Positions 1 to 64,000 of a DNA stretch of 64,000 nucleotides are shown one piece after another (within the stretch, counting starts at the first letter, position 1; the number at the start of each line of letters is the position of its first letter). The notes under the pieces were generated by a model. That model made no database searches. It saw nothing but the letters and a program-made list of their open reading frames with translations, and was not told where the DNA came from. The position numbers and the translations under genes are program-made. Source of the DNA: Natronomonas halophila (GTDB taxonomy: Archaea > Halobacteriota > Halobacteria > Halobacteriales > Haloarculaceae); the NCBI RefSeq assembly GCF_013391085.1, contig NZ_CP058334.1:186001-250000 (forward strand). Reading direction: 5' to 3'.

Positions 1-23
1 GATAGGGCGGCCAGCGGCTAAAA

Positions 24-473
24 TCACAGGTCCTTCGCGATGCCGCGGAGGCCGTTCATCCGCTCGCGCTTGCTCCGGATGTCGTCCGCGGACATGACCT
101 CCGAGAGCCGCGTCGTTCGAACGTGTTCCGTGACCGTCTCGACGGCGTGCTGGTCGATTTCGACGCTTTTGAGGTACTCAGCGACGGCCTCGACTTCCTC
201 GTCGGTCGCCTCGCGGCCGCCGTCGGCGCCCGTAATCGACCACGCGAGGTCGCGGGCGTCGGTCTTCTCGTCCCGCAGGTAGGCGCCGCCGGCCAGCGCC
301 AGCGTCTTCGTCGTCAGCCACGGGACGATGTCGCGATTGCCGTATTCGAGGTCGTCGACGAGCAGGGCCTCGGCCTTATCCGAGAGGGCGAACTGGTCGC
401 GTCCCTCCCGGCCTTTGGAGATGTCGATTTTCCACTCGTTTTCCTCGAAGACGAGATACGGAGAGATAGCCAT
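24..473 (-). CDS. Uncharacterised haloarchaeal protein
   Basis: A 149-residue acidic soluble protein with no signal peptide or membrane segment. I do not recognise the family. It starts MAISPYLVFEENEWKID; an in-frame ATG 33 nt upstream exists, but the residues it would add look like untranslated sequence, so the inner ATG is preferred. A T-rich TATA-like stretch lies about 25 nt upstream, compatible with a leaderless transcript. It follows the small membrane protein on the same strand by 29 nt, so co-transcription is possible. GC-rich third positions support a real gene. No function is proposed. Confidence 0.75.
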   Translation of the reverse strand: MAISPYLVFEENEWKIDISKGREGRDQFALSDKAEALLVDDLEYGNRDIVPWLTTKTLALAGGAYLRDEKTDARDLAWSITGADGGREATDEEVEAVAEYLKSVEIDQHAVETVTEHVRTTRLSEVMSADDIRSKRERMNGLRGIAKDL

Positions 474-502
474 ACCACCGCTTGTCGCCCGAGGTATTTT
501 TG

Positions 503-1054
503 TCACGCGCTTTCGGCGGCGAGCGCCTGCCGGTAGGACAGCACCGCGGGATAGGCGACGATGACGCCAACCGTGTAGTAGCCGAGCGTTCGACCGAGCG
601 CCGCGAGGAGGACGCCCGTACTACCGTAGACGACCAGCGCACCCGCGAAAAGCGCGAGGAGCGCGAGGGCGTGGGCGACCGCGAACTTTCGGCGCTGTTC
701 GGCCGTTTCGAATATCCCGCCAGCGACCGTCAGCGATATCGGGAGCGCCCACCGGCCGGCCAGATAGCCGATTTGTAGGGGCCACGGAAGCGTTTCGGAG
801 GGGAGCGCCTGAACGCCTCCGGCGACCGAGACCGCGACCGCGAGGAAGGTCACCGCGACCAGCGTCGCCTTCGCTCGCGCGGTCGGTTCGCTGTCGGACC
901 GTGCAAGGGCGATGCTACCGACGGAGACGGCGACGTACGCGAAGAGGAGCGCGACGACGTGGCCCTGCCGGAGGAATCGCACCTCTACCGCCGCGATGAT
1001 GACGAGGGCGACAGCGCCCGTGACCGCGAGGTCCCGCCGCGACATCTCCGGCAT
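503..1054 (-). CDS. Hypothetical multi-pass membrane protein
   Basis: A 183-residue protein with about five or six hydrophobic helices: one near residues 8-25, another pair around 30-75, and more to residue 170. The loops are short and there is no recognisable catalytic or metal-binding motif. The first ATG in frame is used; an upstream TTG would add nine residues without support. It is transcribed towards the neighbouring uncharacterised gene. It could be a small transporter-like or structural membrane protein. The family is not recognised. Confidence 0.7.
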   Translation of the reverse strand: MPEMSRRDLAVTGAVALVIIAAVEVRFLRQGHVVALLFAYVAVSVGSIALARSDSEPTARAKATLVAVTFLAVAVSVAGGVQALPSETLPWPLQIGYLAGRWALPISLTVAGGIFETAEQRRKFAVAHALALLALFAGALVVYGSTGVLLAALGRTLGYYTVGVIVAYPAVLSYRQALAAESA

Positions 1055-1147
1055 ACCTGCCGACTGTGGGGCCGTGGGCAAGTACGTTCCGACGGACTGT
1101 CGGGGATTCGTGGGAATCGGACCGTCAATACGGGGAGGTACACTTTT

Positions 1148-1178
1148 GTGTCATCCAATGACACGCGTTAGTGCGACT
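1148..1178 (+). promoter_or_regulatory. Inverted repeat and TATA box of the TPP-enzyme gene
   Basis: A perfect 7-bp inverted repeat, GTGTCAT-CCA-ATGACAC (1148-1164), lies just upstream of a TATA-like CTATAGA centred near 1176. That TATA box is about 27 nt from the ATG at 1203, the usual haloarchaeal spacing for a leaderless mRNA. The repeat sits where an upstream activator or repressor would bind. The regulator is unknown. Confidence 0.5.
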
Positions 1179-1202
1179 CTCCACTATAGAGTTGACCCAA
1201 CG

Positions 1203-2852
1203 ATGGCAGATACGACAGACCAAATTGTGGAATTATTCGAAGCCGGTGGTATCGAGACGGTGTTCGGGTTCCCCTGCGAACAGATGGACCCCTACTATTC
1301 GAGCCTCGCTGACTCGTCAGTGCGGCACGTTCTGGCTCGCAGCGAGGCGAGTGCGGCGCTGATGGCCGACGGCTACGCACGGGCGAACCGAACGATTGGC
1401 GTCGTCGACGGCGTCGGCGGGCCGGGTGCGGCATATATCGGCGCCGGTCTCTGTGAGGCCGACGGTGCATCGAGTCCCGTGCTCGCGCTCACCGGTGATA
1501 ACGAACGTGACATCCGCGGCCGAGAGGTCATACAGGACGCCGACAACGAGGCGATTCTGGAGCCGTACGCGGACACCACGTTCGACGCCGAATCGGCTGA
1601 CCGTGCCGTCGAAGCCGTCGATGCAGCGATTCGGCTGATGACGACGGGCGTCCCGAAACCAGCACACGTGAACCTTCCCGGCGATGTACTGGTCGAAGAC
1701 TCCTCGTACTCGCTGCCCGACGACGTTCCGGCGTCGTATCCAGCCGACCGTCCGGAACCGAACGCTGAACGCGTCACGGCTGTCGTAGAGAAACTCGACG
1801 AGGCGGAGACGCCGGTCATCCTGGCCGGCGAAGGCGTGGTTCGGGCCGGCGCATCGGAACTCCTGACCGAGTTCGCGACGCGAACGAACACGCCGGTCGT
1901 CACGTCGATAAACGGCAAAGGCGCGGTCGCCGAAACCGAACCGTTCGCACTCGGCGTGGCCGGGCGATGGGGCTTCTGTCAGGTCGCCAACGACGCCCTC
2001 TCGGAGGCGGACCTCGTCGTCGGCCTTGGCACCCGCTTCAGCGACCTCACGACCGTCGGCTGGTCGCTGCTCGACGAGAACGCCGACGTGGTCCACGTCG
2101 ACCTCGACGAAGCCTGGCTGGGGAAAAACTACGAGGCCGACGTCGCGATTCACGCCGACCTTCGAGCCACCCTCGCCGCCCTCCTCGAATCGGCCGATGC
2201 CGACTACGACGACCGCGAAAGCCGCATCGAGTCTCTCGATGCCGACCGGGCCGAATGGCGTCAGTCCCATGCGGACGACCTGACGAGCGACGCCGCACCC
2301 GTCGCTCCCGCTCGCGTCGTCGAGGAGTTGAACGAACGTATTCCTGCGAACGGTGTCCTCGTCAGCGCGACGAGCTATTCGGGCTTTTTCAGCGGCGCCT
2401 TCTACGAAGTCGAAGAACCGGGTCTCGGATATCTGCAGGCGCGTGGAAGCGACGGCATCAACGCCAGCCTCCCGCAAGCACTCGGCGTGCAGGCCGCTCG
2501 GCCGGAAACGCCCGTGGTCGCGCTCTCCGGGGACGGCGGCATCGGATACCATATCTCCGACCTCGAAACGGCCGTCCGCGAAGACCTGCCGCTGACGGTC
2601 GTCATCTTGAACAACGATGGCCTCGGCTCCTCGAAGGCGAGTCAGGTCGGTACCGACAACTTCCAGCTCTCGACTGACTTCGAGGACGGGGTCGATTACG
2701 CCGCCGTCGCCCGCGGGTTCGGATGTCGCGGCGCCCGAATCGAGACCACCGAGGAACTCCTCGAGGAACTGCCGGCCGCCATCGACAGCGATGAACCGAC
2801 GTTGCTCGACGTGCAGGTCGACCCGTACGCGGTTCCGCCGGTGCTCGTGTAG
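1203..2852 (+). CDS. Thiamine-diphosphate-dependent enzyme, acetolactate synthase-like
   Basis: A 549-residue protein with the three-domain layout of the acetolactate synthase/pyruvate decarboxylase family: an N-terminal pyrimidine-binding domain with the activating glutamate in RSEASAALMADGYAR, a central Rossmann-like domain, and a C-terminal pyrophosphate domain with the GDGG...NN thiamine-diphosphate/Mg motif. Family members decarboxylate a 2-keto acid and transfer or release the product. No small regulatory subunit lies nearby, so it is probably not the main biosynthetic IlvB. Substrate cannot be read from sequence; sulfopyruvate- or benzoylformate-decarboxylase-like roles are alternatives. 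The ATG at 1203 is chosen from the TATA spacing; the open frame continues upstream but looks non-coding. Confidence 0.88.
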   Translation: MADTTDQIVELFEAGGIETVFGFPCEQMDPYYSSLADSSVRHVLARSEASAALMADGYARANRTIGVVDGVGGPGAAYIGAGLCEADGASSPVLALTGDNERDIRGREVIQDADNEAILEPYADTTFDAESADRAVEAVDAAIRLMTTGVPKPAHVNLPGDVLVEDSSYSLPDDVPASYPADRPEPNAERVTAVVEKLDEAETPVILAGEGVVRAGASELLTEFATRTNTPVVTSINGKGAVAETEPFALGVAGRWGFCQVANDALSEADLVVGLGTRFSDLTTVGWSLLDENADVVHVDLDEAWLGKNYEADVAIHADLRATLAALLESADADYDDRESRIESLDADRAEWRQSHADDLTSDAAPVAPARVVEELNERIPANGVLVSATSYSGFFSGAFYEVEEPGLGYLQARGSDGINASLPQALGVQAARPETPVVALSGDGGIGYHISDLETAVREDLPLTVVILNNDGLGSSKASQVGTDNFQLSTDFEDGVDYAAVARGFGCRGARIETTEELLEELPAAIDSDEPTLLDVQVDPYAVPPVLV

Positions 2853-2866
2853 GTCTCGGCCCTCGA

Positions 2867-3970
2867 TTAGAATACGGGGTCGTACACGCGGCCACCGGTT
2901 TCGTCGTGGCGAGTCCGAAGCGTCTCTCGGAGCGCCTCCCGACCGAACATCTCTTCGAGGTCGAAGGGGCCGATTTCGCTGTCGCCGCCGCGTTTCAATA
3001 TCTCGTTGACCGTCTCCTGGTCGGCGACACCGTCGTCGACGAGTCGGTGTGCTTCGTTGACGAGCGCTGCGAGAATCGGCTGGATGTCGTGTGGCTCCTC
3101 CGGCGTCGGAATCTGACATCCCTGGTCGTCCCACTCGAAGAACCCTTCACCCGATTTCTTACCCAGGCGCCCGTCATCCACCATCGTTTCCATACGGCTC
3201 TGGATTTCCGCCGGTGGCGCATATCGGTCACCGTAGACCTCGGAGAGGTTCTCGACCGTCGCGAGATGGACGTCGAGGCCGATGAGGTCGATGAGTTCCA
3301 GCGGCCCGCGGTCGAACCCGACGTTCGTCGCCGCGACGTCGATTGCTGCTGGCTCGGCATCCAACAGTTCCCATGTCGCCGCACACTTGATGCTCGCCGA
3401 CAGACGTGAGAGTCCGTTTGCCCTGTATTCCTGATCGAGACGTATCGGCTTCCGGTCGATAGCAGTGGCCACGTTCTCGGCGGTTTCGAGCGTTTCGTCG
3501 CTGGCCTCGTCGCCCGAAATCTCGACCATATCGCGCCGGAGAGCCGGGTTCGCGAAATGGAACAGCACGACGCGCTCGGGATGGGACATCTCCGCGGCGA
3601 TGTCGCCCGGCGTCAGTGAGGACGTGTTCGTTCCGATAACCGCGTCGGCGGCGAGGACGTCTTCGAGCGTTTCCACCACGTCCCGCTTGAGGCCGAGTCG
3701 CTCCGGAACCGCCTCGACGACGAACTCGGCATCCGAAAGCGCCGAGAGGTTCGGGTCGTAGGTGATACGGTCGGCGGGGGTGCCGGAGATGTCGATGCCA
3801 CCGGCCCGCAGCTCGTCGGCCAGTTCGGATTCGTGATACGTCCGTGCAGCGGCGAGGGCGTCCGAATCGACGTCGACGAGCGTGACCTGATAGCCGGCGT
3901 TCGCCAGCAGGCCGGCGATATCGCGGCCCATGAGCCCGGCCCCGACGACCCCGGTGGTAGTGACAGACAT
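2867..3970 (-). CDS. 3-hydroxyacyl-CoA dehydrogenase
   Basis: A 367-residue NAD-dependent 3-hydroxyacyl-CoA dehydrogenase, the third step of beta-oxidation (or its reverse). It opens with the Rossmann motif GVVGAGLMGRDIA and an acidic NAD-binding residue (VDVD). The family signature follows: VEAVPE, TNTSSLTP and LFHFANP, which carries the catalytic histidine. The alpha-helical C-terminal domain extends to about residue 290, with a further short domain of the type duplicated in the long family members. The last base of the upstream transporter stop codon is the first base of this ATG, so the two are co-transcribed. It converges on the TPP-enzyme gene with only 14 nt between stop codons. Confidence 0.9.
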   Translation of the reverse strand: MSVTTTGVVGAGLMGRDIAGLLANAGYQVTLVDVDSDALAAARTYHESELADELRAGGIDISGTPADRITYDPNLSALSDAEFVVEAVPERLGLKRDVVETLEDVLAADAVIGTNTSSLTPGDIAAEMSHPERVVLFHFANPALRRDMVEISGDEASDETLETAENVATAIDRKPIRLDQEYRANGLSRLSASIKCAATWELLDAEPAAIDVAATNVGFDRGPLELIDLIGLDVHLATVENLSEVYGDRYAPPAEIQSRMETMVDDGRLGKKSGEGFFEWDDQGCQIPTPEEPHDIQPILAALVNEAHRLVDDGVADQETVNEILKRGGDSEIGPFDLEEMFGREALRETLRTRHDETGGRVYDPVF

Positions 3971-5304
3971 TATCTCGGGTGCTCCTTCGAAGACGTGTCC
4001 CGTACGCCGTAATAATTCATTCGGAGATGGTAGTAGAGGAGCCCGCCGGCCAACAGCAGTATCCAGACGCCGAAAAGCAGCGTCGACTGCACGGCCAAAA
4101 GCAGGAGCAATAGCAGGTTGAGCGGTACCGCGAGAAGCGCCATTCCGTACACCACCCGCATCGAGAGGGGAAACGCCGTCGGGTCGAACTCGGGCGGCCG
4201 TCTCCGAATCACGCTAATGGCGGCGGCCATCACCGCGGTGACGACGAAGGCCCCGCCGAACGCGAGCATCGTTCCGAGGTCGTCGAACGGAAGCGGCGCG
4301 AGCAACACGACGGCACTCAGGACGTAGGTCCCGAGAAGCGTCCAGTGGGCGGTGCCGAATCGGTCGTTCGTCATGCCTAGAATCTCCGGGAACACCCCGG
4401 CGTCGGAGAGCGCCTCGGCGTATCGCGGAATCAGGATGAACGTCGCGTTCAGACTGGTCGCGACAGCGAACAGCGCTCCACAGACGATAAAGACCGTCCG
4501 GAACGCCGGCGAGAGGATTTGTTGGGCGACGACCGATAACGTCTGGCCCGTCATCGCATCGACACCGACCGTTCCGACAGCGACCACGGCAACGGAGACG
4601 TACAGCAGGAAGACGATAGGGATACTGACGAGGAAGGATTGTGGAATCGTCACCGTGGCATCGCGGAGGTCACCGCCGAGGTCGATGACGAAATTCGCGC
4701 CGAGACACGTAAAGTAGAGGACGCCGGCACCGACCAGGATACCAGTAGTACCGCTGGCGAAAACCGGCGTGAGGTTCGCCGTCTCGATAGCCGGTATCCC
4801 CTGTACGACGAACGCCCCGAGCGCAACGAGCAACCCCAGAAACATGAGTAACTGTACCCGTGCCGCGAGTCGAATCCCGAAGAGGTTCAGCACGAAAAAG
4901 AGCGTCAAAATCAGCAACCCGGTCGTAGTCGTCGACATCGAAACGAACGGTGTCAGGTATTCGCCAGCGGTAAGCGCGTACAGCGGCAATCCGCCCGCGA
5001 ACATACTGATTCCCAGCCCCCACGCCGCCAGAAACGCGAGCGTCGGCGAAACGAACCGGGCCGGATACCGATAGTGACCGCAGGTCGTCGGGAACGTCGC
5101 CCCGAGCATCGCCGTCGGAACGAGTCCGAGGACGGCAATCGTCATCGCAACGGCGAACGAGATCGTCACGCCCGCTCCCGCAAGCCCGACACCGACACCG
5201 ATCAGGGCGAAGAGCGCACCCCCAACGATGAGACCGACTTCGATGGCAACGGCATCCAGCAGGCCGATGGAGCCGTCTCCTTGTTGAGTGCTACTATCTG
5301 TCAC
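3970..5304 (-). CDS. APC-superfamily amino acid/organic cation permease
   Basis: A 444-residue integral membrane protein with about twelve hydrophobic helices. The APC-type first helix is near residues 16-45, rich in G and A with a GxG pattern (VGLIVGGALFALIGVGVG). Family members are secondary transporters of amino acids or related amines, driven by ion gradients. It begins at GTG; no nearer ATG fits, and a TATA-like TTATTTG lies about 23 nt upstream. It overlaps the dehydrogenase start by one base, so uptake of a substrate degraded through CoA thioesters is a reasonable guess. Substrate unknown. Confidence 0.87.
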   Translation of the reverse strand: MTDSSTQQGDGSIGLLDAVAIEVGLIVGGALFALIGVGVGLAGAGVTISFAVAMTIAVLGLVPTAMLGATFPTTCGHYRYPARFVSPTLAFLAAWGLGISMFAGGLPLYALTAGEYLTPFVSMSTTTTGLLILTLFFVLNLFGIRLAARVQLLMFLGLLVALGAFVVQGIPAIETANLTPVFASGTTGILVGAGVLYFTCLGANFVIDLGGDLRDATVTIPQSFLVSIPIVFLLYVSVAVVAVGTVGVDAMTGQTLSVVAQQILSPAFRTVFIVCGALFAVATSLNATFILIPRYAEALSDAGVFPEILGMTNDRFGTAHWTLLGTYVLSAVVLLAPLPFDDLGTMLAFGGAFVVTAVMAAAISVIRRRPPEFDPTAFPLSMRVVYGMALLAVPLNLLLLLLLAVQSTLLFGVWILLLAGGLLYYHLRMNYYGVRDTSSKEHPR

Positions 5305-5468
5305 GGGGCGCTCTTTACGGGACTACTACAAATAACTGACCGCTCGGACCCTGTTCGGCCGAGAGACCGTATCCGCGTATCGATGCCGCGGCAACGCCTG
5401 CATCCGAAGTCCGAAGGGAGGGAAACCGGAGCGTTGAAACCGGACGGAGGCATTAGGCCGAGGTGCGT

Positions 5469-5552
5469 GCGAGGGTAGCCAAGCCCGGAAACGGCGGCGG
5501 ACTCAAGATCCGCTCCTGTAGAGGTCCGAGGGTTCAAATCCCTTCCCTCGCA
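5469..5552 (+). tRNA. tRNA-Leu (anticodon CAA)
   Basis: The acceptor stem is GCGAGGG paired with CCCTCGC plus discriminator A; the 3' CCA is not encoded. The anticodon stem GCGGA/TCCGC closes a CT-CAA-GA loop, giving CAA, which reads UUG. A long variable arm and a GTTCAAAT T-loop are as expected for a class II leucine tRNA. No intron is seen. It is followed at once by a CACTG/CAGTG hairpin and a stronger one at 5568-5595. Confidence 0.96.
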
Positions 5553-5567
5553 CTGCCCAAACAGTGC

Positions 5568-5595
5568 GGAAGACTCCCTCTCGGGGGCGTCTTCC
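5568..5595 (+). terminator. Hairpin downstream of tRNA-Leu
   Basis: GGAAGAC (5568-5574) pairs with GTCTTCC (5589-5595), and the intervening TCCC/GGGG can extend the stem. It lies 15 nt past the tRNA 3' end. No long T tract follows, so it may act in 3' processing or protection rather than as a classical terminator. Confidence 0.4.
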
Positions 5596-5684
5596 CTCGC
5601 AACATTCCTCATAACGCGACGCCGACAGCGACAGCACCGTGTCGGTTCCGAAACCCAAAACCGCCCGAGGCGCGTACCTGAAAT

Positions 5685-5948
5685 ATGGTCGGCTCTCGAA
5701 CGCTGACGGCGCTTGCGGGCCTTGCGGTGAGCATCGCGCTCAGCGTCGGCCTGTATCTCTACACTGGGTCGTTCCTGTTTTTCCTCTTCGTGCCGTTCGT
5801 CCCGTTCCTTTTCAAGCGAACGGGCGAGGAAGCCGCCGAGCGACCGCCGATAAAGGAGTGTGACCGCTGTTCGTTCCGTACGCGTGACCCCGAATTCGAA
5901 TACTGTCCACGCGACGGCAGTCGGTTGCACGAAGGCAGCGACTACTGA
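5685..5948 (+). CDS. Small membrane protein with C-terminal zinc-ribbon-like motif
   Basis: An 87-residue protein. Residues 5-45 form two closely spaced hydrophobic helices, the second very Phe-rich. A basic-acidic linker follows, then CDRCSF...YCPRDGSRLH: two CxxC-like pairs typical of a single zinc knuckle on the cytoplasmic side. Haloarchaea encode many such small anchored zinc proteins, mostly uncharacterised. It lies between tRNA-Leu and the MgtC-like gene, 59 nt before the latter's start. Possible roles are a membrane-bound adaptor or nucleic-acid contact, but nothing here decides this. Confidence 0.75.
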   Translation: MVGSRTLTALAGLAVSIALSVGLYLYTGSFLFFLFVPFVPFLFKRTGEEAAERPPIKECDRCSFRTRDPEFEYCPRDGSRLHEGSDY

Positions 5949-6007
5949 GCAACAGACACCGAAACTGCCGACGCGCTTAACCGCCGGCCGGGAGAACCCC
6001 CGACTCG

Positions 6008-7270
6008 ATGGAACAGTTCGGTACCGGGCTGCTGGACGGCAACGTGGTCGCCCTCGGATTGGCGGCGCTTTTAGGGCTGTTTCTCGGCCTCGAACGCGAG
6101 TGGTCCGACAAGTCCGCGGGTGTGCGGACGTTCGCGCTGGTGAGCCTCGTCGCCGCGGTCTTTACCATCCTCGACCAGCCGCTGTTGCTGGTCGCCGGGG
6201 CGTTGCTCGTCGTCGTCATCGGCGGGATGCTTGGCATTCAGGGCATCCTCGCCGAAGGCGACGCGCTGTCGTTGACCACGTCGGTGTCGCTGCTGGTCAC
6301 CTACGGCGTCGGCGCACTCGTCGCCTCGGGCTACATCCTCGAGGGCGTCACCGTCGCCGTCGTCTCCTCGCTGCTGCTAGTCTTCAAGCAGGAACTCCAC
6401 GGCGTCGCCGACGAACTCTCGAAGGAAGAGGTCCAGGCCAGCGCGGAGTTCGCCATTCTCGCCTTCGTCATCTATCCCCTGCTTCCGGCCGAATCCCGAA
6501 CCATCTCGGTGCTCGATGCTTCCGTGGACATCGAACCGCGCGTCGTCTGGCTCATGGTCGTCTTCGTGGCCGGCATCGGCATCGCCAACTACGCTATCGT
6601 CCGGCTCTACGGCGGGCGCGGCATCGCTGTGACGGGATTTTTCGGCGGTTTCGCCTCCTCGACGGGTGTCGTCGGCGCGATGCTGGACCACGTCAACCAG
6701 CATCCCGACGCATCGAAATACGGCGTCGCAGCGGTGTTGTTGTCGAACGCGTCGATGGCCATTCGGAACCTCGCTATCGCGCTGTTCTTCACGCTCGGGG
6801 CCGGCGTCCTCGTCGAGGCAGCCATCCCGCTCGGTGCGGTGGTCGTCGGGGCCGTCGTCGTCGCTTTCGTCACCGCCGACTGGTCGGAATCCGTAGAGAT
6901 GGACCTTGGGACGCCGTTCACGCTCCAGTACGCGCTCGGTATCGGCGCGCTCTTTCTGGTCGTCCTGCTGGCCGGCGGCTTCGCCGAGGCGCTCTTCGGG
7001 ACCGGCGGCCTCTATGTGGCCGCGATTATCTCGGGACTCGTCTCCAGTGCGGGCGCGACCGCGTCGGCCGTCGTCCTCTACTCGAACGGGCAGGTCTCGT
7101 CCGACGAGGCCGTCATCGCCATCCTGCTGGCCTCCGCGGCGAGCATCCTCGTCAAGGTCGGGATGACCGCCTTCTCGCCGAACCGAGAGTTCGCCCGCGG
7201 CGTCACCGTCGGGAGCACCGTTCTGCTCGTCGCTGCGGGCGTCGTCACCGGCGTGATGGTCTTCCTGTAG
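6008..7270 (+). CDS. MgtC/SapB and DUF4010 membrane protein
   Basis: A 420-residue polytopic membrane protein. The N-terminal third matches the MgtC/SapB family, with the LGLFLGLEREWSDKSAGVRT signature including the conserved acidic-basic pair after the first helix. The rest is the DUF4010 membrane domain with seven or eight more helices. MgtC proteins are linked in bacteria to Mg limitation and ATP synthase control; the role of the DUF4010 fusion form is not established. A TATA-like GCTTAAC lies about 30 nt before the ATG, indicating its own promoter. No Mg-transport gene is adjacent. Confidence 0.87.
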   Translation: MEQFGTGLLDGNVVALGLAALLGLFLGLEREWSDKSAGVRTFALVSLVAAVFTILDQPLLLVAGALLVVVIGGMLGIQGILAEGDALSLTTSVSLLVTYGVGALVASGYILEGVTVAVVSSLLLVFKQELHGVADELSKEEVQASAEFAILAFVIYPLLPAESRTISVLDASVDIEPRVVWLMVVFVAGIGIANYAIVRLYGGRGIAVTGFFGGFASSTGVVGAMLDHVNQHPDASKYGVAAVLLSNASMAIRNLAIALFFTLGAGVLVEAAIPLGAVVVGAVVVAFVTADWSESVEMDLGTPFTLQYALGIGALFLVVLLAGGFAEALFGTGGLYVAAIISGLVSSAGATASAVVLYSNGQVSSDEAVIAILLASAASILVKVGMTAFSPNREFARGVTVGSTVLLVAAGVVTGVMVFL

Positions 7271-7310
7271 CGCCCGGCAATATTAACAGCCGTCTGGCCC
7301 TACCTTAGTC

Positions 7311-8645
7311 ATGGACCGCGAGACGGTAGCGCCGCAGGTCGACGAAATTCCCGGACCGAAGGCCAAAGAGCGGGTCGAGTACCACGGCTCCTTCGCCGCG
7401 CCGAGCACGTACGTCTACGAGTTCGTCTGGGACAGCACCGCCCCGGCGACCGGGCCGTTCTGTACCGACGCCGACGGCAACGTCCTGATGGACTTCACGG
7501 GCCACGTCGCCGCCGCGCCGCTGGGCTACAACAACCCCGACCTGCTGGAGCGAATGGAGGAGTTCGACGTCGTCGACCCGCTCAAAATCGCCGGTCAGGA
7601 CTTCTATACGACCGCCGGCGACCCGGGCAACATCGACTACCCCGGGCCGGCCGAGTTGATGGACCGGCTGACCGACGTCTCGCCCGATTACATGGATACG
7701 GTCTTTCTCTCGAACTCCGGGGCCGAAGCCGTCGAGAACGCGCTGAAAATCTGCTATGACGACACGGCCGGCAAATACGGCATCACCTTCGAGGGCGCCT
7801 TCCACGGCCGGACGCTTGGCACCCTCTCGTTAAACCGCTCGAAGGAGGTCTACCGCCGGAAGTTCCCCGAGTTGGGCAGCATCCACGACGTGCCGTTCTG
7901 CCGAGACAACGGCTGTTCGCCGGCCACCTGTGAGTGCGGGTTCTTCGCGGGCGATACCTCGCAACTCCGCCGGATGCTCCACCCCAAGACCGGCCACGTC
8001 AACGCCGACGAGGTCGCCTATCTCATCATGGAGCCGATTCAGGGCGAAGGCGGCTATCACGTCCCCAGCGACGCCTTTCTCGAGGAGGTCGCCGACATCT
8101 GCGAGCAACACGACATCCTGCTCATCGCCGACGAGATTCAGTCCGGTATCGGCCGGACGGGCGAGTTCTGGGCCTCCGACGACTTCGCCATCGAACCGGA
8201 CGTCATCTGTGCCGCGAAGGGTGCCCGCGTCGGCGCGACCATCGCCAGCGAAGACGTCTTCCCCAGCGAGAAATCACGGCTGTCATCGACGTGGGGCGCC
8301 GGCGACATCATCGACTCGCTGCAGGGCGCGCTGACTATCGACGTCATCCGCGAGGAGAACCTTATGGACAACGCCGTCGAGCGCGGCCAGCAGGCGAAGG
8401 ACGAACTGGCGGATGCGGACTTGCCGAACGCCATCGACGTCCGGGGCAAGGGCCTGATGCTCGCAGTCGAGTTCGACACCAAGGAGCGCCGCGACGACGT
8501 CCAGGAGGCGGCGATGAAACGCGGGCTGTTGACCCTCGTCTGTGGTCACAAAACGCTCCGGTTGCTCCCGCCGCTGGACGTCCGCGAGCGCGAGATATCG
8601 ATGGGCGTTCGATTGCTCTCGGAAGCCGTCGAGGCGGCCGCATAA
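7311..8645 (+). CDS. Class III PLP-dependent aminotransferase (GabT-like)
   Basis: A 444-residue aminotransferase of the 4-aminobutyrate/acetylornithine class. It has the SNSGAEAVENALK phosphate-binding segment, FHGRT, the IADEIQSGIGRTG signature with the PLP-nitrogen aspartate, and the Schiff-base lysine in CAAKGARVG (about residue 303). It moves an amino group from an omega-amino acid to a keto acid. An insertion near residues 197-209 carries four cysteines (C-x4-C-x4-C-x-C), unusual for the class. A TATA box CAATATTAAC about 28 nt upstream makes the transcript near-leaderless. Substrate specificity (GABA, ornithine, lysine derivatives) is open. Confidence 0.9.
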   Translation: MDRETVAPQVDEIPGPKAKERVEYHGSFAAPSTYVYEFVWDSTAPATGPFCTDADGNVLMDFTGHVAAAPLGYNNPDLLERMEEFDVVDPLKIAGQDFYTTAGDPGNIDYPGPAELMDRLTDVSPDYMDTVFLSNSGAEAVENALKICYDDTAGKYGITFEGAFHGRTLGTLSLNRSKEVYRRKFPELGSIHDVPFCRDNGCSPATCECGFFAGDTSQLRRMLHPKTGHVNADEVAYLIMEPIQGEGGYHVPSDAFLEEVADICEQHDILLIADEIQSGIGRTGEFWASDDFAIEPDVICAAKGARVGATIASEDVFPSEKSRLSSTWGAGDIIDSLQGALTIDVIREENLMDNAVERGQQAKDELADADLPNAIDVRGKGLMLAVEFDTKERRDDVQEAAMKRGLLTLVCGHKTLRLLPPLDVREREISMGVRLLSEAVEAAA

Positions 8646-8687
8646 CCGGTTTCTCGCGGCGGTCGGGGCGAAATCGGCAACCCCGTA

Positions 8688-8935
8688 CTTTTTAAAGCCA
8701 GGGGGCAAATGTCCATGTAACCGAGCAACGGTCGCCCCGGACTCATGTGGGCGACCGGCAGTTGCTGACGGGAGACGGCTGGCAGGGCTTGTGTGCGTGG
8801 CAGCGGCCACGCGGGCCTTGTCGGTTCCGACCGTCGGCCCACCGACTCCGTCGGTGTCGCGTCCGTCACAGACGGCCGTGTACATGGCCGGTCGCCCACT
8901 GGTAAGTCCGCCTGCGACCCCTCGGAGGATAAACC
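8688..8935 (+). promoter_or_regulatory. RNase J promoter and long structured leader
   Basis: A strong TATA box CTTTTTAAAG (8688-8697) predicts transcription starting near 8720, leaving a leader of about 215 nt, very long for a haloarchaeon. Perfect hairpins follow one another: 9 bp at 8729-8737/8749-8757, 7 bp at 8795-8801/8806-8812, 7 bp at 8840-8846/8850-8856 and 5 bp at 8863-8867/8871-8875. A purine-rich GGAGG sits 7 nt before the ATG and could be a ribosome binding site. No reading frame in the stretch looks like a gene. Confidence 0.6.
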
Positions 8936-10276
8936 ATGGAAATCGAAATCGCAACCATTGGCGGATACGAGGAAGTCGGCCGGCAGATGACTGCCGTCCG
9001 CGCCGGCGACGACGTCGTCGTCTTCGACATGGGGCTGAACCTGTCGAAGGTCCTCATTCACGACAACGTAGAGACCGAACGAATGCACAGTCTGGACCTC
9101 ATCGACATGGGGGCCATTCCGGACGACCGCGTCATGTCCGAACTCGAAGGTGACGTGCAGGCCATCGTGCCCACGCACGGCCACCTCGACCACATCGGCG
9201 CCATCTCGAAACTTGCACACCGCTACGATGCCCCCATCGTCGCGACGCCCTTTACCATCGAACTCGTCAAACAGCAGATCGAGGGCGAAGAGAAATTCGG
9301 CGTCCAGAACGACCTCGTGAAGATGGACCCCGGCGGCACGATGTCCATCGGTGACGACTGCGAACTCGAGTTCGTCAACGTCACCCACTCCATCATCGAC
9401 GCCATCAACCCGGTCCTCCACACGCCCGAGGGCGCCGTCGTCTACGGCCTCGACAAGCGGATGGACCACAACCCGGTGCTGGGCGACCCCATCGACATGG
9501 ACCGGTTCCGCGAAATCGGTCGCGAGGGCGTGCTCGCCTACATCGAGGACTGTACCAACGCCGGCAAGAAGGGCAAGACGCCCTCCGAGTCCGTCGCCCG
9601 CGAACAACTGAAAGACGTGATGTACTCGGTGCAGGATTACGAGGGTGGCATCGTCGCCACCACGTTCTCCAGCCACATCGCGCGTGTCAAGAGCCTCGTC
9701 GAGTTCGCCGACGATATCGGCCGCCAGCCCGTTCTGCTGGGCCGCTCGATGGAGAAGTACAGTGGTACTGCCGAACGACTGGACTTCGTCGACTTCCCCG
9801 ATGACCTCGGGATGTACGGCCACCGCAAGTCGGTCGACCGCACCTTCAAGCGGATTATGGAAGAGGGCAAGGAGAACTACCTCCCCATCGTCACCGGCCA
9901 CCAGGGCGAACCCCGCGCGATGCTGACCCGGATGGCCCGCGGCGAGACGCCCTACGAACTGGACAAGGGCGACAAGGTCATCTTCAGTGCCCGTGTCATC
10001 CCCGAACCGACCAACGAGGGCCAGCGCTACCAGGCCGAGAAGCTTCTGGGTATGCAGGGCGCCCGCATCTACGACGACATCCACGTCTCCGGCCACCTGA
10101 ACACGGAAGGCCACTACGAGATGCTGCAGGCCCTCAACCCCGAGAACGTCATCCCGGCCCACCAGTCGATGGAAGGCTTCGCGCCGTACGTCGACCTCGC
10201 GCGGAACGAGGGCTACCAGCTCGGTCGTGACCTCCACGTCACGGAGAACGGCAACATCATCCAGCTGACGGAATGA
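8936..10276 (+). CDS. rnj: Archaeal ribonuclease J (5'-3' exoribonuclease)
   Basis: A 446-residue metallo-beta-lactamase/beta-CASP nuclease. The zinc motif HGHLDH is at about residues 81-86, with later metal-binding histidines in THSIIDAI and a C-terminal ...SGHLNTEGH segment, followed by the beta-CASP domain. The length matches euryarchaeal aRNase J, which lacks the C-terminal extension of bacterial RNase J. It degrades RNA from the 5' end in the cytoplasm and matters in RNA turnover and rRNA maturation. Its stop overlaps the idsA start (ATGA). Unlike most haloarchaeal genes it has a long structured leader and a recognisable Shine-Dalgarno, hinting at translational control. Confidence 0.95.
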
Positions 10277-11298
10277 CGACCACAGGACGCGTCGAGAAGG
10301 CGCTGATCGACCGCCGCGAAATCGTCAACGAGGCGATTACGGAGCAACTGCCGATTCAAAAGCCCGAGCGGCTCTACTCCGCGTCCCGCTACCTGCTGGA
10401 CGCGGGTGGCAAACGCCTGCGGCCGACCATCCTGCTGCTCGCCGCCGAATCGATTTCGGACGTCGAGCCGCTTAGCGACGATTATCGGGCGTTCCCCTCC
10501 CCGGTCAACGGTGACGTGGACGTGCTTTCGGCCGCCGTCTCCATCGAGGTCATCCAGTCGTTTACCCTGATTCACGACGACATCATGGACGACGACGACC
10601 TCCGACGTGGCGTGCCGGCGGTCCACCGCGAGTACGACCTCGAAACCGCGATTCTGGCCGGCGACACGCTCTACTCGAAGGCCTTCGAGTACATGCTCGA
10701 TACCGGCGCGCCCGCCGAAAAGAGCGTCGAGGCCCTCGACGAACTCGCGACCACCTGCACCGAAATCTGTGAGGGGCAGGCGCTGGACGTCGACTTCGAG
10801 GACCGGTCGGACGTCTCGACCGATGAATACCTCGAGATGGTCCAGTTCAAGACGGCCGTCCTCTATGCCGCGGCCGCCTCGATTCCAGCCATCCTGCTGG
10901 GCAGCGACGAGGAGACCGTCTCCGAACTCCACGGCTACGGCCTCGATATCGGCCGCGCCTTCCAGATTCAGGACGACCTTCTCGATTTGACCGTCTCCAG
11001 CGAGCAACTCGGCAAACAGCGTGGTTCCGACCTCATCGAGGGGAAACGGACCATCATCACGCTACACGCCCGCGACAACGGCGTCGACGTCGACAACCTC
11101 GTCTCCGAGGACCCGACCGAGGAGGAAATCGAGGACGCCGTCCAGACGCTCGAAGACGCCGGCAGCATCGACTTCGCCCGCGAGATGGCCCAAGACCTCG
11201 TCGAAAGCGGGAAGGACCGCCTCGAAGTCCTCCCCGAGAACGAACCCCGCGAACTGCTCGAAGACATCGCGGATTATCTGGTCGAACGCGGGTACTAA
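10273..11298 (+). CDS. idsA: Geranylgeranyl diphosphate synthase
   Basis: A 341-residue trans-prenyltransferase. The first aspartate-rich motif is DDIMDDDD (about residues 102-109), with the chain-length region [11 protein letters not shown] before it. The second motif is DDLLD (about 234-238), with the lysine and arginines for diphosphate binding in GGKRLRP. It condenses isopentenyl diphosphate with allylic diphosphates to C20, the precursor of archaeal membrane ether lipids. It overlaps rnj by 4 nt (ATGA), so the two are translationally coupled. In many haloarchaea rnj-idsA-gltX are contiguous; here a hairpin-rich spacer and an acyl-CoA synthetase gene precede gltX. Confidence 0.95.
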
Positions 11299-11763
11299 AA
11301 CCCACTTTTTGCACGAGAACGTGGGTCGCGGCGTTGCCGCGACCCCGGTTCTCGGTGAAAATATGCGCGCCTCCTTCCAGCCGTGGCGCTCCCTGCGGTC
11401 GCGCCGCGTTAGTCAGTCGGCGCTACGGCGACTCGCTTTGCTCACGGCTCACTTCGTTCGCCGTTCGCATTTCCGAGACGCTCCCTACGGTCGCGTCTCG
11501 CTATCGCTCGTCGCCGGGAACCGCGAGCGCTTCGCGCTCGCGGATGCTCTCTATCCTATCTTTTATAAGCGATAGCGCGGCCAGAGGGCCCATGACCTGA
11601 TATCGGGTGGCTATCCGCCGAGGCGGTCGTGTGGAATACGGATAGCCGAGTTGATGGAGCGTTCCACCTATTCGCTATACGCCGACACTCCGGGGTCGTG
11701 GGATTCGTGGTAAGAGCTTTGAGGGTAGTGGTAAATATTGGCTGTCACAGCATGAAGCGAGAG
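11299..11763. repeat. Hairpin-rich non-coding spacer after idsA
   Basis: No credible gene here. It starts with a long hairpin: CGAGAAC plus GGGTCGCGGC (11314-11332) pairs with GCCGCGACCC plus GTTCTCG (11336-11354), likely the idsA end signal. Several short palindromes follow in the CGCTCCC-TRCGGTCGCG style common between haloarchaeal genes, and a perfect 10-bp stem CCGCGAGCGC-TTC-GCGCTCGCGG near 11520. A TATA-like TTTTATAAG near 11562 is followed by a perfect 9-bp inverted repeat (11609-11617/11639-11647), possibly a small RNA. A second TATA (GTAAATATT, near 11735) serves the next gene. Confidence 0.6.
11609..11647 (+). other. 9-bp inverted repeat behind a promoter-like TATA box
   Basis: GGCTATCCG (11609-11617) and CGGATAGCC (11639-11647) are perfectly complementary, and the 21-nt loop can form its own small CCG-AGG-CGG stem. 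A TTTTATAAG box lies about 45 nt upstream with no open frame between. This fits a short structured transcript or a protein-binding site; nothing in the sequence favours one. Confidence 0.35.
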
Positions 11764-13353
11764 ATGCGTACCACGGATTTCCTGGATAGGGCCGTCGACA
11801 TCTACGACGACGTGACGGGGGTCGTCGCCCACGATGGGACCGAATACACCTACGCGGAGGTCAACGACCGTGTTAACCAGTTGGCCCATGCCCTCGAGGA
11901 GCGAGGGGTCGACAAGGGCGACCGCGTGGCGCTTCTGGCGCCGAACACCCACTACTTCATCGAGACGCTCTACGCGACGAACAAGCTGGGGGCCGTGTTC
12001 GTCCCGATGAACTACCGGCTGACCGCCGGCGAACTGGACTACATCCTCAACGACTGTGCGGCCGACGTGGTCATCGCGGATTACGACTTCGCGGAGAACA
12101 TCGAACCCATCCGCGAGGACGTGCCCGCCGAACACTTCATCGGCTACGAGGCCGACCGCATCGACGGCGAGTGGGACGACTACGAGGACCAACTCTCCGG
12201 TCAACCGACCGCCGAACCCGACCGTCCGGACATCGCCGAGGACGACGACGCAAGTATCAACTACACCTCGGGGACGACCGGTGACCCGAAGGGCGTCGTC
12301 CGAACGCACCGGACCGAACACTGGCACGCGCTAGTGCTCAACCAGCACATGGAGATTCGCGACGACGACACCTACCTGTGGACGCTGCCGATGTTCCACT
12401 GCAACGGCTGGGGCCACACCTATGCCATCACCGGCACCGGCGCGACCCACGTCTGCCAGCGGACCTTCGACGCCGCGGACACCCTCGAGCGCATTCGCGA
12501 CTACGACGTCAGCTTCCTCTGTGGAGCGCCGACGGTCCTGAACAACCTCATCCAGTTCTACGAGGACAACGACGGCGACGCCGTAACGACTGGAAGCCGC
12601 GACGTGCGTATCGCGACCGCCGGAAGCGCCCCCGCAACCGCGACGATAGAAACCATCGAAGACGAGTTCGACTGGCGTATTATCCACATTTACGGCCTCA
12701 CCGAGACGGCGCCCATCATCACGACCAGCAACTCGCCGCGACGGTTGGCCGAGCGGGGTCGGGACCTGAAGGTCAAACAGGGCTCGGAGACGCTCTGTAC
12801 CGACGTACGTGTCGTCGACGAGGACGGTACCGACGTCCCCCGTGACGGGACGACTCTCGGCGAAATCGTCGTCAAGGGCAATCAGGTGATGGACCGCTAT
12901 CTCAACAAGCCGGAGGCCACCGAGAAAGCGTTCAACGACCGCGTCTCGGGCTACTTCCATACCGGCGACCTCGCGACCATCGACGAGGACGGCATGGTCG
13001 CGATTCAGGACCGCCGCAAGGACATCATCATCTCCGGCGGCGAGAACATTTCCTCGATAGAGGTCGAGGACGCCCTCTACGACCACGAGGACATCATGAA
13101 GGCCGCCGTCATCCCGGTCCCCAGCGAGAAATGGGGTGAAACGCCCAAAGCCGTCGTCGTCGAGCGGCCCGGCGCCGACCTGACGGAAGACGGGGTCATC
13201 GAGTTCGTCAAGGGGCGACTGGCGAACTACAAGGCACCGACCAGCGTCGATTTCGTCGATGACTTCCCGGAGACGGCGACCGGGAAGGTCCAGAAGTACG
13301 AACTCCGCGAGCGGTACTGGGACGACGAGGAACGGCGGGTCGGCCAGGAGTAA
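11764..13353 (+). CDS. Acyl-CoA synthetase (AMP-forming)
   Basis: A 529-residue member of the acyl-adenylate-forming superfamily, medium/long-chain fatty acyl-CoA ligase type. The AMP-binding P-loop is YTSGTTGDPKGV, followed by the HIYGLTETAP segment, the GYFHTGDLA aspartate and the DRRKDIIISGGENI hinge. The catalytic lysine lies in PETATGKVQK near the C terminus. It converts a carboxylic acid, ATP and CoA to acyl-CoA, AMP and PPi. Start ATG 11764 (MRTTDFL) is about 28 nt from the TATA box; an ATG at 12 nt further upstream is the alternative. It separates idsA from gltX and has its own promoter. Confidence 0.92.
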   Translation: MRTTDFLDRAVDIYDDVTGVVAHDGTEYTYAEVNDRVNQLAHALEERGVDKGDRVALLAPNTHYFIETLYATNKLGAVFVPMNYRLTAGELDYILNDCAADVVIADYDFAENIEPIREDVPAEHFIGYEADRIDGEWDDYEDQLSGQPTAEPDRPDIAEDDDASINYTSGTTGDPKGVVRTHRTEHWHALVLNQHMEIRDDDTYLWTLPMFHCNGWGHTYAITGTGATHVCQRTFDAADTLERIRDYDVSFLCGAPTVLNNLIQFYEDNDGDAVTTGSRDVRIATAGSAPATATIETIEDEFDWRIIHIYGLTETAPIITTSNSPRRLAERGRDLKVKQGSETLCTDVRVVDEDGTDVPRDGTTLGEIVVKGNQVMDRYLNKPEATEKAFNDRVSGYFHTGDLATIDEDGMVAIQDRRKDIIISGGENISSIEVEDALYDHEDIMKAAVIPVPSEKWGETPKAVVVERPGADLTEDGVIEFVKGRLANYKAPTSVDFVDDFPETATGKVQKYELRERYWDDEERRVGQE

Positions 13354-13421
13354 TCGAGGCCCCTCGCGGGCGCACCGTCGCCGGCCGGAATCCCGGTAGG
13401 TTTTGACCCTCCCCGCGGTAG

Positions 13422-15197
13422 ATGCCGGTAATGGACGACGACCTCCGCGAGCGCATCGAACGCGAGGCCGAGGTGGCCGCGCTGTTCAACGCGCTCAAAC
13501 ACGACAGCGACGCACAGGTCGGCGCGATTATGGGACCGCTGATGGGCGAAAACCCCGAGTTCCGCGAGCACGGCGACGAGATTCCCGGTATCATCTCGCC
13601 CGCCATCAATCGCGTCAACGGCCTCTCGGCCGAGGAGAAACGCGAGCGTCTCGAGGAACTGGCCCCCGAACAAGTCGAGGAACTGGAGGCCGAAGACGAG
13701 GAGGACGACCAGCCGCTGCCCGACCTCCCGAACGTCGAGGAGTACGACGACGTCCGGATGCGGTTGGCGCCGAACCCGAACGGCCCGTGGCACCTCGGCA
13801 GTGCCCGAATGCCCGCCGTCATCGGGACCTACAAGCAGATGTACGACGGCTGGATGCTCTGTCGGTTCGACGACACCGACCCCGAGACGAAACGGCCGGA
13901 CCTCGACGCCTACGACGAGATTCTGGAGGCTATCGACTACCTCGGCTTCGACCCCGACGAGGTCGTCAAGGCCTCCGACCGCGTCGAACTCTACTACGAC
14001 TACGCGCGCGAACTCATCGAGAAGGGCGGCGCCTACACCTGCACCTGTAGCGGCGAGGAGTTCTCCAACCTGAAGAACAACGCCGAACCGTGCCCGCACC
14101 GCGACAAGGACGCCGAGACGACCTTAGAGGAGTTCGAGGCCATGGTCGACGGCGAGTATTCGTCCGGTGACATCGTCCTCCGGGTCAGGACGGATATCGA
14201 ACACAAGAACCCGGCACTGCGCGACTGGGTCGCCTTCCGGATGGTCGATACGCCCCACCCGCGCGATGAGGCCGCCGAGTACCGCTGCTGGCCGATGCTC
14301 GACTTCCAGTCCGGTATCGACGACCACGAGTTCGGGATTACGCATATCATCCGCGGTATCGACCTGCAGGACTCCGCGAAGCGCCAGGGGTTCGTCTACG
14401 ACTACTTCGACTGGGAGTACCCCGAGGTGCTCCACTGGGGCCACGTCCAGATCGACGCCTACGACGTCTCGATGTCGACCTCGACCATCAAGGAGAAAAT
14501 CGAGCAGGGCGAACTCGACGGCTGGGACGACCCACGTGCGCCGACGGTCGCCAGCCTCCGCCGCCGCGGCATTCGCGGTGAGGCCATCGTCGACGCGATG
14601 GTCGAACTCGGCACCTCGACATCGAACGTCGACCTTGCGATGTCCTCGATTTACGCGAACAACCGCGAACGCATCGACGACGAGGCCGACCGTCGGTTCC
14701 TCGTCCGGGACGGCGTCGAAAAGCCCCTCCTGGGCGGCCCCGAGGAGGCCAATCCGCCGCTGCATCCGGACCACGAGGAACGCGGCACCCGCGACATCCC
14801 CGTCGGCGGTGCCGTGCTGGTCGAACCCGGAGACGTACCACCGAACGGCAAGCGCATCTGGCTGAAGGGTCTCGGCCCCGTCCGCCACACGCGCGATGCC
14901 TTCGAGTTCACCGACGACGACCTCGATATCGTCCGCGAGGAGGGCGTCGACGTGGTGCATTGGGCACCGGCCGACGACAACGTTCCCGTCCGCATGCGGA
15001 CGATGGAGGGCGACGTGTCGGGCCACGCCGAACCCGGCCTCGCCGACTACGAATCGGACGAGATGCTCCAGTTCGAGCGCGTCGGGTTCGTTCGAGTAGA
15101 CCGCGTGGCGCAAAGCGCCACGGAAGGGTCGAGCGGCGACGAGCCGCGAGACCGCCACGACGACGAGGAGACGGTCACCTACTTCGCGCACCCGTGA
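13422..15197 (+). CDS. gltX: Glutamyl-tRNA synthetase
   Basis: A 591-residue archaeal-type (GlxRS class Ib) synthetase that charges tRNA-Glu and, in archaea lacking GlnRS, also tRNA-Gln. An acidic N-terminal region of about 110 residues precedes RLAPNPNGPWHLGSAR, where HLGS is the HIGH motif. The MSKS-like VSMSTSTIK lies near residue 350. The C-terminal beta-barrels end with a 15-20 residue unusual stretch (AQSATEGSSGDEPRDR) just before the conserved end, encoded partly by a perfect hairpin. ATG 13431 (three codons in) is an equally good start. Confidence 0.95.
   Translation: MPVMDDDLRERIEREAEVAALFNALKHDSDAQVGAIMGPLMGENPEFREHGDEIPGIISPAINRVNGLSAEEKRERLEELAPEQVEELEAEDEEDDQPLPDLPNVEEYDDVRMRLAPNPNGPWHLGSARMPAVIGTYKQMYDGWMLCRFDDTDPETKRPDLDAYDEILEAIDYLGFDPDEVVKASDRVELYYDYARELIEKGGAYTCTCSGEEFSNLKNNAEPCPHRDKDAETTLEEFEAMVDGEYSSGDIVLRVRTDIEHKNPALRDWVAFRMVDTPHPRDEAAEYRCWPMLDFQSGIDDHEFGITHIIRGIDLQDSAKRQGFVYDYFDWEYPEVLHWGHVQIDAYDVSMSTSTIKEKIEQGELDGWDDPRAPTVASLRRRGIRGEAIVDAMVELGTSTSNVDLAMSSIYANNRERIDDEADRRFLVRDGVEKPLLGGPEEANPPLHPDHEERGTRDIPVGGAVLVEPGDVPPNGKRIWLKGLGPVRHTRDAFEFTDDDLDIVREEGVDVVHWAPADDNVPVRMRTMEGDVSGHAEPGLADYESDEMLQFERVGFVRVDRVAQSATEGSSGDEPRDRHDDEETVTYFAHP
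15104..15122 (+). repeat. Palindrome inside the gltX 3' end
   Basis: CGTGGCGC-AAA-GCGCCACG, a perfect 8-bp stem with a 3-nt loop, followed by further self-complementary GC-rich sequence to about 15160. It resembles the small intergenic palindromes of the window but lies in frame within gltX, encoding residues that look inserted before the conserved C terminus. Confidence 0.5.
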
Positions 15198-15236
15198 GTC
15201 CGGGAACGCTTAAGTAGTGGCCGTGACTGTTGATAG

Positions 15237-15572
<336 letters not shown>

Positions 15573-15713
15573 CTCCCCTCCCCCGGTTTTCGCTTTCAGA
15601 TACCCCCTCGTAGAACCGCCGCTAGCGGTGCTATTCGTCAAATAATCGACGGAAGCGGCTGGAAAAACTATTAGGTCCAAGCGGTAGTTCTTGCCGTGAG
15701 GGTCTAGGTACCA

Positions 15714-16583
15714 ATGGACACACTTGTGCTGACGAAAGGCGTTCCGGACTTCCGCGAGGGGCAGGTCTCCTTCGACGAGGACGGCCACCTCGAACGCGGC
15801 AAGACGCCGACGGTGATGAACCCGAACGACGAGTTCGCCTTACAGGCAGCGCTACAGACAAAAATCCGTCACGGCGGGACGGTAAGCGTGATGAGTATGG
15901 GACCGCCCGGCTACAAGGACGTACTCCGGGAAGCGATGGAATCCGTCTACGCGGACGACCTGTATATCCTCTCGGACCGGGAGATGGCCGCCGCCGACAC
16001 GTGGGCCACCTCCATCACGCTGGCGACCGGCATCGAGAAGATGGGCATGCCGGACCTGATTTTCGCCGGGTTCAAAACCGCCGACGGGGAGACGGGCCAC
16101 ACTGGCCCCCAGACCTGCTGGGCGCTGGATATGCCCATCATCACCCACGTCATCGCCCTGGATATCGACCCCGACGAGGGAGAACTTCGCGCGAAACGGC
16201 TCGTCGAGGGCGACATCGAGGAGGTCGAAACCGTCGAGGTCGACCTCCCGGCCTTCGTCGTCGCCGACCCCGAATTCGAACCCTCCTATCGGACCGCGGG
16301 CGAGCGATTGACGCTGAAGGACCTCCGCGAGGAGACACAGGAACGCGCCGCAAACTACGAGGACTACCTCACCGAGTGGAACCAGCAGGAACTGAATCTC
16401 GACCCCGACTACATCGGCCTCGACGGGTCGCCGACCATCGTCTCCGGCGTCGATCCGATTCCGAAGGCTCCCTCCGAGCGGGAAGCGACGATGGTCGAGC
16501 CGCACGACGCCGAGGAGATGGGTGAGATACTGGACGTGATGGAACCGTTTACGCAGGGCGAATCCCCGACGGAGGCCGATTAA
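15714..16583 (+). CDS. etfB: Electron transfer flavoprotein, beta subunit
   Basis: A 289-residue EtfB/FixA. It carries the AMP/NAD-type adenine nucleotide site (SMGPPGYKDVLREAME) and family signature segments (DTGHTGPQ-like DGETGHTGPQT...MP). It pairs with EtfA to carry electrons, one FAD in EtfA, from acyl-CoA or other dehydrogenases to the membrane FixC-type oxidoreductase. The C-terminal extension containing the subunit-binding arm is present. etfA follows after 1 nt (stop TAA, then G, then ATG), so tight co-translation is expected. A CTATTAGG TATA-like box lies about 40 nt upstream. Confidence 0.94.
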   Translation: MDTLVLTKGVPDFREGQVSFDEDGHLERGKTPTVMNPNDEFALQAALQTKIRHGGTVSVMSMGPPGYKDVLREAMESVYADDLYILSDREMAAADTWATSITLATGIEKMGMPDLIFAGFKTADGETGHTGPQTCWALDMPIITHVIALDIDPDEGELRAKRLVEGDIEEVETVEVDLPAFVVADPEFEPSYRTAGERLTLKDLREETQERAANYEDYLTEWNQQELNLDPDYIGLDGSPTIVSGVDPIPKAPSEREATMVEPHDAEEMGEILDVMEPFTQGESPTEAD

Positions 16584-16584
16584 G

Positions 16585-18258
16585 ATGGCGCTTGACCCAT
16601 CCGACTACACGATTCAGGAACTCGGCCCGGAGATTCAGGACGTCGAGGACCTCGACGAACTGCGGGAGATTCTGGCGGCCGAACGCGACGGCGAGGACAG
16701 AGCCGGCGCCAAGAAACTCATCGAGAGTCGCATCGAGAAGTTCGAGGCCGAAGACGGGGAGGACGACGGCGAAATCGACCTCGACGATATGTCACCGGCC
16801 GATATCGCCAACACGGTCCGGGACATCGACGATGTCGAACGACTCGAAGCCCTGCTTGAGGAAGAAAAAGCCGGACAGGACCGCAAGGGCGTCAAAAACC
16901 AGATTCAGAACCGCATCGACTCGGTACAGGGCAGCGAGGAAGACGACGAAGAACTCGAGGCTCTGCTGCCGCCCGAGGAGAAGCATCCGGACCTCGACCA
17001 CCCGACGGCGGACAAAGAGCACGTCCGGGCGCTGGAGGACGGCGACTACCGCGACATGTGGGTCTACTGTGAGACCCAGCAGGGCGAACTCCTCGACGTC
17101 TCCCGGGAGATGCTCGGGAAGGCCCGCGAAATGATGGACGGCTACGCCGAGCAGTATGGAGATGAGGAGCGCGTCGTCGCGGTACTCATCGGCGACGACG
17201 TCGAACGCCTCGCCGACGAGTGTATCAGTTACGGCGCCGACGTCGTGGTCTACTACGAACACCACGAACTCGACCGGTTCCGACACAAGTCCTACACCGA
17301 GGTGTTCTGCGATATGGCCCGCGGCGCCGGCCACCCGTTCGGCCGCGAGGACCGCCAGAAGGAGACGTGGCGCGACTACGACGAACCGCGATATCTCCTC
17401 TTTCCGGCGACCCACAACGGCCGGGACCTCTCGGCGCAGGTGCAGGCCGAACTCGATTCGGGGCTCGCATCGGACTGTTCGGGCCTCTACATCGAAAACG
17501 AGGTCATCTCGAACCCGGCGAAAGTCCGCCGTGAGGGTGAAAAGGAGGAGTTCGAACGCGTCCTACACATGAAGCGGCCGGACTTCTCGGGCTTCGAGTA
17601 CTCGACCATCCTCTGTCTTGACAACCCCAACCGGGAGTTCCATCCGCAGGGCGCCTCCGTGATTCCGGGCAGTTTCGAGGTGCCGGACCCCGAACCCGAA
17701 CGCGAAGGCGAGGTCATCGAACACGACATCGACCTCGACGACGACTGGCTCCGCGTCGAAATCACGGAACACGACACGCTCGACCCGGGCGTCGACCTGA
17801 CTGGTCACAACGTCATCGTCGCGCTCGGTCGCGGCATCGGCGACGACCCGACAAAGGGCATGGAACTCGGCCTTGACCTGGTTGATGCCTTCGAGGACGC
17901 CGAACTCGGCATCACCCGCGGTATCGTCACCTCCTCGTATGACTTCGACGGCCACGTCGAACAGTACTCCAAGGAGGAACGACAGATCGGCGAGACCGGA
18001 CAGGTCGTCGAACCAAACCTATACATCGCCGCCGGCATCTCGGGAGCCATCCAGCACAAGGTCGGCATGGACGAATCCGACACCATCGTCGCGATCAACA
18101 CGAACACGGAGGCCGATATCCGTGATTTCTCGGATTACTTCATCGCCGGCGACCTCTTCGAGGTGCTGCCGCGGCTGACCGAGGCGCTGGAGGACGGCGA
18201 ACTGAACGTCGAAGCGCTTGCAGATGGGGGACCGGCCCCCGACGGAGGTGACGACTGA
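16585..18258 (+). CDS. etfA: Electron transfer flavoprotein, alpha subunit, with acidic N-terminal repeat domain
   Basis: A 557-residue protein, far longer than typical EtfA (about 310-320). The EtfA core begins near residue 157 (MWVYCETQQGE) and ends with the FAD-binding domain: VALGRGIGDD, TSSYDFDGHVEQYSKEERQIGETG, YIAAGISGAIQH, IVAINTNTEADI. Ahead of it, residues 16-54 and 76-114 form two copies of one helical unit (DVEDLDELREIL...DRAGAKKLIESRIEKF and DIDDVERLEALL...DRKGVKNQIQNRIDSV), joined by an acidic linker. The role of the repeats is unknown; docking to a partner is a guess. It overlaps fixC by one base. Confidence 0.93.
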   Translation: MALDPSDYTIQELGPEIQDVEDLDELREILAAERDGEDRAGAKKLIESRIEKFEAEDGEDDGEIDLDDMSPADIANTVRDIDDVERLEALLEEEKAGQDRKGVKNQIQNRIDSVQGSEEDDEELEALLPPEEKHPDLDHPTADKEHVRALEDGDYRDMWVYCETQQGELLDVSREMLGKAREMMDGYAEQYGDEERVVAVLIGDDVERLADECISYGADVVVYYEHHELDRFRHKSYTEVFCDMARGAGHPFGREDRQKETWRDYDEPRYLLFPATHNGRDLSAQVQAELDSGLASDCSGLYIENEVISNPAKVRREGEKEEFERVLHMKRPDFSGFEYSTILCLDNPNREFHPQGASVIPGSFEVPDPEPEREGEVIEHDIDLDDDWLRVEITEHDTLDPGVDLTGHNVIVALGRGIGDDPTKGMELGLDLVDAFEDAELGITRGIVTSSYDFDGHVEQYSKEERQIGETGQVVEPNLYIAAGISGAIQHKVGMDESDTIVAINTNTEADIRDFSDYFIAGDLFEVLPRLTEALEDGELNVEALADGGPAPDGGDD

Positions 18259-19928
18259 TGGTGGAACGTGAACATTACGAAGCGGTCGTCGTCGGCTGTG
18301 GCCCCGGTGGCGCAGCGGCGGCGGCCCGACTGGCCGACGCAGGTGTCGAAACGCTGGTCCTCGAACGCGGTGTCGAGGCCGGCTCGAAGAACGTCTCCGG
18401 CGGACTCATCTACGGCGAGGAGTCCGCACCCTACACTATCGACGACCTCTTTCCGGACTTTCGGGAGGAGGCCACCGACCGCCCGGTGACGGAGTACCAC
18501 CTCCACAACATCGCGGGGTCGAAGGTCAAATCCTTCGACATCACGCCGCTGCACGAGCACGACACGGAGTGGTCCGACGCCGTATTGCGCCGCCACATGG
18601 ATTCGTGGCTGGCCGAACGGGTCCACGAACGCACCCGAGAGACCGGCGGCGGCCTCCTGACCGAAGTGCGAGTCAACGGTCTGCTGCGTGAGGGCGGCGA
18701 AATCGTCGGCGTCACCTGCGACGAAGTCGACCCGATAACGGCCGACATCATCATCGCCGCCGACGGCGTCAACTCCGAATTGGCCCGCGATGCCGGCCTG
18801 ATGGACTGGGAGGAACCCGAAGAGTGGTTCCAGGGCGTCAAAGCCGTCGTCGATATGCCGGCAGAGGAAATCGAAGACCGGTTCGAAATCGGCCCCGACG
18901 ACGGGGCGGCCCACCTCTTTTCGGGCGACCTCTTCGAGGGCGTCCGCGGGGGTGGCTTCCTTTATACGAACGACGACTCGCTGTCCATCGGGACCGTATT
19001 CCACCTCGACAGCCTCGCCGCCGAGCGCGCGGAACCCCACCAACTGCTCGATGCACTGTTGACCCATCCGCTACTGGGCCAGTGGTTCGGCGAGGGCTAC
19101 GACGAACGCGAGTACGCCGCGAAACTGGTGCCGGACTCCAAGAAAGTGGCCCACACCTCGCCCCACAGGGACCGACTCTGTCTGGTCGGCGACGCCGCCG
19201 GCCAGATGCAGGCACAGGGGCCGATAATCAAGGGTATGAACCACGCGGTGACGGCGGGCGCACTCGCCGCAGAGGCGTTCGTCGAGGCCCGAGGCCGCAA
19301 CGAACCCCACGCGGCGGGTGACTACTACGAGAAGAAACTGAAGGACTCGGGCACGATGAAGAAACTGCGGCCGCCGCAGTATAAAGCCGCCAGCGCGTTC
19401 GGCGAACACGACGCGGTGACGGGACTTACCGATGCCGTCATCGACTCGCCGGTCGGCAAACTCGGCCTCAAGGCCTTCGACAAGGCCGGCCTGCTCGAAC
19501 GGCTCTACAGTTCGCCGTTCATGGCCGAGGCGATTCCGGACACGCGGACGCCCTACGTCACCCTGCCAACGGTCATCGCCGAGACGCTGGGCGACCACGT
19601 CGCGGAGACCAACGACGTCGAACCGCCGGACCTCGCGGACCGAATCGGCGGGTTGACCTACAACACCGACGTGGGCAACCCCCACATCGAACTGCTCGAC
19701 GAGAGTTACGAGGCCAGCGGCGTCGCCGTGACGGCCTGTCCGGTCAGCGCGAAGGACTTCGGCGGCGGCTGTTACCGCGAGGAGGAGGTCCAGCGCAACG
19801 GCAGCGAGGAGACCGTCGTCAGCCTCGACACCCAACCGTGTGTCGAATGCGGTACCTGCGCCATCGTGGCCGATACCGACTGGGACCATCCGCGCGGTGG
19901 CAAAGGCGTCGAGTTCAAGGACGGATGA
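18258..19928 (+). CDS. fixC: FixC-type ETF-quinone oxidoreductase fused to a FixX-like ferredoxin domain
   Basis: A 556-residue flavoprotein. It has an N-terminal FAD-binding VVVGCGPGGAAAAARLADAG, a SKNVSGGLIYG segment, and the second FAD motif RLCLVGDAAGQMQAQGP, all typical of FixC/ETF-QO. After about residue 460 a FixX-like ferredoxin region follows (TACPVSAKDFGGGCY ... PCVECGTCAIV ... WDHPRGGKGVEF), so both proteins are one chain here. Known role of the family: it takes electrons from EtfAB and passes them to quinone at the membrane, or bifurcates them in some systems. Only a hydrophobic patch, not true membrane helices, is evident. Confidence 0.92.
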   Translation: MVEREHYEAVVVGCGPGGAAAAARLADAGVETLVLERGVEAGSKNVSGGLIYGEESAPYTIDDLFPDFREEATDRPVTEYHLHNIAGSKVKSFDITPLHEHDTEWSDAVLRRHMDSWLAERVHERTRETGGGLLTEVRVNGLLREGGEIVGVTCDEVDPITADIIIAADGVNSELARDAGLMDWEEPEEWFQGVKAVVDMPAEEIEDRFEIGPDDGAAHLFSGDLFEGVRGGGFLYTNDDSLSIGTVFHLDSLAAERAEPHQLLDALLTHPLLGQWFGEGYDEREYAAKLVPDSKKVAHTSPHRDRLCLVGDAAGQMQAQGPIIKGMNHAVTAGALAAEAFVEARGRNEPHAAGDYYEKKLKDSGTMKKLRPPQYKAASAFGEHDAVTGLTDAVIDSPVGKLGLKAFDKAGLLERLYSSPFMAEAIPDTRTPYVTLPTVIAETLGDHVAETNDVEPPDLADRIGGLTYNTDVGNPHIELLDESYEASGVAVTACPVSAKDFGGGCYREEEVQRNGSEETVVSLDTQPCVECGTCAIVADTDWDHPRGGKGVEFKDG

Positions 19929-20317
19929 GCGGCGTTTCCGACCGCATCGAAACGCTGGCCGAACGCGCCCGTCGCGACCGGGAAACTTTCGAACCGCCCC
20001 CGGACCCGCCCGACGAGGAGGCCGCGATGAGGTATCTCACGGAGGGCGTCGGCGACGTCGTGGCGCTCTACATCGAGGCCCGAACCGGCGAGCGGGTACG
20101 GTTCGACGACGCCGAGTTCGTCCTGCTGGAGCGGGCACTCAACGACTGGTTCGAACTCTATGCGGCCTGCTACGGGTCGGACCTCGATGCGGCCTTTACC
20201 GTTCGGGAGGTCGCCGAACTCGTCGTCGAGACCCACAGCATTCGGGAAGCGGCGCTCCTGTTGACGCGGATTCCCGAACGGGACCAGCGGGAATCGTGGC
20301 GCCACCCGGACGATTGA
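19925..20317 (+). CDS. Conserved protein of the etf-fix operon, function unknown
   Basis: A 130-residue, mostly helical acidic protein. Its ATG overlaps the fixC stop (ATGA), which puts it in the operon and supports the start. There are no cysteine clusters, hydrophobic helices or known catalytic motifs. The only feature is a charged N terminus (RIETLAERARRDRETFEPPP) followed by a compact helical domain. It might be an assembly or stability factor for the FixC-X/EtfAB complex, inferred solely from position. Confidence 0.75.
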   Translation: MSGVSDRIETLAERARRDRETFEPPPDPPDEEAAMRYLTEGVGDVVALYIEARTGERVRFDDAEFVLLERALNDWFELYAACYGSDLDAAFTVREVAELVVETHSIREAALLLTRIPERDQRESWRHPDD

Positions 20318-20348
20318 TATAATATTTAACTAGTTCGGTCGCGGCAAT

Positions 20349-20379
20349 CTTTATATACTGTTCCTTGTTACCTCGTACC
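20349..20379 (+). promoter_or_regulatory. Leaderless promoter of the HTH-GNAT gene
   Basis: A textbook TATA box TTTATATA (20350-20357) lies 27 nt before the ATG at 20380, predicting a transcript that begins at or next to the start codon. A second AT-rich run just upstream (GATATAATATTTAAC, about 20315-20330) could be part of the upstream activation region or an alternative TATA. Confidence 0.75.
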
Positions 20380-21117
20380 ATGCAGTTCTCCGACGAACTC
20401 GAATTCAGTCACCGGGACCGCAAGGACATCTACGAGTACATCGAGCGGTACGGGACCGTCGACTACGAGGAGGCTCGTCGGTCGCTGGATATGAGTCCGG
20501 AGGCCTTCGGCCACCACGTGGCGGTACTCCGTCGGGACGGGATTATCACCCGGACGGACGACGAGGAACTCCGGGTCGCCTTCGAGGACGAAAGCGAGGA
20601 GACCTACGTCGACGAGGGACTGGAGGTAACGATTCGACAGGCCCGCGAGGACGACCTGACCGGATTGGTCGGCGCGATTCGGGAGGCCATCTCGGATAAG
20701 ACCTATATCGAGGGCGAAACCGTCGCCGACATCGTCGAAAGCGAGAACGTCCTGCTTCGGCACAACGAACTGCAGAAACGCGTCTTCTTCGTCGCGACGG
20801 TCCACGGCGACGTGGTCGGGTGGGTCCACATCAACGCCCCCGAAGTCGAGAAGCTCGAACACACCGCGGAGTTGACCGTCGGCGTCATCGACGAGTATCG
20901 GGGCCACGGCATCGGGTCGAAACTGCTCGACCACGGCGTCGACTGGGCGCTGGATAACAACTTCGAGAAACTCTACAACAGCGTCCCCTCGACCAACGAG
21001 GACGCCATCGAATTCCTCGAATCCCGCGGCTGGGAGACCGAGGCCACCCGGAAGAAGCACTACAAAATCGGCGACGAGTACGTCGACGAAGTGATGATGG
21101 CGAAGATGCTCGCCTGA
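20380..21117 (+). CDS. Winged-HTH protein with C-terminal GNAT acetyltransferase domain
   Basis: A 245-residue two-domain protein. Residues 1-75 look like a small HTH (DRKDIYEYIERYGTVDYEEARRSLDMSPEAFGHHVAVLRRDGIITR). Residues 85-245 are a GNAT domain, with the acetyl-CoA loop in VGVIDEYRGHGIGSKLLDHGVDWA (R/Q-x-x-G-x-G/A pattern RGHGIG). GNAT enzymes transfer an acetyl group to amines, including lysines and N termini. A DNA-binding acetyltransferase, or a regulator sensing acetyl-CoA, is possible. It sits alone between the fix operon and a convergent minus-strand group. Confidence 0.88.
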   Translation: MQFSDELEFSHRDRKDIYEYIERYGTVDYEEARRSLDMSPEAFGHHVAVLRRDGIITRTDDEELRVAFEDESEETYVDEGLEVTIRQAREDDLTGLVGAIREAISDKTYIEGETVADIVESENVLLRHNELQKRVFFVATVHGDVVGWVHINAPEVEKLEHTAELTVGVIDEYRGHGIGSKLLDHGVDWALDNNFEKLYNSVPSTNEDAIEFLESRGWETEATRKKHYKIGDEYVDEVMMAKMLA

Positions 21118-21153
21118 CGCCATCGCAGCCGCGTTTTCCGCTTGCAGCGCCGC

Positions 21154-21306
21154 CTACAGCAGGTCGCCGTCCAGCGGGTCGGCCACGACGCCGTCCTGCT
21201 GGGCCAGCGACCGCGCGTGGGCCGCACAGACGACGCGGTTTTCCGCCCACGGGACGTGGAGGCGGACCGCCGCCTCCCGCTCACATCCTTCCTCCGTACA
21301 CTCCAT
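21154..21306 (-). CDS. 50-residue zinc-finger-like micro-protein
   Basis: A short gene coding for a 50-residue protein beginning MECTEEGCEREAAVRLHV and continuing with a second metal-ligand pair in NRVVCAAHARSLA. The C-x4-C ... C-x2-H spacing could bind one zinc. The reading frame has strong GC-rich third positions and a clean ATG and stop. It lies between a GNAT gene (convergent) and the DUF456 gene (38 nt away, same strand). Haloarchaea have many zinc micro-proteins of this size; the function of this one is unknown. Confidence 0.7.
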   Translation of the reverse strand: MECTEEGCEREAAVRLHVPWAENRVVCAAHARSLAQQDGVVADPLDGDLL

Positions 21307-21343
21307 GCTGTCCCTACGCGGGGCCACCTAACAGCCGTTTGGG

Positions 21344-21823
21344 TTATAAAAAGACGACGAGCAGAAACCCCGCGAGAACCGCCGCCGTCACCAGCACCTG
21401 CATGGCCGTCGAGGCCAGCACGCCGACGGTCGCGTAGGCCGCCGCCCGAAGGCCCAGTTCGACGTCACCGTGGCGATGGTATTCGAGGGCGAAGACCGTC
21501 CCCGCGACGCCGACCAGCAAGCCGAGTGGCCCGAGAACGACCAACAGCGGAAGTGTCACGACGGCCGCGATGGCGGTCGTTCGGAGCGAGGCGCCGCCGG
21601 CGTTGGCCGCGAGTGCGCCGCCCAGCCAGTCGAAGACCAGCGCGAGCGCGCCGAGGCCGAGCAGGGCCAGAAGGGCGAGTATCCCGGGGTCGCCGGTAGC
21701 GTACCAGTAGTAGCTGACGCCCGCCATCGACAGCCCACCGCCCGGAACCAGCGGAACGAAACTGGCGACGATACCCGCGACGAGCAGGACGAGGGCGACG
21801 GCGAGTGGGTCGACTGGAAGCAT
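21344..21823 (-). CDS. DUF456-family membrane protein
   Basis: A 159-residue protein with four or five hydrophobic helices and a Gly-rich core (FVPLVPGGGLSMAGVSYYWY; LGPLGLLVGVAGTVFALEY), matching DUF456. DUF456 proteins are small glycine-zipper membrane proteins of unknown function. The start MLPVDPLAV is used; an upstream in-frame ATG at 21880 would overlap tmcA by 26 nt and adds an acidic, non-conserved-looking stretch. It lies 31 nt downstream of tmcA on the same strand, so it may be co-transcribed. Confidence 0.82.
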   Translation of the reverse strand: MLPVDPLAVALVLLVAGIVASFVPLVPGGGLSMAGVSYYWYATGDPGILALLALLGLGALALVFDWLGGALAANAGGASLRTTAIAAVVTLPLLVVLGPLGLLVGVAGTVFALEYHRHGDVELGLRAAAYATVGVLASTAMQVLVTAAVLAGFLLVVFL

Positions 21824-21854
21824 CGCTACGACCGGCGCCTCCGATAGGGGGCCC

Positions 21855-24122
21855 TCATCGGTATCGGTCCGCCTCCGCATCGGCGATATCGTTTCCGTAT
21901 CGGTCGACGAGCGGCTGGACGGCGTCGCCGAGCGCGCGCATACACTCCCGTTCGGAGACGTATCCGAGATCGTCGGTCGTTTCGCCCCACGACCACGTCT
22001 GGAGGACGCGCCTGACGAGCAGGCGCTCGGGGGTGGGGGCGTCGAGTGCGCCGTCGACGAGCGCGCGCAGCGCCACCTGTCGGAAGCCGCTCGGGGCGAT
22101 ATCGTAGAGTCCCGGGCCATACGCGGCGCTGGCGACGACCCGCCATTCGTCGTCGGTGAGCGACAGCGGAGCCTCCCCGTCGGCGGCTCTGAGTGCTTCC
22201 CTGACCATGTCGGGGTCCGCGTCATCGAGGGCATCGGCCAGGACGTCCGGAACCCGCCGGCAGAACCACGACGTGTGGCGGTCGGTGAGGGCCTCGCCCG
22301 CATCCGAGAGCGGCTGTAACATGAGCGCCGAGTACTCGCCGCTGGTGTCGTTGCGCGTCGTCGAGAGATGGACCGTCGCGTAGTCGTTGGTGGCCCAGAA
22401 GGCGAGGAGTTCGGGCGTGGCGCCGTAGCCGACGCCGAGATAATCGACCGGGTCGAACCGACCGAGCGGCGAGCGCGCGCCGTCGGCGTCGAATTCGGCT
22501 TCGATAGCACCGAGCAGGTGCGACCCGAGCCCCCGTGAACGGACGGCATGGTGGGTCGCGATGCGCATCACGCGCAGGCCGACTGGGACGGCCGCGTCGA
22601 TATCGCGGAGTTGACTCGTCAGGACGTCCGGAAGCATGTTCCCGCGGACCCGAGCACCCTCGTACATGTCCTCGCGGGTCTCGTCGGAGAGGCCCCCCTC
22701 GCGTGCGAGCAGGGCGACGGCGACGACGTGGCCGCCGTGGGTCAGCGCGCGCAGAGCGATGTTCGGGGCATCGAGCAGGCGCGCGAGGTCGTCGGGTTCC
22801 GTTCGGTAGTGGGCGTTGACCAACAGGCCAAACGTCTCCCGGAGGCGCGGTTCGTCCTCAACCAGTTCGGCGGGGTCGAGCCGTTCGTAAGCGACAGAAT
22901 CGGGCGTCGCGTCCGCGACCAGTTGGTCGGCGGGCGGGGAGGCATCCAAAAGGAGCGCCCGAAAGAGCCACGTCTCGATGGGGTCCGGTGCGGCATATCG
23001 AATCGGGTCCGAAAGCCGCTGGAGCGTCACTTCGTGGCTCTCGTCGAGCCGACCGCGGAAGCGCACGTCGAAGCCGCGGCCGGCGCCCTCGTAGCCGTGG
23101 ACCGTCGTCGCGAAGCAGGCGCTCGGGGCGACCGACAGCAGCGATTCGAGCATCCGCACCGAGAGGGCCGCGGCCTCGTCGACGACGAGAACGTCCGCCG
23201 ATTCCTCGACGGCGTCGGCGGGTTTGCGATATCGGATTCGCCCTTCGCCCTCCGCTCGGAGTTCGGGATGGCCCTTCCCCTCGCGAGCGTCGGCCGCGAG
23301 ACAGTCGAGTCCGTCCAGCGTCTCGCTGGCCCGCTCGAAGAGTTCGGCGGTGTTCCGGTAGGAGGGCGCGGTAACGAGCACGTCCCGGCCCTCGGTGGCC
23401 AGTGCGGCCGCCGCGAGGCCCGCAGCGCTTGATTTCCCACGGCCGCGGTCGGCCTCAAGTACGACCGCCTGTCCCTTTTCGCGGAGGTTCTCGCAGGCTT
23501 CGACGGCGTCTCGCTGGTCGGCGGTCAGACAGCGCTCGTAGACGGCGCGGGGAAAGGCGGCGTCCTCGGGGATGTCGAAGCCCTCCGAAGCAAAGCGTGG
23601 CGAGGGGTTGGTCAGCCCGTCGTCGCGGACTGTTCCGTCGCCGACGTCGACGATAGCGATACCCCGGTGTGCGCGCAGGGTGTCGACGAGGCGACGGCGG
23701 AAGACGCCCGACACGTCGTCGAGGCCGAACGGCGGGACGGCGAGCGTCTCGTCGAAGCCGTCGCGGCGGTCCGGCCACTCGTCGAGAAGTGGGGTCAGCA
23801 AGACGAGCAGGCCGCCACCGTCGACCGCGCCCGCCGCCCGACCGATGGCGTTCGGGCGGCAGGCGTCGTGGCAATCGACGACCACGCAGTCGTTGGTCGT
23901 CCCGAGCAGTTGGTCGGCCTGCTTCGGCCGGATGGTTCGGGCCGAGACGCCGATACCCTCCCGCTCGGAGAGGACGACGGGCTTGCAGTCGACGGCTTCG
24001 CAGACGGCCTCGGCGGCCGCATAGCCGGCTTCGCGGGCCCCTGCCAGCACGACGAGGCGGCGCTCGTTGGTCGCTTCGGCCTCCGCGCGGAGCGAGCGGG
24101 CCGTCTCACGAACCGCGTCCAT
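21855..24122 (-). CDS. tmcA: tRNA(Met) cytidine acetyltransferase TmcA
   Basis: A 755-residue enzyme that makes N4-acetylcytidine at the wobble base of elongator tRNA-Met, with a wider role in RNA acetylation in some archaea. It has an N-terminal TmcA domain (DUF1726-like) to about residue 190, then an RNA-helicase-like ATPase with P-loop EADRGRGKSS (about 223-232) and DEAAALSVRML (Walker B). A GNAT domain follows, with MRIATHHAVRSRGLGSHLLGAIE for acetyl-CoA, then the C-terminal tRNA-binding region. Length and order fit the family. All key motifs look intact. Confidence 0.94.
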   Translation of the reverse strand: MDAVRETARSLRAEAEATNERRLVVLAGAREAGYAAAEAVCEAVDCKPVVLSEREGIGVSARTIRPKQADQLLGTTNDCVVVDCHDACRPNAIGRAAGAVDGGGLLVLLTPLLDEWPDRRDGFDETLAVPPFGLDDVSGVFRRRLVDTLRAHRGIAIVDVGDGTVRDDGLTNPSPRFASEGFDIPEDAAFPRAVYERCLTADQRDAVEACENLREKGQAVVLEADRGRGKSSAAGLAAAALATEGRDVLVTAPSYRNTAELFERASETLDGLDCLAADAREGKGHPELRAEGEGRIRYRKPADAVEESADVLVVDEAAALSVRMLESLLSVAPSACFATTVHGYEGAGRGFDVRFRGRLDESHEVTLQRLSDPIRYAAPDPIETWLFRALLLDASPPADQLVADATPDSVAYERLDPAELVEDEPRLRETFGLLVNAHYRTEPDDLARLLDAPNIALRALTHGGHVVAVALLAREGGLSDETREDMYEGARVRGNMLPDVLTSQLRDIDAAVPVGLRVMRIATHHAVRSRGLGSHLLGAIEAEFDADGARSPLGRFDPVDYLGVGYGATPELLAFWATNDYATVHLSTTRNDTSGEYSALMLQPLSDAGEALTDRHTSWFCRRVPDVLADALDDADPDMVREALRAADGEAPLSLTDDEWRVVASAAYGPGLYDIAPSGFRQVALRALVDGALDAPTPERLLVRRVLQTWSWGETTDDLGYVSERECMRALGDAVQPLVDRYGNDIADAEADRYR

Positions 24123-24199
24123 GTCGGGTGGGAGGGGGCGATACCGGAAGGCTCCACCGATTGACCGAACCCTATGAGGCCCCCCGCTGAAGCCGAGGT

Positions 24200-25213
24200 A
24201 TGGCTACGAACCGCCAATGGCTACTGGAGAGTCGGCCGACCGGCGAACCGACGATGGAGAACTTCGAGATGGTCGAGACGGACGTTCCCGACCCGGGCGC
24301 CCACGAGGTACTGGTCCGGACGCTCTACATGTCCGTCGACCCCTATATGCGCGGGCGGATGCGCGATGCCGAATCCTACGCGGAACCGTGGGACGTCGGC
24401 GACACGATGAAAGCCGGCGTCGTCGGCGAAGTCGAGGAATCGAACCACCCCGACTTCGAGGCGGGCGACGTGGTGACGGGGCAACTGGAGTGGGCCGATT
24501 ACGCCGTCGCCGAGGGCCGGGACCTCCGACAGGTCAACCCCGAACACGGGCCGATATCGACCGCACTCGGCGTGCTCGGGATGCCCGGCGTGACTGCCTA
24601 CTTCGGGACGACCGATGTCGCGGAGCCGAAACCCGGCGACACCGTCGTCGTGAGCGCGGCCGCGGGCGCCGTCGGCAGCGTCGTCGGCCAGATAGCCGAC
24701 CTCAACGGCTGTCACGTGGTCGGCATCGCGGGCGCCGACGAGAAAATCGAGTGGCTGAAATCGGTCGGCTTCGACGAGGGCATCAACTACAAGGAGGAAG
24801 ACGTCGCGAGCGCGCTCCGTGAGGCCTGTCCGGACGGGGTCGACGTCTACTTCGACAACGTCGGCGGGCCCGTCACCGACGCCGTCTGGCCGCTGTTGAA
24901 CGTCCGCGCCCGCGTAGCCGTCTGCGGGCAGATTTCGCTGTACAACGAAGAGGAGATTCCGACCGGGCCGCGAAAACTCGGCAAACTCATCGAGTCCCGC
25001 GCGACCGTCGAGGGACTACTCGTTCGCGACTACGAAGACCGGTGGGCCGAGGCTCTGACTCGGCTCTCGACGTGGGTCGCCTCGGGCGATGTCGAATACC
25101 GCGAGAACGTCGTCGAGGGGCTGGACAATGCCCCGGATGCGTTCCTCGAACTCTTCGAGGGGACCAAAATCGGCAAGCAACTCGTGAAGGTCGGCGAACG
25201 CAGCGACGCCTGA
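24200..25213 (+). CDS. NADP-dependent zinc-independent MDR oxidoreductase
   Basis: A 337-residue medium-chain dehydrogenase/reductase of the leukotriene-B4 dehydrogenase/CurA-like subgroup. The N terminus (NRQWLLESRPTGEPT...F) and DPYMRGRM are typical. The nucleotide fold is VVVSAAAGAVGSVVGQIA, with YFDNVGG further on. Family members reduce activated double bonds (alkenals, enones) with NADPH and use no zinc; the catalytic zinc ligands are absent. Detoxification of reactive carbonyls is a likely role. It is divergent from tmcA and monocistronic. Confidence 0.9.
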   Translation: MATNRQWLLESRPTGEPTMENFEMVETDVPDPGAHEVLVRTLYMSVDPYMRGRMRDAESYAEPWDVGDTMKAGVVGEVEESNHPDFEAGDVVTGQLEWADYAVAEGRDLRQVNPEHGPISTALGVLGMPGVTAYFGTTDVAEPKPGDTVVVSAAAGAVGSVVGQIADLNGCHVVGIAGADEKIEWLKSVGFDEGINYKEEDVASALREACPDGVDVYFDNVGGPVTDAVWPLLNVRARVAVCGQISLYNEEEIPTGPRKLGKLIESRATVEGLLVRDYEDRWAEALTRLSTWVASGDVEYRENVVEGLDNAPDAFLELFEGTKIGKQLVKVGERSDA

Positions 25214-25289
25214 GTTTCACCTTTCGTTCTTTTCGTGTGGTGTGTTACTAAGCAACACCCTTATTCGGCCGAGTAGTTAATCGTTAATC

Positions 25290-25427
25290 ATGGCAAATAC
25301 ATCGTTCGATGACGGCGACTACGAGGCGTATTACCGGGAAATCAGCGACGGATGTGACTGTATGGAGCTGTGGGAGTGTCTCTCGAAACGCCGGCGCGGC
25401 TGGACCAAACCGGACCAGCGCCGATAG
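25290..25427 (+). CDS. 45-residue cysteine-containing micro-protein
   Basis: A short ORF preceded at the right distance (about 27 nt) by the TATA-like CTTATTCGG, coding for an acidic N-terminal half and a basic, tryptophan-containing C terminus (CDCMELWEC ... KRRRGWTKPDQRR). The C-x-C-x6-C arrangement could hold a metal, perhaps in a dimer. It stands between the oxidoreductase and the zinc-finger gene, on the same strand. Real-gene status rests on the promoter, codon use and micro-protein-like composition, not on a known family. Confidence 0.6.
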   Translation: MANTSFDDGDYEAYYREISDGCDCMELWECLSKRRRGWTKPDQRR

Positions 25428-25517
25428 TTCCGGTTCCCGGCACGATTGGCCGGTTCGTCGGCGAGGGCTGACGCGTAATTTGTAAGAGTTAAATGTCGGC
25501 GCGCCGGACCACAGTGT

Positions 25518-25700
25518 ATGAGCAGCGAGAGTTCCGAACGGCGGGCACGCAAGTGCATCTCCTGTGGGATTAACATCTCCGGGACCAGCGCCGCGAAGTT
25601 CAAGTGCCCGGACTGTGGGCACCTCATCTTCCGGTGTTCGAAGTGTCGCAAACAGAGCAACCTCTACGAGTGCCCCGACTGTGGGTTCATGGGTCCGTAA
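25518..25700 (+). CDS. HVO_2753-family double zinc-ribbon micro-protein
   Basis: A 60-residue protein with four CxxC-type motifs, CISCG, CPDCG, CSKCR and CPDCG, the set that binds two zinc ions in the Haloferax HVO_2753 family. Members are linked to swarming and biofilm phenotypes there, though the molecular role is open; RNA or DNA contact is likely from the fold. The aEF1-beta gene starts 2 nt after its stop, the conserved archaeal arrangement. A GAGTTAAATG box about 29 nt upstream is a probable TATA. Confidence 0.92.
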
Positions 25701-25702
25701 AC

Positions 25703-25969
25703 ATGGGAAAAGTAGCCGCCAAAATGAAGGTCATGCCGCAGAGCCCCGAGGTTGACCTGGACGACCTCCAGGAACGCCTCGAGAACGTCCTCCCCGAGGG
25801 CGCGAAAATCAGCCGCGTCGACCGCGAGGACGTCGCGTTCGGCCTCATCGCGATGTTCCCGACGGTCATCATCCCTGACGAAGCCGGCGGCACCGACGCC
25901 GTCGAGGACGCTTTCGCCGACGTCGATGGCGTCGAAAGCGTCGACGTCGACGAAGTCGGTCGAATATAA
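25703..25969 (+). CDS. ef1b: Translation elongation factor aEF-1 beta
   Basis: An 88-residue guanine nucleotide exchange factor that recycles EF-1 alpha from GDP to GTP. The archaeal EF1-beta domain is a single ferredoxin-like fold; [22 protein letters not shown] and the C-terminal [12 protein letters not shown] are characteristic. The length is normal. Its close spacing to the zinc-ribbon gene supports co-transcription. Confidence 0.95.
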
Positions 25970-26162
25970 CTCGGCCACTTCTCCGCGTTTTCCCGACCGA
26001 CCAGCCGCCGGCTCGGCGGCCCGTTTTGACCCGTACTTTGATAATCACTAGCTCGATATAGGCGAGATACGGCGGCCGTCGCCCACGGCGGTGGGCACAC
26101 GGGGAAGGAGCGCCGCCGGAACGCACCTTTTATGTGTCGCACCTGATTAGGTCTCTTCAAGA

Positions 26163-26456
26163 ATGCCTAGTTCGAATGGTCCACGGAAGGGAACTCGTAA
26201 CAAACTCAAGAACAAGCCCCGCGAGCGAGGTACGTCCCCGCCGCAACACTTCATCGAGGAGTACGACGAAGGCGAGAAGGTCCATCTCGACATCGACCCC
26301 TCGGTTCCGGACGGCCGCTTCCACCCGCGTTTCAACGGCAAGACCGGCGAAGTCGCCGGTAAGCAGGGCAGCGCGTTCAAGGTCCTCATCAAGGACGGCG
26401 ACGTCGAGAAGACCCTCATCGCAAGCCCCGCACACATCCGTCGCCAGCAGGAATGA
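26163..26456 (+). CDS. rpl21e: 50S ribosomal protein L21e
   Basis: A 97-residue L21e: [20 protein letters not shown] start, then [19 protein letters not shown] and [19 protein letters not shown], all family landmarks. It is a large-subunit protein near 5S rRNA. A TATA CTTTTATG about 30 nt upstream drives it. Its stop overlaps the rpoF start (ATGA), so translation is coupled. The 190 nt upstream are non-coding. Confidence 0.96.
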
Positions 26457-26809
26457 CGATCTTCAAGGAAATCGTCGACGAGGAGTTCATGACCGTCTCC
26501 GAGGCCAAGGACGTCCTCGCCGACATCGAGGCCGAGCGCGCGCTCGACGAAGAGCGGGAGATGCCCTACGAACTCGCGCGTGCCATCGAGCACGTCAACC
26601 GGTTTGCGGTCCTCGACGCCGAGGAATCCGTCGAACTGGCCGAGGAACTGCTGGAACTCGAGAAGGTCGACGCGGCGACGGCCTACAAGATCACCGACCT
26701 CCTTCCGGAGGACCGCGACGAACTCCGTTCGGTCTTCGCACAGGAGCGGTACTCCCTTTCGGGCGACGAACTCGACGAAATCCTCGATATCGTCGTGAAG
26801 TACGCCTGA
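26453..26809 (+). CDS. rpoF: RNA polymerase subunit F (Rpb4-like)
   Basis: A 118-residue RpoF, the archaeal Rpb4 homologue that pairs with RpoE (Rpb7) in the polymerase stalk and helps initiation and processivity. The sequence is all-helical with the HRDC-like C-terminal domain ([20 protein letters not shown] ... [12 protein letters not shown]). It overlaps rpl21e by 4 nt (ATGA). The rpl21e-rpoF-DUF655-ksgA order is a known archaeal information-processing cluster. Confidence 0.95.
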
Positions 26810-26953
26810 GACTGCCGCACACCTTTTCGAATCGTCGTTTCACGATGCCACCCGCGAGGAGTTCGACCGCTTTCGAGTGGCGAGTCATCGCGAGAGGACT
26901 CCGACAGTGCGAGTCAACACCTGTTTTAAATACGGCCTTCCCCTAATCGAAGT

Positions 26954-27532
26954 ATGAGCAACGCCGGCGCCGACGATGCCGAACCCACGACGGCGGTCGT
27001 TTTGGACTTCATGCCCCGGGGACGTCCCGAGGACGACCGCCCGCAGTATCAGAAATCACCGGTCGCGTTCGCGCTCGGCGAATCGGATTTCCGGCTCGTC
27101 GAGATAGCGCTCGCCGACGACGCCCACGTCAACATCGGCGACCGCATCCAGATCGACCCGCCGAGCGAGAAAATCAAGGACCTCACCGATATCGACTACG
27201 AGGACCTCTCGAGTACGGCCCAATCCGAGGTCGAATACGCCGTCGATACCATCATCGACGCCGACGAAGAGCGGTTCGTCGACTTCTACAACGACGCCCA
27301 GCCGATTACCACGCGGCTTCACGTCCTGAACCTGCTGCCGGGTATCGGCAAGAAACTGCGGAACAACGTCCTCGATGCGCGCAAGCGCAAGCCCTTCGAG
27401 AGCTTCGAGGACATCGAAGACCGCGTCTCAGGCCTACATGACCCCCGAGAGGTGCTCGTCGAGCGCATTCTCGAAGAACTCCAGAAGGAAGACCTCAAAT
27501 ATCGGATTTTCGCCCGGCGCGAAGCCGAGTAA
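26954..27532 (+). CDS. DUF655-family HhH nucleic-acid-binding protein
   Basis: A 192-residue archaeal DUF655 protein. It has an N-terminal beta-rich domain with DFMPRGRP and a C-terminal helix-hairpin-helix (LNLLPGIGKKLRNNVLDARKR), a non-specific nucleic-acid-binding element. Its constant place before ksgA and after rpoF implies a role in rRNA or tRNA handling, not yet defined. A TTTTAAAT box lies only about 16 nt upstream of the ATG, so either the promoter lies elsewhere or translation begins slightly downstream of the annotated start. Confidence 0.93.
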   Translation: MSNAGADDAEPTTAVVLDFMPRGRPEDDRPQYQKSPVAFALGESDFRLVEIALADDAHVNIGDRIQIDPPSEKIKDLTDIDYEDLSSTAQSEVEYAVDTIIDADEERFVDFYNDAQPITTRLHVLNLLPGIGKKLRNNVLDARKRKPFESFEDIEDRVSGLHDPREVLVERILEELQKEDLKYRIFARREAE

Positions 27533-27599
27533 CGCGGGCCGACGCTTTTTGCGGAATCGAATGGTGAACGATATACGGCGCCACCGTTTAGCCCGCGGT

Positions 27600-28421
27600 A
27601 TGCGCGACCCCGATGCGCTCCTCGCCCGCGCCAGCGTGCGCGGCGACCCGGAGCGCGACCAGCACTTCCTCGTCGACGACCGCGTCCTCGACCGGTTGCC
27701 GGGCTATCTCCCCGACGATGCCGACACCTCCTACGTCCTCGAAATCGGTGGCGGGACCGGCGCGCTCACCGACCGCCTGCTCGCAGTCGCCGACGAAGTC
27801 ACCGTCATCGAACGTGACCCGGCCCTCGCCGCGTTCCTCCGCGAGGAGTTCGCCGACGAGATTGCGGCCGGGGAACTGACCGTCATCGAAGGCGACGCGC
27901 TGGAGGTCGATTTGCCCGATTTCACGGCCTCCGTCTCGAACCTGCCCTACGGCGTCTCCTCGGAGATTACTTTCCGACTGTTGCCCGAGGGAAAGCCGAC
28001 CGTCCTGATGTTCCAAAAGGAGTTCGCCGAGCGGATGGCGGCCGACCCCGGAACCGACGAATACGGCCGCCTGTCGGTGACCGCGGGACATTACGCCGAG
28101 GTCGAAGTCGTCGAACCGGTGCCGAAGGAGGCCTTTTCGCCGCCACCGGCCGTCGAAAGCGCCGTCGTTCGGACGACGCCCCGCGAGCCCGAATACGAGG
28201 TGCCGAACGACGAGGCCTTCATGAAACTCGTGCGGGCGGTGTTCACCCAGCGCCGGAAGACGATGCGGAACGCGGTTCGGAACACGGTCCACATCTCGGA
28301 CATCGAGAACCCTGATGCTGTCGTCGAGGAGGCCGGCGAGGAACTGATGGGCAAACGTGCGGGCAACGTCCCGCCCTCGGAATTCGCGCGACTGGCCCGT
28401 ATTGCCGACCGCGTTGCCTGA
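27600..28421 (+). CDS. ksgA: 16S rRNA dimethyladenosine transferase
   Basis: A 273-residue RsmA/KsgA methyltransferase. It dimethylates two adjacent adenosines in the 3' terminal helix of 16S rRNA with S-adenosylmethionine and acts as a late small-subunit check. SAM loop VLEIGGGTGALT, acidic VIERDPALAAF and catalytic NLPYGVSS are intact. C-terminal helices include FTQRRKTMRNAV. Start chosen at MRDPDALLARA, which resembles the haloarchaeal family N terminus; ATG 27561, 13 codons upstream, is the alternative. Confidence 0.94.
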   Translation: MRDPDALLARASVRGDPERDQHFLVDDRVLDRLPGYLPDDADTSYVLEIGGGTGALTDRLLAVADEVTVIERDPALAAFLREEFADEIAAGELTVIEGDALEVDLPDFTASVSNLPYGVSSEITFRLLPEGKPTVLMFQKEFAERMAADPGTDEYGRLSVTAGHYAEVEVVEPVPKEAFSPPPAVESAVVRTTPREPEYEVPNDEAFMKLVRAVFTQRRKTMRNAVRNTVHISDIENPDAVVEEAGEELMGKRAGNVPPSEFARLARIADRVA

Positions 28422-28507
28422 ACCCCCGCCTGCGCGCGTAGCGACTCACCGACGAAAACTTGTCACCCCCGGTCCAACGACCCCTTACCAACGGATTTCG
28501 CGCTACT

Positions 28508-29833
28508 ATGTCCGGACTCATACTTCTCCAACTGTACTGGGACGTCATCTATCGCATCCAGCTAATCTTCAACACCAGAACGGCCCAGTACGCGGCGACT
28601 ATCGGGGCCGGCGTCGGATTCGTCCTGTTCGTCGCGCTGCTCTACCGTGTTGCCGGGCCTCTGAAGGAACGCTACGACGACGACGGCGTCGAGATACTGC
28701 TGGCGCTACTCGGCACCGTCGCCGCCATCGCCGCCAGCCTGTTCGTCACCGCCGTCTGGCGTGAGTTCCTCACCCTGCTCGGAACGTTCGGCGAGTTCGG
28801 GTTCACGCCGAAACGAGGGATTCTCCTGCTGGTCTCCTTCGTCGTCCTCGCGGTCACCTACACGCTGACCCGGATCACGAAACGCCTCATCAAGTTCGGC
28901 TCGGGCCGCGTCGAACTGACGCCCCACCAGCGGGAACTGGTCCATCACCTCGTCCAGATCTGGCTCTTCCTGACGGCCTTCGCGTTCATCTGGTTCCTCT
29001 GGGACCTCAGGGCGTCCGACATCCTGCTCGGGGCCGGCGCGCTCGGCATCATCATCGGATTCGCCGCCCGGAAGACCCTCGCCGACGTCCTCGCGGGGTT
29101 CGTCCTCCTCTTCGCCCGGCCCTTCGAGGTCGGCGACTGGATTTCCATCGGCGACCGCGAGGGCATCGTCACCCAGATTACGATTTACAACACCCAGATT
29201 CGGACGTTCAACGAGGAGCACGTCCTCGTCCCGAACGACAAGGTCAACGACAGGGAGGTCATCAACTACTCGAAGACCGACCGCCTGCGGCTGATAACGA
29301 AGGTCGGCGTCGACTACGAGACGGACCTCTCGAAGGCGATGACCGTGGCGGCCGACGCGATGAACAACTGTGAAACCGTCGCGTCCACGCCCGCACCCGA
29401 CGTCATCCTCGATTCCTTCTCCGATTCGTCCGTCGTGCTCCGCCTTCGCTACTGGATTACCCGGCCGACCATCCAGCAGAAGTTGAGCGCCCAAAACGAG
29501 GTGGTCCAGTCGGTCAAGGCCGCCTTCGAGGAGGAAGGCATCAAAATTCCCTACCCCCAGCGCGAACTCATGGGCCGAGAGGAGACCGACGGCTTCCGCA
29601 TCTCGGCGGACACGCAGGTCGACGTGGGGGACGAAAACGTCGAGCAAGCTGTCCGCCGCGTCTCCAAGGCCGACAGCGAGCGGGTCGAAGAGGCCGTCGA
29701 ACGCGTCTCCGACCTCGATGACCCGACCGTCGTCGAGGAACCCGTCGAGAACCGGTACGGGGGCGACGGGGGGCCGGACCAGGAGGCCGAGGACGGCGAA
29801 GACGCCGAAGAAGAGGAGGAAGAAGAGGAGTGA
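28508..29833 (+). CDS. MscS-family mechanosensitive channel
   Basis: A 441-residue protein with about four N-terminal membrane helices, the pore helix and vestibule (AARKTLADVLAGFVLLFARPFEVGDWI), and the beta-domain signature VTQITIYNTQIRTFNEEHVLVPN. It opens on membrane tension to release solutes during hypo-osmotic shock. The C-terminal ~60 residues are very acidic and repeat Glu/Asp, ending in EEEEEE, an extension beyond the typical MscS core. Start ATG 28508 is used; a TTG 48 nt upstream is unlikely. It overlaps the next gene's GTG start by 4 nt (GTGA). Confidence 0.92.
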   Translation: MSGLILLQLYWDVIYRIQLIFNTRTAQYAATIGAGVGFVLFVALLYRVAGPLKERYDDDGVEILLALLGTVAAIAASLFVTAVWREFLTLLGTFGEFGFTPKRGILLLVSFVVLAVTYTLTRITKRLIKFGSGRVELTPHQRELVHHLVQIWLFLTAFAFIWFLWDLRASDILLGAGALGIIIGFAARKTLADVLAGFVLLFARPFEVGDWISIGDREGIVTQITIYNTQIRTFNEEHVLVPNDKVNDREVINYSKTDRLRLITKVGVDYETDLSKAMTVAADAMNNCETVASTPAPDVILDSFSDSSVVLRLRYWITRPTIQQKLSAQNEVVQSVKAAFEEEGIKIPYPQRELMGREETDGFRISADTQVDVGDENVEQAVRRVSKADSERVEEAVERVSDLDDPTVVEEPVENRYGGDGGPDQEAEDGEDAEEEEEEEE

Positions 29834-30408
29834 CGCTTTCGGACCGCCGCGAGATGCCGACGGTGTACGAACCGGCGGAGGACTCCCGCCTGCTGGCTGA
29901 CGCTATCATCGACCGAATCGACGCCGACGAGCGCGTGCTGGAGGTCGGAACGGGGTCGGGCTACGTCGCCGCCCGCGTGAGCGAGGAAACCGGCGCCCGC
30001 GTCGTCGGGTCGGATATCAATCCCGAGGCCTGCCGCCGCGCCCGCGAGGAGGGCCTCGAAGCCGTCCGGGGGAACCTGACCGACCCCTTCCGGCGGAATA
30101 GTTTCGACGTCGTCTGTTTCAATCCGCCCTATCTGCCGACGCCGCCCGAACAGGAGTGGGACGACCCGCTGGAACACGCGCTGTCGGGCGGCGAGGACGG
30201 CCGCCGTCTTATCCGGCCGTTCCTCGCCGACGTGGGTCGTATCCTCCGACCGGACGGTCGCGTCTACCTGCTCGTTTCCTCGCTGACGGATATCGACGCC
30301 GTCGCGAAACTCGCCGATGACGCGGGGATGGAGACCCGAGAAATCGCCGAGGAATCCTTCCCCTTCGAGCGACTCGTCACGCTGGAGATTACTCATAGGA
30401 ATTCCTAA
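29830..30408 (+). CDS. HemK2/Mtq2-like class I methyltransferase
   Basis: A 192-residue SAM-dependent methyltransferase. The SAM motif is VLEVGTGSGYVAAR, the acidic residue DINPEA, and the NPPY catalytic motif is FNPPYLPTP. Short single-domain HemK2 members methylate the glutamine of the GGQ motif in release factor aRF1 in eukaryotes and archaea, needing a Trm112-type partner. None is in the window. GTG 29830 overlaps the MscS stop; ATG 29854 (MPTVYEPAEDS) is the more conserved alternative. Confidence 0.88.
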   Translation: MTLSDRREMPTVYEPAEDSRLLADAIIDRIDADERVLEVGTGSGYVAARVSEETGARVVGSDINPEACRRAREEGLEAVRGNLTDPFRRNSFDVVCFNPPYLPTPPEQEWDDPLEHALSGGEDGRRLIRPFLADVGRILRPDGRVYLLVSSLTDIDAVAKLADDAGMETREIAEESFPFERLVTLEITHRNS

Positions 30409-30424
30409 GTAGGAAATATTAAAC
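30396..30424 (+). promoter_or_regulatory. metE promoter with a 12-bp palindrome
   Basis: TAGGAATTCCTA (30396-30407) is a perfect palindrome that overlaps the stop codon of the upstream methyltransferase gene, and a second TAGGAA follows at 30410. The TATA box AAATATTAAAC (30414-30424) begins immediately after, about 30 nt before the ATG at 30449. A CGCCAT-C-ATGGCG inverted repeat lies around the expected transcription start. The layout suits a repressor of methionine synthesis. Confidence 0.55.
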
Positions 30425-30448
30425 GCCATCATGGCGTAGCCGCACGTA

Positions 30449-31429
30449 ATGACGGAGGTACTCGCAACGACGCCCGGCCTGTTCCCGTTACAGGATTGGG
30501 CGAAGGACGAGCTATCGGATCTGAAAGGCCACCAGAAGGACGACCTCATCTCGGGCGACGAGTCGGGCGACATCGTCGACGCCTACGAAACCGCCCGCGA
30601 GGAAGTCGTCGAGCGACAACTCGAAGCCGGCCTCGACCGCGTCGTCGAGGGCCAACTCCGGTGGGACGACATGCTCGCCCACCCGCTGTGTGTCCACGAC
30701 AACGTCGAGACCCGCGGCATCGTCCGCTACTACGACAACAACAACTTCTATCGAGAGCCTGTCGTTTCGGGTGACCTCTCGTTCGACGGCGACATCGCCG
30801 ACGAGATTGCGTCTGCGGCCGATGTGAATCAGGCGGTTCTGCCCGGCCCCTACTCGCTTGCGGACCTCGCGACCGACGAGCATTACGGTGACGACGCCGC
30901 GTTCCTCGATGCAGTTGCCGACTTCCTCGCCGACGAGGCCGACGCCATCGAGGACGTCGAGACGCTCTTCCTGCTGGAACCCTCGCTCGTCGAGAACGCG
31001 CCCGAGGAGGGCGAAGACGAGCGCGCAAGCGCGGCCATCGACACCGTCGCGAACGCCGTCGATACCGAAGTCGTCGTCCAGACCTACTGGGGCGCCATTC
31101 CGGAGAAGCCCTACGCCCATCTGATGGACGCCGACGTCGACGCCATCGGCTTCGATTTCGTTTCGGACCACGAGACGAACCTCTACAACATTCAGGAGTA
31201 CGGCACCAAGGACTCCATCGCGCTGGGTGTCGTCGACGGCCAGAACACGTTGGTCGAGACGCCCGAGGAAATCGCCGAGCGCATCGAGTGGGTCGACGAC
31301 AACATCCCCGCCCAGGAGTTCGACACCGTCTACGCGACGAGCAACACCGAACTGTTCTACCTTCCTGAAAACAAGTTCGAGGAGAAACTCGACACGCTTG
31401 CCGACGCCACCGAAGAGGTGTCCCTATGA
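30449..31429 (+). CDS. MetE-like barrel protein, metal-free paralogue
   Basis: A 326-residue TIM-barrel protein of the cobalamin-independent methionine synthase family. It lacks the zinc ligands: where the catalytic partner has HVCYGD this reads QTYWG, and where it has PDCG this reads TSNT. So it is comparable to the non-catalytic N-terminal barrel of bacterial MetE, split off as a separate gene. It overlaps the catalytic gene by 4 nt (ATGA), so the pair is made together and probably forms a complex. Possible role: folate or methyl-donor binding. Own promoter with a palindrome. Confidence 0.88.
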   Translation: MTEVLATTPGLFPLQDWAKDELSDLKGHQKDDLISGDESGDIVDAYETAREEVVERQLEAGLDRVVEGQLRWDDMLAHPLCVHDNVETRGIVRYYDNNNFYREPVVSGDLSFDGDIADEIASAADVNQAVLPGPYSLADLATDEHYGDDAAFLDAVADFLADEADAIEDVETLFLLEPSLVENAPEEGEDERASAAIDTVANAVDTEVVVQTYWGAIPEKPYAHLMDADVDAIGFDFVSDHETNLYNIQEYGTKDSIALGVVDGQNTLVETPEEIAERIEWVDDNIPAQEFDTVYATSNTELFYLPENKFEEKLDTLADATEEVSL

Positions 31430-32496
31430 CTGCCAACCTGCTTTCCGACACGCGCGAACAGTTCCGCCCCGAGGACCACCCGACCGACCACTTCCTGTTG
31501 ACGACCGTCGTCGGTTCGTATCCCAAGCCCAAGTGGCTCAACCGGGCGAAGGAACTGAAAGAGGACGAGGACCACGGCTTCGACGAGGAGGACCTCGACG
31601 AGGCACTCGACGACGCCGCCCGTCTCATCACGAACGAGCACGTTCGTGCCGGCCTCGACGCCGTCGTCGACGGCGAGATGCGGCGCAACGAGATGGTCGA
31701 GTACTTCGCCCACCGCATCGACGGCTACGAGTTCAACGGCCCGGTCAAGGTCTGGGGGCACAACTACTTCGACAAGCCCTCCGTCGCCGACGAGGTCGAA
31801 TACGACGAACCGTGGCTCGTCGACGAGTTCGAGTTCACCACCGGCGTCACCAACCGCCCGGTGAAGGTCCCGATTACGGGCCCCTACACGCTCGCATCGT
31901 GGTCCTTCAACGAGCACTACGAAACCGAGGAGGAACTCGCCTACGAACTCGCCGACCTCGTCAACGAGGAAATCGAGAAGCTCGTCGAAGCGGGCGCCCG
32001 CTACATCCAGATCGACGAACCCGCGCTCGCGACCACGCCGGACGACCACGCCATCGTCGGCGAGTGTCTCGAACACATCGCCGACGGCATCCCGGAGAAC
32101 GTCCGTCTCGGCCTCCACGTCTGTTACGGCGACTACTCGCGTATCTACCCCGAGATTCTGGACATGCCGGTCCACGAGTACGACCTCGAACTCGCCAACG
32201 GCGACTACGACCAACTCGGCGTCTTCAAGGAACACGAGTTCACGAAGGACCTCGCGCTGGGCGTCGTCGACGTTCACACGACGGACGTCGAACCCGTCGA
32301 GGAGATCAAGGAGAACATCAAAAAGGGCTTCGAGGTCGTCCCCCCGGAGCGTCTGACCGTCTCGCCGGACTGCGGTGTCAAACTCCTGCCCCGTGAGGTC
32401 GCCTACCAGAAGATGGAGAACATGGTACAGGCCGCCCGCGAAGTCGAGGCCGAACTCGATTCCCGCGAAATCACCGTCGGCTACGCTGGCGAGTAA
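31426..32496 (+). CDS. metE: Methionine synthase, cobalamin-independent catalytic barrel
   Basis: A 356-residue MetE catalytic domain. It transfers a methyl group to homocysteine to make methionine. Zinc ligands are visible in LHVCYGD and SPDCGVKLL, with an acidic residue between, as in MetE C-terminal barrels; the N-terminal VVGSYPKP segment binds the pterin-side substrate in the family. At this size it is the archaeal single-barrel form, whose methyl donor (corrinoid protein or pterin) is debated. The metal-free partner is immediately upstream. Confidence 0.92.
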   Translation: MTANLLSDTREQFRPEDHPTDHFLLTTVVGSYPKPKWLNRAKELKEDEDHGFDEEDLDEALDDAARLITNEHVRAGLDAVVDGEMRRNEMVEYFAHRIDGYEFNGPVKVWGHNYFDKPSVADEVEYDEPWLVDEFEFTTGVTNRPVKVPITGPYTLASWSFNEHYETEEELAYELADLVNEEIEKLVEAGARYIQIDEPALATTPDDHAIVGECLEHIADGIPENVRLGLHVCYGDYSRIYPEILDMPVHEYDLELANGDYDQLGVFKEHEFTKDLALGVVDVHTTDVEPVEEIKENIKKGFEVVPPERLTVSPDCGVKLLPREVAYQKMENMVQAAREVEAELDSREITVGYAGE

Positions 32497-32541
32497 GGCC
32501 GCCGCTCACTTTTCGGGGCTTCGAACGAAAAGAAGACCGCC

Positions 32542-32805
32542 CTATTCTTCGACTAATTCCGCCACTGCGTCCGCCTCGCCGTCGTCCTCATCGTTGACGA
32601 GCAGTTCGACCAGCAGCGTAATGACGCCGGTCACCGCCAGCAGGACGCCCTCGACGCGCGTCAGGGAGACGAACCAGTCGCTCGGTTCGAGGTCCTCGGG
32701 GTTCTCGTAGCCGACGAGGACGAAGCGCGTGAGGAAGTCGATGGCCTTCTCCGGGAAGGCAGCGACGAAGCCGCCGTACACGACTGCGAGTACGTTCCAG
32801 AACAT
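32542..32805 (-). CDS. Hypothetical small membrane protein
   Basis: An 87-residue protein with an N-terminal hydrophobic helix (FWNVLAVVYGGFVAAF), an amphipathic middle containing DFLTRFVLVGYENPEDL, and a second helix (VLLAVTGVITLLVEL), then an acidic tail. The start ATG at 32805 is chosen because upstream residues look non-coding. It lies 52 nt downstream of ndk on the same strand, at the end of the ribosomal operon, and converges on metE. No family recognised. Confidence 0.75.
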   Translation of the reverse strand: MFWNVLAVVYGGFVAAFPEKAIDFLTRFVLVGYENPEDLEPSDWFVSLTRVEGVLLAVTGVITLLVELLVNDEDDGEADAVAELVEE

Positions 32806-32857
32806 ACCCGAGGCTACGTGGCACGGAAATAAAAAGCCGGCCGTCGCAGCCGAAAAA

Positions 32858-33319
32858 TTACTCGTAGAGCCAGGTTTCGTCGTTGCGCTCGTAATCGATG
32901 AGTTCCTCGTCGTCGAAGAACAGGTCGATTTCGCGCTCGGCGGAACCGGGTTCGGTGTCGGAACCGTGGATGACGTTGCGACCCAGGTCGATACCGAGGT
33001 CACCGCGGATGCTGCCCGGCGGCGATTCGGCGGGGTCGGTCTCGCCCATCATGCTCCGCACCTGTGCGACCGCGTCCTTGCCTTCCCAGACCATCGCGAA
33101 GACGGGACCCGAGGTGATGAACTCGACGAGGTCCTCGAAGAAGGGCTCGTCGGAGAGGTCCGCGTAGTGTTCGCGGGCGTGGTCGTCGTCCAGTTGCATG
33201 AACTTGCCGGCGACCAGTTTCAGGCCGCGGTCCTCGAATCGGGAGACGACCTCGCCGATGAGACCACGGTGAACGCCGTCCGGCTTGACCATGACGAAGG
33301 TTCGTTCGCGGTCGGACAT
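32858..33319 (-). CDS. ndk: Nucleoside diphosphate kinase
   Basis: A 153-residue NDK exchanging the gamma phosphate between nucleoside tri- and diphosphates. The active-site histidine is in [25 protein letters not shown] and the C-terminal substrate loop are typical. It is next to rpl24e with no gap (stop and start adjacent), in the classic archaeal rpl7ae-rps28e-rpl24e-ndk operon. The C terminus is longer and more acidic than bacterial Ndk, as in halophiles. Confidence 0.97.
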
Positions 33320-33721
33320 TCAGGCCTCGACCTCCTCTTCGTCTTCGTCGCCGTCGTCCTCGGAGGCTTCGGATTCCTCGTCCTCGTCGGAATCGGCTTC
33401 CTCTTCGGCGGCTTCGAGGTCGGGCGTCTCGTCGACGTCCTCCTCGGTGTCAGCTTCTTCCTCGGCCGCTTCTTCGGCCTCGGCTTCCGCTTCTGCTTCC
33501 TGCTCGGCAGCCGTTTCGGCGGCCGATTTGGCTTCGGCCTCGGCGGCCTCGCCCGCACCGCCGGTCCACTCGAGGTCGCGCGGTTCGCGCCCGAGGTCGG
33601 CGTTCTTCTCGCACTTCGCGGAACAGAAGTGCGTGATACGGCCGCTGTTGGCGACGTACATCGTGCCCGTGCCGGGCTCGATGTCGTCACCGCAGTAGTC
33701 ACATTCTCGTGTCTGTGGCAT
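33320..33721 (-). CDS. rpl24e: 50S ribosomal protein L24e with a long acidic tail
   Basis: A 133-residue protein. Residues 1-55 are L24e: CDYCGDDIEPGTGTMYV...FCSAKCEKNADLG, with the four-cysteine zinc ribbon. The next 78 residues are a low-complexity Ala/Glu/Asp tail (EAEAEAEAEEAAEEEAD ... DEDEEEVEA) not found in the usual ~60-residue L24e. The tail may keep the protein soluble in high salt or contact other factors; it is not needed for ribosome binding in the family. Within the ndk operon. Confidence 0.94.
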   Translation of the reverse strand: MPQTRECDYCGDDIEPGTGTMYVANSGRITHFCSAKCEKNADLGREPRDLEWTGGAGEAAEAEAKSAAETAAEQEAEAEAEAEEAAEEEADTEEDVDETPDLEAAEEEADSDEDEESEASEDDGDEDEEEVEA

Positions 33722-33724
33722 GGG

Positions 33725-33949
33725 TTATTGGCCTCCGATGGAGTCGGCTTCACGAGCCGTCTCGCGAAGCTGGAGCACGTCGCCGACGCGCACCGGTCCG
33801 AGGACGTTTCGGGCGATGATGCGGCCCTGATTTTCGCCCTCCTTGATTCGGCACTTGACCTGCATGGCTTCGCCGTGCATGCCGGTCTTCCCGACGATCT
33901 CGATTACTTCGGCAGGGGTCGCGCCGTCCCCTTCTTCTTCAGCACTCAT
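33725..33949 (-). CDS. rps28e: 30S ribosomal protein S28e
   Basis: A 74-residue S28e, an OB-fold protein of the small-subunit mRNA exit region. The landmarks are [21 protein letters not shown] and [22 protein letters not shown]. It is 3 nt from rpl24e and 10 nt from rpl7ae in one operon. The acidic N terminus ([11 protein letters not shown]) is a halophile feature. Confidence 0.96.
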
Positions 33950-33959
33950 CCTTGGTCAC

Positions 33960-34322
33960 CTACCGGAGTTCCTCGACTTTCTCGGCGATGTCTTCGACAT
34001 CTTCCTCGGCCTCGCCGGCGTCAACGATGGCGGCGGCGGCGCTGCCGACTTCGAGACCGGCGGCGTGGCCGATGTCGTCCTGTTCGCTCACGAAGACGAA
34101 CGGGACCTCCTTCTCGTCGGCGATTTCCGGGAGGTGCATGACGACCTCTTCCGGGCTGACGTCTTCGGCGATGAAGACGAGTGCAGCGTTGCCTCGCTCG
34201 ACGGCTTTGGTGGTCTCGTTCGTTCCTTTCTTTACCGAGCCGGTGTCCCGGGCGACCTCAAGGGCCTCGATGGCGTCGTCTTCGAGGTCAGCCGGCACGT
34301 CGAAATCTACGTATACTGACAT
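33960..34322 (-). CDS. rpl7ae: Ribosomal protein L7Ae
   Basis: A 120-residue L7Ae/L30e-fold RNA-binding protein. It binds kink-turns in 23S rRNA, in box C/D and H/ACA guide RNAs and in RNase P. RNA-binding landmarks are [14 protein letters not shown] and the [12 protein letters not shown] loop; AAAAIVDAG is typical of the C-terminal half. It is the first gene of the operon and is preceded by a long structured leader, discussed separately. Confidence 0.97.
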
Positions 34323-34503
34323 TATTTTGTAGCACTCCTCCTACGCGCGGGCTCGCGCTCCCCCGCCGTCGAACCGTACCGTCGTGGGCGTCCCACGACG
34401 CGGTTCTCGTGCCCCGACGGCACGCGTTTGTCCTTTTCCGGCTAGGAGCATCACAACCCCGCGTAGGCTGTACTCCATCGTACATCACCACCGCATAAAA
34501 GCG
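34323..34503 (-). promoter_or_regulatory. rpl7ae promoter and structured leader
   Basis: On the minus strand a TATA CTTTTATG at about 34493-34501 predicts transcription from near 34470, giving a leader of about 145 nt. Two strong stems lie in it: GAACCG plus a 9-bp stem (34371-34406), with a 3-nt bulge between, and CGTGCC/GGCACG (34408-34424). L7Ae is known to bind its own leader in some archaea through a kink-turn; no tandem G-A pair is obvious beside the bulge here, so such autoregulation is only a possibility. Confidence 0.55.
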
Positions 34504-34679
34504 CTTATGAACTGACGCGTGCGTGCGAACCGTGAGCAGGGGCGCTGTGGGAACGCTCCCCAGCGACGGGTGGTCCCGTCGCGCTCACGTCGGCTACACA
34601 GCAACGTTCACTATCGCCGGTAGTATCGTGGTTCTCGGCGCCGGACTGGCGGCCGCGACGAAACGTTCAATCACACAGA

Positions 34680-34717
34680 ATTCCTATAATCGAAATATAG
34701 TTTTTCGATATAGGAAT
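34680..34717. promoter_or_regulatory. Near-perfect inverted repeat upstream of dpsA
   Basis: ATTCCTATAATCGAAA (34680-34695) and TTTCGATATAGGAAT (34703-34717) are complementary in 15 of 16 positions, with one A bulged. The TATA box ACTTTAAG (34738-34745) lies about 20 nt beyond, and the dpsA ATG is 27-30 nt after that. The length and position are those of a repressor or activator operator, most likely redox- or iron-responsive given the target gene. Confidence 0.65.
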
Positions 34718-34771
34718 ATCTTTTCTGATAGAAGCAAACTTTAAGGGTGTGGCGAGCCTACTAGAACCTGT

Positions 34772-35320
34772 ATGAGCACCCAGAAGTCCGTCCGTCGTCA
34801 AGCCGGGAGCATCGAGGAAAGCGAGGCGCTCCGCCTCGATGAGGACAAGGCCGAGCAGATCGTCGACGCGCTGAACACCGACCTCGCGGCGACGTACGTC
34901 CTCTATCATCAGGTGAAAAAGCACCACTGGAACGTCGAAGGCGCGGAGTTCCTCGGTATCCACGAGTACCTCGGTGAGGTCGCCGCGGACCTCGAAGCGG
35001 GCGCGGACATGCTCGCCGAGCGCGCCCAAGCTATCGGCGGCGTTCCCCTCTCGGGCGGTTCGACCTTCGAGGAACACGCGCCCATCGAGCCCGAGGGCGA
35101 GGACGTCTACGACATCCGAACGTCGCTGGAAAACGACATGGAAGCCTTCGGCGTCATCATCGAGTCCCTCCGGGACCACATCGAACTCGCCAATGACCTC
35201 GGCGACTACGCCACCAAGGAACTCCTGCGTGAGACCCTCGAAACGGTCGAGGAACACGCCCACCACCTCGAACACTACCTCGAGGACGACTCGCTGGTCC
35301 TCGAATCCGCAACGAAGTAA
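34772..35320 (+). CDS. dpsA: DpsA ferritin-like iron-storage and DNA-protection protein
   Basis: A 182-residue Dps. It assembles into a hollow 12-mer that oxidises Fe(II) and stores it, protecting DNA from Fenton chemistry. The interface ferroxidase ligands are visible: YVLYHQVKKHHWNVEG and EYLGEVAADLEAGADML. The mRNA is nearly leaderless (TATA ACTTTAAG about 30 nt upstream), and a strong inverted repeat lies just beyond it. Length is normal for haloarchaeal DpsA. Confidence 0.94.
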   Translation: MSTQKSVRRQAGSIEESEALRLDEDKAEQIVDALNTDLAATYVLYHQVKKHHWNVEGAEFLGIHEYLGEVAADLEAGADMLAERAQAIGGVPLSGGSTFEEHAPIEPEGEDVYDIRTSLENDMEAFGVIIESLRDHIELANDLGDYATKELLRETLETVEEHAHHLEHYLEDDSLVLESATK

Positions 35321-35344
35321 GAGACGGACGACGTTTTTTGAAGC

Positions 35345-35485
35345 TTATCGCTCGACGTCGACGGTGTAGTCGGTCGCTATCCAGCCGTCGCTGTTGTCCG
35401 GTTCGGTAAAGACCGTCTTCTCCGGGGAGGTCGAATGAACGCGGAGACCGACGGCCGTCTGTTCCTCATCGGGAGTTGCTGCCAT
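35345..35485 (-). CDS. 46-residue haloarchaeal protein (DUF7331-like)
   Basis: A very small acidic protein, MAATPDEEQTAVGLRVHSTS ... with a C-terminal EPDNSDGWIATDYTVDVER. The W-I-x-T/S-D pattern near the end resembles a haloarchaeal micro-protein family (DUF7331, from memory). No function is known. It is tail-to-tail with dpsA (24 nt apart) and 118 nt from a divergent gene; a metal-box-like repeat sits in the intervening region. Confidence 0.6.
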   Translation of the reverse strand: MAATPDEEQTAVGLRVHSTSPEKTVFTEPDNSDGWIATDYTVDVER

Positions 35486-35517
35486 TACCACTCCCTCTGA
35501 CCCACGTGTGCTAAAAG

Positions 35518-35535
35518 TTTTTGGTGGGCCTAAAC
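35518..35535. promoter_or_regulatory. Metal-regulator-like inverted repeat (copy 1)
   Basis: TTTTTGGTGGGCCTAAAC: half sites TTTNGG and CCNAAA around a short spacer. It is nearly the same as the element at 38336-38353 before an FbpC-like ATPase gene. It lies 33 nt upstream of the start of the small minus-strand gene and upstream of the plus-strand gene. DtxR/SirR-type metalloregulators bind motifs of this form. Confidence 0.45.
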
Positions 35536-35603
35536 ATCTGCCGTCTCCCCGAGTTCCGGGAGTCGACCATACCGTTTTGCCCGCACCGTTCGAAACCGCC
35601 CCT

Positions 35604-36245
35604 ATGGACGACACAGAGCCGGACCTCGCCGACGCTGCCGACGACCTCGCCGAGACGCTGGAGGCGCTCCGCGAGGAACTCCGAACGCCGCCGCGCGGGC
35701 CGCTCGGCCTCCCGCGACCGCCCCGCCCCGGCGAACTGCTGTCGCTGACAGAGCGGTATACCATTCCCGCGCTCATCGCTCTCCTCGAAACGAACGTCCG
35801 CCTGCTCGAACTGCTGGCGGCAGCCATTCGACTCGCACAGGGGCGACCCATCGACGCCGAGACGAAGACGCGCCTGAAAGCAAGCGAGTTCGCCGTCGCC
35901 AGCGGGCGGGAAGGCGTCGACCGCCTCACAGCCGCGAGTCGGACCACGCTCGAAAAACTCGACGACGCACTGGCCGACCTCCAGGAGGCCGCAGCAGAGG
36001 GCACACCTGAAAACCCCGAAGCCGAACGCCTGCTGAAGCAGGCCCGCGAACTGCGAGCGGAAATCGACGACCGACTCGCCGAGGTGGATGAACGTGAACG
36101 AACCGATATCGACGTCCGAAGCGAGGACGCCGACGAATCCGCCAGCGAGTCCTCAAGCGAGTCGGTCGACGTCGACGCCGAACTGGCCTCCCTGAAGGAG
36201 GACATGGACGACGACGATGAGGGTGAAACTCCAAACAGCAAGTAA
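35604..36245 (+). CDS. Conserved haloarchaeal protein (DUF7547-like)
   Basis: A 213-residue protein of two parts: a helical N-terminal half with a conserved proline-rich motif (PPRGPLGLPRPPRPGELL) and coiled-coil-prone sequence, and a highly acidic, serine-rich tail from about residue 165. It resembles a haloarchaea-specific family I recall as DUF7547. No enzyme motif. ATG 35604 is chosen; an in-frame ATG further upstream would take in the regulatory element. Function unknown. Confidence 0.75.
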   Translation: MDDTEPDLADAADDLAETLEALREELRTPPRGPLGLPRPPRPGELLSLTERYTIPALIALLETNVRLLELLAAAIRLAQGRPIDAETKTRLKASEFAVASGREGVDRLTAASRTTLEKLDDALADLQEAAAEGTPENPEAERLLKQARELRAEIDDRLAEVDERERTDIDVRSEDADESASESSSESVDVDAELASLKEDMDDDDEGETPNSK

Positions 36246-36277
36246 ATTTATACGGAGACCGGTTGTCGTGGTAACAT

Positions 36278-36721
36278 ATGCCAGTTGACGACGGCAGCAG
36301 GTTCCGGTTGTTCCTGCGCGAGGACGCCCAGTCGCCGATAGCCGACCAGCAGGCCCGCCTCCGCGCGCGGCTGGAACGGGCCGTCGACCCCGGCCGTCTC
36401 TCGGTCACCTATCATCCGGCGCGGCTGCCACGCGAAAGTCGAGCGGCCCCCCTCGAATGGTACGGGAGGGTCCGCGAGTGGGCCGAGTCATCGGGCTTCT
36501 CGCTGTCGCCGTTCTTCGAGAGCCGAGCGACTTACGACCCGGAAGCCGACGATGTCCGCGAGATGGTGTCGCTGCCGGTGCTGTGGCTCGTGCTCACGGA
36601 AGGTGAGTCCGTCCGGGCGGCCTACCCGCACGTCGAGGACGCCGTCGTCCCGGTATCGTCGGCTATCGACGACCTCGAATCAGCCGAGGCTCCGTCCCGG
36701 GTCAACGACGCCGCCGACTGA
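36278..36721 (+). CDS. Haloarchaeal HTH_63-type domain protein
   Basis: A 147-residue protein whose pattern (FRLFLREDAQSPIADQQARL, then SLSPFFESR, and LPVLWLVLTEGESVRAAYPH) resembles the haloarchaeal HTH_63 family, proteins of unknown function often annotated as HTH-domain. A TATA-like AATTTATAC lies about 30 nt upstream. It is convergent with the OB-fold gene (stops 1 nt apart). Probable DNA-binding or sensory role, not demonstrated. Confidence 0.68.
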   Translation: MPVDDGSRFRLFLREDAQSPIADQQARLRARLERAVDPGRLSVTYHPARLPRESRAAPLEWYGRVREWAESSGFSLSPFFESRATYDPEADDVREMVSLPVLWLVLTEGESVRAAYPHVEDAVVPVSSAIDDLESAEAPSRVNDAAD

Positions 36722-36722
36722 C

Positions 36723-37085
36723 CTATTCGACCGGTTCGAACCGGTAACCGTCCCACTCCTGACTCTCGGGTTCGCGAATGCCCGCCTCGGGGTCCCGCAG
36801 TTCCTCACAGTAGACCGGTTCGACCGTATCGCCGATTTCGACGTCCTCGGTGGTCAGCTGCCCGAGCGCGCGCACGGGCGTGCCATCGACATCGAACTCA
36901 ACGATGGCGAGCGAGTTCGGCTCCCGGACGCCCGGCGGCGTGGAGTAGGAGGTCGTCCACGTCACGACGTCGGCGGTATACTCGCTCAAATCGACCGTCT
37001 CGACCGGTTCGCTGCCGTCCGGGCCGACCGGGTGGCCCGGGTACGTTATCGACCCGTCCTCGTAGCGGTAGGCTTCCATCGTCAT
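36723..37085 (-). CDS. OB-fold (DUF35) protein, thiolase partner subunit
   Basis: A 120-residue OB-fold protein of the DUF35 type that accompanies archaeal thiolases and HMG-CoA synthases. The OB core includes WTTSYSTPPG and FDVDGTPVRALGQL. The N-terminal rubredoxin-like zinc ribbon with CxxC pairs seen in archaeal DUF35 is missing; only one Cys occurs. It overlaps the thiolase stop by 4 nt (ATGA order), so it is the beta partner of the haloarchaeal-type beta-ketothiolase. Confidence 0.87.
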   Translation of the reverse strand: MTMEAYRYEDGSITYPGHPVGPDGSEPVETVDLSEYTADVVTWTTSYSTPPGVREPNSLAIVEFDVDGTPVRALGQLTTEDVEIGDTVEPVYCEELRDPEAGIREPESQEWDGYRFEPVE

Positions 37086-38236
37086 TGTCGTCCCTCCATG
37101 ATGACCGTGGTTACGCAGTTCCCGAACCCGCCGACGTTACACGCCAGTCCGACGTCGGCGTCGACCTGTCGGTCGCCCGCTTCGCCGATAACCTGCTTAT
37201 AAATCTCGTAGCCCTGTGCGACGCCCGTCGCGCCGAGGGGATGGCCCTTCGATTTCAGGCCGCCCGAGGTGTTTATCGGCAGTTCGCCGTCGCGTTCGGT
37301 CTCGCCGTTTTCGACGGCTTTCCACGCTTCGCCCTCCTCGGCGAAGTCGAGGCCCTCCATCTGGAGGAACTCCAGAATGGTGAACATGTCGTGGAGTTCC
37401 GCCACGTCGACGTCCTCCGGGCCGAGGTCGGCCATTTCGTAGGCCTTCTGGCCGGATTCGACGACGCCGCCCATCGTCAAGGGGTCCGCGCGCTCGTGGA
37501 CGACGTGGGTGTCGGTCGCGCCCGCGACTCCCGAGACGACCGCGTATTCGTCGGCATACTCCCGAGCCGTTTCGGCCGGACAGAAGAGCAGCGCCGAGGC
37601 GCCGTCGGTGATGGGACAGAAGTCGTAGAGTCGCAGGGGGTCGGCCACAAGCGGCGATTCCATGGCCGTCTCCACGTCGATTTCCTTGCGAAACTGCGCG
37701 TGAGGGTTCAGTGCGCCGTTGGCGTGGTTTTTGACCGCCACCTTCGCGAGACTCTCACGGGGCGCGTCGTGTTCGTCGAGGTACTTGCGCGCGGTCAGGC
37801 CCGCAAACGAGGGCAGCGTCACACCGTGTTTGTACTCGACGGGATGGGTCAGCGAGGCGATGACGTCGGTCGATTCGCCGGTGGTCTTGTGGGTCATCTT
37901 CTCGCCGCCGACGAGCAGCGTCATGTCGCTGGCGCCGCTGGCGATGGACTGCCAGGCGGCGTAGATGCCGGCCCCGCCCGAGGAGGAGGTCTGGTCGACG
38001 CGTTTCGTGTAGGCCGGCATCGCCGCGAGGTCGTGGGCGAGGGCGTTCGGCACGCCCGTCTGGCCCTCGAACTCGCCGCTGGCCATGTTCGAGACATAGA
38101 GATGGTCGACCTCGTCGGACGATACGCCGGCGTCGTCGAGACACGCCTCACCGGCCTCGGCAAGGAGTTCGCGAACCCAGCTATCCCGCTGGCCGAACTC
38201 CGTCATCGAGGCACCGATGACTGCTACGTCGGACAT
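37082..38236 (-). CDS. Haloarchaeal-type beta-ketothiolase catalytic subunit
   Basis: A 384-residue thiolase-fold enzyme condensing or cleaving acetyl-CoA units. The nucleophile position reads VDQTSSSGGAG, serine rather than cysteine (about residue 84). The other active-site elements remain: ELHDMF, GHPLGATG and CNVGGFG. A Ser-containing site and an OB-fold partner are known for haloarchaeal beta-ketothiolases that make the PHBV precursors in Haloferax mediterranei. Either polyhydroxyalkanoate synthesis or fatty-acid/branched-chain degradation is possible. Its partner overlaps by 4 nt. The start MSDVAVIGA is preferred over an upstream in-frame ATG at 38287. Confidence 0.9.
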   Translation of the reverse strand: MSDVAVIGASMTEFGQRDSWVRELLAEAGEACLDDAGVSSDEVDHLYVSNMASGEFEGQTGVPNALAHDLAAMPAYTKRVDQTSSSGGAGIYAAWQSIASGASDMTLLVGGEKMTHKTTGESTDVIASLTHPVEYKHGVTLPSFAGLTARKYLDEHDAPRESLAKVAVKNHANGALNPHAQFRKEIDVETAMESPLVADPLRLYDFCPITDGASALLFCPAETAREYADEYAVVSGVAGATDTHVVHERADPLTMGGVVESGQKAYEMADLGPEDVDVAELHDMFTILEFLQMEGLDFAEEGEAWKAVENGETERDGELPINTSGGLKSKGHPLGATGVAQGYEIYKQVIGEAGDRQVDADVGLACNVGGFGNCVTTVIMEGRQ

Positions 38237-38335
38237 GTGTGGGACTGTTCGCGGGCCCACCCTAAGCGTTCGGGACCGATGGCCCACGGAAAACGACCCT
38301 TATGTGTTACCACACACCGCTATCGAGCGGAAGGA

Positions 38336-38353
38336 TTTTTGGCCTGCCTAAAC
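38336..38353. promoter_or_regulatory. Metal-regulator-like inverted repeat (copy 2)
   Basis: TTTTTGGCCTGCCTAAAC: TTTNGGC and GCCNAAA half sites around a CT spacer. It lies about 50 nt upstream of the FbpC-like ATPase gene, in the divergent region with the thiolase. It matches the element at 35518-35535 in 15 of 18 positions. A DtxR/SirR-type iron or manganese repressor is the likely binder. Confidence 0.55.
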
Positions 38354-38402
38354 AATGGTGAGGTAATGATAGCTCTCGCGTCGGACCGAGCGTCCCTCGG
38401 AG

Positions 38403-39557
38403 GTGGGCCACGTGTCTAGCGGGTCGGCGAACCTGCAGGGTGCCGACGTCGACCTCTCGGTCCCCGAATCCGAACGGACCGTGCTCGAACTCGACGGCAT
38501 CGAAAAGTCGTTTAATGGCACCCGCGTCATCCGCGACCTCTCGATTTCGGTCGAGGACGGCGAACTCATGACACTGCTGGGCCCCTCCGGCTGTGGCAAG
38601 ACGACGACTCTCCGTCTCATCGCCGGCCTCGAACGCCCCGACGGCGGCATCGTCCGCATCGACGGCGAGTCCGTCTCCGGGTCGGAGTTCGTCGCGCCCG
38701 AAGACCGCGACGTCGGCGTCGTCTTCCAGGAGTTCGCCCTCTTCCCGCACCTGAGCGCGCGCGAGAACATCGCCTTCGGCATTCAGGAATGGGACGAGGC
38801 CGAGCGCGAAGAACGCGTCGACGAACTGCTGGAGTTGGTCGGCCTCAAGAGCCACGGCGAGAAACACCCCGAGGAACTCTCCGGCGGCCAACAGCAACGG
38901 GTCGCCCTCGCGCGGTCCTTGGCGCCCGAACCGAGCGTCCTCCTGCTGGACGAACCCTTCTCGAATCTCGACGTCGACCTCCGTGTCGAGATGCGCGAGG
39001 AAGTCCGTTCCATCCTCAAGAAAGCCGGCGTCACCGCCATTTCGGTCACTCACGACCAGGAAGAAGCCATGTCCATCTCCGACCGCGTGGCCGTGATGAG
39101 CGAAGGCCAAATCGAACAGGTCGGTACGCCCGAAGAGGTCTTCCAGCAGCCGAAATCCCGCTTCGTCGCCGGCTTCCTCGGCCACGCCTCGTTCGTCTCC
39201 GGGCGCGTCACGGACGACTGTGTCGAAACCGGTGTCGGCTGTGTCCCGCTGGACCGCATCAACGGCCTCACCGAGGAGTACACCGGTTCGCAGATCGACC
39301 TCATGGTCCGACCGGACGACGTGTACGCCGAACCCGCCGACCCCGCCGAGGCGAACGGCGAAGTCGTCCACCGACGGTATCTCGGGCCGACGGTGCTGTA
39401 TCGCGTCGAAATCGACAGTGGCGACGTCGTCGGTTGTATGCACAACCACGCCGACCAGGTGTCGCTGGACGAACCCGTCTTCGCCAGCCTCGATGCGGAC
39501 CACGACCTCGCGTGGTTCCCACGCGGCGAGCGGAAGATGGCTGACGGCGGCCAATAA
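38403..39557 (+). CDS. ABC transporter ATPase, FbpC/Fe(III)-type
   Basis: A 384-residue ATPase: Walker A GPSGCGKTTT, Q-loop VFQEFALFPHL, signature LSGGQQQR, Walker B LLLDEPFSNLD, H-loop SVTHD. The last ~130 residues form TOBE-like regulatory domains typical of the CUT1/MOI-type importers. FbpC-type sequences (iron(III), thiamine, sulfate, spermidine) cannot be separated safely here. No permease or binding protein is adjacent, so this is an orphan energy subunit. Start is GTG 38403 or GTG 38412. The metal-box-like repeat upstream favours iron. Confidence 0.86.
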   Translation: MGHVSSGSANLQGADVDLSVPESERTVLELDGIEKSFNGTRVIRDLSISVEDGELMTLLGPSGCGKTTTLRLIAGLERPDGGIVRIDGESVSGSEFVAPEDRDVGVVFQEFALFPHLSARENIAFGIQEWDEAEREERVDELLELVGLKSHGEKHPEELSGGQQQRVALARSLAPEPSVLLLDEPFSNLDVDLRVEMREEVRSILKKAGVTAISVTHDQEEAMSISDRVAVMSEGQIEQVGTPEEVFQQPKSRFVAGFLGHASFVSGRVTDDCVETGVGCVPLDRINGLTEEYTGSQIDLMVRPDDVYAEPADPAEANGEVVHRRYLGPTVLYRVEIDSGDVVGCMHNHADQVSLDEPVFASLDADHDLAWFPRGERKMADGGQ

Positions 39558-39590
39558 GAAGGCTGTTTTCGCTGTTTTACGGCTATCCGA

Positions 39591-39782
39591 TTACCGAAGG
39601 TCGGCCGCACCCGGTTCGATTTCTTCCCGGTGTCGGGTCGCCGGGCTCGCGTAGTCGGTTTCGGGCGGTCGGTCGAAAGGACGGCGTTCGGAGCGGTCGC
39701 CGCCGTCGGCGTACAGGGTCGGCGTCTCGGTCGTGGGCGATTCGGGGACGAGCGGTGCGTTGTGAGGTTCGGGTGACTGCAT
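39591..39782 (-). CDS. Hypothetical short disordered protein
   Basis: A 63-residue polar protein rich in Pro, Glu and Thr (MQSPEPHNAPLVPESPTTET...), with no fold-like hydrophobic pattern; it is probably disordered. The ATG at 39782 is used because the upstream extension reads like untranslated DNA. GC-rich third positions support coding. It converges with the ABC ATPase gene (33 nt apart). No family. Confidence 0.5.
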   Translation of the reverse strand: MQSPEPHNAPLVPESPTTETPTLYADGGDRSERRPFDRPPETDYASPATRHREEIEPGAADLR

Positions 39783-39944
39783 GGTTCTGGTGGGTTGGCA
39801 GGGGAATACTCGAAAGGCGATGCTACTCGGAAAATTAGGGGCGTACGCGTACACGTACAGCGGGGAGCATCGCGTATCCAACCCTCATACGCGATTAATA
39901 ATAAACGTTCATGCTAGTGTGGATTTCGCCGCGGCGAATCTCCG

Positions 39945-40256
39945 TCAGTCCTCCGAGGGCGGGTAGATGACGATTTCGCCGTCGGCGGCTATCGTGATGT
40001 GGTACTCCCCGAGCGGGAAGGTGACCGACCCCGTACAGCGTTCGCTGCCGGGGATGGGCGCAAAGAGCTTTTCGAGGCCGGCGGGGTCGATCTGTTCGTA
40101 CAGCGGCGGGAGGTCGAGGCCCTCGCAGTCGGCCGCTTCGCTGACCGCATCGAGAACGGCCGTCGAGAGCGACCCTGGACTGCTCCAGTTGTAGTTCGTC
40201 CGGTAAACCCCGGATTCGGGGTCGTATTCGACAGGGCCGCCGTCCTCCGTAGTCAC
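39945..40256 (-). CDS. HalOD1 output-domain protein
   Basis: A 103-residue single-domain protein of the HalOD1 family, haloarchaeal output modules attached to signal transduction systems: TAVLDAVSEAADCEGLDLPP, the LYEQIDPAGLEKLF element and GEYHITIAADGEIVIY. It probably transmits a signal from a receiver or kinase. No histidine kinase is next to it. Divergent from the DUF7124-like gene. Confidence 0.82.
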   Translation of the reverse strand: MTTEDGGPVEYDPESGVYRTNYNWSSPGSLSTAVLDAVSEAADCEGLDLPPLYEQIDPAGLEKLFAPIPGSERCTGSVTFPLGEYHITIAADGEIVIYPPSED

Positions 40257-40337
40257 GACCGACCCTCACGGATGGAGACACCTGAACCTTTGGTCTGGAA
40301 GGGAAGTATCAATAGTCGTCACCCATCTCACTCGAAC

Positions 40338-40745
40338 GTGAGCCTCACGCTCGCTTTCGAGTTGGCCGCCGCCCGCCGCCTCGCGGACCCCGAAGGCGCC
40401 GTCGCCGATGCCCGAACATGGAGCGACAACGTCGGGTTCGTGACCGACCGGCCTCCGCACGTCCTCACGAAATTCACCCGCGACAACCACATCCGCAACG
40501 ATTTCCAGCCGGCAGTCGAGCCAGCGGCCGAGACCCTCGCCCATCTCCTCGACCACTTCGAGACCGACCGATTCGTCCTCGTCGCCACCGAGGCCGATAC
40601 TGCCCCGGAGGGCTGGGAGTACCAGCACATCGAAGCCGCAGCCGAACGCGCGGACTGGGAACTTCGCGAAGCATCGGCGGGGACGAACGAAAACGAGGAG
40701 AACGAGGACACGCACGCGACCCGCGAGCGCGACGACTGGCCGTAA
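40338..40745 (+). CDS. DUF7124-like haloarchaeal protein
   Basis: A 135-residue acidic protein starting at GTG (VSLTLAFELAAARRLADPEG...), with RTWSDNVGFVTDRPPHVLTKF and a C-terminal disordered acidic tail. The start region resembles the DUF7124 family as I recall it. An ATG at 40272 would add 22 residues. No motif suggests an enzyme. It ends 9 nt before the convergent azlD. Confidence 0.7.
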   Translation: MSLTLAFELAAARRLADPEGAVADARTWSDNVGFVTDRPPHVLTKFTRDNHIRNDFQPAVEPAAETLAHLLDHFETDRFVLVATEADTAPEGWEYQHIEAAAERADWELREASAGTNENEENEDTHATRERDDWP

Positions 40746-40754
40746 CCCGGTTTT

Positions 40755-41057
40755 CTATATCGCCCGGAACGCGAGCACGGCAGCCATCGCCACGGCGAGC
40801 GAGACGAGGAGGTTGTCCGTCCTCCAGGCGACGACTGCGGCCAGCCCCGCGGCGGCCCACTCCGGCGGGCCCCCACCGGCCAACTCCGGCGCAACGATAG
40901 CGACGATAATTGCTCCCGGCAGCGCCTCCAAGCCGACTTCGGCGCGTTCGCTCAACTCGATGCGTCCGAGCAGCCAGAGGCCCCCCACCTTCGTCGCGTA
41001 GGTGACCAGTACCATTCCCGCAATAACGCCGACTACGAGCGGGTCGAGGTCAATCAT
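40755..41057 (-). CDS. azlD: AzlD-family branched-chain amino acid exporter subunit
   Basis: A 100-residue, four-helix membrane protein of the AzlD family. With AzlC it forms a two-component exporter of branched-chain amino acids (or their analogues) in bacteria. Its 5' end overlaps the 3' end of azlC by 8 nt. Typical length (about 100-110 residues). The neighbouring DUF7124-like gene is convergent. Confidence 0.9.
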   Translation of the reverse strand: MIDLDPLVVGVIAGMVLVTYATKVGGLWLLGRIELSERAEVGLEALPGAIIVAIVAPELAGGGPPEWAAAGLAAVVAWRTDNLLVSLAVAMAAVLAFRAI

Positions 41058-41733
41058 GGCGAATCACCGCCACGAGACAGCCGGCGAGGCCACCGAGGAG
41101 GATATACCACCGTCCGGGCAACATCTCGGCCCCCAAGATAGCGAAACCGGCCGCAACCGCCCACGGGGCCAGGTCCTCGCGGCCCCGCCAGAGACCGACC
41201 GCGATGATCACGAAGATGCCCGTCAGGACGAAATCCAGCCCGTACCGCTTGGGGTTGCCGACCGCGCCCCCGGCTGCGGCGCCGATGGCCGTCGTCGCGA
41301 CCCACAGAACCCAGATGGAGAGGCCGGCACCGAGCAGGAACCCGCCACGACCGGACCCTGTCCGGAGGTCGGCGATGGAGAGTGCCCAGCTTTCGTCGGT
41401 CACGAAAAAGAGGCTCCCGTAGGACTGCAGCGGCGACAGGTCCTCGAACCACGGCCGGAGCGATGCGCCCATCAACACGTAGCGGAGATTGACCACGAGC
41501 GTCGTGACGACGATAGCGACGACGGGCAGCGGCGCGTCCCACAACTCGACGGCGATGAGTTGGGATGCGCCAGCGAGCACGGTCGCGCTCATCAACGTTG
41601 CCTCGGCAACCGAGAGACCGGCCTGTCGGGACAGAACGCCGAAGGCAATACCGTAGCCGCCGACGCCGACCGCGACGGGGAGACAGGTCCGAAACCCCGC
41701 GACGACGTCCGACCGCTCGAAGGAAACCGACAT
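41050..41733 (-). CDS. azlC: AzlC-family branched-chain amino acid exporter
   Basis: A 227-residue membrane protein with six or seven helices, matching AzlC: FRTCLPVAVGVGGYGIAFGV and the conserved NLRYVLMGASL segment followed by FVTDESWAL. It overlaps azlD. The real start MSVSFERSDVVAGFR is used; a longer frame upstream reads through AT-rich non-coding DNA. Nothing in the upstream region looks like an Lrp operator. Confidence 0.92.
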   Translation of the reverse strand: MSVSFERSDVVAGFRTCLPVAVGVGGYGIAFGVLSRQAGLSVAEATLMSATVLAGASQLIAVELWDAPLPVVAIVVTTLVVNLRYVLMGASLRPWFEDLSPLQSYGSLFFVTDESWALSIADLRTGSGRGGFLLGAGLSIWVLWVATTAIGAAAGGAVGNPKRYGLDFVLTGIFVIIAVGLWRGREDLAPWAVAAGFAILGAEMLPGRWYILLGGLAGCLVAVIRHD

Positions 41734-42790
41734 ACGATAGTGTCGTCTTCGCTCCCGCTTGGATGTTGCGTGAGGCTGAAACGCAATACCACGGTTTCTC
41801 ACATCGGACACAACCGACCTATGGCAGCGGGACTGAACCCCTCGAATGTCGTCTCTCACACATCGCTGAGCCCCGCCATTCGATATATCAATATACAATT
41901 TATGAGTTGCATCTACAGCAGTGATAAGTGGTAAACAATCCAACAATAATTATTTGACATTTTGAAATCTGTAGTTTCGAGAGGTTTGAGAACAATACAG
42001 GAAGCAGGGAGTCGCTATCGTAATAGGTGCTGTATAGCGTTCTGAGCGGGTGTGTCGTCAGGCTGCTGGAACGCCTACGAGAATACCAAGATGCGTACAG
42101 CAAGGCAGAGGGCCCGATACTGAAGGCTATTTCCCACCGCCCTGTCTGGAAGGTAAGTGGTGTATCCGCCCCCAACAACGTGAACGACGGCAATAGCCAC
42201 GGTTCTGGCTGAAATACGTTCGATATCGACAACCCACCTCAGCAATCTCACGTTGTTCGATGAGGAGAGTCACCCCCGTACGACTATCGGCCAGTATTCG
42301 AACCGGCCTACGACAGGCACCTGTAAGGGTCTTAAAAGCCAGTTGCTGCCCCTATAGGGATGTTAGTCAGTATAGAGCCAGGAGGCGAGGCAAGCCCAGA
42401 GCCTTCTGCTACGCATGCCACCTAAAGGAGGTTCAGAAACTGAGTCGGCTTCGAGAAGGTACTATCAGGTAACCCAACCACCGATGCCAACCGATTCACC
42501 CCTCGGCCCCACTTCAGAGCATAGCAACGAAACAGATTGTTCGGTCGACGAGTTACCGAATGTAGATCCAGCAAGAGCTTCGGATGCTACTCGAACCGGA
42601 TTCTGACCACGAGATAGCGACAGGTTTATCTAAATTTTATCGTCCAATATAGCCCCCATAGTAGAAATATGAATTAGATACGCCGATAACCACCCACCAC
42701 CCACCGATTTTGGAACCCATATTCGTTGATAAGGGTCTTTATCGGCGTGTCTGACGTAAATTGATAATCCCCCCGTTCGATGGGCGGAAC
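41734..42790. other. AT-richer gene-poor region before the recombinase pair
   Basis: About 1.05 kb with no clear gene. It is AT-richer than the rest of the window and has short, poorly conserved open frames (42027-42212, 42260-42472, 42415-42606) whose codon use is not haloarchaeal-like. A TATA-like CTTAAAAG near 42332 could start an unrecognised transcript. I found no terminal inverted repeats or transposase. The last 170 nt hold the GATAA cluster. It resembles the edge of an old integrated element or a replaced locus. Confidence 0.5.
42626..42767. repeat. Cluster of six GATAA/TTATC elements
   Basis: TTATC at 42626-42630, 42637-42641 and 42739-42743, and GATAA at 42685-42689, 42728-42732 and 42763-42767: six in 142 nt against far fewer than one expected by chance in random DNA of this size. 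Two form a perfect 10-bp inverted repeat, ACGCCGATAA (42680-42689) and TTATCGGCGT (42739-42748). The last copy overlaps the TATA-like TAAATTGATAA of the DUF5805 gene. They look like multiple binding sites for a repressor or recombinase arm sites. Confidence 0.55.
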
Positions 42791-43204
42791 ATGAGCAGTG
42801 ACGGTGAGCGCGTCTCGGTTCAGACCTACGTGTCGTCGAGTCAACGAGAGTTGTGGCGCGAGGAAGCCGACGACCTCGATATGAGCCAGGCCGAGTACGT
42901 TCGAACGATGATTCAGGCCGGACGGCGGAGTTTCAGCCTCGATACGGCCGATTCTTTAAATACCGAACCCCGAAACGCCGACGAACCCTCTTCTTCCAAC
43001 GCTACCCCTGGGGTCGACGGTCTAAAAGACCGCATCCTCGACGTCCTCGATTCGGAAGAGTTCGCCGATTGGGACACGCTCCTGGCTGGCGTGACCGACG
43101 ATATCGAGGAGCGACTCGAAGAAGCGATTCAGGAACTGGATGCAGAGGGTCGTATCAAGCACTCCCCACGACGTGGATACACGGTGGTCGACGATGGTCG
43201 TTGA
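42791..43204 (+). CDS. DUF5805-type RHH/HTH DNA-binding protein
   Basis: A 137-residue protein with an N-terminal ribbon-helix-helix-like region (RVSVQTYVSSSQRELWREEADDLDMSQAEYVRTMIQAGRR) and a C-terminal winged-helix-like domain (LKDRILDVLDSEEFADWDTLL ... LDAEGRIKHSPRRGYTVV). This matches the haloarchaeal DUF5805 family, which is found with XerC/D-like integrases. It overlaps the recombinase start by 11 nt. The GATAA sites in front of it are a natural operator for self-regulation. It may be the accessory or directionality factor of the recombinase. Confidence 0.82.
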   Translation: MSSDGERVSVQTYVSSSQRELWREEADDLDMSQAEYVRTMIQAGRRSFSLDTADSLNTEPRNADEPSSSNATPGVDGLKDRILDVLDSEEFADWDTLLAGVTDDIEERLEEAIQELDAEGRIKHSPRRGYTVVDDGR

Positions 43205-44228
43205 GGAACAGGCTGCGGAACCGGAGCCGGACGACCCCGTAGCCTACTTCCTGCAGGACATGACCTTCCACGGACGAAGCGAGCGTACCCGCGAGGCCTA
43301 CGAGCGTGTCCTGCGGGGCTTCGAATCCTTCGTCGTCGGCCAACGCGGCACCTCGCTTCCGGACGCCACCCAGCGGGAGTGTATGGCCTGGGTTCACTCC
43401 CTGCGGGGGGACCACGCGTCGAGTACGGTCGCCTCCTATGCCTCCTACGTCCACCGGTTTTACGCCTATATGACCCAGGTCGGGACCTTCGAATCGAACC
43501 CGATGGCGCTGGTGACCGAGGAGATGGACGAATCCATCGATACAGACCCCGCACGCCGGGAAATCTCGGTCGAGGAGATGCGGGCGTTCGTCGCCGCCAT
43601 CTCCCATCCCTTGGAGCGGGCACTCGTCGGGACGCTGCTAAAGACCGGGATGCGTGTCGGCGAATGCTGTAACCTCGACTTACGAGACGTCTACCTCAAT
43701 GATTCGGAGGTTCAGGCAGCCTACGACGTCGACCCGCGAGCGGCGCTCGACGGCCGGCCGAATTCGATTTACGTCGCCAGCGAGCCGGCCCGCGGCGAGG
43801 TGTACAACGGCGAAGAACGAACAGCGTCGAACAAGCGCAAACGTGACACCGTGATTCCCATCGATTCGGAGCTGAAACGCCTGCTGAAGGCGTGGCTGGC
43901 GATTCGGCCGGATACCGCATCCCCGGCACTGTTCTGCTCGACGAGCGAATGGGGCACCCGAACGACGCCTTCGATGGTGCGTTCGACCGTCGCCGAACGG
44001 GCCGGTGAGCGCGGTTGGTATCGCGAGGGCGGCGATGCCGAGGAGAACGTTACTCCCCACTACTTCCGGCATTTCTTCACCACGCATCTCCGGGACAGAA
44101 CCGGGGACAGGGGCATCGTCAAGTACCTTCGCGGCGACGTCGCCAGCGACATCATCGATACCTACACCCACAACTGGGGCGACAGGGTCCGCGACGTCTA
44201 CGAGACGAACATCTACAGTCTCCTCTGA
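43194..44228 (+). CDS. XerC/D-like tyrosine recombinase
   Basis: A 344-residue integrase. It has an N-terminal SAM-like DNA-binding domain (residues 10-110), then the catalytic domain: Arg I in GMRVGECCNL, Lys in SNKRKRDTVI, HxxR in PHYFRHFFTTHL, then Asp-Thr-Tyr-Thr-His in IDTYTHNWGDRVRDVY with the nucleophile tyrosine. It could resolve chromosome dimers or integrate/excise an element. Its tight pairing with the DUF5805 gene (ATG inside the last codons) suggests the two act together. No tRNA target is adjacent. Confidence 0.9.
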   Translation: MVVEEQAAEPEPDDPVAYFLQDMTFHGRSERTREAYERVLRGFESFVVGQRGTSLPDATQRECMAWVHSLRGDHASSTVASYASYVHRFYAYMTQVGTFESNPMALVTEEMDESIDTDPARREISVEEMRAFVAAISHPLERALVGTLLKTGMRVGECCNLDLRDVYLNDSEVQAAYDVDPRAALDGRPNSIYVASEPARGEVYNGEERTASNKRKRDTVIPIDSELKRLLKAWLAIRPDTASPALFCSTSEWGTRTTPSMVRSTVAERAGERGWYREGGDAEENVTPHYFRHFFTTHLRDRTGDRGIVKYLRGDVASDIIDTYTHNWGDRVRDVYETNIYSLL

Positions 44229-44485
44229 CACTGGATAGAGGGTCGAAATCCCGTATTTCCCGCATCTCTCCCAATTTTGTTGTATCTATTAGGACAATAT
44301 TCTGTCGCATACTCACGTTATAAACTGTATGGTGCTATATAGAATTGAATTTCAGTGGCCACACGAGAGAATGTCCAAAATACAACAGAGGGAGCCGCTA
44401 CCATCGGATATCCGAACCGTGCACCGCCACCGGCTTCGACGCACCAAAAGTTAACATCGGTTCGACTACCGTCTCCGGATGACGA
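44229..44485. other. AT-rich non-coding gap after the recombinase
   Basis: No gene seen. The stretch from about 44240 to 44370 is AT-rich with short repeats, and a GC-richer part precedes the next ATG. I find no clear attachment core, hairpin terminator or TATA at a standard distance, except the weak CCAAAAGTTAAC about 35 nt before the pentapeptide gene. Confidence 0.5.
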
Positions 44486-46561
44486 ATGGCCGCCGAAACC
44501 CAGTCGTGTTCGTTTTCGCTCGACCCGGATGCCGCAGATTACGACCATCCAGCCGGTGAACTACCCGATGGGGATATCGAGGACGGCGAGTGGACCTGTC
44601 CCCACGAATCGCTCGACGGCTCCGACCGGTGTCTCATCCATCTCGACCCCGGGGAACGGCCGGCAGATATCGACGAGACAGCCTGGTTTCTGAACGCCAT
44701 CGAGGCGAGCGAACGGCAGGACAACCAGCGTACCACACGTCATCGAAAGCAGTTCATCGGCGGGCGGTTTCGGAACCTCGACCTGGGGTCGACGGTCATC
44801 GACGGGACCGATAACTACCCGCTGGATTTCAGATACGCCCACATCGGGACTCTCGATTGCTCCGACGTGACGATTACCCACGATATCGACCTCGGCCTCG
44901 CGCGGGTGAGCGGCACCGTCTCGATGGATGGCAAATACGAGGAGATTCGCGGTGTCGGTGGGCAGTTCAACGACGTGGTTCTGGACGGCGTGGAGGTTGA
45001 AACGGTTGATTTCCGGGATGCCTGTATCGATACCGTCTCCATCGAAAGCGGCACGGTCGAGCGCTGTGATTTCCGACATGCCGCCGTCCGGGATTTCGAC
45101 GGGGGCGAAGCGACCTTCGATCGCGTGAACTTCGATTTCGCCACGGTCGGTGCGTTGGCCTGTCCGTTCGCGGAGTTCGGAATGGTCGATTTCGACAGCG
45201 CGACGTTCGAACTCGCGGACTTCTACTTCGCCGAGTTCGGGCAGGCGGATTTCCGCGGCATCGCCATGGACGAAGCCGTGTTCAAGGGCGTCGACATGGA
45301 TGGCGGCTATTTCAACGAGAGCAGTTTCGGCATCTCGAACTGGATCGGCTTCGATACGGGCAACGCCTACTTCAACGGGAGTACCTTCGACGAAGTCTCC
45401 TTCAGAGGGTGTGGCCTCGGCTCCGCGTCCTTCCCGGATTGCCATTTCGGCTGGGCGAACTTCCAGGAAGGCGAACTCGGTGACGCCGACTTCAGCAAAT
45501 CGACGCTCGAACAGGTCTCGTTCCGCGGCGCGACGTTCGAGGGAATGGCTGATTTCCGGGATATCGACGTGGCCGGCGCATTGAACTGCCGAGATACGGT
45601 CTTCGAGGACCTCCGTATCCGTCCGGACTGTCGGCGACCGCCCGGTGACGCGCTAATCGCTCTGGACAGGAGCGAGATACCCGACGGAGTCCTCGAACAA
45701 CCGGATAGCGGCCGGGCGATCTACGACCTTCGAGACGCGGTGGTCGGTGATATTGCCTTCGAGAACGGCACGCGCGACGACCCACTTATCGACAAGATTC
45801 GGTTTCTCCGGACGGAGTTCGACGGCTTCGATTTTCGGGATAGCGACGACCTCGACCTCAAGCCCAGCGCCTACGCCATCCATCGGATGTTCGACGGCGC
45901 GGAGACTCTTGCCTCCCGGCTGCTTCGCTACGGGCTCGTTCTGACAGAAATCCGAACCCGAGAGGAAGCGCCGATGCCATCCGAACGAACTAACGACGAC
46001 GGTTTGCGCGCTCGCGCATGGGATGCCACCGACCCCCACGGCAAATCCTCGGCCGCGCGACCGGTCTACTCCGAAATTCCGCCCGGCGACCTGGAGACGA
46101 CCTACCTCTTGGCCAAGAACGGCGCGAACGCGCGCAACGACAACGAACCGGCCTCACAGTTCTTCATCCGCGAGATGCGACAGCGTCGGTACCAACACGC
46201 TGGCCTGTTTGCGGATGCGGACACGCTGGGTGGACGGGTCAGACACGCAACGAACTGGATCCAGAACGGAACCCTCGGGATGACATCCGGGTACGGGGAG
46301 CGTCCGGGGCGCGTCATCTACACCTCCGCGGCGATAATCTCGGTGTTTACCGGGATTTACTATGCACTCGCGCCGAATCTCTATCCGTCCGCTGCGGATT
46401 ACGCCATCCTGAGTATCGGTTCCTTCGTGACCCTCGTCGTCGGGCGCGCTGCGGAGATTCCCGTCACGTCCCTGAACCTCCTGAGCCAGATCGAGGCGTT
46501 CCTCGGCGCGTTCCTCATCGCGCTGTTCGTCTTCACGCTCACGCGATCCATACACCGTTAA
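44486..46561 (+). CDS. Pentapeptide-repeat protein with C-terminal two-helix channel-like domain
   Basis: A 691-residue protein. Residues 1-55 contain a possible zinc site, TCPHESLDGSDRCLIH (C38, H40, C49, H52). Residues 90-400 are irregular pentapeptide-like repeats (A/S/T-D/N-F pattern, as in ADFRGIAMD, AYFNGSTFD, ANFQEGELG), a right-handed beta helix. An alpha region follows, then a membrane module of two helices (YTSAAIISVFTGIYYAL; LLSQIEAFLGAFLIALFVF) flanking a pore-loop-like segment. The potassium filter TVGYG is replaced (SIGSFVTLVVG), so K selectivity is doubtful. Function unknown; context suggests an accessory gene. Confidence 0.78.
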   Translation: MAAETQSCSFSLDPDAADYDHPAGELPDGDIEDGEWTCPHESLDGSDRCLIHLDPGERPADIDETAWFLNAIEASERQDNQRTTRHRKQFIGGRFRNLDLGSTVIDGTDNYPLDFRYAHIGTLDCSDVTITHDIDLGLARVSGTVSMDGKYEEIRGVGGQFNDVVLDGVEVETVDFRDACIDTVSIESGTVERCDFRHAAVRDFDGGEATFDRVNFDFATVGALACPFAEFGMVDFDSATFELADFYFAEFGQADFRGIAMDEAVFKGVDMDGGYFNESSFGISNWIGFDTGNAYFNGSTFDEVSFRGCGLGSASFPDCHFGWANFQEGELGDADFSKSTLEQVSFRGATFEGMADFRDIDVAGALNCRDTVFEDLRIRPDCRRPPGDALIALDRSEIPDGVLEQPDSGRAIYDLRDAVVGDIAFENGTRDDPLIDKIRFLRTEFDGFDFRDSDDLDLKPSAYAIHRMFDGAETLASRLLRYGLVLTEIRTREEAPMPSERTNDDGLRARAWDATDPHGKSSAARPVYSEIPPGDLETTYLLAKNGANARNDNEPASQFFIREMRQRRYQHAGLFADADTLGGRVRHATNWIQNGTLGMTSGYGERPGRVIYTSAAIISVFTGIYYALAPNLYPSAADYAILSIGSFVTLVVGRAAEIPVTSLNLLSQIEAFLGAFLIALFVFTLTRSIHR

Positions 46562-46623
46562 TTGCTATATTTAATACGCCCCGACGCGGGGTGTTTTTGA
46601 CCGATGGCCCGCATCCAGTAGGC

Positions 46624-46872
46624 ATGCCGAAGGATACCCGCGAGTTGCCACGGCAACTGGAAGCCGCCTTCGAGGATTTGCAGTACCCCATCGAGGACGA
46701 AGCGGATTTCGCCGCGGTGTTTCCCGACTGGGCGAGTCGGCGCGTCGAAACCGACGACGTGTCGCTGTCGCCGAGCGAACTGTATCGAGCGCTCCCGGAC
46801 GACGAGTTCCCGTACGAAACGGCCGACGAACTGATAGCCGCGCTGTTGTCCGAACTCGATTACGAGGCGTAA
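46624..46872 (+). CDS. MTH865-family-like small protein
   Basis: An 82-residue acidic protein beginning MPKDTRELPRQLEAAFEDLQYPIEDEADF and ending PYETADELIAALLSELDYEA. Pattern and length resemble the MTH865 family (helical, EF-hand-like fold, unknown function) rather than a ribosomal or DNA-binding protein. A TATA TATATTTAATAC lies about 50 nt upstream, then a CCCCG-ACG-CGGGG hairpin. It meets the Hrq1-like gene tail-to-tail with no gap. Confidence 0.68.
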   Translation: MPKDTRELPRQLEAAFEDLQYPIEDEADFAAVFPDWASRRVETDDVSLSPSELYRALPDDEFPYETADELIAALLSELDYEA

Positions 46873-49200
46873 CTACGCCTCATCCAGCAGGCCGTTCAGT
46901 AACGTTTTGGCGAGGCCCTTATCGAGCGGGTCGTTGGCGTTGCCGCAATGTGGCGACTGGACACAGCCCGGACAGCCGTCCTCACAGGGACAGGAGGCGA
47001 GCATATCTCGGGTCGTTTCCATCAGCCCCTCGATATCCTCGTATCCGGTCCGAGCCAAGGCGACACCGCCCGGATAGCCGTCGTAGATGAAAATCGTCGC
47101 GGCGCCGGTGTGTGGATGCAGCGGCGTCGAGAGCCCGCCGACGTCTCGCCGGTCACAGAGCACCGTCGTCGGGAACATCGAAATCATGGCGTGCTCGGCG
47201 GCGTGAATCCCGCCGGGAAGGTCGCCGCCTGCTTGTAGCGCCTCCTCCATATCGGGCGGCAGCGCGAAGTAGAGCGCCCGCGTCCGGAGGCTGGTTTCGG
47301 GCAGGTCCAGTTCCTCGCTGCCCATCGGCTGACCGCTGGAGGAATCGAACCGCTGGAAGCCGGTAATCTGCTTGCGCATCTCGACTTCGGCGAACCGGAC
47401 GGTTACGTCCCCACGGGTATCGAGCGGTTGTGCGGTGAGGTCCTCCTCGACGGTGATGGTCTTGTCGTGGAGCACCCGGGTGAAGTAGTCGGCCCACGTC
47501 GTCTGGAGTTGGGCGACGTCGTGGGTCAAATCCAACTCGGTCACCTCGTAGGTTCGGCCCTGATGGTGATAGATGGCGCCGGGATGGGCGTCCCGAAGCG
47601 CGTCGTCGAAGGAGAGTTTCGCGATAGTGTCGCCGTTCGGGCCTCGCAGTTGGATTTCCCGGTCGTCGACGGTCCGCAGGCTCATGTCGTACTGTGGCTG
47701 TGGGCCGTCGTTGAGCCAGCGAACGCCCTCGCTCGTCTCCCGACGCGAGAGCAATCCGTCGTCGGTCAGGTCGCCGACCACCTCAGGGAAACGGTCGCCG
47801 AAATAGCGGTCGTCCTCCGGCCGGAGCCACGACTCGTCGGCGGCCGACCGGACGTGCGGCGGCATGAGCCGGTCGTTTTCGGGGTTCGTGACCGCCTTCT
47901 CCGGACTGCCCTCGAAGAACGCCTCCGGATTGGACATCAGGTACTGGTCGAGTTGGTCCTCGCCGGCGACCATCGCGACAAGCGAGGGGTCGGTGCCACG
48001 ACCCGCACGCCCGGCCTGCTGGAAGGCGGCCATCCGGGTGCCGGGATACCCGTCCAGTATCACTGCGTCGAGGCCGCCGATATCCACGCCCAACTCAAGG
48101 GCGTTCGTACTCCAGACGCCGCGGACGTCGCCGGACTGCAGGCCCGCCTCGATTTCCCGCCGACGGTCGTCGGTCAGTGCGGCCTGATAGGCCTCGATAT
48201 TCCGCGCGAGGTCGGCCTCGCCGCGGTCCCGGAGCGTGCTGGCGCTCTTGGAGGCGTACCGTTCGGCCGTCTGTCGCGCGCTCGTGAAGACGAGCGTCTG
48301 GTAGCCCCTCGAAACGAGGTCACAGAACAGCCGCTCGGTTTCGGTGTGGCTGGAGCGTCGGCGGCCGCCGCCGGCCTCGTCGCTGCCCCAGCCTCCCTCG
48401 TCGTACTCCGGCGGGTTCCACAGCAACCAGTGGGTCGGCCCCGTCGCGCTGTCGTCGGTATCCACCAGTCGGATGCCGTCGGGGTCACGGCCCGTCACCG
48501 TCGCGGCGTGCTCGACGGGATTGCCGATGGTCGCCGAACAGCAGACGAAGTCGGGGTCGGCGCCGAACTCCTCGCAGAGGCGTCGAAGCCGCCGGAAGAC
48601 CAGCGAAACGTGGCTGCCGAAGACACCGCGGTACTCATGGACCTCGTCGACGACGACGGTTTCCAGCCGCTCGAAGAACCACTTCCAGAGCCGACGGGCA
48701 TGCGGGAGGAGGCCGTAATGCAGCATATCGGGCGTACACAGCAGCACGGTCGGTTGACGCTCGCGAACGGCCTCCTTCTCGCTTCGGGACTGCCGGCCGG
48801 TGTACTGGTCGACGGTGACGCCGCTGCCGAAACCGAGGCCGTCGGCGAGGGTCGACAGCGTCTCGGTCTGGTCGTTGATGAGAGCCACCTGCGGGGCGAG
48901 ATACAGCGTCGTCGCGCGGCCGTCCATCGCCCGCTCGAAGGCGGGGACGGTGTAGGCGAGGCTCTTGCCGCTGGCCGTCTCGGTGGCGATGACGGCATCG
49001 TCGCCGTCACGGACGGCTTCGATTGCCTGTGCCTGATGGCGATAGAGGCGGTCGATGCCGCGGTCTTCGAGGGCGCTTGCGAGGCGGCTATCGAGGTCGA
49101 TATCGGCGAATCGAGGGTCGCTCCCGGGAAGCACTTCGTGGGCGCGAATCTGGTCCTCGTAGTAGGGGCGGTCCCGAAGCCACGCGACGGTTTCGTCCAC
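46873..49200 (-). CDS. Hrq1/YprA-like DEAD-box helicase with MZB domain
   Basis: A 775-residue SF2 helicase: motif I ATETASGKS, DEVHEYRG (II), SAT (III), QQAGRAGRG (VI). The C-terminal third has the MZB/DUF1998 region, ending in cysteine ligands CPCEDGCPGCVQSPHCG. Related proteins (MrfA, Hrq1) unwind damaged DNA and repair crosslinks. No nuclease is adjacent. The ATG at 49200 is preferred; the frame upstream is not coding-like. Confidence 0.9.
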   Translation of the reverse strand: MDETVAWLRDRPYYEDQIRAHEVLPGSDPRFADIDLDSRLASALEDRGIDRLYRHQAQAIEAVRDGDDAVIATETASGKSLAYTVPAFERAMDGRATTLYLAPQVALINDQTETLSTLADGLGFGSGVTVDQYTGRQSRSEKEAVRERQPTVLLCTPDMLHYGLLPHARRLWKWFFERLETVVVDEVHEYRGVFGSHVSLVFRRLRRLCEEFGADPDFVCCSATIGNPVEHAATVTGRDPDGIRLVDTDDSATGPTHWLLWNPPEYDEGGWGSDEAGGGRRRSSHTETERLFCDLVSRGYQTLVFTSARQTAERYASKSASTLRDRGEADLARNIEAYQAALTDDRRREIEAGLQSGDVRGVWSTNALELGVDIGGLDAVILDGYPGTRMAAFQQAGRAGRGTDPSLVAMVAGEDQLDQYLMSNPEAFFEGSPEKAVTNPENDRLMPPHVRSAADESWLRPEDDRYFGDRFPEVVGDLTDDGLLSRRETSEGVRWLNDGPQPQYDMSLRTVDDREIQLRGPNGDTIAKLSFDDALRDAHPGAIYHHQGRTYEVTELDLTHDVAQLQTTWADYFTRVLHDKTITVEEDLTAQPLDTRGDVTVRFAEVEMRKQITGFQRFDSSSGQPMGSEELDLPETSLRTRALYFALPPDMEEALQAGGDLPGGIHAAEHAMISMFPTTVLCDRRDVGGLSTPLHPHTGAATIFIYDGYPGGVALARTGYEDIEGLMETTRDMLASCPCEDGCPGCVQSPHCGNANDPLDKGLAKTLLNGLLDEA

Positions 49201-49335
49201 GGGCGTTGTAGCGGCCGGCCAGTCCTAACGGTTCCGCCTGCGGCGCGTTCTTCGCCGACATAAACCGTCCCGTCTAATGAAGGGCCGGACTGACGTGGCA
49301 AAGCGCTATTGGGACTTCTCATACTGGGGTTCGAC

Positions 49336-49998
49336 ATGCGTTACGTCGAGTTACAGATACGGCCCGAAGGACGGCGGTGGTTCCATCCGGTCGACGAACA
49401 CATCGCCAAGGACCCGGACCTTCGCCACGGGCCGATTCACAACTACAACCTTCTCGACGACGGAACGGTCGTCCTCCTCTATGAAATCTACGGGCCGAAG
49501 GACCGCATCGACGAACTGCTCGAAACACACGGCACGGGCCTGAAACGCGACACCACGAAAGTCTCGGAGAACACCCTCGTGTGGGCCCACCTTGACCCCA
49601 GCGAGGTGGTCGGCGACCTGTTCGAACTCACGAACCACTACAGCATCGTCGTCGATACGCCCATCCGGTTTACCGACAACCACAGGCTCGATATCGTCAT
49701 CGTCGGCGACCCCGCCGTCATCCGCGAGATGTTCGAGGACGCCCCCGAGAACGCACAGGTGACAGTCGAGAAGACCGGCGATTACCAGCCGAAAACCGAG
49801 CGGCTCTTTACGGACCTGACCGCCCGCCAGCAGGAGGTCCTCATCGCCGCGCTACGGGCCGGCTACTACGACGACCCGCGCAACGCGACCTACGACGACA
49901 TCGCTGAGATGGTCGGCTGTAGCGCCACGACGGTCGGCGAACACCTCCGGAAAATCGAGCGGCGCATCATCCGGGAGATCGCGCCCGTAAGCACGTGA
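49336..49998 (+). CDS. Bat-type HTH_10 transcriptional regulator
   Basis: A 220-residue protein. The N-terminal 150 residues are a sensor-like domain; the C-terminal 55 residues are the HTH_10 of bacterioopsin-activator relatives: LTARQQEVLIAALRAGYYDDPRNATYDDIAEMVG...VGEHLRKIERRIIREI. Such proteins are numerous in haloarchaea and control light, oxygen or metabolic responses. ATG 49336 (MRYVELQIRPE) is chosen over an earlier in-frame ATG at 49309. Targets unknown. Confidence 0.88.
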   Translation: MRYVELQIRPEGRRWFHPVDEHIAKDPDLRHGPIHNYNLLDDGTVVLLYEIYGPKDRIDELLETHGTGLKRDTTKVSENTLVWAHLDPSEVVGDLFELTNHYSIVVDTPIRFTDNHRLDIVIVGDPAVIREMFEDAPENAQVTVEKTGDYQPKTERLFTDLTARQQEVLIAALRAGYYDDPRNATYDDIAEMVGCSATTVGEHLRKIERRIIREIAPVST

Positions 49999-50202
49999 GT
50001 GCTGACGGGGAGGGGATGCATGTGGCGGTTCGTACAGCACTCGTGTTCCAGACCGGTTGCTGTACGCGGGGGATATGTCGGGTATCCCGCGGTCGAAACC
50101 GGGTGACCTCTCGAAATCGGGAGAGTTTATCGGGCCATTCGTCACGAGACAAAGCATGTAATGGCCCCAACTTGTTTACGGACCTGAGGACTACCAACCG
50201 CA

Positions 50203-52392
50203 ATGAGTGTAGCGCCGATACGGGTTCTCTGCGTCGACGCCGACGCCGGTTTTGCCGATATGACTGCGGCCTCCCTCGAACGCGACGACCACTTCACCGT
50301 TCTCACGGAAACGGATGTTGACGGCGGCCTTGCTCGCCTGGACGAGGAACCCATCGATTGCATCGTTAGTGACTACGAAATGCCCACCATGGACGGTCTC
50401 GGCTTTCTCAGGGCCGTTCGTGAGACCAGACCCGAACTTCCATTCATTCTCTTTACTGCCAGAGGCTCCGAAGACGTCGCAGAAAAAGCCATCAGAGCCG
50501 GCGTCTCCTCGTACATTCAGAAGGAAGGCGAAAAGAGCAACTTCACCGTGCTGGCCAACCGTATCGAAAACACGGTCAGCCAATACCGCGCACAACAACG
50601 AGCCAGCCAACTGGAACGGAAATACGAGTTGGTCGCCCAAACAGCAACCGACGCCTTCTGGACGGTTGACCCACAATCGAACTCGGTTACGCTCAGCGAC
50701 GGCATCGAACAGTTCGGATACGCCCCCGATACGGACCTCGACAGGGAGTGGTTTTTCGAGCGGATACATCCCGATGACCGTGACCGGATTCGCCAACACG
50801 ACGACAAACTCTTCCAGCGGGATAAAGCGGCCTTCGATGAACTGACCGACGACCGCGGTCAATATTCGGTCGAGTACCGGTTCCAACGGGAGGACGGGAC
50901 CTTCGCCGAGTGTCGCGAGCGTGGAACGCTCCTCTTCGAAGACGACGACCCGGTACTGATGGTCGGGACGATGGCCGACATTACCGACCGGAAGGACAGA
51001 AAGGAACAGTTGCAGCATTATCGAACCCTGACACAGACGGCCTCAGACGCCGTTGTCAGAATGGACACGGAGAGTATAATCCAAGACGTCAACCCGGCAG
51101 TCTCGGGGATATTCGGTTATAGTCCCGACGAGCTGATCGGTGAATCCATCACGAAGGTCATGTCGGATGACATGGCCGAAGACCACCTTCGAGGCTTGCA
51201 ACGCTATCTCCGAGATGGCGAGCGCAGCCTCGATTGGGAGTATATCGAACTGACCGGCGTTCACGCCGATGGCACCGAGGTACCCGTCACGATTTCGTTT
51301 GGCGAATACGAACACGGCGGTGACCACTACTTCACTGGCATTATTCGGGACATAACCGAGCGTAAAGCGCGTGAGCAGAAACTCAGGGAAACCGCCCACC
51401 GCCTCGAGGCGATTCTGCAAACAGTTCCCTCCGGTGTCTTCATGTGGGACCTCGATGGCGAAATTTTGCTCTTGAACGAGTTTGCCCGCAAGATAGCTGG
51501 GCTGGAGGGTTCGGATGAGATGGTGGAGGGCCGACCCATGACGGGGGTTTTCCCGGAACCGCTCGCCGACCAGGCACACGAAACCCAGCAGCGAGTACTC
51601 GACGCGGAAGGTGTCATCGAGGTTGAGGAGGAGGCCTCCGTTGCGGGTGACACCCGGACGTATAAGACACTCAGCGGGCCAGTCTACGACGACGAAGGCG
51701 AAATCAAAGCGACCTGCGGAATCGCCACGGACATCACCGATCAGAAGCGACGCCAGCAGGACCTCGAACGGGAGACCGAGCGGCTCGAACGGTTCGCCAG
51801 CGTTCTCTCACATGACCTCCGGAGTCCGGTCAGCGTCGCACAGGGGTATCTCGAACTGGCACAACAAGAGTACGACTGTGCCGACCTCGACAAGGTAGAG
51901 GAGGCGCTGCATCGCACCGACTCGATTATCGATGACGTACTGACACTGGCCCGTGAGGGAGACAGGGTAACGAACACGACGACAGTATCAGTACAGGACG
52001 TCGCTGTCGAAGCGTGGAATTCTGTCGAGCATAGCGCAGCGACGCTCGATATGGCGGATTCACCGTCGGTTCAGTGCGACCGTCAACGGGTACAGCGGCT
52101 CTTCGAGAACCTGTTCCGAAACGCCATCGAACACGGAGAGAGTGACGTGACTATCCGCGTGGGAGCGTTGGCCGAGGGTGATGGGTTCTATGTCGAGGAC
52201 GATGGGCCGGGACTGCCAGACACGGACAGTGACCGGTTGTTCGAGTGGGGATATTCGGCCGATGATGGAACCGGGTTCGGGTTAGCCATCGTCGAACAGA
52301 TCGTCGAGGCCCACGGGTGGACGATTGCAGCGGCCAATCGGGGCTCCGGCGGTGCGCGTTTCGAGATAGAACTGGGCCAAACCAGTCGATAA
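50203..52392 (+). CDS. Receiver-PAS histidine kinase
   Basis: A 729-residue signalling protein. Residues 1-125 are a receiver domain with the phospho-acceptor in SDYEMPTMDG (D57) and a KEGEK-type lysine. Three PAS domains follow (about 135-255, 265-375 and 390-505), then HisKA with RFASVLSHDLRSP (phospho-His) and HATPase (NLFRNAIEH; DDGPGLP; GTGFGLAIV). No membrane helices: a soluble sensor, perhaps of redox or light. Haloarchaeal kinases of this kind pass phosphate to receivers, not always to DNA-binding regulators. The adjacent HalOD1 protein may be its output. Confidence 0.91.
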   Translation: MSVAPIRVLCVDADAGFADMTAASLERDDHFTVLTETDVDGGLARLDEEPIDCIVSDYEMPTMDGLGFLRAVRETRPELPFILFTARGSEDVAEKAIRAGVSSYIQKEGEKSNFTVLANRIENTVSQYRAQQRASQLERKYELVAQTATDAFWTVDPQSNSVTLSDGIEQFGYAPDTDLDREWFFERIHPDDRDRIRQHDDKLFQRDKAAFDELTDDRGQYSVEYRFQREDGTFAECRERGTLLFEDDDPVLMVGTMADITDRKDRKEQLQHYRTLTQTASDAVVRMDTESIIQDVNPAVSGIFGYSPDELIGESITKVMSDDMAEDHLRGLQRYLRDGERSLDWEYIELTGVHADGTEVPVTISFGEYEHGGDHYFTGIIRDITERKAREQKLRETAHRLEAILQTVPSGVFMWDLDGEILLLNEFARKIAGLEGSDEMVEGRPMTGVFPEPLADQAHETQQRVLDAEGVIEVEEEASVAGDTRTYKTLSGPVYDDEGEIKATCGIATDITDQKRRQQDLERETERLERFASVLSHDLRSPVSVAQGYLELAQQEYDCADLDKVEEALHRTDSIIDDVLTLAREGDRVTNTTTVSVQDVAVEAWNSVEHSAATLDMADSPSVQCDRQRVQRLFENLFRNAIEHGESDVTIRVGALAEGDGFYVEDDGPGLPDTDSDRLFEWGYSADDGTGFGLAIVEQIVEAHGWTIAAANRGSGGARFEIELGQTSR

Positions 52393-52429
52393 AGGAGCCA
52401 GCTAACCGGCCGCCTTACCACCAAGAGCG

Positions 52430-52660
52430 TCAGGCGAACGTTCGTTTCTGTGTACCGTCTACGATGATAGCGCCGTCCCCTTCGATTTGTACGGCATGGT
52501 TCGGGAGTTCGAACTGGAGAACCCATGAATCGTCCTCATGGTCGTCCAAACGCCGGATAGCCTCCGTAGAGATCTGGTCTTCGAGGACGATTTCCAACTC
52601 CTCCGGCTCCTTGTCTTTCGCGTCCGCAACCGCCGCAGTAAGTTCAGGTAGAAGCGTCAC
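52430..52660 (-). CDS. HalOD1-like output-domain protein
   Basis: A 76-residue protein (from GTG 52660) with the C-terminal half of the HalOD1 pattern: ISTEAIRRLDDHEDD, VLQFELPNHAVQIEGDGAIIV. An AAGGAG sequence immediately precedes the GTG, and the residues from an ATG 34 codons upstream look like translated intergenic DNA, so the short form is preferred. It ends 37 nt from the convergent kinase gene, suggesting a linked signal path. Confidence 0.65.
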   Translation of the reverse strand: MTLLPELTAAVADAKDKEPEELEIVLEDQISTEAIRRLDDHEDDSWVLQFELPNHAVQIEGDGAIIVDGTQKRTFA

Positions 52661-52844
52661 TCCTTGCTTATCAATACGCTCCGAGCGGCAAGTTAGTTTT
52701 GATAGATATCCGTATTTACCGCGATGCCAGCGAAGCCAAGACGAGGGAGTAGACGGAGGCATCTATCGGAGCATCGGTCACTCGGTACGCAACTCCGACC
52801 GTGTCGATTCATCAGCCCCGCCTATCCGAACCCCCGACCGATAA

Positions 52845-53609
52845 CTACGCATCCCGCTTCGAGAGGTCGATGGTCAGGCCGTCGCGGGCCATTCGCACGT
52901 CGCCGTTGAAGTTGGCTTCGACCGCCTGAATCATCTCGTCGTGTTTGCCCTGCGTGTGCGGGTAGAGGTGAGTCAGGTAGACGCGGCCGATGTCGTGGCC
53001 AGCAAGCGTTTCGCCGAGTTGCGTCGGCGTCGGGTGGTTGTCGACGTCGACCTCGTCGGGGAACGAGCAGTCGTGCAGCAGGACCGCGGAGCCATCGGCG
53101 AGATCCGCAATCGCGTCGCTGGCCTCCGTGTCCGCGGAGAACGTGAAGACGGCATCCTCCGTTTCGAAGCGATAGGCCAGACAGTACATCGAGTGAATCG
53201 TCTCGCTGGCCTCGATATCGTAGCCGGCGACGGTATGCTCGCCGGGGCCGATTTCGCGAAAGGTGAGGTCGAAGCGGCCCTCCATGTAGTCGTGGACGCC
53301 GAGCAGGTCCTCGACGAGGTCTTGAGTCCCTTCGGGACCGACGATTTCGAGGTCGGTCTCGCCGGCCAGCCAGCGGGCTTTCAGGAGTGCCATGAGGTCC
53401 GAGACGTGGTCGAGGTGGTGGTGGGTCAGGAGAACGGTGCCGATGCCCTCGTAGCCCACGTCGGTTTCGGCGAGGCGATGGAGTGCGCCGCTGCCGCAGT
53501 CGACCAGCAGGGGGTCGGCGCTGCCGTCGGGGTCCTCCAAGAGAAGGCCGGTCTGGACCCGGTCGCCGGTCGGCATCGCCGCACCCGTCCCGAGGAAAGT
53601 CACGCGCAT
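52845..53609 (-). CDS. RNase Z-like metallo-beta-lactamase hydrolase
   Basis: A 254-residue MBL-fold protein: MRVTFLGTGAAMPTGDR start, HHHLDH motif, later DTEASDAI and THLYPHTQGKHD ligands. This is the layout of RNase Z (tRNA 3' endonuclease) and related phosphodiesterases. The exosite arm of true RNase Z is not obvious, so it may be a different MBL hydrolase. It lies divergently before lhr, 87 nt apart. ATG 53609 is chosen; an upstream in-frame ATG adds 17 residues. Confidence 0.85.
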   Translation of the reverse strand: MRVTFLGTGAAMPTGDRVQTGLLLEDPDGSADPLLVDCGSGALHRLAETDVGYEGIGTVLLTHHHLDHVSDLMALLKARWLAGETDLEIVGPEGTQDLVEDLLGVHDYMEGRFDLTFREIGPGEHTVAGYDIEASETIHSMYCLAYRFETEDAVFTFSADTEASDAIADLADGSAVLLHDCSFPDEVDVDNHPTPTQLGETLAGHDIGRVYLTHLYPHTQGKHDEMIQAVEANFNGDVRMARDGLTIDLSKRDA

Positions 53610-53696
53610 GGTCGGAGCGTCGACGGCCGGCGGCAAGTGCCCTGTGGTGCGGCGCGACAAAACCCACTTGCCCGTCCGGGCCCTCGTGATTCGTAG

Positions 53697-56486
53697 ATGG
53701 GGACCGAGGGCGCCGAAGCCGAGGCCGATTCGCGTCGGCTATTGGACAGCTACGACTTCGCGTACGACACCGAGTCGGTCGACATAGACGACGCCGAGGC
53801 GTTCGCCCGCCTCGACCCGGCCGTTCGGGAGTGGTGGATCGAGCAGTTCGGCGCGTTCGTCCCCGACAACGGCGGTTTCTTCACGCCCCCGCAGAAGGGT
53901 GCGATTCCCCGCATCGACGACGGAACGAACACGCTGGTCTGTGCGCCGACGGGGTCCGGCAAGACCCTCGCGTCCTTTACCGCGATTATCAACGACCTCT
54001 TCGACCGCGCCGAGAGCGAGGACGGCCTCGACAACAGCGTCTACTGCCTCTACATCTCGCCGCTGAAATCCCTCGCCAACGACATCCACCGAAACCTCGG
54101 CGAACCGCTGGACGGCATCACAGAGAAACTCGACGACCGCGGCGAGTCGGTCGAAATCCGCCACGCTATCCGTCACGGCGACACGAGCGACAGCGACCGC
54201 CAGAAGATGCTGCAGGAGACGCCGCACATCCTCAACACGACGCCGGAAACGCTGGCCATCCTGCTCAACAGCCCGAAATTCAAGGAGAAACTGGAGACGG
54301 TCGAATACGTCATTGTCGACGAGATTCACTCGCTGGCGGAGAACAAACGCGGCACGCACCTCTCGGTGTCGCTGGAACGGCTGGAACGCCTCTGTGAGAC
54401 TTCGCCGACGCGAATCGGCTGTTCGGCGACGGTCGAACCGCTCGACACGATGGGCGAGTTCCTCGTCGGCGGCACCTACGACGAGGAATCCGGCGAGTGG
54501 ACGCCCCGGGAGTACGACATCGTCGACGCCCGCTTCGTCCGGGACTTCGATATCGAGTTGAGTTGTCCGACGGACGACCTCATCAATACGCCGCGAGACG
54601 TAGTTTCCGAGCGGTTCTACGGGCAACTCGACGACCTCGTGGCCGACCACACCAACACGCTGGTCTTCACGAACACGCGGTCAGGTGCCGAACGCGTCCT
54701 CACTAACCTCCGGGAGCGCGGCGACTACGACGAGTCGAACTCCGGGTGTCACCACGGGTCGATGTCGAAGGGCGAACGGAAGCGTATCGAGGAAGGTCTC
54801 AAAAGCGGCGAGTTGGACGTGGTGACGACTTCGACGTCGCTCGAACTGGGCATCGACATGCCACACGTCGATTTGGTGGTGCAGGTCGGCTCGCCGAAAT
54901 CCGTCGCCGCGATGCTCCAGCGCGTGGGGCGGGCCGGCCATCAACTCGGACAGACGGTCAAGGGTCGCGTCATCGCGCTGGACCGCGACGAACTCGTCGA
55001 GTGTGCGGTCATGCTTAAAAAGGCCGAGGAGGGGTTCGTCGACCGCGTGTTCGTCCCCGAGAACGCACAGGACGTCGCCGCCCAGCAGGTCTACGGCATG
55101 GCCATCAACGGCCCGCTTCCGGAGGCCGAAATCCGGGAGACGCTGCGGAGCGGCTACCCCTACCGTGCCTACGACGACGCCGACTACGAGTCGCTGTTCC
55201 GCTATCTGACGGCCGACTACGACGGGATGGAGGACAAGAACGTCTATCCGAAGGTCTGGCGGGACGATAACGACCCACCGGGCGGGGAGTATCACTACGA
55301 CGAGTTCGCCCCCGGAACGCCGCTGGTTGGCAAGCGCGGCCGCCTCGCGCGGGTCATCTATATGACCAACATCGGGACCATCCCCGACTCGTTCAGTTGC
55401 GACGTCATCGTCCGTTCGGGCGACGAGTGGGTCGGCCAACTCGACGAGGAGTACCTCGACACGCTCGAAAAGGGCGACGTGTTCGTCCTCGGCGGGTCGA
55501 ACTACGAGTACAGTTATCGCCGCGGGTCGAACGTCTACGTCGACCGCACGAGCGCTCGCGCGACCGTGCCATCGTGGTTCTCCGAGCGATTGCCCCTCTC
55601 GTATGACCTCGGCCGCGAGATTCTGACCTTCCAGCGCGAACTGCTGACGCGGTTCGAAGACAGGGGTGCCTCCGCTGTCCGCCGATGGCTCCGGGAGTTC
55701 CCGCTGGACGAAAACACCGTCCGCGCTATCACGCGAATGTTCGAGGCACAGGTCGACTACGCCGGCATCGGGAGCGTCTCGACTGACCAGCGCTTGTCTA
55801 TCGAAGTCGAACTCGACCGGGAGGAGTACCGGCGCAACTACTACGTCCACGCCAACTACGGCCGGCGGTTCAACGAGGGCCTCTCGCGACTGCTGGCCTA
55901 TCGGTGTGCCCAACAGGCCAACACGAACGTCAAGGTGGCCGTCGCCGACCACGGATTCACCCTCTCGATGCCGCTCAACCGAAAGGTCGACATCGACGGC
56001 ATCATCGCCGATATCGACCCCGAGGACGTGCGTTCGGACCTCCGGGCCGCCCTTGACGGGACCGACCTGCTCAAGCGTTACTTCCGCATCAATGCTACTC
56101 GCTCGTTGATGATTCTGAAGCGGTACAAGGGCCACGAGAAGTCCGCCAGCCAACAGCAGGTCTCCAGCGAGATGCTGCTCGGGTTCGCCGAGGGCAAGGA
56201 GAACTTCGCCGTCATGGAGGAGACCTACCGCGAGATCCTGGAGGACAAACTCGCCGTTGGCGCCGTCGAAACCTTCGTCGCGGGCGTCGCGTCGGGGAAC
56301 ATCGACGTGGCCATCCAGCAAGTCGACACGCCGACGCCGCGGGCCTTCGGCCTCGCGACGCTGATGGCAAGCGACGTGGTTCTGGCCGAGGATGAATCGG
56401 CCGTCCTGCAGGAGTTCCACGACCGCGTGATGGAGGAAATCGACGAGAGCGACGAAACGAGCGGCGTGAGCGCCGGCACCGACTAA
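53697..56486 (+). CDS. lhr: Lhr-type large DNA/RNA helicase
   Basis: A 929-residue Lhr-core helicase. Motifs: PPQKGAIPRI (Q-type), APTGSGKTL (I), DEIHSLAENKRG (II), SAT (III), QRVGRAGHQ (VI). A winged helix and the Lhr-specific domain 4 follow (GYPYRAYDD to about residue 880). Lhr translocates on ssDNA 3'-5' and unwinds RNA-DNA hybrids; in haloarchaea it is thought to act in DNA repair. Tail-to-tail overlap of 4 nt with the LarA-like gene. The C-terminal ~30 residues are acidic. Confidence 0.93.
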   Translation: MGTEGAEAEADSRRLLDSYDFAYDTESVDIDDAEAFARLDPAVREWWIEQFGAFVPDNGGFFTPPQKGAIPRIDDGTNTLVCAPTGSGKTLASFTAIINDLFDRAESEDGLDNSVYCLYISPLKSLANDIHRNLGEPLDGITEKLDDRGESVEIRHAIRHGDTSDSDRQKMLQETPHILNTTPETLAILLNSPKFKEKLETVEYVIVDEIHSLAENKRGTHLSVSLERLERLCETSPTRIGCSATVEPLDTMGEFLVGGTYDEESGEWTPREYDIVDARFVRDFDIELSCPTDDLINTPRDVVSERFYGQLDDLVADHTNTLVFTNTRSGAERVLTNLRERGDYDESNSGCHHGSMSKGERKRIEEGLKSGELDVVTTSTSLELGIDMPHVDLVVQVGSPKSVAAMLQRVGRAGHQLGQTVKGRVIALDRDELVECAVMLKKAEEGFVDRVFVPENAQDVAAQQVYGMAINGPLPEAEIRETLRSGYPYRAYDDADYESLFRYLTADYDGMEDKNVYPKVWRDDNDPPGGEYHYDEFAPGTPLVGKRGRLARVIYMTNIGTIPDSFSCDVIVRSGDEWVGQLDEEYLDTLEKGDVFVLGGSNYEYSYRRGSNVYVDRTSARATVPSWFSERLPLSYDLGREILTFQRELLTRFEDRGASAVRRWLREFPLDENTVRAITRMFEAQVDYAGIGSVSTDQRLSIEVELDREEYRRNYYVHANYGRRFNEGLSRLLAYRCAQQANTNVKVAVADHGFTLSMPLNRKVDIDGIIADIDPEDVRSDLRAALDGTDLLKRYFRINATRSLMILKRYKGHEKSASQQQVSSEMLLGFAEGKENFAVMEETYREILEDKLAVGAVETFVAGVASGNIDVAIQQVDTPTPRAFGLATLMASDVVLAEDESAVLQEFHDRVMEEIDESDETSGVSAGTD

Positions 56487-57709
56487 CGAAGCAGCGTATT
56501 CAGCGCGTCGGGGACGACCAGGACGTCGCTTCCCGGTTCGATGGCGTCCTCGACCGAATCGCGGGCGTGCATGAGACAGTCCCCGACCACGTCAGGCGCT
56601 TCGCTGTTCGTCACGTAGACGTCGTGGTCCCGGAGCGCTCGCGCGACGACGAAGGCGCGTTGAGCGCCCGGTTCGTAGCCAGAACGCATCTCTCCGTAGA
56701 GCGCCTCGGCGCTTTCGGCGCTGGAGAGCCACTTATAAAATCGTTTCTCACCGGTCCCTTCGCCAGCGCCCTCCGGCAGTTCGGCCGGTACGACGACGCG
56801 ACCCCCCGCTCGGAGCGGGTTGTTGGCGCCGAGAATCACGTAGGTCGCCGCGCGGGTCGCCTGATAGAGGTTGGCGTCCTTCGGCGAGCCGACGCCAGCG
56901 ACGACGGCGTCGTATTCGTCGTCGATGTCGACCGACAGCGCTGCTTGAGCGCTCTCTGCGAGGCCCCGAACGACGAGTCGCGGCAGGCCAGCGGTTACGT
57001 CCAGAATACCGGCAGGTCCGTGAGTGACGTTTAGACAGAAATCCAGTCCACACAGGTCTCCGGCCTCGTCAACGGCCTCGCGGAACGGGTTGTCATCGAT
57101 GCGCCCGAGACGAACGCCCTCCTGTGAGAGCATATCCGGGCCGTGCGTGTAGCGAATTAGTGGTTCGCCGCCGGCGCCGATGGCAACCGTCTTGCCGCCG
57201 CCGGAGAAGCCGGCGTACTGGTGGGGTTCGACCATCCCTGTCGAGAGCACGCGGTCGGCCATCGCGACGCGGCGGTTCAGTTCGATAGGCGTCCCGTCAA
57301 TCTCGCCGACTTCGACCGTATCCTCAGGGTCGTGATTCACGGCGAGGTCAGCGTGCTCGCCAAGCATCTCAGCGAGTTCTTCGTCGGTCATCGGCCGATG
57401 GAGGCCCAGTCCGACGACGATGGTCACCTGCTCGCGATAGACGCCGACGCGCTGGAGTTCCGCCAGCAGGACGTCGACAAGGGTGTCGTCAGGCGTCGCG
57501 CGAGTGATATCCGTGACGACGATGGCGATAGTGTCGTCGGCGGCGACGTATTCGGTGAGTTTCGGGCCGTTCGGTTCCTGAAGTGCCGCCTCCGCAGCCC
57601 CCCTGACGTCGATGGCCTCGCCGCCCGGCGGGTCGGCGACCGTCACGTCGCAGTCGGGAAGGGCGACCGAAATCGTGCCGTCCCCGAGGGGGACCTCGAA
57701 ATCGGTCAT
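56483..57709 (-). CDS. LarA-family nickel-pincer racemase/epimerase homologue
   Basis: A 408-residue LarA homologue. Family members racemise lactate or related 2-hydroxy acids with the nickel-pincer cofactor NPN. The catalytic pattern is present: LGLHRP (His, about 104), PHQYAGFSGGGKT (His 163 and the cofactor lysine 173), and RYTHGPD (His 190). The cofactor-making genes larB, larC and larE are not in the window. It precedes rtcB by 4 nt upstream on the same strand, so it may be the last gene of the rtcB operon. Substrate may not be lactate. Confidence 0.87.
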   Translation of the reverse strand: MTDFEVPLGDGTISVALPDCDVTVADPPGGEAIDVRGAAEAALQEPNGPKLTEYVAADDTIAIVVTDITRATPDDTLVDVLLAELQRVGVYREQVTIVVGLGLHRPMTDEELAEMLGEHADLAVNHDPEDTVEVGEIDGTPIELNRRVAMADRVLSTGMVEPHQYAGFSGGGKTVAIGAGGEPLIRYTHGPDMLSQEGVRLGRIDDNPFREAVDEAGDLCGLDFCLNVTHGPAGILDVTAGLPRLVVRGLAESAQAALSVDIDDEYDAVVAGVGSPKDANLYQATRAATYVILGANNPLRAGGRVVVPAELPEGAGEGTGEKRFYKWLSSAESAEALYGEMRSGYEPGAQRAFVVARALRDHDVYVTNSEAPDVVGDCLMHARDSVEDAIEPGSDVLVVPDALNTLLR

Positions 57710-57713
57710 CGGA

Positions 57714-59216
57714 TTAGCCCTTGATATTGCAGATGGGGTAGACGCGGGCGACCTTGTCGCCGATGCCGAGTTCGTCGCTGACCCGGACGACTTCGTCGAC
57801 GTCCTTGTAGACGCCCGGCGCCTCCTCGGCGATTGTCGCGCCGCTTTGGGCTTTCACGTAGACTTCCTGTTCTCGGAGGTCGTCCTGAACGTCGCCGCCC
57901 CAGAACTCGTTTTTCGCCTGCGTTCGGCTCATCAGGCGGCCGGCACCGTGGGCGGTCGAACCAAAGGAGATGTCCAGCGACTCTTCGCCGCCACAGAGGA
58001 CGTAGGAGCCGGCGCCCATGCTACCGGGGATGATGACCGGCTGGCCGACGTCGCGGTAGGCCTTGGGCACCTCGTGGCGGCCGGCCGGGAACGCCCGCGT
58101 CGCGCCCTTGCGATGGACGAACAGTTCCTTGTCCTCGCGGTCGACGGCTTCGCCGTCTCCCACCGGTCGGCCCTCCGGCCCGACCCCGACCTCGTGGACC
58201 TCCTTCTTGGCGATGTTGTGGGACACGTCGTAGAGCAGGTCCATCCCGAGGTCCTCCCAGTCCTCGTCGAAGACGTCCTCGAAGACCATCCGTGTCTGGT
58301 AGGTGAGGAGTTGGCGGTTGACCCATGCGAAGTTGATGGCCGCACACATCGCGTCGTAGTAGTCTTCAGCGAGTTGGGAGCCGGCGGGCGCGGCGGCGAG
58401 TTCCTTATCAGGCAGTTTCGACAGCAGGCCGCTGTGGGCCTGTTCGATGTCCCGGAGGTAGTCGTTGCAGACCTGATGGCCGAGGCCACGGGAGCCACAG
58501 TGAATGAGGACGACCACCTGGTTCTTCCGGAGGCCGTAGGCCTCGGCGATGTCCTCGTCGAAGACGTCGGTCACGCGCTGGACTTCGAGGAAGTGGTTGC
58601 CCGACCCGAGCGAGCCGAGTTGATTGCGGCCGCGGTCCTTGGCCTTTTTCGAGACGGCGTCGGGGTCCGAATCGTGGCGGACGCCCTCGTCCTCGCAGTG
58701 GGCGAGGTCCTCGGCGACGGCGTAGCCCTCCTCGTGGGCCCAGTCCATGCCGCGGTCGAGAATCGCCTCCATTGTATCGGAATCGCCCTGTACGACCCCA
58801 CCGCCGCCGAGGCCCGAGGGGATGGCGTCGAACAGCGCGTCGACGAGTTCCTCCTCTTTGCCCTGCACGTCGGCGTAGGTGAGGTCCGTCTTGACCATCC
58901 GGACGCCGCAGTTGATGTCGTAGCCGACCGCTCCGGGCGAAATACAGCCGTTTTCGGCGTCGATGCCCGCGACGCCGCCGACGGGGAAGCCGTAACCCTG
59001 ATGGGCGTCGGGCATCGCGATGGCGTACTTCTCGATACCCGGCAGGTGGGTCGTGTTCTTGAGTTGTTCGAGCGATTTGTCGTCGGCGATTTCCTCCAGC
59101 AGGGCCTCGCTGGCGAAGACGCGCGCCGGGACGCGCATGCCGCCTTCGGGCGGGATTTCCCAGACGTAATCCCGGACCTTGTGGAGCGTGATATCGCCGG
59201 CTTCGAAGGTAGTCAT
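57714..59216 (-). CDS. rtcB: RNA ligase RtcB
   Basis: A 500-residue RtcB. It joins 2',3'-cyclic phosphate (or 3'-phosphate) to 5'-OH RNA using GTP and Mn, the tRNA-splicing ligase in archaea. Metal and active-site landmarks: GYDINCGVRM (Cys), GSGNHFLEVQRV, HCGSRGLG, and the guanylylated His in STAHGAGRLMSR. Length is in the archaeal range; no intein is seen. archease and DUF502 lie directly upstream on the same strand. Confidence 0.96.
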   Translation of the reverse strand: MTTFEAGDITLHKVRDYVWEIPPEGGMRVPARVFASEALLEEIADDKSLEQLKNTTHLPGIEKYAIAMPDAHQGYGFPVGGVAGIDAENGCISPGAVGYDINCGVRMVKTDLTYADVQGKEEELVDALFDAIPSGLGGGGVVQGDSDTMEAILDRGMDWAHEEGYAVAEDLAHCEDEGVRHDSDPDAVSKKAKDRGRNQLGSLGSGNHFLEVQRVTDVFDEDIAEAYGLRKNQVVVLIHCGSRGLGHQVCNDYLRDIEQAHSGLLSKLPDKELAAAPAGSQLAEDYYDAMCAAINFAWVNRQLLTYQTRMVFEDVFDEDWEDLGMDLLYDVSHNIAKKEVHEVGVGPEGRPVGDGEAVDREDKELFVHRKGATRAFPAGRHEVPKAYRDVGQPVIIPGSMGAGSYVLCGGEESLDISFGSTAHGAGRLMSRTQAKNEFWGGDVQDDLREQEVYVKAQSGATIAEEAPGVYKDVDEVVRVSDELGIGDKVARVYPICNIKG

Positions 59217-59272
59217 ACCTGCGGGTTCGCTCCGCGCGGCCCAATAAGTTACGACCCGGCGCCGTCCGCGAA

Positions 59273-59692
59273 TCAGACGTCGAAGACGACGTAGGCCCGC
59301 CAGCCCTCCGTCGTTTCCTCCAGTTCCATCTCGGAGTAGGTGACGGCCTTGATTTCGCGGGCGGCCACGGCATCCAGCGGAATGCCGTGGGCGTAGGCTT
59401 CGAGCACCCAGTCACCGTTCCAGTGGACCCGCGCCTCGTGGTTGGCCGGCAGGACCCCACGAACGTCGCGCTCGTAGATGAGTTCGTCCAGATAATCGAA
59501 GAGCAGCGCCTCCTTGGATTCTGCCTGCAGGCCGATGGGAAAGCGCTCGGCGTCGACAGCCTCGGGGTCAGGCACCGACTCGCAGTGGGCGGCAGTGAGT
59601 CCAGCAGCGACGTCGGCGAACACCGCATCGAGGGAGTCGCCGGTGGCTTCGACGGCGATATCGGCGGTGTGCTCTCTGAGAGTGAAACTCAT
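59273..59692 (-). CDS. Archease
   Basis: A 139-residue archease, activating RtcB and broadening its nucleotide use. Landmarks: MSFTLREHTADIAVEATG, LLFDYLDELIYERD and an Asp/His metal site near ALLFDYLDE. It lies 56 nt before rtcB and overlaps the DUF502 gene by 4 nt (ATGA), so DUF502-archease-rtcB are one transcription unit. The C-terminal segment YVVFDV is usual for haloarchaeal members. Confidence 0.94.
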   Translation of the reverse strand: MSFTLREHTADIAVEATGDSLDAVFADVAAGLTAAHCESVPDPEAVDAERFPIGLQAESKEALLFDYLDELIYERDVRGVLPANHEARVHWNGDWVLEAYAHGIPLDAVAAREIKAVTYSEMELEETTEGWRAYVVFDV

Positions 59693-60501
59693 CGGTCCTC
59701 GCTGGTCGGGCTATCCGAAGTTCGGTTCTCGCCCAGGTTGGAGCCTTTGATGTCGTCGATGGTATTGACGTTGCTGAGTTGGCGGAGTTGTTCCTCGTCG
59801 AGGTCGGCGAGGTCGTCGGATTCATCGCCGAAGACGACGCCGCTGGTGACGATGGAGCGAATCCCCTGCTCGACGGTGAGGTCGACGTCGACGACGCGTT
59901 CCTGAGAGACGTGGATGACGAACCCGCCCATGACGGGGTTCGGCGCCATCGGCATGAACAGCGTAATCATGTCCTCGTTACCGGTGTCCTCGGCGACGAC
60001 CTGCGGCGTTTCGGCGGTTTTGAACGCGACGACGTAGGAGTCCTCGCCGGGGTATTCGACCAGTTTGACGTCCTGAAAACTGTCGGTGTCGGAGTCGAGG
60101 AGGAGGTCGCTCATCTCGTTGAAACTGGTGTAGACCGAGCCGATTCCGGGGACGGACTCCATGAACGCGTCGAACTGCGAACTCATGCGGCCGCTTTCGG
60201 AGCCGTATTCGGCGACCAGCCCGATGGCGATGACGAGCATGAGGAAGATGACGATGGTCAGCGAGAGGATCAGGGAGTCGCTGTCTGTTCCGAACAGCGG
60301 CGTCTGCTGGACGGCGCCGACGAACGGCGACAGGGCGTTGGCGATAAAGCTGATGACAAAGGAGATGACCAGAAGCGTGACGACGAGCGGCAGGAGGATG
60401 GCCAACCCCGATATGAACGACCGTCTGAGGACCTCCTTGGGGTCCGGACGCTCCGACATGACCTTCTCGGCGGCCTCGATATCGGACGGCGAAGACGGCA
60501 T
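59689..60501 (-). CDS. DUF502 membrane protein
   Basis: A 270-residue protein: after about 30 polar residues come two helices (RSFISGLAILLPLVVTLLVI; LTIVIFLMLVIAIGLVAEY) enclosing a loop, then a beta-rich domain with FMPMAPNPVMGGFVIHV, which is the DUF502 signature. The role is unknown; some relatives are COV-type proteins in plants. It overlaps archease (ATGA), which may reflect only co-transcription. The C-terminal tail is acidic and Asn/Ser-rich. Confidence 0.87.
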   Translation of the reverse strand: MPSSPSDIEAAEKVMSERPDPKEVLRRSFISGLAILLPLVVTLLVISFVISFIANALSPFVGAVQQTPLFGTDSDSLILSLTIVIFLMLVIAIGLVAEYGSESGRMSSQFDAFMESVPGIGSVYTSFNEMSDLLLDSDTDSFQDVKLVEYPGEDSYVVAFKTAETPQVVAEDTGNEDMITLFMPMAPNPVMGGFVIHVSQERVVDVDLTVEQGIRSIVTSGVVFGDESDDLADLDEEQLRQLSNVNTIDDIKGSNLGENRTSDSPTSEDR

Positions 60502-60833
60502 GCGAGAACGAACTCGGGGGCTACGTGAAAGCCTTGCGGAGCCTCGGGCAATCGTGTTCGGGGGGCTGAGACCATACGAATGCGGAGGGGCGACGCCAGT
60601 TGCCGGCAGTGAACCGAGCCCGTCGACACCGAATATTCAGAATCGGTATCGTCTCCGAACACCGCCTTTGTCGGAGTGCCAAACATTTTGACCGCACCGT
60701 GAGAACAGAACGGTGCGAGGGGGTTCCTCGCGTGGGAAAGCCTGACGACCCGGTCGTGGCGTCGAGGGCACCCTGGCCAGACCGGGTCGTCACGGTCCCG
60801 CTTCGAGTCCGCGCTCGTCGGCCCGCGACGAGC
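60502..60833. ncRNA. Structured non-coding block between DUF502 and cofG
   Basis: No gene found. From 60693 to 60833 there are four perfect stems in sequence: 8 bp (60693-60700/60710-60717), 6 bp (60715-60720/60726-60731), 13 bp (60743-60755/60780-60792) and 8 bp (60813-60820/60826-60833). The first and second share three bases, so they exclude each other or must be partly open. The cofG promoter (TATA CTTTTAAT) begins only after the last stem, so this block would not be part of its mRNA unless read through. Whether it is transcribed is unknown. Confidence 0.4.
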
Positions 60834-60865
60834 CTTTTAATGCACTCACCCGCTGAGGGGTGGGT
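60834..60865 (+). promoter_or_regulatory. cofG promoter
   Basis: A TATA box CTTTTAAT (60834-60841) is 25-28 nt before GTG 60866, the classic leaderless spacing. GTG 60860 lies in the same frame and is possible. It follows directly after an 8-bp hairpin that may act as an upstream terminator. Confidence 0.7.
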
Positions 60866-61972
60866 GTGTTCGGCGCCGAAGCCTACGACCGAGAGATAAC
60901 CGTCGAGGATGCGGCCGTCGAGCGACTGCTCGATGTCGGCCCCGAGGACGTCGATGCCGCGCCGGAACTCTCCTTTGCGCGGAACGTCTTCGTCCCGCTG
61001 ACGACCGCCTGCCGCTATACCTGCACGTACTGCACCTACTACGACCCGCCGGGGCAGGCCTCGCTGCTGTCACCCGACGAAGTACGGGACATCTGCGAGC
61101 GCGGCGCCGACGCCGGCTGTACCGAGGCGCTGTTTACGTTCGGCGACGACCCCGACGACCGTTATACCCGGATTCACGAGCAGTTGGAGGAGTGGGGCCA
61201 CGATTCGATTCACAGCTACCTCCGGGAGGCCTGCGAAATCGCGCTTGACTGCGGCCTGCTTCCCCACTCCAACCCCGGCGACCAGACCCGCGAGCAGATG
61301 GAACTGGTCGCCGACATCAACGCTTCGATGGGCGTCATGCTCGAAACCACGGCGGAGGTGCAGGCCCACGGCGGCCCCCGAAGCAAGAATCCCGGCCAGC
61401 GGCTCAACACGCTGGCCGTGGCGGGCGAGTTGGGCGTCCCCTTCACCACGGGCATCCTCGTCGGCGTCGGCGAGGACTGGCGGGACCGCGCCGAAAGCCT
61501 GCTCGCCATCCGCGAACTCCACGAGCGGTACGGCCACATTCAGGAAGTCATCATCCAGCCTGTCGTGAACAACGAGCGCTGGCAGGAGGGGTCGCCGGAT
61601 ATCGACGACATGCGCCGCGTGACGGCGATGGCCCGGTTCGCCTTGCCCGACGAGATTAGCGTCCAGTCGCCGCCGAACCTCGCGCCCGTCGGTGAGTTGC
61701 TGGATTGCGGAGTCGACGATCTGGGCGGCGTCTCGCCGGTCACCGACGACCACATCAATCCCGACTACAAGTGGCCCGCCCTGCGCGAACTGGAGGATAT
61801 CGCCGAGGAAGCGGGCGTCCCCCTCACCGAACGCCTGCCGGTCCACGAGCGGTTCATCGAGGAAGGGTGGCTCTCCGAGCGCATCGAAGGCGAACTCCGG
61901 GGCGAAACCGATGCTAGTCGGCGTTATCGGGAGCGACTGAGCGATGGCGCAGCGGCGAAGTTTTCTACCTAA
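60866..61972 (+). CDS. cofG: FO synthase subunit CofG (radical SAM)
   Basis: A 368-residue radical-SAM enzyme that, with CofH, makes FO, the flavin core of coenzyme F420. The radical-SAM cluster motif is TACRYTCTYC (three cysteines of the CxxxCxxC set). VGVGEDWRDRAESLL and QEVIIQPVVNN are characteristic. The coding end overlaps the convergent cofH by 8 nt. GTG 60866 is chosen from TATA spacing; the alternative GTG 60860 adds MG. Confidence 0.94.
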   Translation: MFGAEAYDREITVEDAAVERLLDVGPEDVDAAPELSFARNVFVPLTTACRYTCTYCTYYDPPGQASLLSPDEVRDICERGADAGCTEALFTFGDDPDDRYTRIHEQLEEWGHDSIHSYLREACEIALDCGLLPHSNPGDQTREQMELVADINASMGVMLETTAEVQAHGGPRSKNPGQRLNTLAVAGELGVPFTTGILVGVGEDWRDRAESLLAIRELHERYGHIQEVIIQPVVNNERWQEGSPDIDDMRRVTAMARFALPDEISVQSPPNLAPVGELLDCGVDDLGGVSPVTDDHINPDYKWPALRELEDIAEEAGVPLTERLPVHERFIEEGWLSERIEGELRGETDASRRYRERLSDGAAAKFST

Positions 61973-63329
61973 GGAGAGGCGTCCCGTCGGCGTTCGGGCC
62001 GAGTTTCGGCCCGACGTCGGCCTCATCGTCGATGACGCGGCGCTGTTCGTAGTCGGTCGACCGTTCGACGGGCACGCGGCCGATGGAGCGAATCATGTCG
62101 GCGTACTCCTGAAAGGAGCGGAACTCGCCGTAGTCGCCGCCCGCGCGCTTCGTAATCTCCTCGGAGAGAATCGTCCCCATGAAGTCGTCGGCCCCGCAGT
62201 TCAGCATCTTCAGACCCTGCGTGTCGCCGTACTTGACCCACGAGGACTGGATGTGGTCGACGTTGTCGAGATAGAGTCGCGAGACGGCAATCATCAACTC
62301 GTCCTCGTCGGTCGTCGCGCCGTCCTCGACCATGCCGCGCTCCTTCAGCGGCGTGTCGTGGTGGATGAAGGAGAGCGGAACGAACTCGGTTATTGCGTCG
62401 GTCTCGTCCTGTAGGTCGCGAATCCGGTCGAGGTGCATCGCGCGGTGGGCCTCGTTGTCGACGTGGCCGTACATGATGGTCGCCGTGGTATCGAGGCCGA
62501 CCGATGCGGCGGCTTCCATCGCTTCGACCCACTCGTCGGCGCCGACCTTGCCGGGACAGATGAGTTCCCGAACCTCGTCGACGAGGATTTCGGCGGCCGT
62601 CCCCGGCACCGAATCGAGGCCGGCGTCCTTGAGACGCTCGAAGACCTCCTCGTAGGACCAGTCGGTGCCGCGGCGGGCGTGGTAGGCTTCCTCCGGCGTC
62701 ATCGAGTGGACGTGCGCACCCGTGGCGCTCATCGCTTCCATCTGCTCGACGTAGGTTCCGGGGTTGGTTTCGTAGGCTGCCGGGGGCTTGTAGTTCAACT
62801 CGCCCGCCTCTGCGAGCGACTCGGTCTTGGCCTCCAGTATCTCCCGGTGTTCCTCGTCGAGGGCGAAGGCGGGATGGAGGCCCGACACCGACGTCACCTC
62901 GTAGACGCCGCGGTCGACGGCGTCAGAAACGATATCGCGGGACTCCGCGGGCGTCTTCGTGAAGCCCGCGTTCTCGCCCTCGTAGTCGGCCTCGAAGCGC
63001 TGGGCGGCGTCCTTGAAGTTGCAGAACAGACAGCCGACGTTGCAGGCGGTCGTGACGTTGTTATTGATGTTGGCGACGAAGGTGACCTCCTCGCCGACCA
63101 CCTCGGCGCGGCGGCGGTCGGCGGCTTCGAGGACCCGCTCTTTCCGCTGGAGGTCGATGCCCTCAGTGTCGGTACCGGTCGTCAGCAGTTCGATGCCGTC
63201 ATCGATATCGAGGCGGTCGCCGGCCCGCGCCTTCGCTAAGGCGTTCTCAAAGGACTGGTCGGTTTCGGGCCGGTGGTCGAAGGCGAACTCCTCGCGGGGG
63301 ACGTTCGCCGACGCCTCGAACGCATCCAT
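61965..63329 (-). CDS. cofH: FO synthase subunit CofH (radical SAM)
   Basis: A 454-residue radical-SAM partner of CofG. It couples 4-hydroxyphenylpyruvate-derived or tyrosine-derived carbon to the ribityl diaminouracil. The iron-sulfur motif is TTACNVGCLFCNF; VTSVSGLHPAFA and TATIMYGHVDNEAHR are family landmarks. It is tail-to-tail with cofG, overlapping 8 nt. The N terminus (DAFEASANVPREEFAF) gives an acidic halophile extension. ATG 63329 is the first good start. Confidence 0.94.
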   Translation of the reverse strand: MDAFEASANVPREEFAFDHRPETDQSFENALAKARAGDRLDIDDGIELLTTGTDTEGIDLQRKERVLEAADRRRAEVVGEEVTFVANINNNVTTACNVGCLFCNFKDAAQRFEADYEGENAGFTKTPAESRDIVSDAVDRGVYEVTSVSGLHPAFALDEEHREILEAKTESLAEAGELNYKPPAAYETNPGTYVEQMEAMSATGAHVHSMTPEEAYHARRGTDWSYEEVFERLKDAGLDSVPGTAAEILVDEVRELICPGKVGADEWVEAMEAAASVGLDTTATIMYGHVDNEAHRAMHLDRIRDLQDETDAITEFVPLSFIHHDTPLKERGMVEDGATTDEDELMIAVSRLYLDNVDHIQSSWVKYGDTQGLKMLNCGADDFMGTILSEEITKRAGGDYGEFRSFQEYADMIRSIGRVPVERSTDYEQRRVIDDEADVGPKLGPNADGTPLLR

Positions 63330-63407
63330 ATCACCTCCTTCTTTTCGAGCGTGAAAACCCCCACGGGTACCGGCGATTCGGTCAATCGATTCGCTTCCTC
63401 GCCGGGG

Positions 63408-64000
63408 TCAGAGGCTCCCGTCGACGGCCGTCTGCATCGCGTCGCTGTTGTAGGCCTCGCCGTAGTCGCCGTCGGGGGTCATCGCGATGACGCCCGCGGA
63501 ACCGTCGACGAGGTCACCGAACTCGGCGAGGGCGGCGTCGGCCGCCGCCTGTGCGTCGAGACCGTCCTCGAGGAACTGGCTGACGCGACGGGAGAGGTTC
63601 AGGCGGGCGATGTCCTCGCCGGCGCCGGTCGCCGAAACGCCGCCCACTTCCGAGCAGTAGAAGCCGGAGCCGATTTGCGGGACGTCGCCCACGCGGCCGG
63701 CTAGGGCGAGCCATCGGCCGCCCGTCGAGGTGGCCGCGGCGATGTTGTCGCCGTCGGTCGCGACCGCGCCGACAGTGTCGTGGTCGCGGTCCGCGGGGGT
63801 GTCGGATTCCGTGCTTGTCCCCGTCCCTGCATCGAGGCCCTGCTTGCCTTCGGGGTCGCCACCGAACCGCTCGGTGACCCACTCGGCGTGGCCCTTCTTG
63901 TCGCCTTTGGGGTACTCTTCGAGGTCGTCCCACTTTTCCTGCATCCGGTCGGACCACAGGTCGACGCCCGTCTCGATGCCGTAGGCTTCGGCAAGGTCGA
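63408..64000 (-). CDS. Isoaspartyl peptidase/asparaginase-type Ntn-hydrolase (5' end missing)
   Basis: A partial gene running off the right edge; 197 codons are seen, starting in the middle. The autocatalytic N-terminal nucleophile threonine is in HDTVGAVATDGDNIA, as in isoaspartyl peptidase/asparaginase (type 2). Substrate-site residues follow: ATSTGGRW, GRVGDVPQIGSG, and GAGEDIARLNLSRRV. The catalytic halves are made by self-cleavage before that threonine; the alpha half lies mostly beyond the window. Repair of isoaspartyl peptides or asparagine release is likely. Confidence 0.85.
   Translation of the reverse strand, partial: DLAEAYGIETGVDLWSDRMQEKWDDLEEYPKGDKKGHAEWVTERFGGDPEGKQGLDAGTGTSTESDTPADRDHDTVGAVATDGDNIAAATSTGGRWLALAGRVGDVPQIGSGFYCSEVGGVSATGAGEDIARLNLSRRVSQFLEDGLDAQAAADAALAEFGDLVDGSAGVIAMTPDGDYGEAYNSDAMQTAVDGSL

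Follow-up and report, generated by a model that had tools for sequence, protein, structure and literature searches.

A conserved structured leader of RNase J genes in haloarchaea and its possible role in self-control

The window analysed here, a stretch of 64,000 nt from Natronomonas halophila (contig NZ_CP058334.1, positions 186,001 to 250,000), contains rnj, which encodes an RNase J family beta-CASP ribonuclease scoring 425 bits against TIGR00649 (cutoff 400) and classed as archaeal RNase J (aRNase J) by this profile. An aminotransferase gene upstream of the leader described below ends at 8645. Downstream, the gene for an idsA-type prenyl diphosphate synthase is probably under the same leader as rnj, given the 4-nt overlap of the two genes. 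Elsewhere in the window, a tRNA gene at 5469-5552 is the sole Rfam match. The promoter, ribosome-entry and coding features are as follows.

8688..8697, forward strand: TATA box (CTTTTTAAAG), read in the sequence; relatives have a TATA-like box at a similar spacing before the start of the conserved leader
8717..8720, forward strand: predicted transcription start, 24-28 nt past the TATA centre, coinciding with an abrupt onset of conservation
8924..8928, forward strand: Shine-Dalgarno-like GGAGG, read in the sequence, overlapping helix P1 (see below) and present in some relatives only
8936..10276, forward strand: rnj, archaeal RNase J, the putatively controlled gene (TIGR00649, above cutoff)
10273..11298, forward strand: idsA-type prenyl diphosphate synthase gene (NF040789), overlapping rnj by 4 nt

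A sequence-only reading of this region had reported a strong TATA box about 240 nt before rnj, four perfect hairpins and a purine-rich GGAGG, all of which are found. The TATA box lies 239-248 nt upstream of the rnj ATG (8936), and GGAGG, which is kept in a part of the relatives but not in all, stands 7 nt before it. The perfect local hairpins consist of 9 bp (8729-8737/8749-8757), 7 bp (8795-8801/8806-8812), 7 bp (8840-8846/8850-8856) and, in the fourth, only 5 bp (8863-8867/8871-8875). A perfect 13-bp long-range pair, 8747-8759/8887-8899, was absent from that reading. From the TATA spacing and the onset of conservation, we infer that the rnj mRNA starts at about 8719, with a predicted leader of about 217 nt. 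A leaderless start just before 8936 is disfavoured, since no TATA-like sequence was seen in 8896-8936. An ATG at 8745 opens a frame of 7 codons, which was rejected as a leader peptide because this ATG is not conserved in relatives.

The folding energy of 8688-8935 is -135.6 kcal/mol, against -105.9 +/- 4.8 kcal/mol for 200 dinucleotide shuffles (z -6.2), and the opposite strand gives z -3.8. The leader type of the window, designated type A, occurs in families f1 and f10 and in a part of f5; 37 type A leaders have a median folding z of -4.8, and the 200-nt stretches preceding their promoters give -0.2. Of 19 further genomes of the genus searched at the DNA level, 17 have the leader, and matches to its 5' part extend into other families. 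The good DNA matches lie upstream of rnj, while the aminotransferase of the window was not found beside the other copies. It had also been suggested that the region might be what is left of a lost or replaced upstream gene. The gene before rnj does vary, being the aminotransferase in the window and ipk or others elsewhere, but sequence and structure of the leader are conserved whichever gene precedes rnj. The suggestion is thus refuted, and a remnant or a chance occurrence can practically be dismissed.

The elements of the type A leader in the window, numbered as segments 1 to 4 and helices P1 and P3 to P5, are listed below with the evidence for each.

8719..8725, forward strand: 5'-terminal AACCGAG, including the 5' strand of P1 (8721-8725); without variation across 37 type A leaders
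8729..8737, forward strand: segment 1 (CGGTCGCCC), partner of segment 2 or segment 4; covariation of 1:2, co-evolution of 1:2 and 1:4
8749..8759, forward strand: segment 2 (GGGCGACCGGC), partner of segment 1 or segment 3; covariation, consensus fold and co-evolution
8764..8771, forward strand: 5' strand of inner helix P3 (GCTGACGG), partner 8831-8838; consensus fold, compensatory changes
8831..8838, forward strand: 3' strand of inner helix P3 (CCGTCGGC); consensus fold
8840..8856, forward strand: inner hairpin P4 (CACCGAC/GTCGGTG); compensatory changes in the genus
8859..8879, forward strand: inner hairpin P5 (with CCGTC/GACGG); consensus fold
8887..8897, forward strand: segment 3 (GCCGGTCGCCC), partner of segment 2; compensated in L008, co-evolution
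8914..8919, forward strand: segment 4 (GCGACC), partner of segment 1, beside the start codon; consensus fold, co-evolution
8921..8925, forward strand: 3' strand of P1 (CTCGG), end-to-end closure; 14/14 in the genus, minimum-energy fold of 33/33 type A leaders

Helix P1, formed by CCGAG (8721-8725) and CUCGG (8921-8925), closes the leader beside the rnj start codon. The compact and stable fold might also be expected of an independent small RNA that happens to precede rnj. However, rnj is preceded by only one TATA box, closure of the structure requires bases beside the rnj start codon, and the element is always found directly upstream of rnj, so that such an RNA is very improbable. One type A leader, in a draft genome (L017), lacks the middle part (segment 2 and P3), by deletion or assembly error.

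The consensus fold of 14 leaders of the genus comprises P1, 1:4, 2:3, P3, P4 and P5; it has 56 pairs, 10 of which show double changes. Stem 1:2 shows compensatory changes from UA to CG in 14 sequences and from CG to UA in 4; 96% of its cells are paired (slid controls, 24-54%), and 19 cells are double-changed, compared with 5.7 in shuffles (0/500). For co-evolution, each strand was matched with the partner strand of other species, and the duplex energies were compared in 42 leaders from 14 genera with 5000 permutations. The observed pairing was matched in 0 of 5000 permutations for 1:2, 0 of 5000 for 1:4 and 16 of 5000 for 2:3; kinship inflates such tests, and segment 1 and P1 are nearly invariant within the genus, the support coming from changes between genera. 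With one leader per genus, the numbers for 1:2, 1:4 and 2:3 are 0, 2 and 8 of 5000. No co-evolution is seen for the controls (1:3, 3:4 and 2:4; 4528, 3991 and 2732 of 5000), which were taken from the same sequences with the same relatedness. A pairing 3:4 can be drawn in single sequences and was rejected on its value of 3991/5000. By this comparative analysis, segments 1 and 2 of the type A leader each have two supported partners that are mutually exclusive. The sequence-only reading had also advised aligning the region with rnj upstream sequences of relatives and looking for stem covariation; in such alignments the leader is kept, and 1:2, 1:4 and 2:3 co-evolve.

In folding models, P1 is closed in the minimum-energy fold of 33/33 full-length type A leaders, while 1:2 appears in the growing-chain fold of 31/33 and in the full-length fold of one. 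The layout as modelled is that of a co-transcriptional switch, and the type A leader is likely to adopt two alternative folds. For many species the models predict a large energy gap between the states (median 11 kcal/mol, by energy rules that hold for 1 M salt), and with such a gap switching may be kinetic only. Alternatively, the leader could be a passive stabiliser, in which the end-to-end helix shields the 5' terminus of the mRNA against RNase J without any regulation. In all the type A leaders examined, P1 does lie no more than a few nt from the predicted 5' end, but a simple 5' hairpin would suffice for this purpose, and instead about 150-250 nt with covarying and mutually exclusive pairings have been kept, which makes passive protection rather unlikely.

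Upstream regions of rnj were gathered from several dozen genera. In all main families rnj has a TATA box upstream, and its leader measures roughly 115-260 nt. In the deep-branching families f9 and f11 (L143-L145), there is neither leader nor TATA box, and rnj lies shortly downstream of another gene, which we take to be fni (IPP isomerase type 2) from its translated end read by eye. These deep-branching families suggest that the leader may have arisen when rnj gained its own promoter. Covariance models of the type A hairpin (R1) and of a second leader type, type B (R2), were run on 194 genomes of the class. With R1, 41 of the 44 best matches lie directly upstream of rnj, the other three being weak (E 4e-4 or worse), and no convincing match was obtained outside the class in a phylum-wide sample. 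With R2, 74 of 75 matches are directly upstream of rnj among genomes with a known rnj position. Two weak matches (G040:C5:6381-6480 and G086:C1:202551-202649), with no RNase J gene adjoining in the stretch fetched, were taken as chance. A search of 84,980 bacterial and archaeal genomes places the 24-base core of type B at 92 sites. Of these, 90 lie 64-192 nt upstream of rnj, and the stored DNA breaks off at the other two; among the matches listed, the hosts of this core are all haloarchaeal. The structured leader noticed at the outset is thus conserved, with covarying stems, and it is hardly open to doubt that it is specific to RNase J genes.

Type B leaders are found in families f4, f6, f7, f12, f14 and f17, which include Haloferax, Natrinema and Haladaptatus. 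They differ in appearance from type A: their core is a hairpin (CCGACG-N-GCUGYAAGACGCCGGGG), UUUCARUG occurs twice, and the 5' segment (CGAAACCCGCGGGC) forms a long-range helix with GUCCGCGG-AC-GUUUCG. Their lengths differ across a mixed alignment, and they were analysed by family-wise alignment and swap tests. The long-range pairing co-evolves between families (0/2000), while within family f7 type B is too invariant to show any covariation. A proximal alternative (CCCGC with GCGGG), attractive by eye, was rejected, and the two-state claim is restricted to type A because this alternative lacks co-evolution support (212/2000). Type B is best read as a junction closed by the long-range helix. 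In an AT-rich genome (L242, G067:C3:2302400-2303300), about 200 nt have been inserted into the type B leader, separating the core hairpin from the 3' hairpin, and the two halves are retained.

A junction with invariant joining sequences and an invariant loop is reminiscent of many aptamers, and idsA overlaps rnj, so that a metabolite riboswitch for the rnj-idsA operon, with an isoprenoid or nucleotide ligand, was considered. On the other hand, no common aptamer was seen in types A, B and the third type described below, no match to the Rfam 15 covariance models was obtained for any of the three at gathering or permissive E-values, even at E 1-5, and in one species a type A leader sits on an rnj gene with type B relatives, which fits a function bound to the gene and not to a ligand. 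A riboswitch is therefore improbable.

Many of these genomes have a paralogue, rnj2, which is 75-83% identical to rnj. In the genome of the window, rnj2 lies outside the window (G000:C1:2103052-2104389, 83% identical; 2102905-2104389 with its leader, L261). A leader of about 130-175 nt, type C, precedes rnj2 in many haloarchaeal families and has the form GUAACCGAAA-N-ACGCGYYGUCC ... UUCUGGGAYYGCUCUGAUCGGA ... AUG. Its 5' element and its AUG-proximal element co-evolve (3/5000; with one leader per group, 51/5000), and neighbouring regions show no such co-evolution. The corresponding model, R3, gave 34 matches at E below 1e-6 in the 194 genomes. Every genome concerned has at least two RNase J matches, and the R3 matches adjoin rnj2 wherever its position was given.

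Leaders of types A, B and C each have their own TATA box, a 5' end of the sequence UA(A)CCGA (in type B slightly altered, for example UAGCGAAA) and a supported pairing of this 5' end with a downstream segment; beyond the 5' end and its long-range pairing, no common core was seen. In types A and C the 5' end is paired with UCGG beside the start codon; in type B its partner lies some tens of nt before the start codon. The invariant AACCGAG and the UGYAAGAC loop of type B look like recognition sites, and the leader could be bound by another RNA-binding protein, such as L7Ae, an Lsm protein or a translation factor, that controls rnj translation. However, the three types share little beyond the 5' end, all are on RNase J genes and none was found elsewhere, whereas for a general RNA-binding protein one would expect the motif to recur on other target RNAs; control by such a protein is unlikely, if worth bearing in mind. 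Self-control by RNase J is the simplest reading, because RNase J is what the hosts of all three leader types have in common, and because the leader of rnj2 differs from that of rnj but is built on a similar general plan.

RNase J enzymes attack RNA from the 5' end, preferably a free one. In the proposed mechanism, the rnj mRNA from about 8719 would begin with a cis-acting structured leader that has two alternative folds. State I would form first, during transcription: segments 1 and 2 would make a 5'-proximal hairpin, a short 5' tail would stay single-stranded, and the start-codon region would be free. After the 3' part is made, State II would form through 2:3, 1:4 and pairing of the 5' CCGAG with CUCGG beside the start codon, by which the 5' end would be buried and the ribosome-entry region partly covered. 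The open form would be both translatable and open to attack by RNase J, so that a high level of RNase J would lower its own mRNA. This scheme, a cis-acting two-state RNA for self-control of RNase J, is on balance credible; we infer which state is translated, and RNase J is taken as the sensed factor solely from the gene-specificity of the leaders. RNase J is essential in Haloferax volcanii, where it is also endonucleolytic (PMC10470531).

Some nucleases of bacteria are regulated in a comparable way. RNase E and RNase Y are described as controlling their own synthesis via their mRNAs (PMC10303841, PMC10989929). In E. coli, the mRNA of RNase E, likewise a main and essential enzyme of RNA decay, also has a long structured 5' UTR (rne), for which feedback in cis has been proposed. 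The rnj leader resembles rne-type autoregulatory leaders in being a cis element of an mRNA that encodes an RNA-decay nuclease and in having a conserved secondary structure. It differs in that RNase E is not a beta-CASP RNase J and belongs to another domain of life, with no sequence relationship claimed, and in that the rnj leader has an end-to-end helix and two putative exclusive folds, its feedback being conjectural. In Bacillus subtilis, rny has a 164-nt leader, which is trimmed from the 5' end by RNase J1, and RNase Y shortens the life of its own mRNA; unlike the rnj leader, its cleavages are spread over the leader and the early coding region, and the available part of the account describes no conserved two-state fold (PMC10303841). 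Translational riboswitches and ribosomal-protein leaders also use alternative pairings to bury or free the start-codon region, whereas the rnj leader has no known ligand and is found only on RNase J genes.

In H. volcanii 72% of mRNAs are leaderless, and from this start-site survey structured-leader control was considered not typical in haloarchaea (PMC4983044). Among the papers searched, none was found to describe an rnj leader in archaea. A class-wide leader with a covarying, probably two-state structure, present only on RNase J genes, would be a concrete counter-example to the view in that survey. If the proposed scheme is true, self-control of nucleases, for which the precedents are bacterial, would also exist in archaea and in the RNase J family, and how archaea set the level of 5'-to-3' decay would become directly testable in a genetic model.

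More tentatively, and with somewhat more doubt than belief, the three leader types might represent a general haloarchaeal device for sensing RNase J, in which a fixed 5' UA(A)CCGA and a long-range helix burying the 5' end are combined with at least three RNA bodies on two RNase J genes and can be exchanged between species. In G089 of family f7 (L239, G089:C1:2754300-2754860), rnj is preceded by a type A leader, yet the gene groups with that of its type B congener G111 (support 0.999). By eye, this leader resembles those of family f10. Judged from these sequences, the leader appears to have been replaced while the gene stayed in place, and the exchange supports modularity of the leaders.
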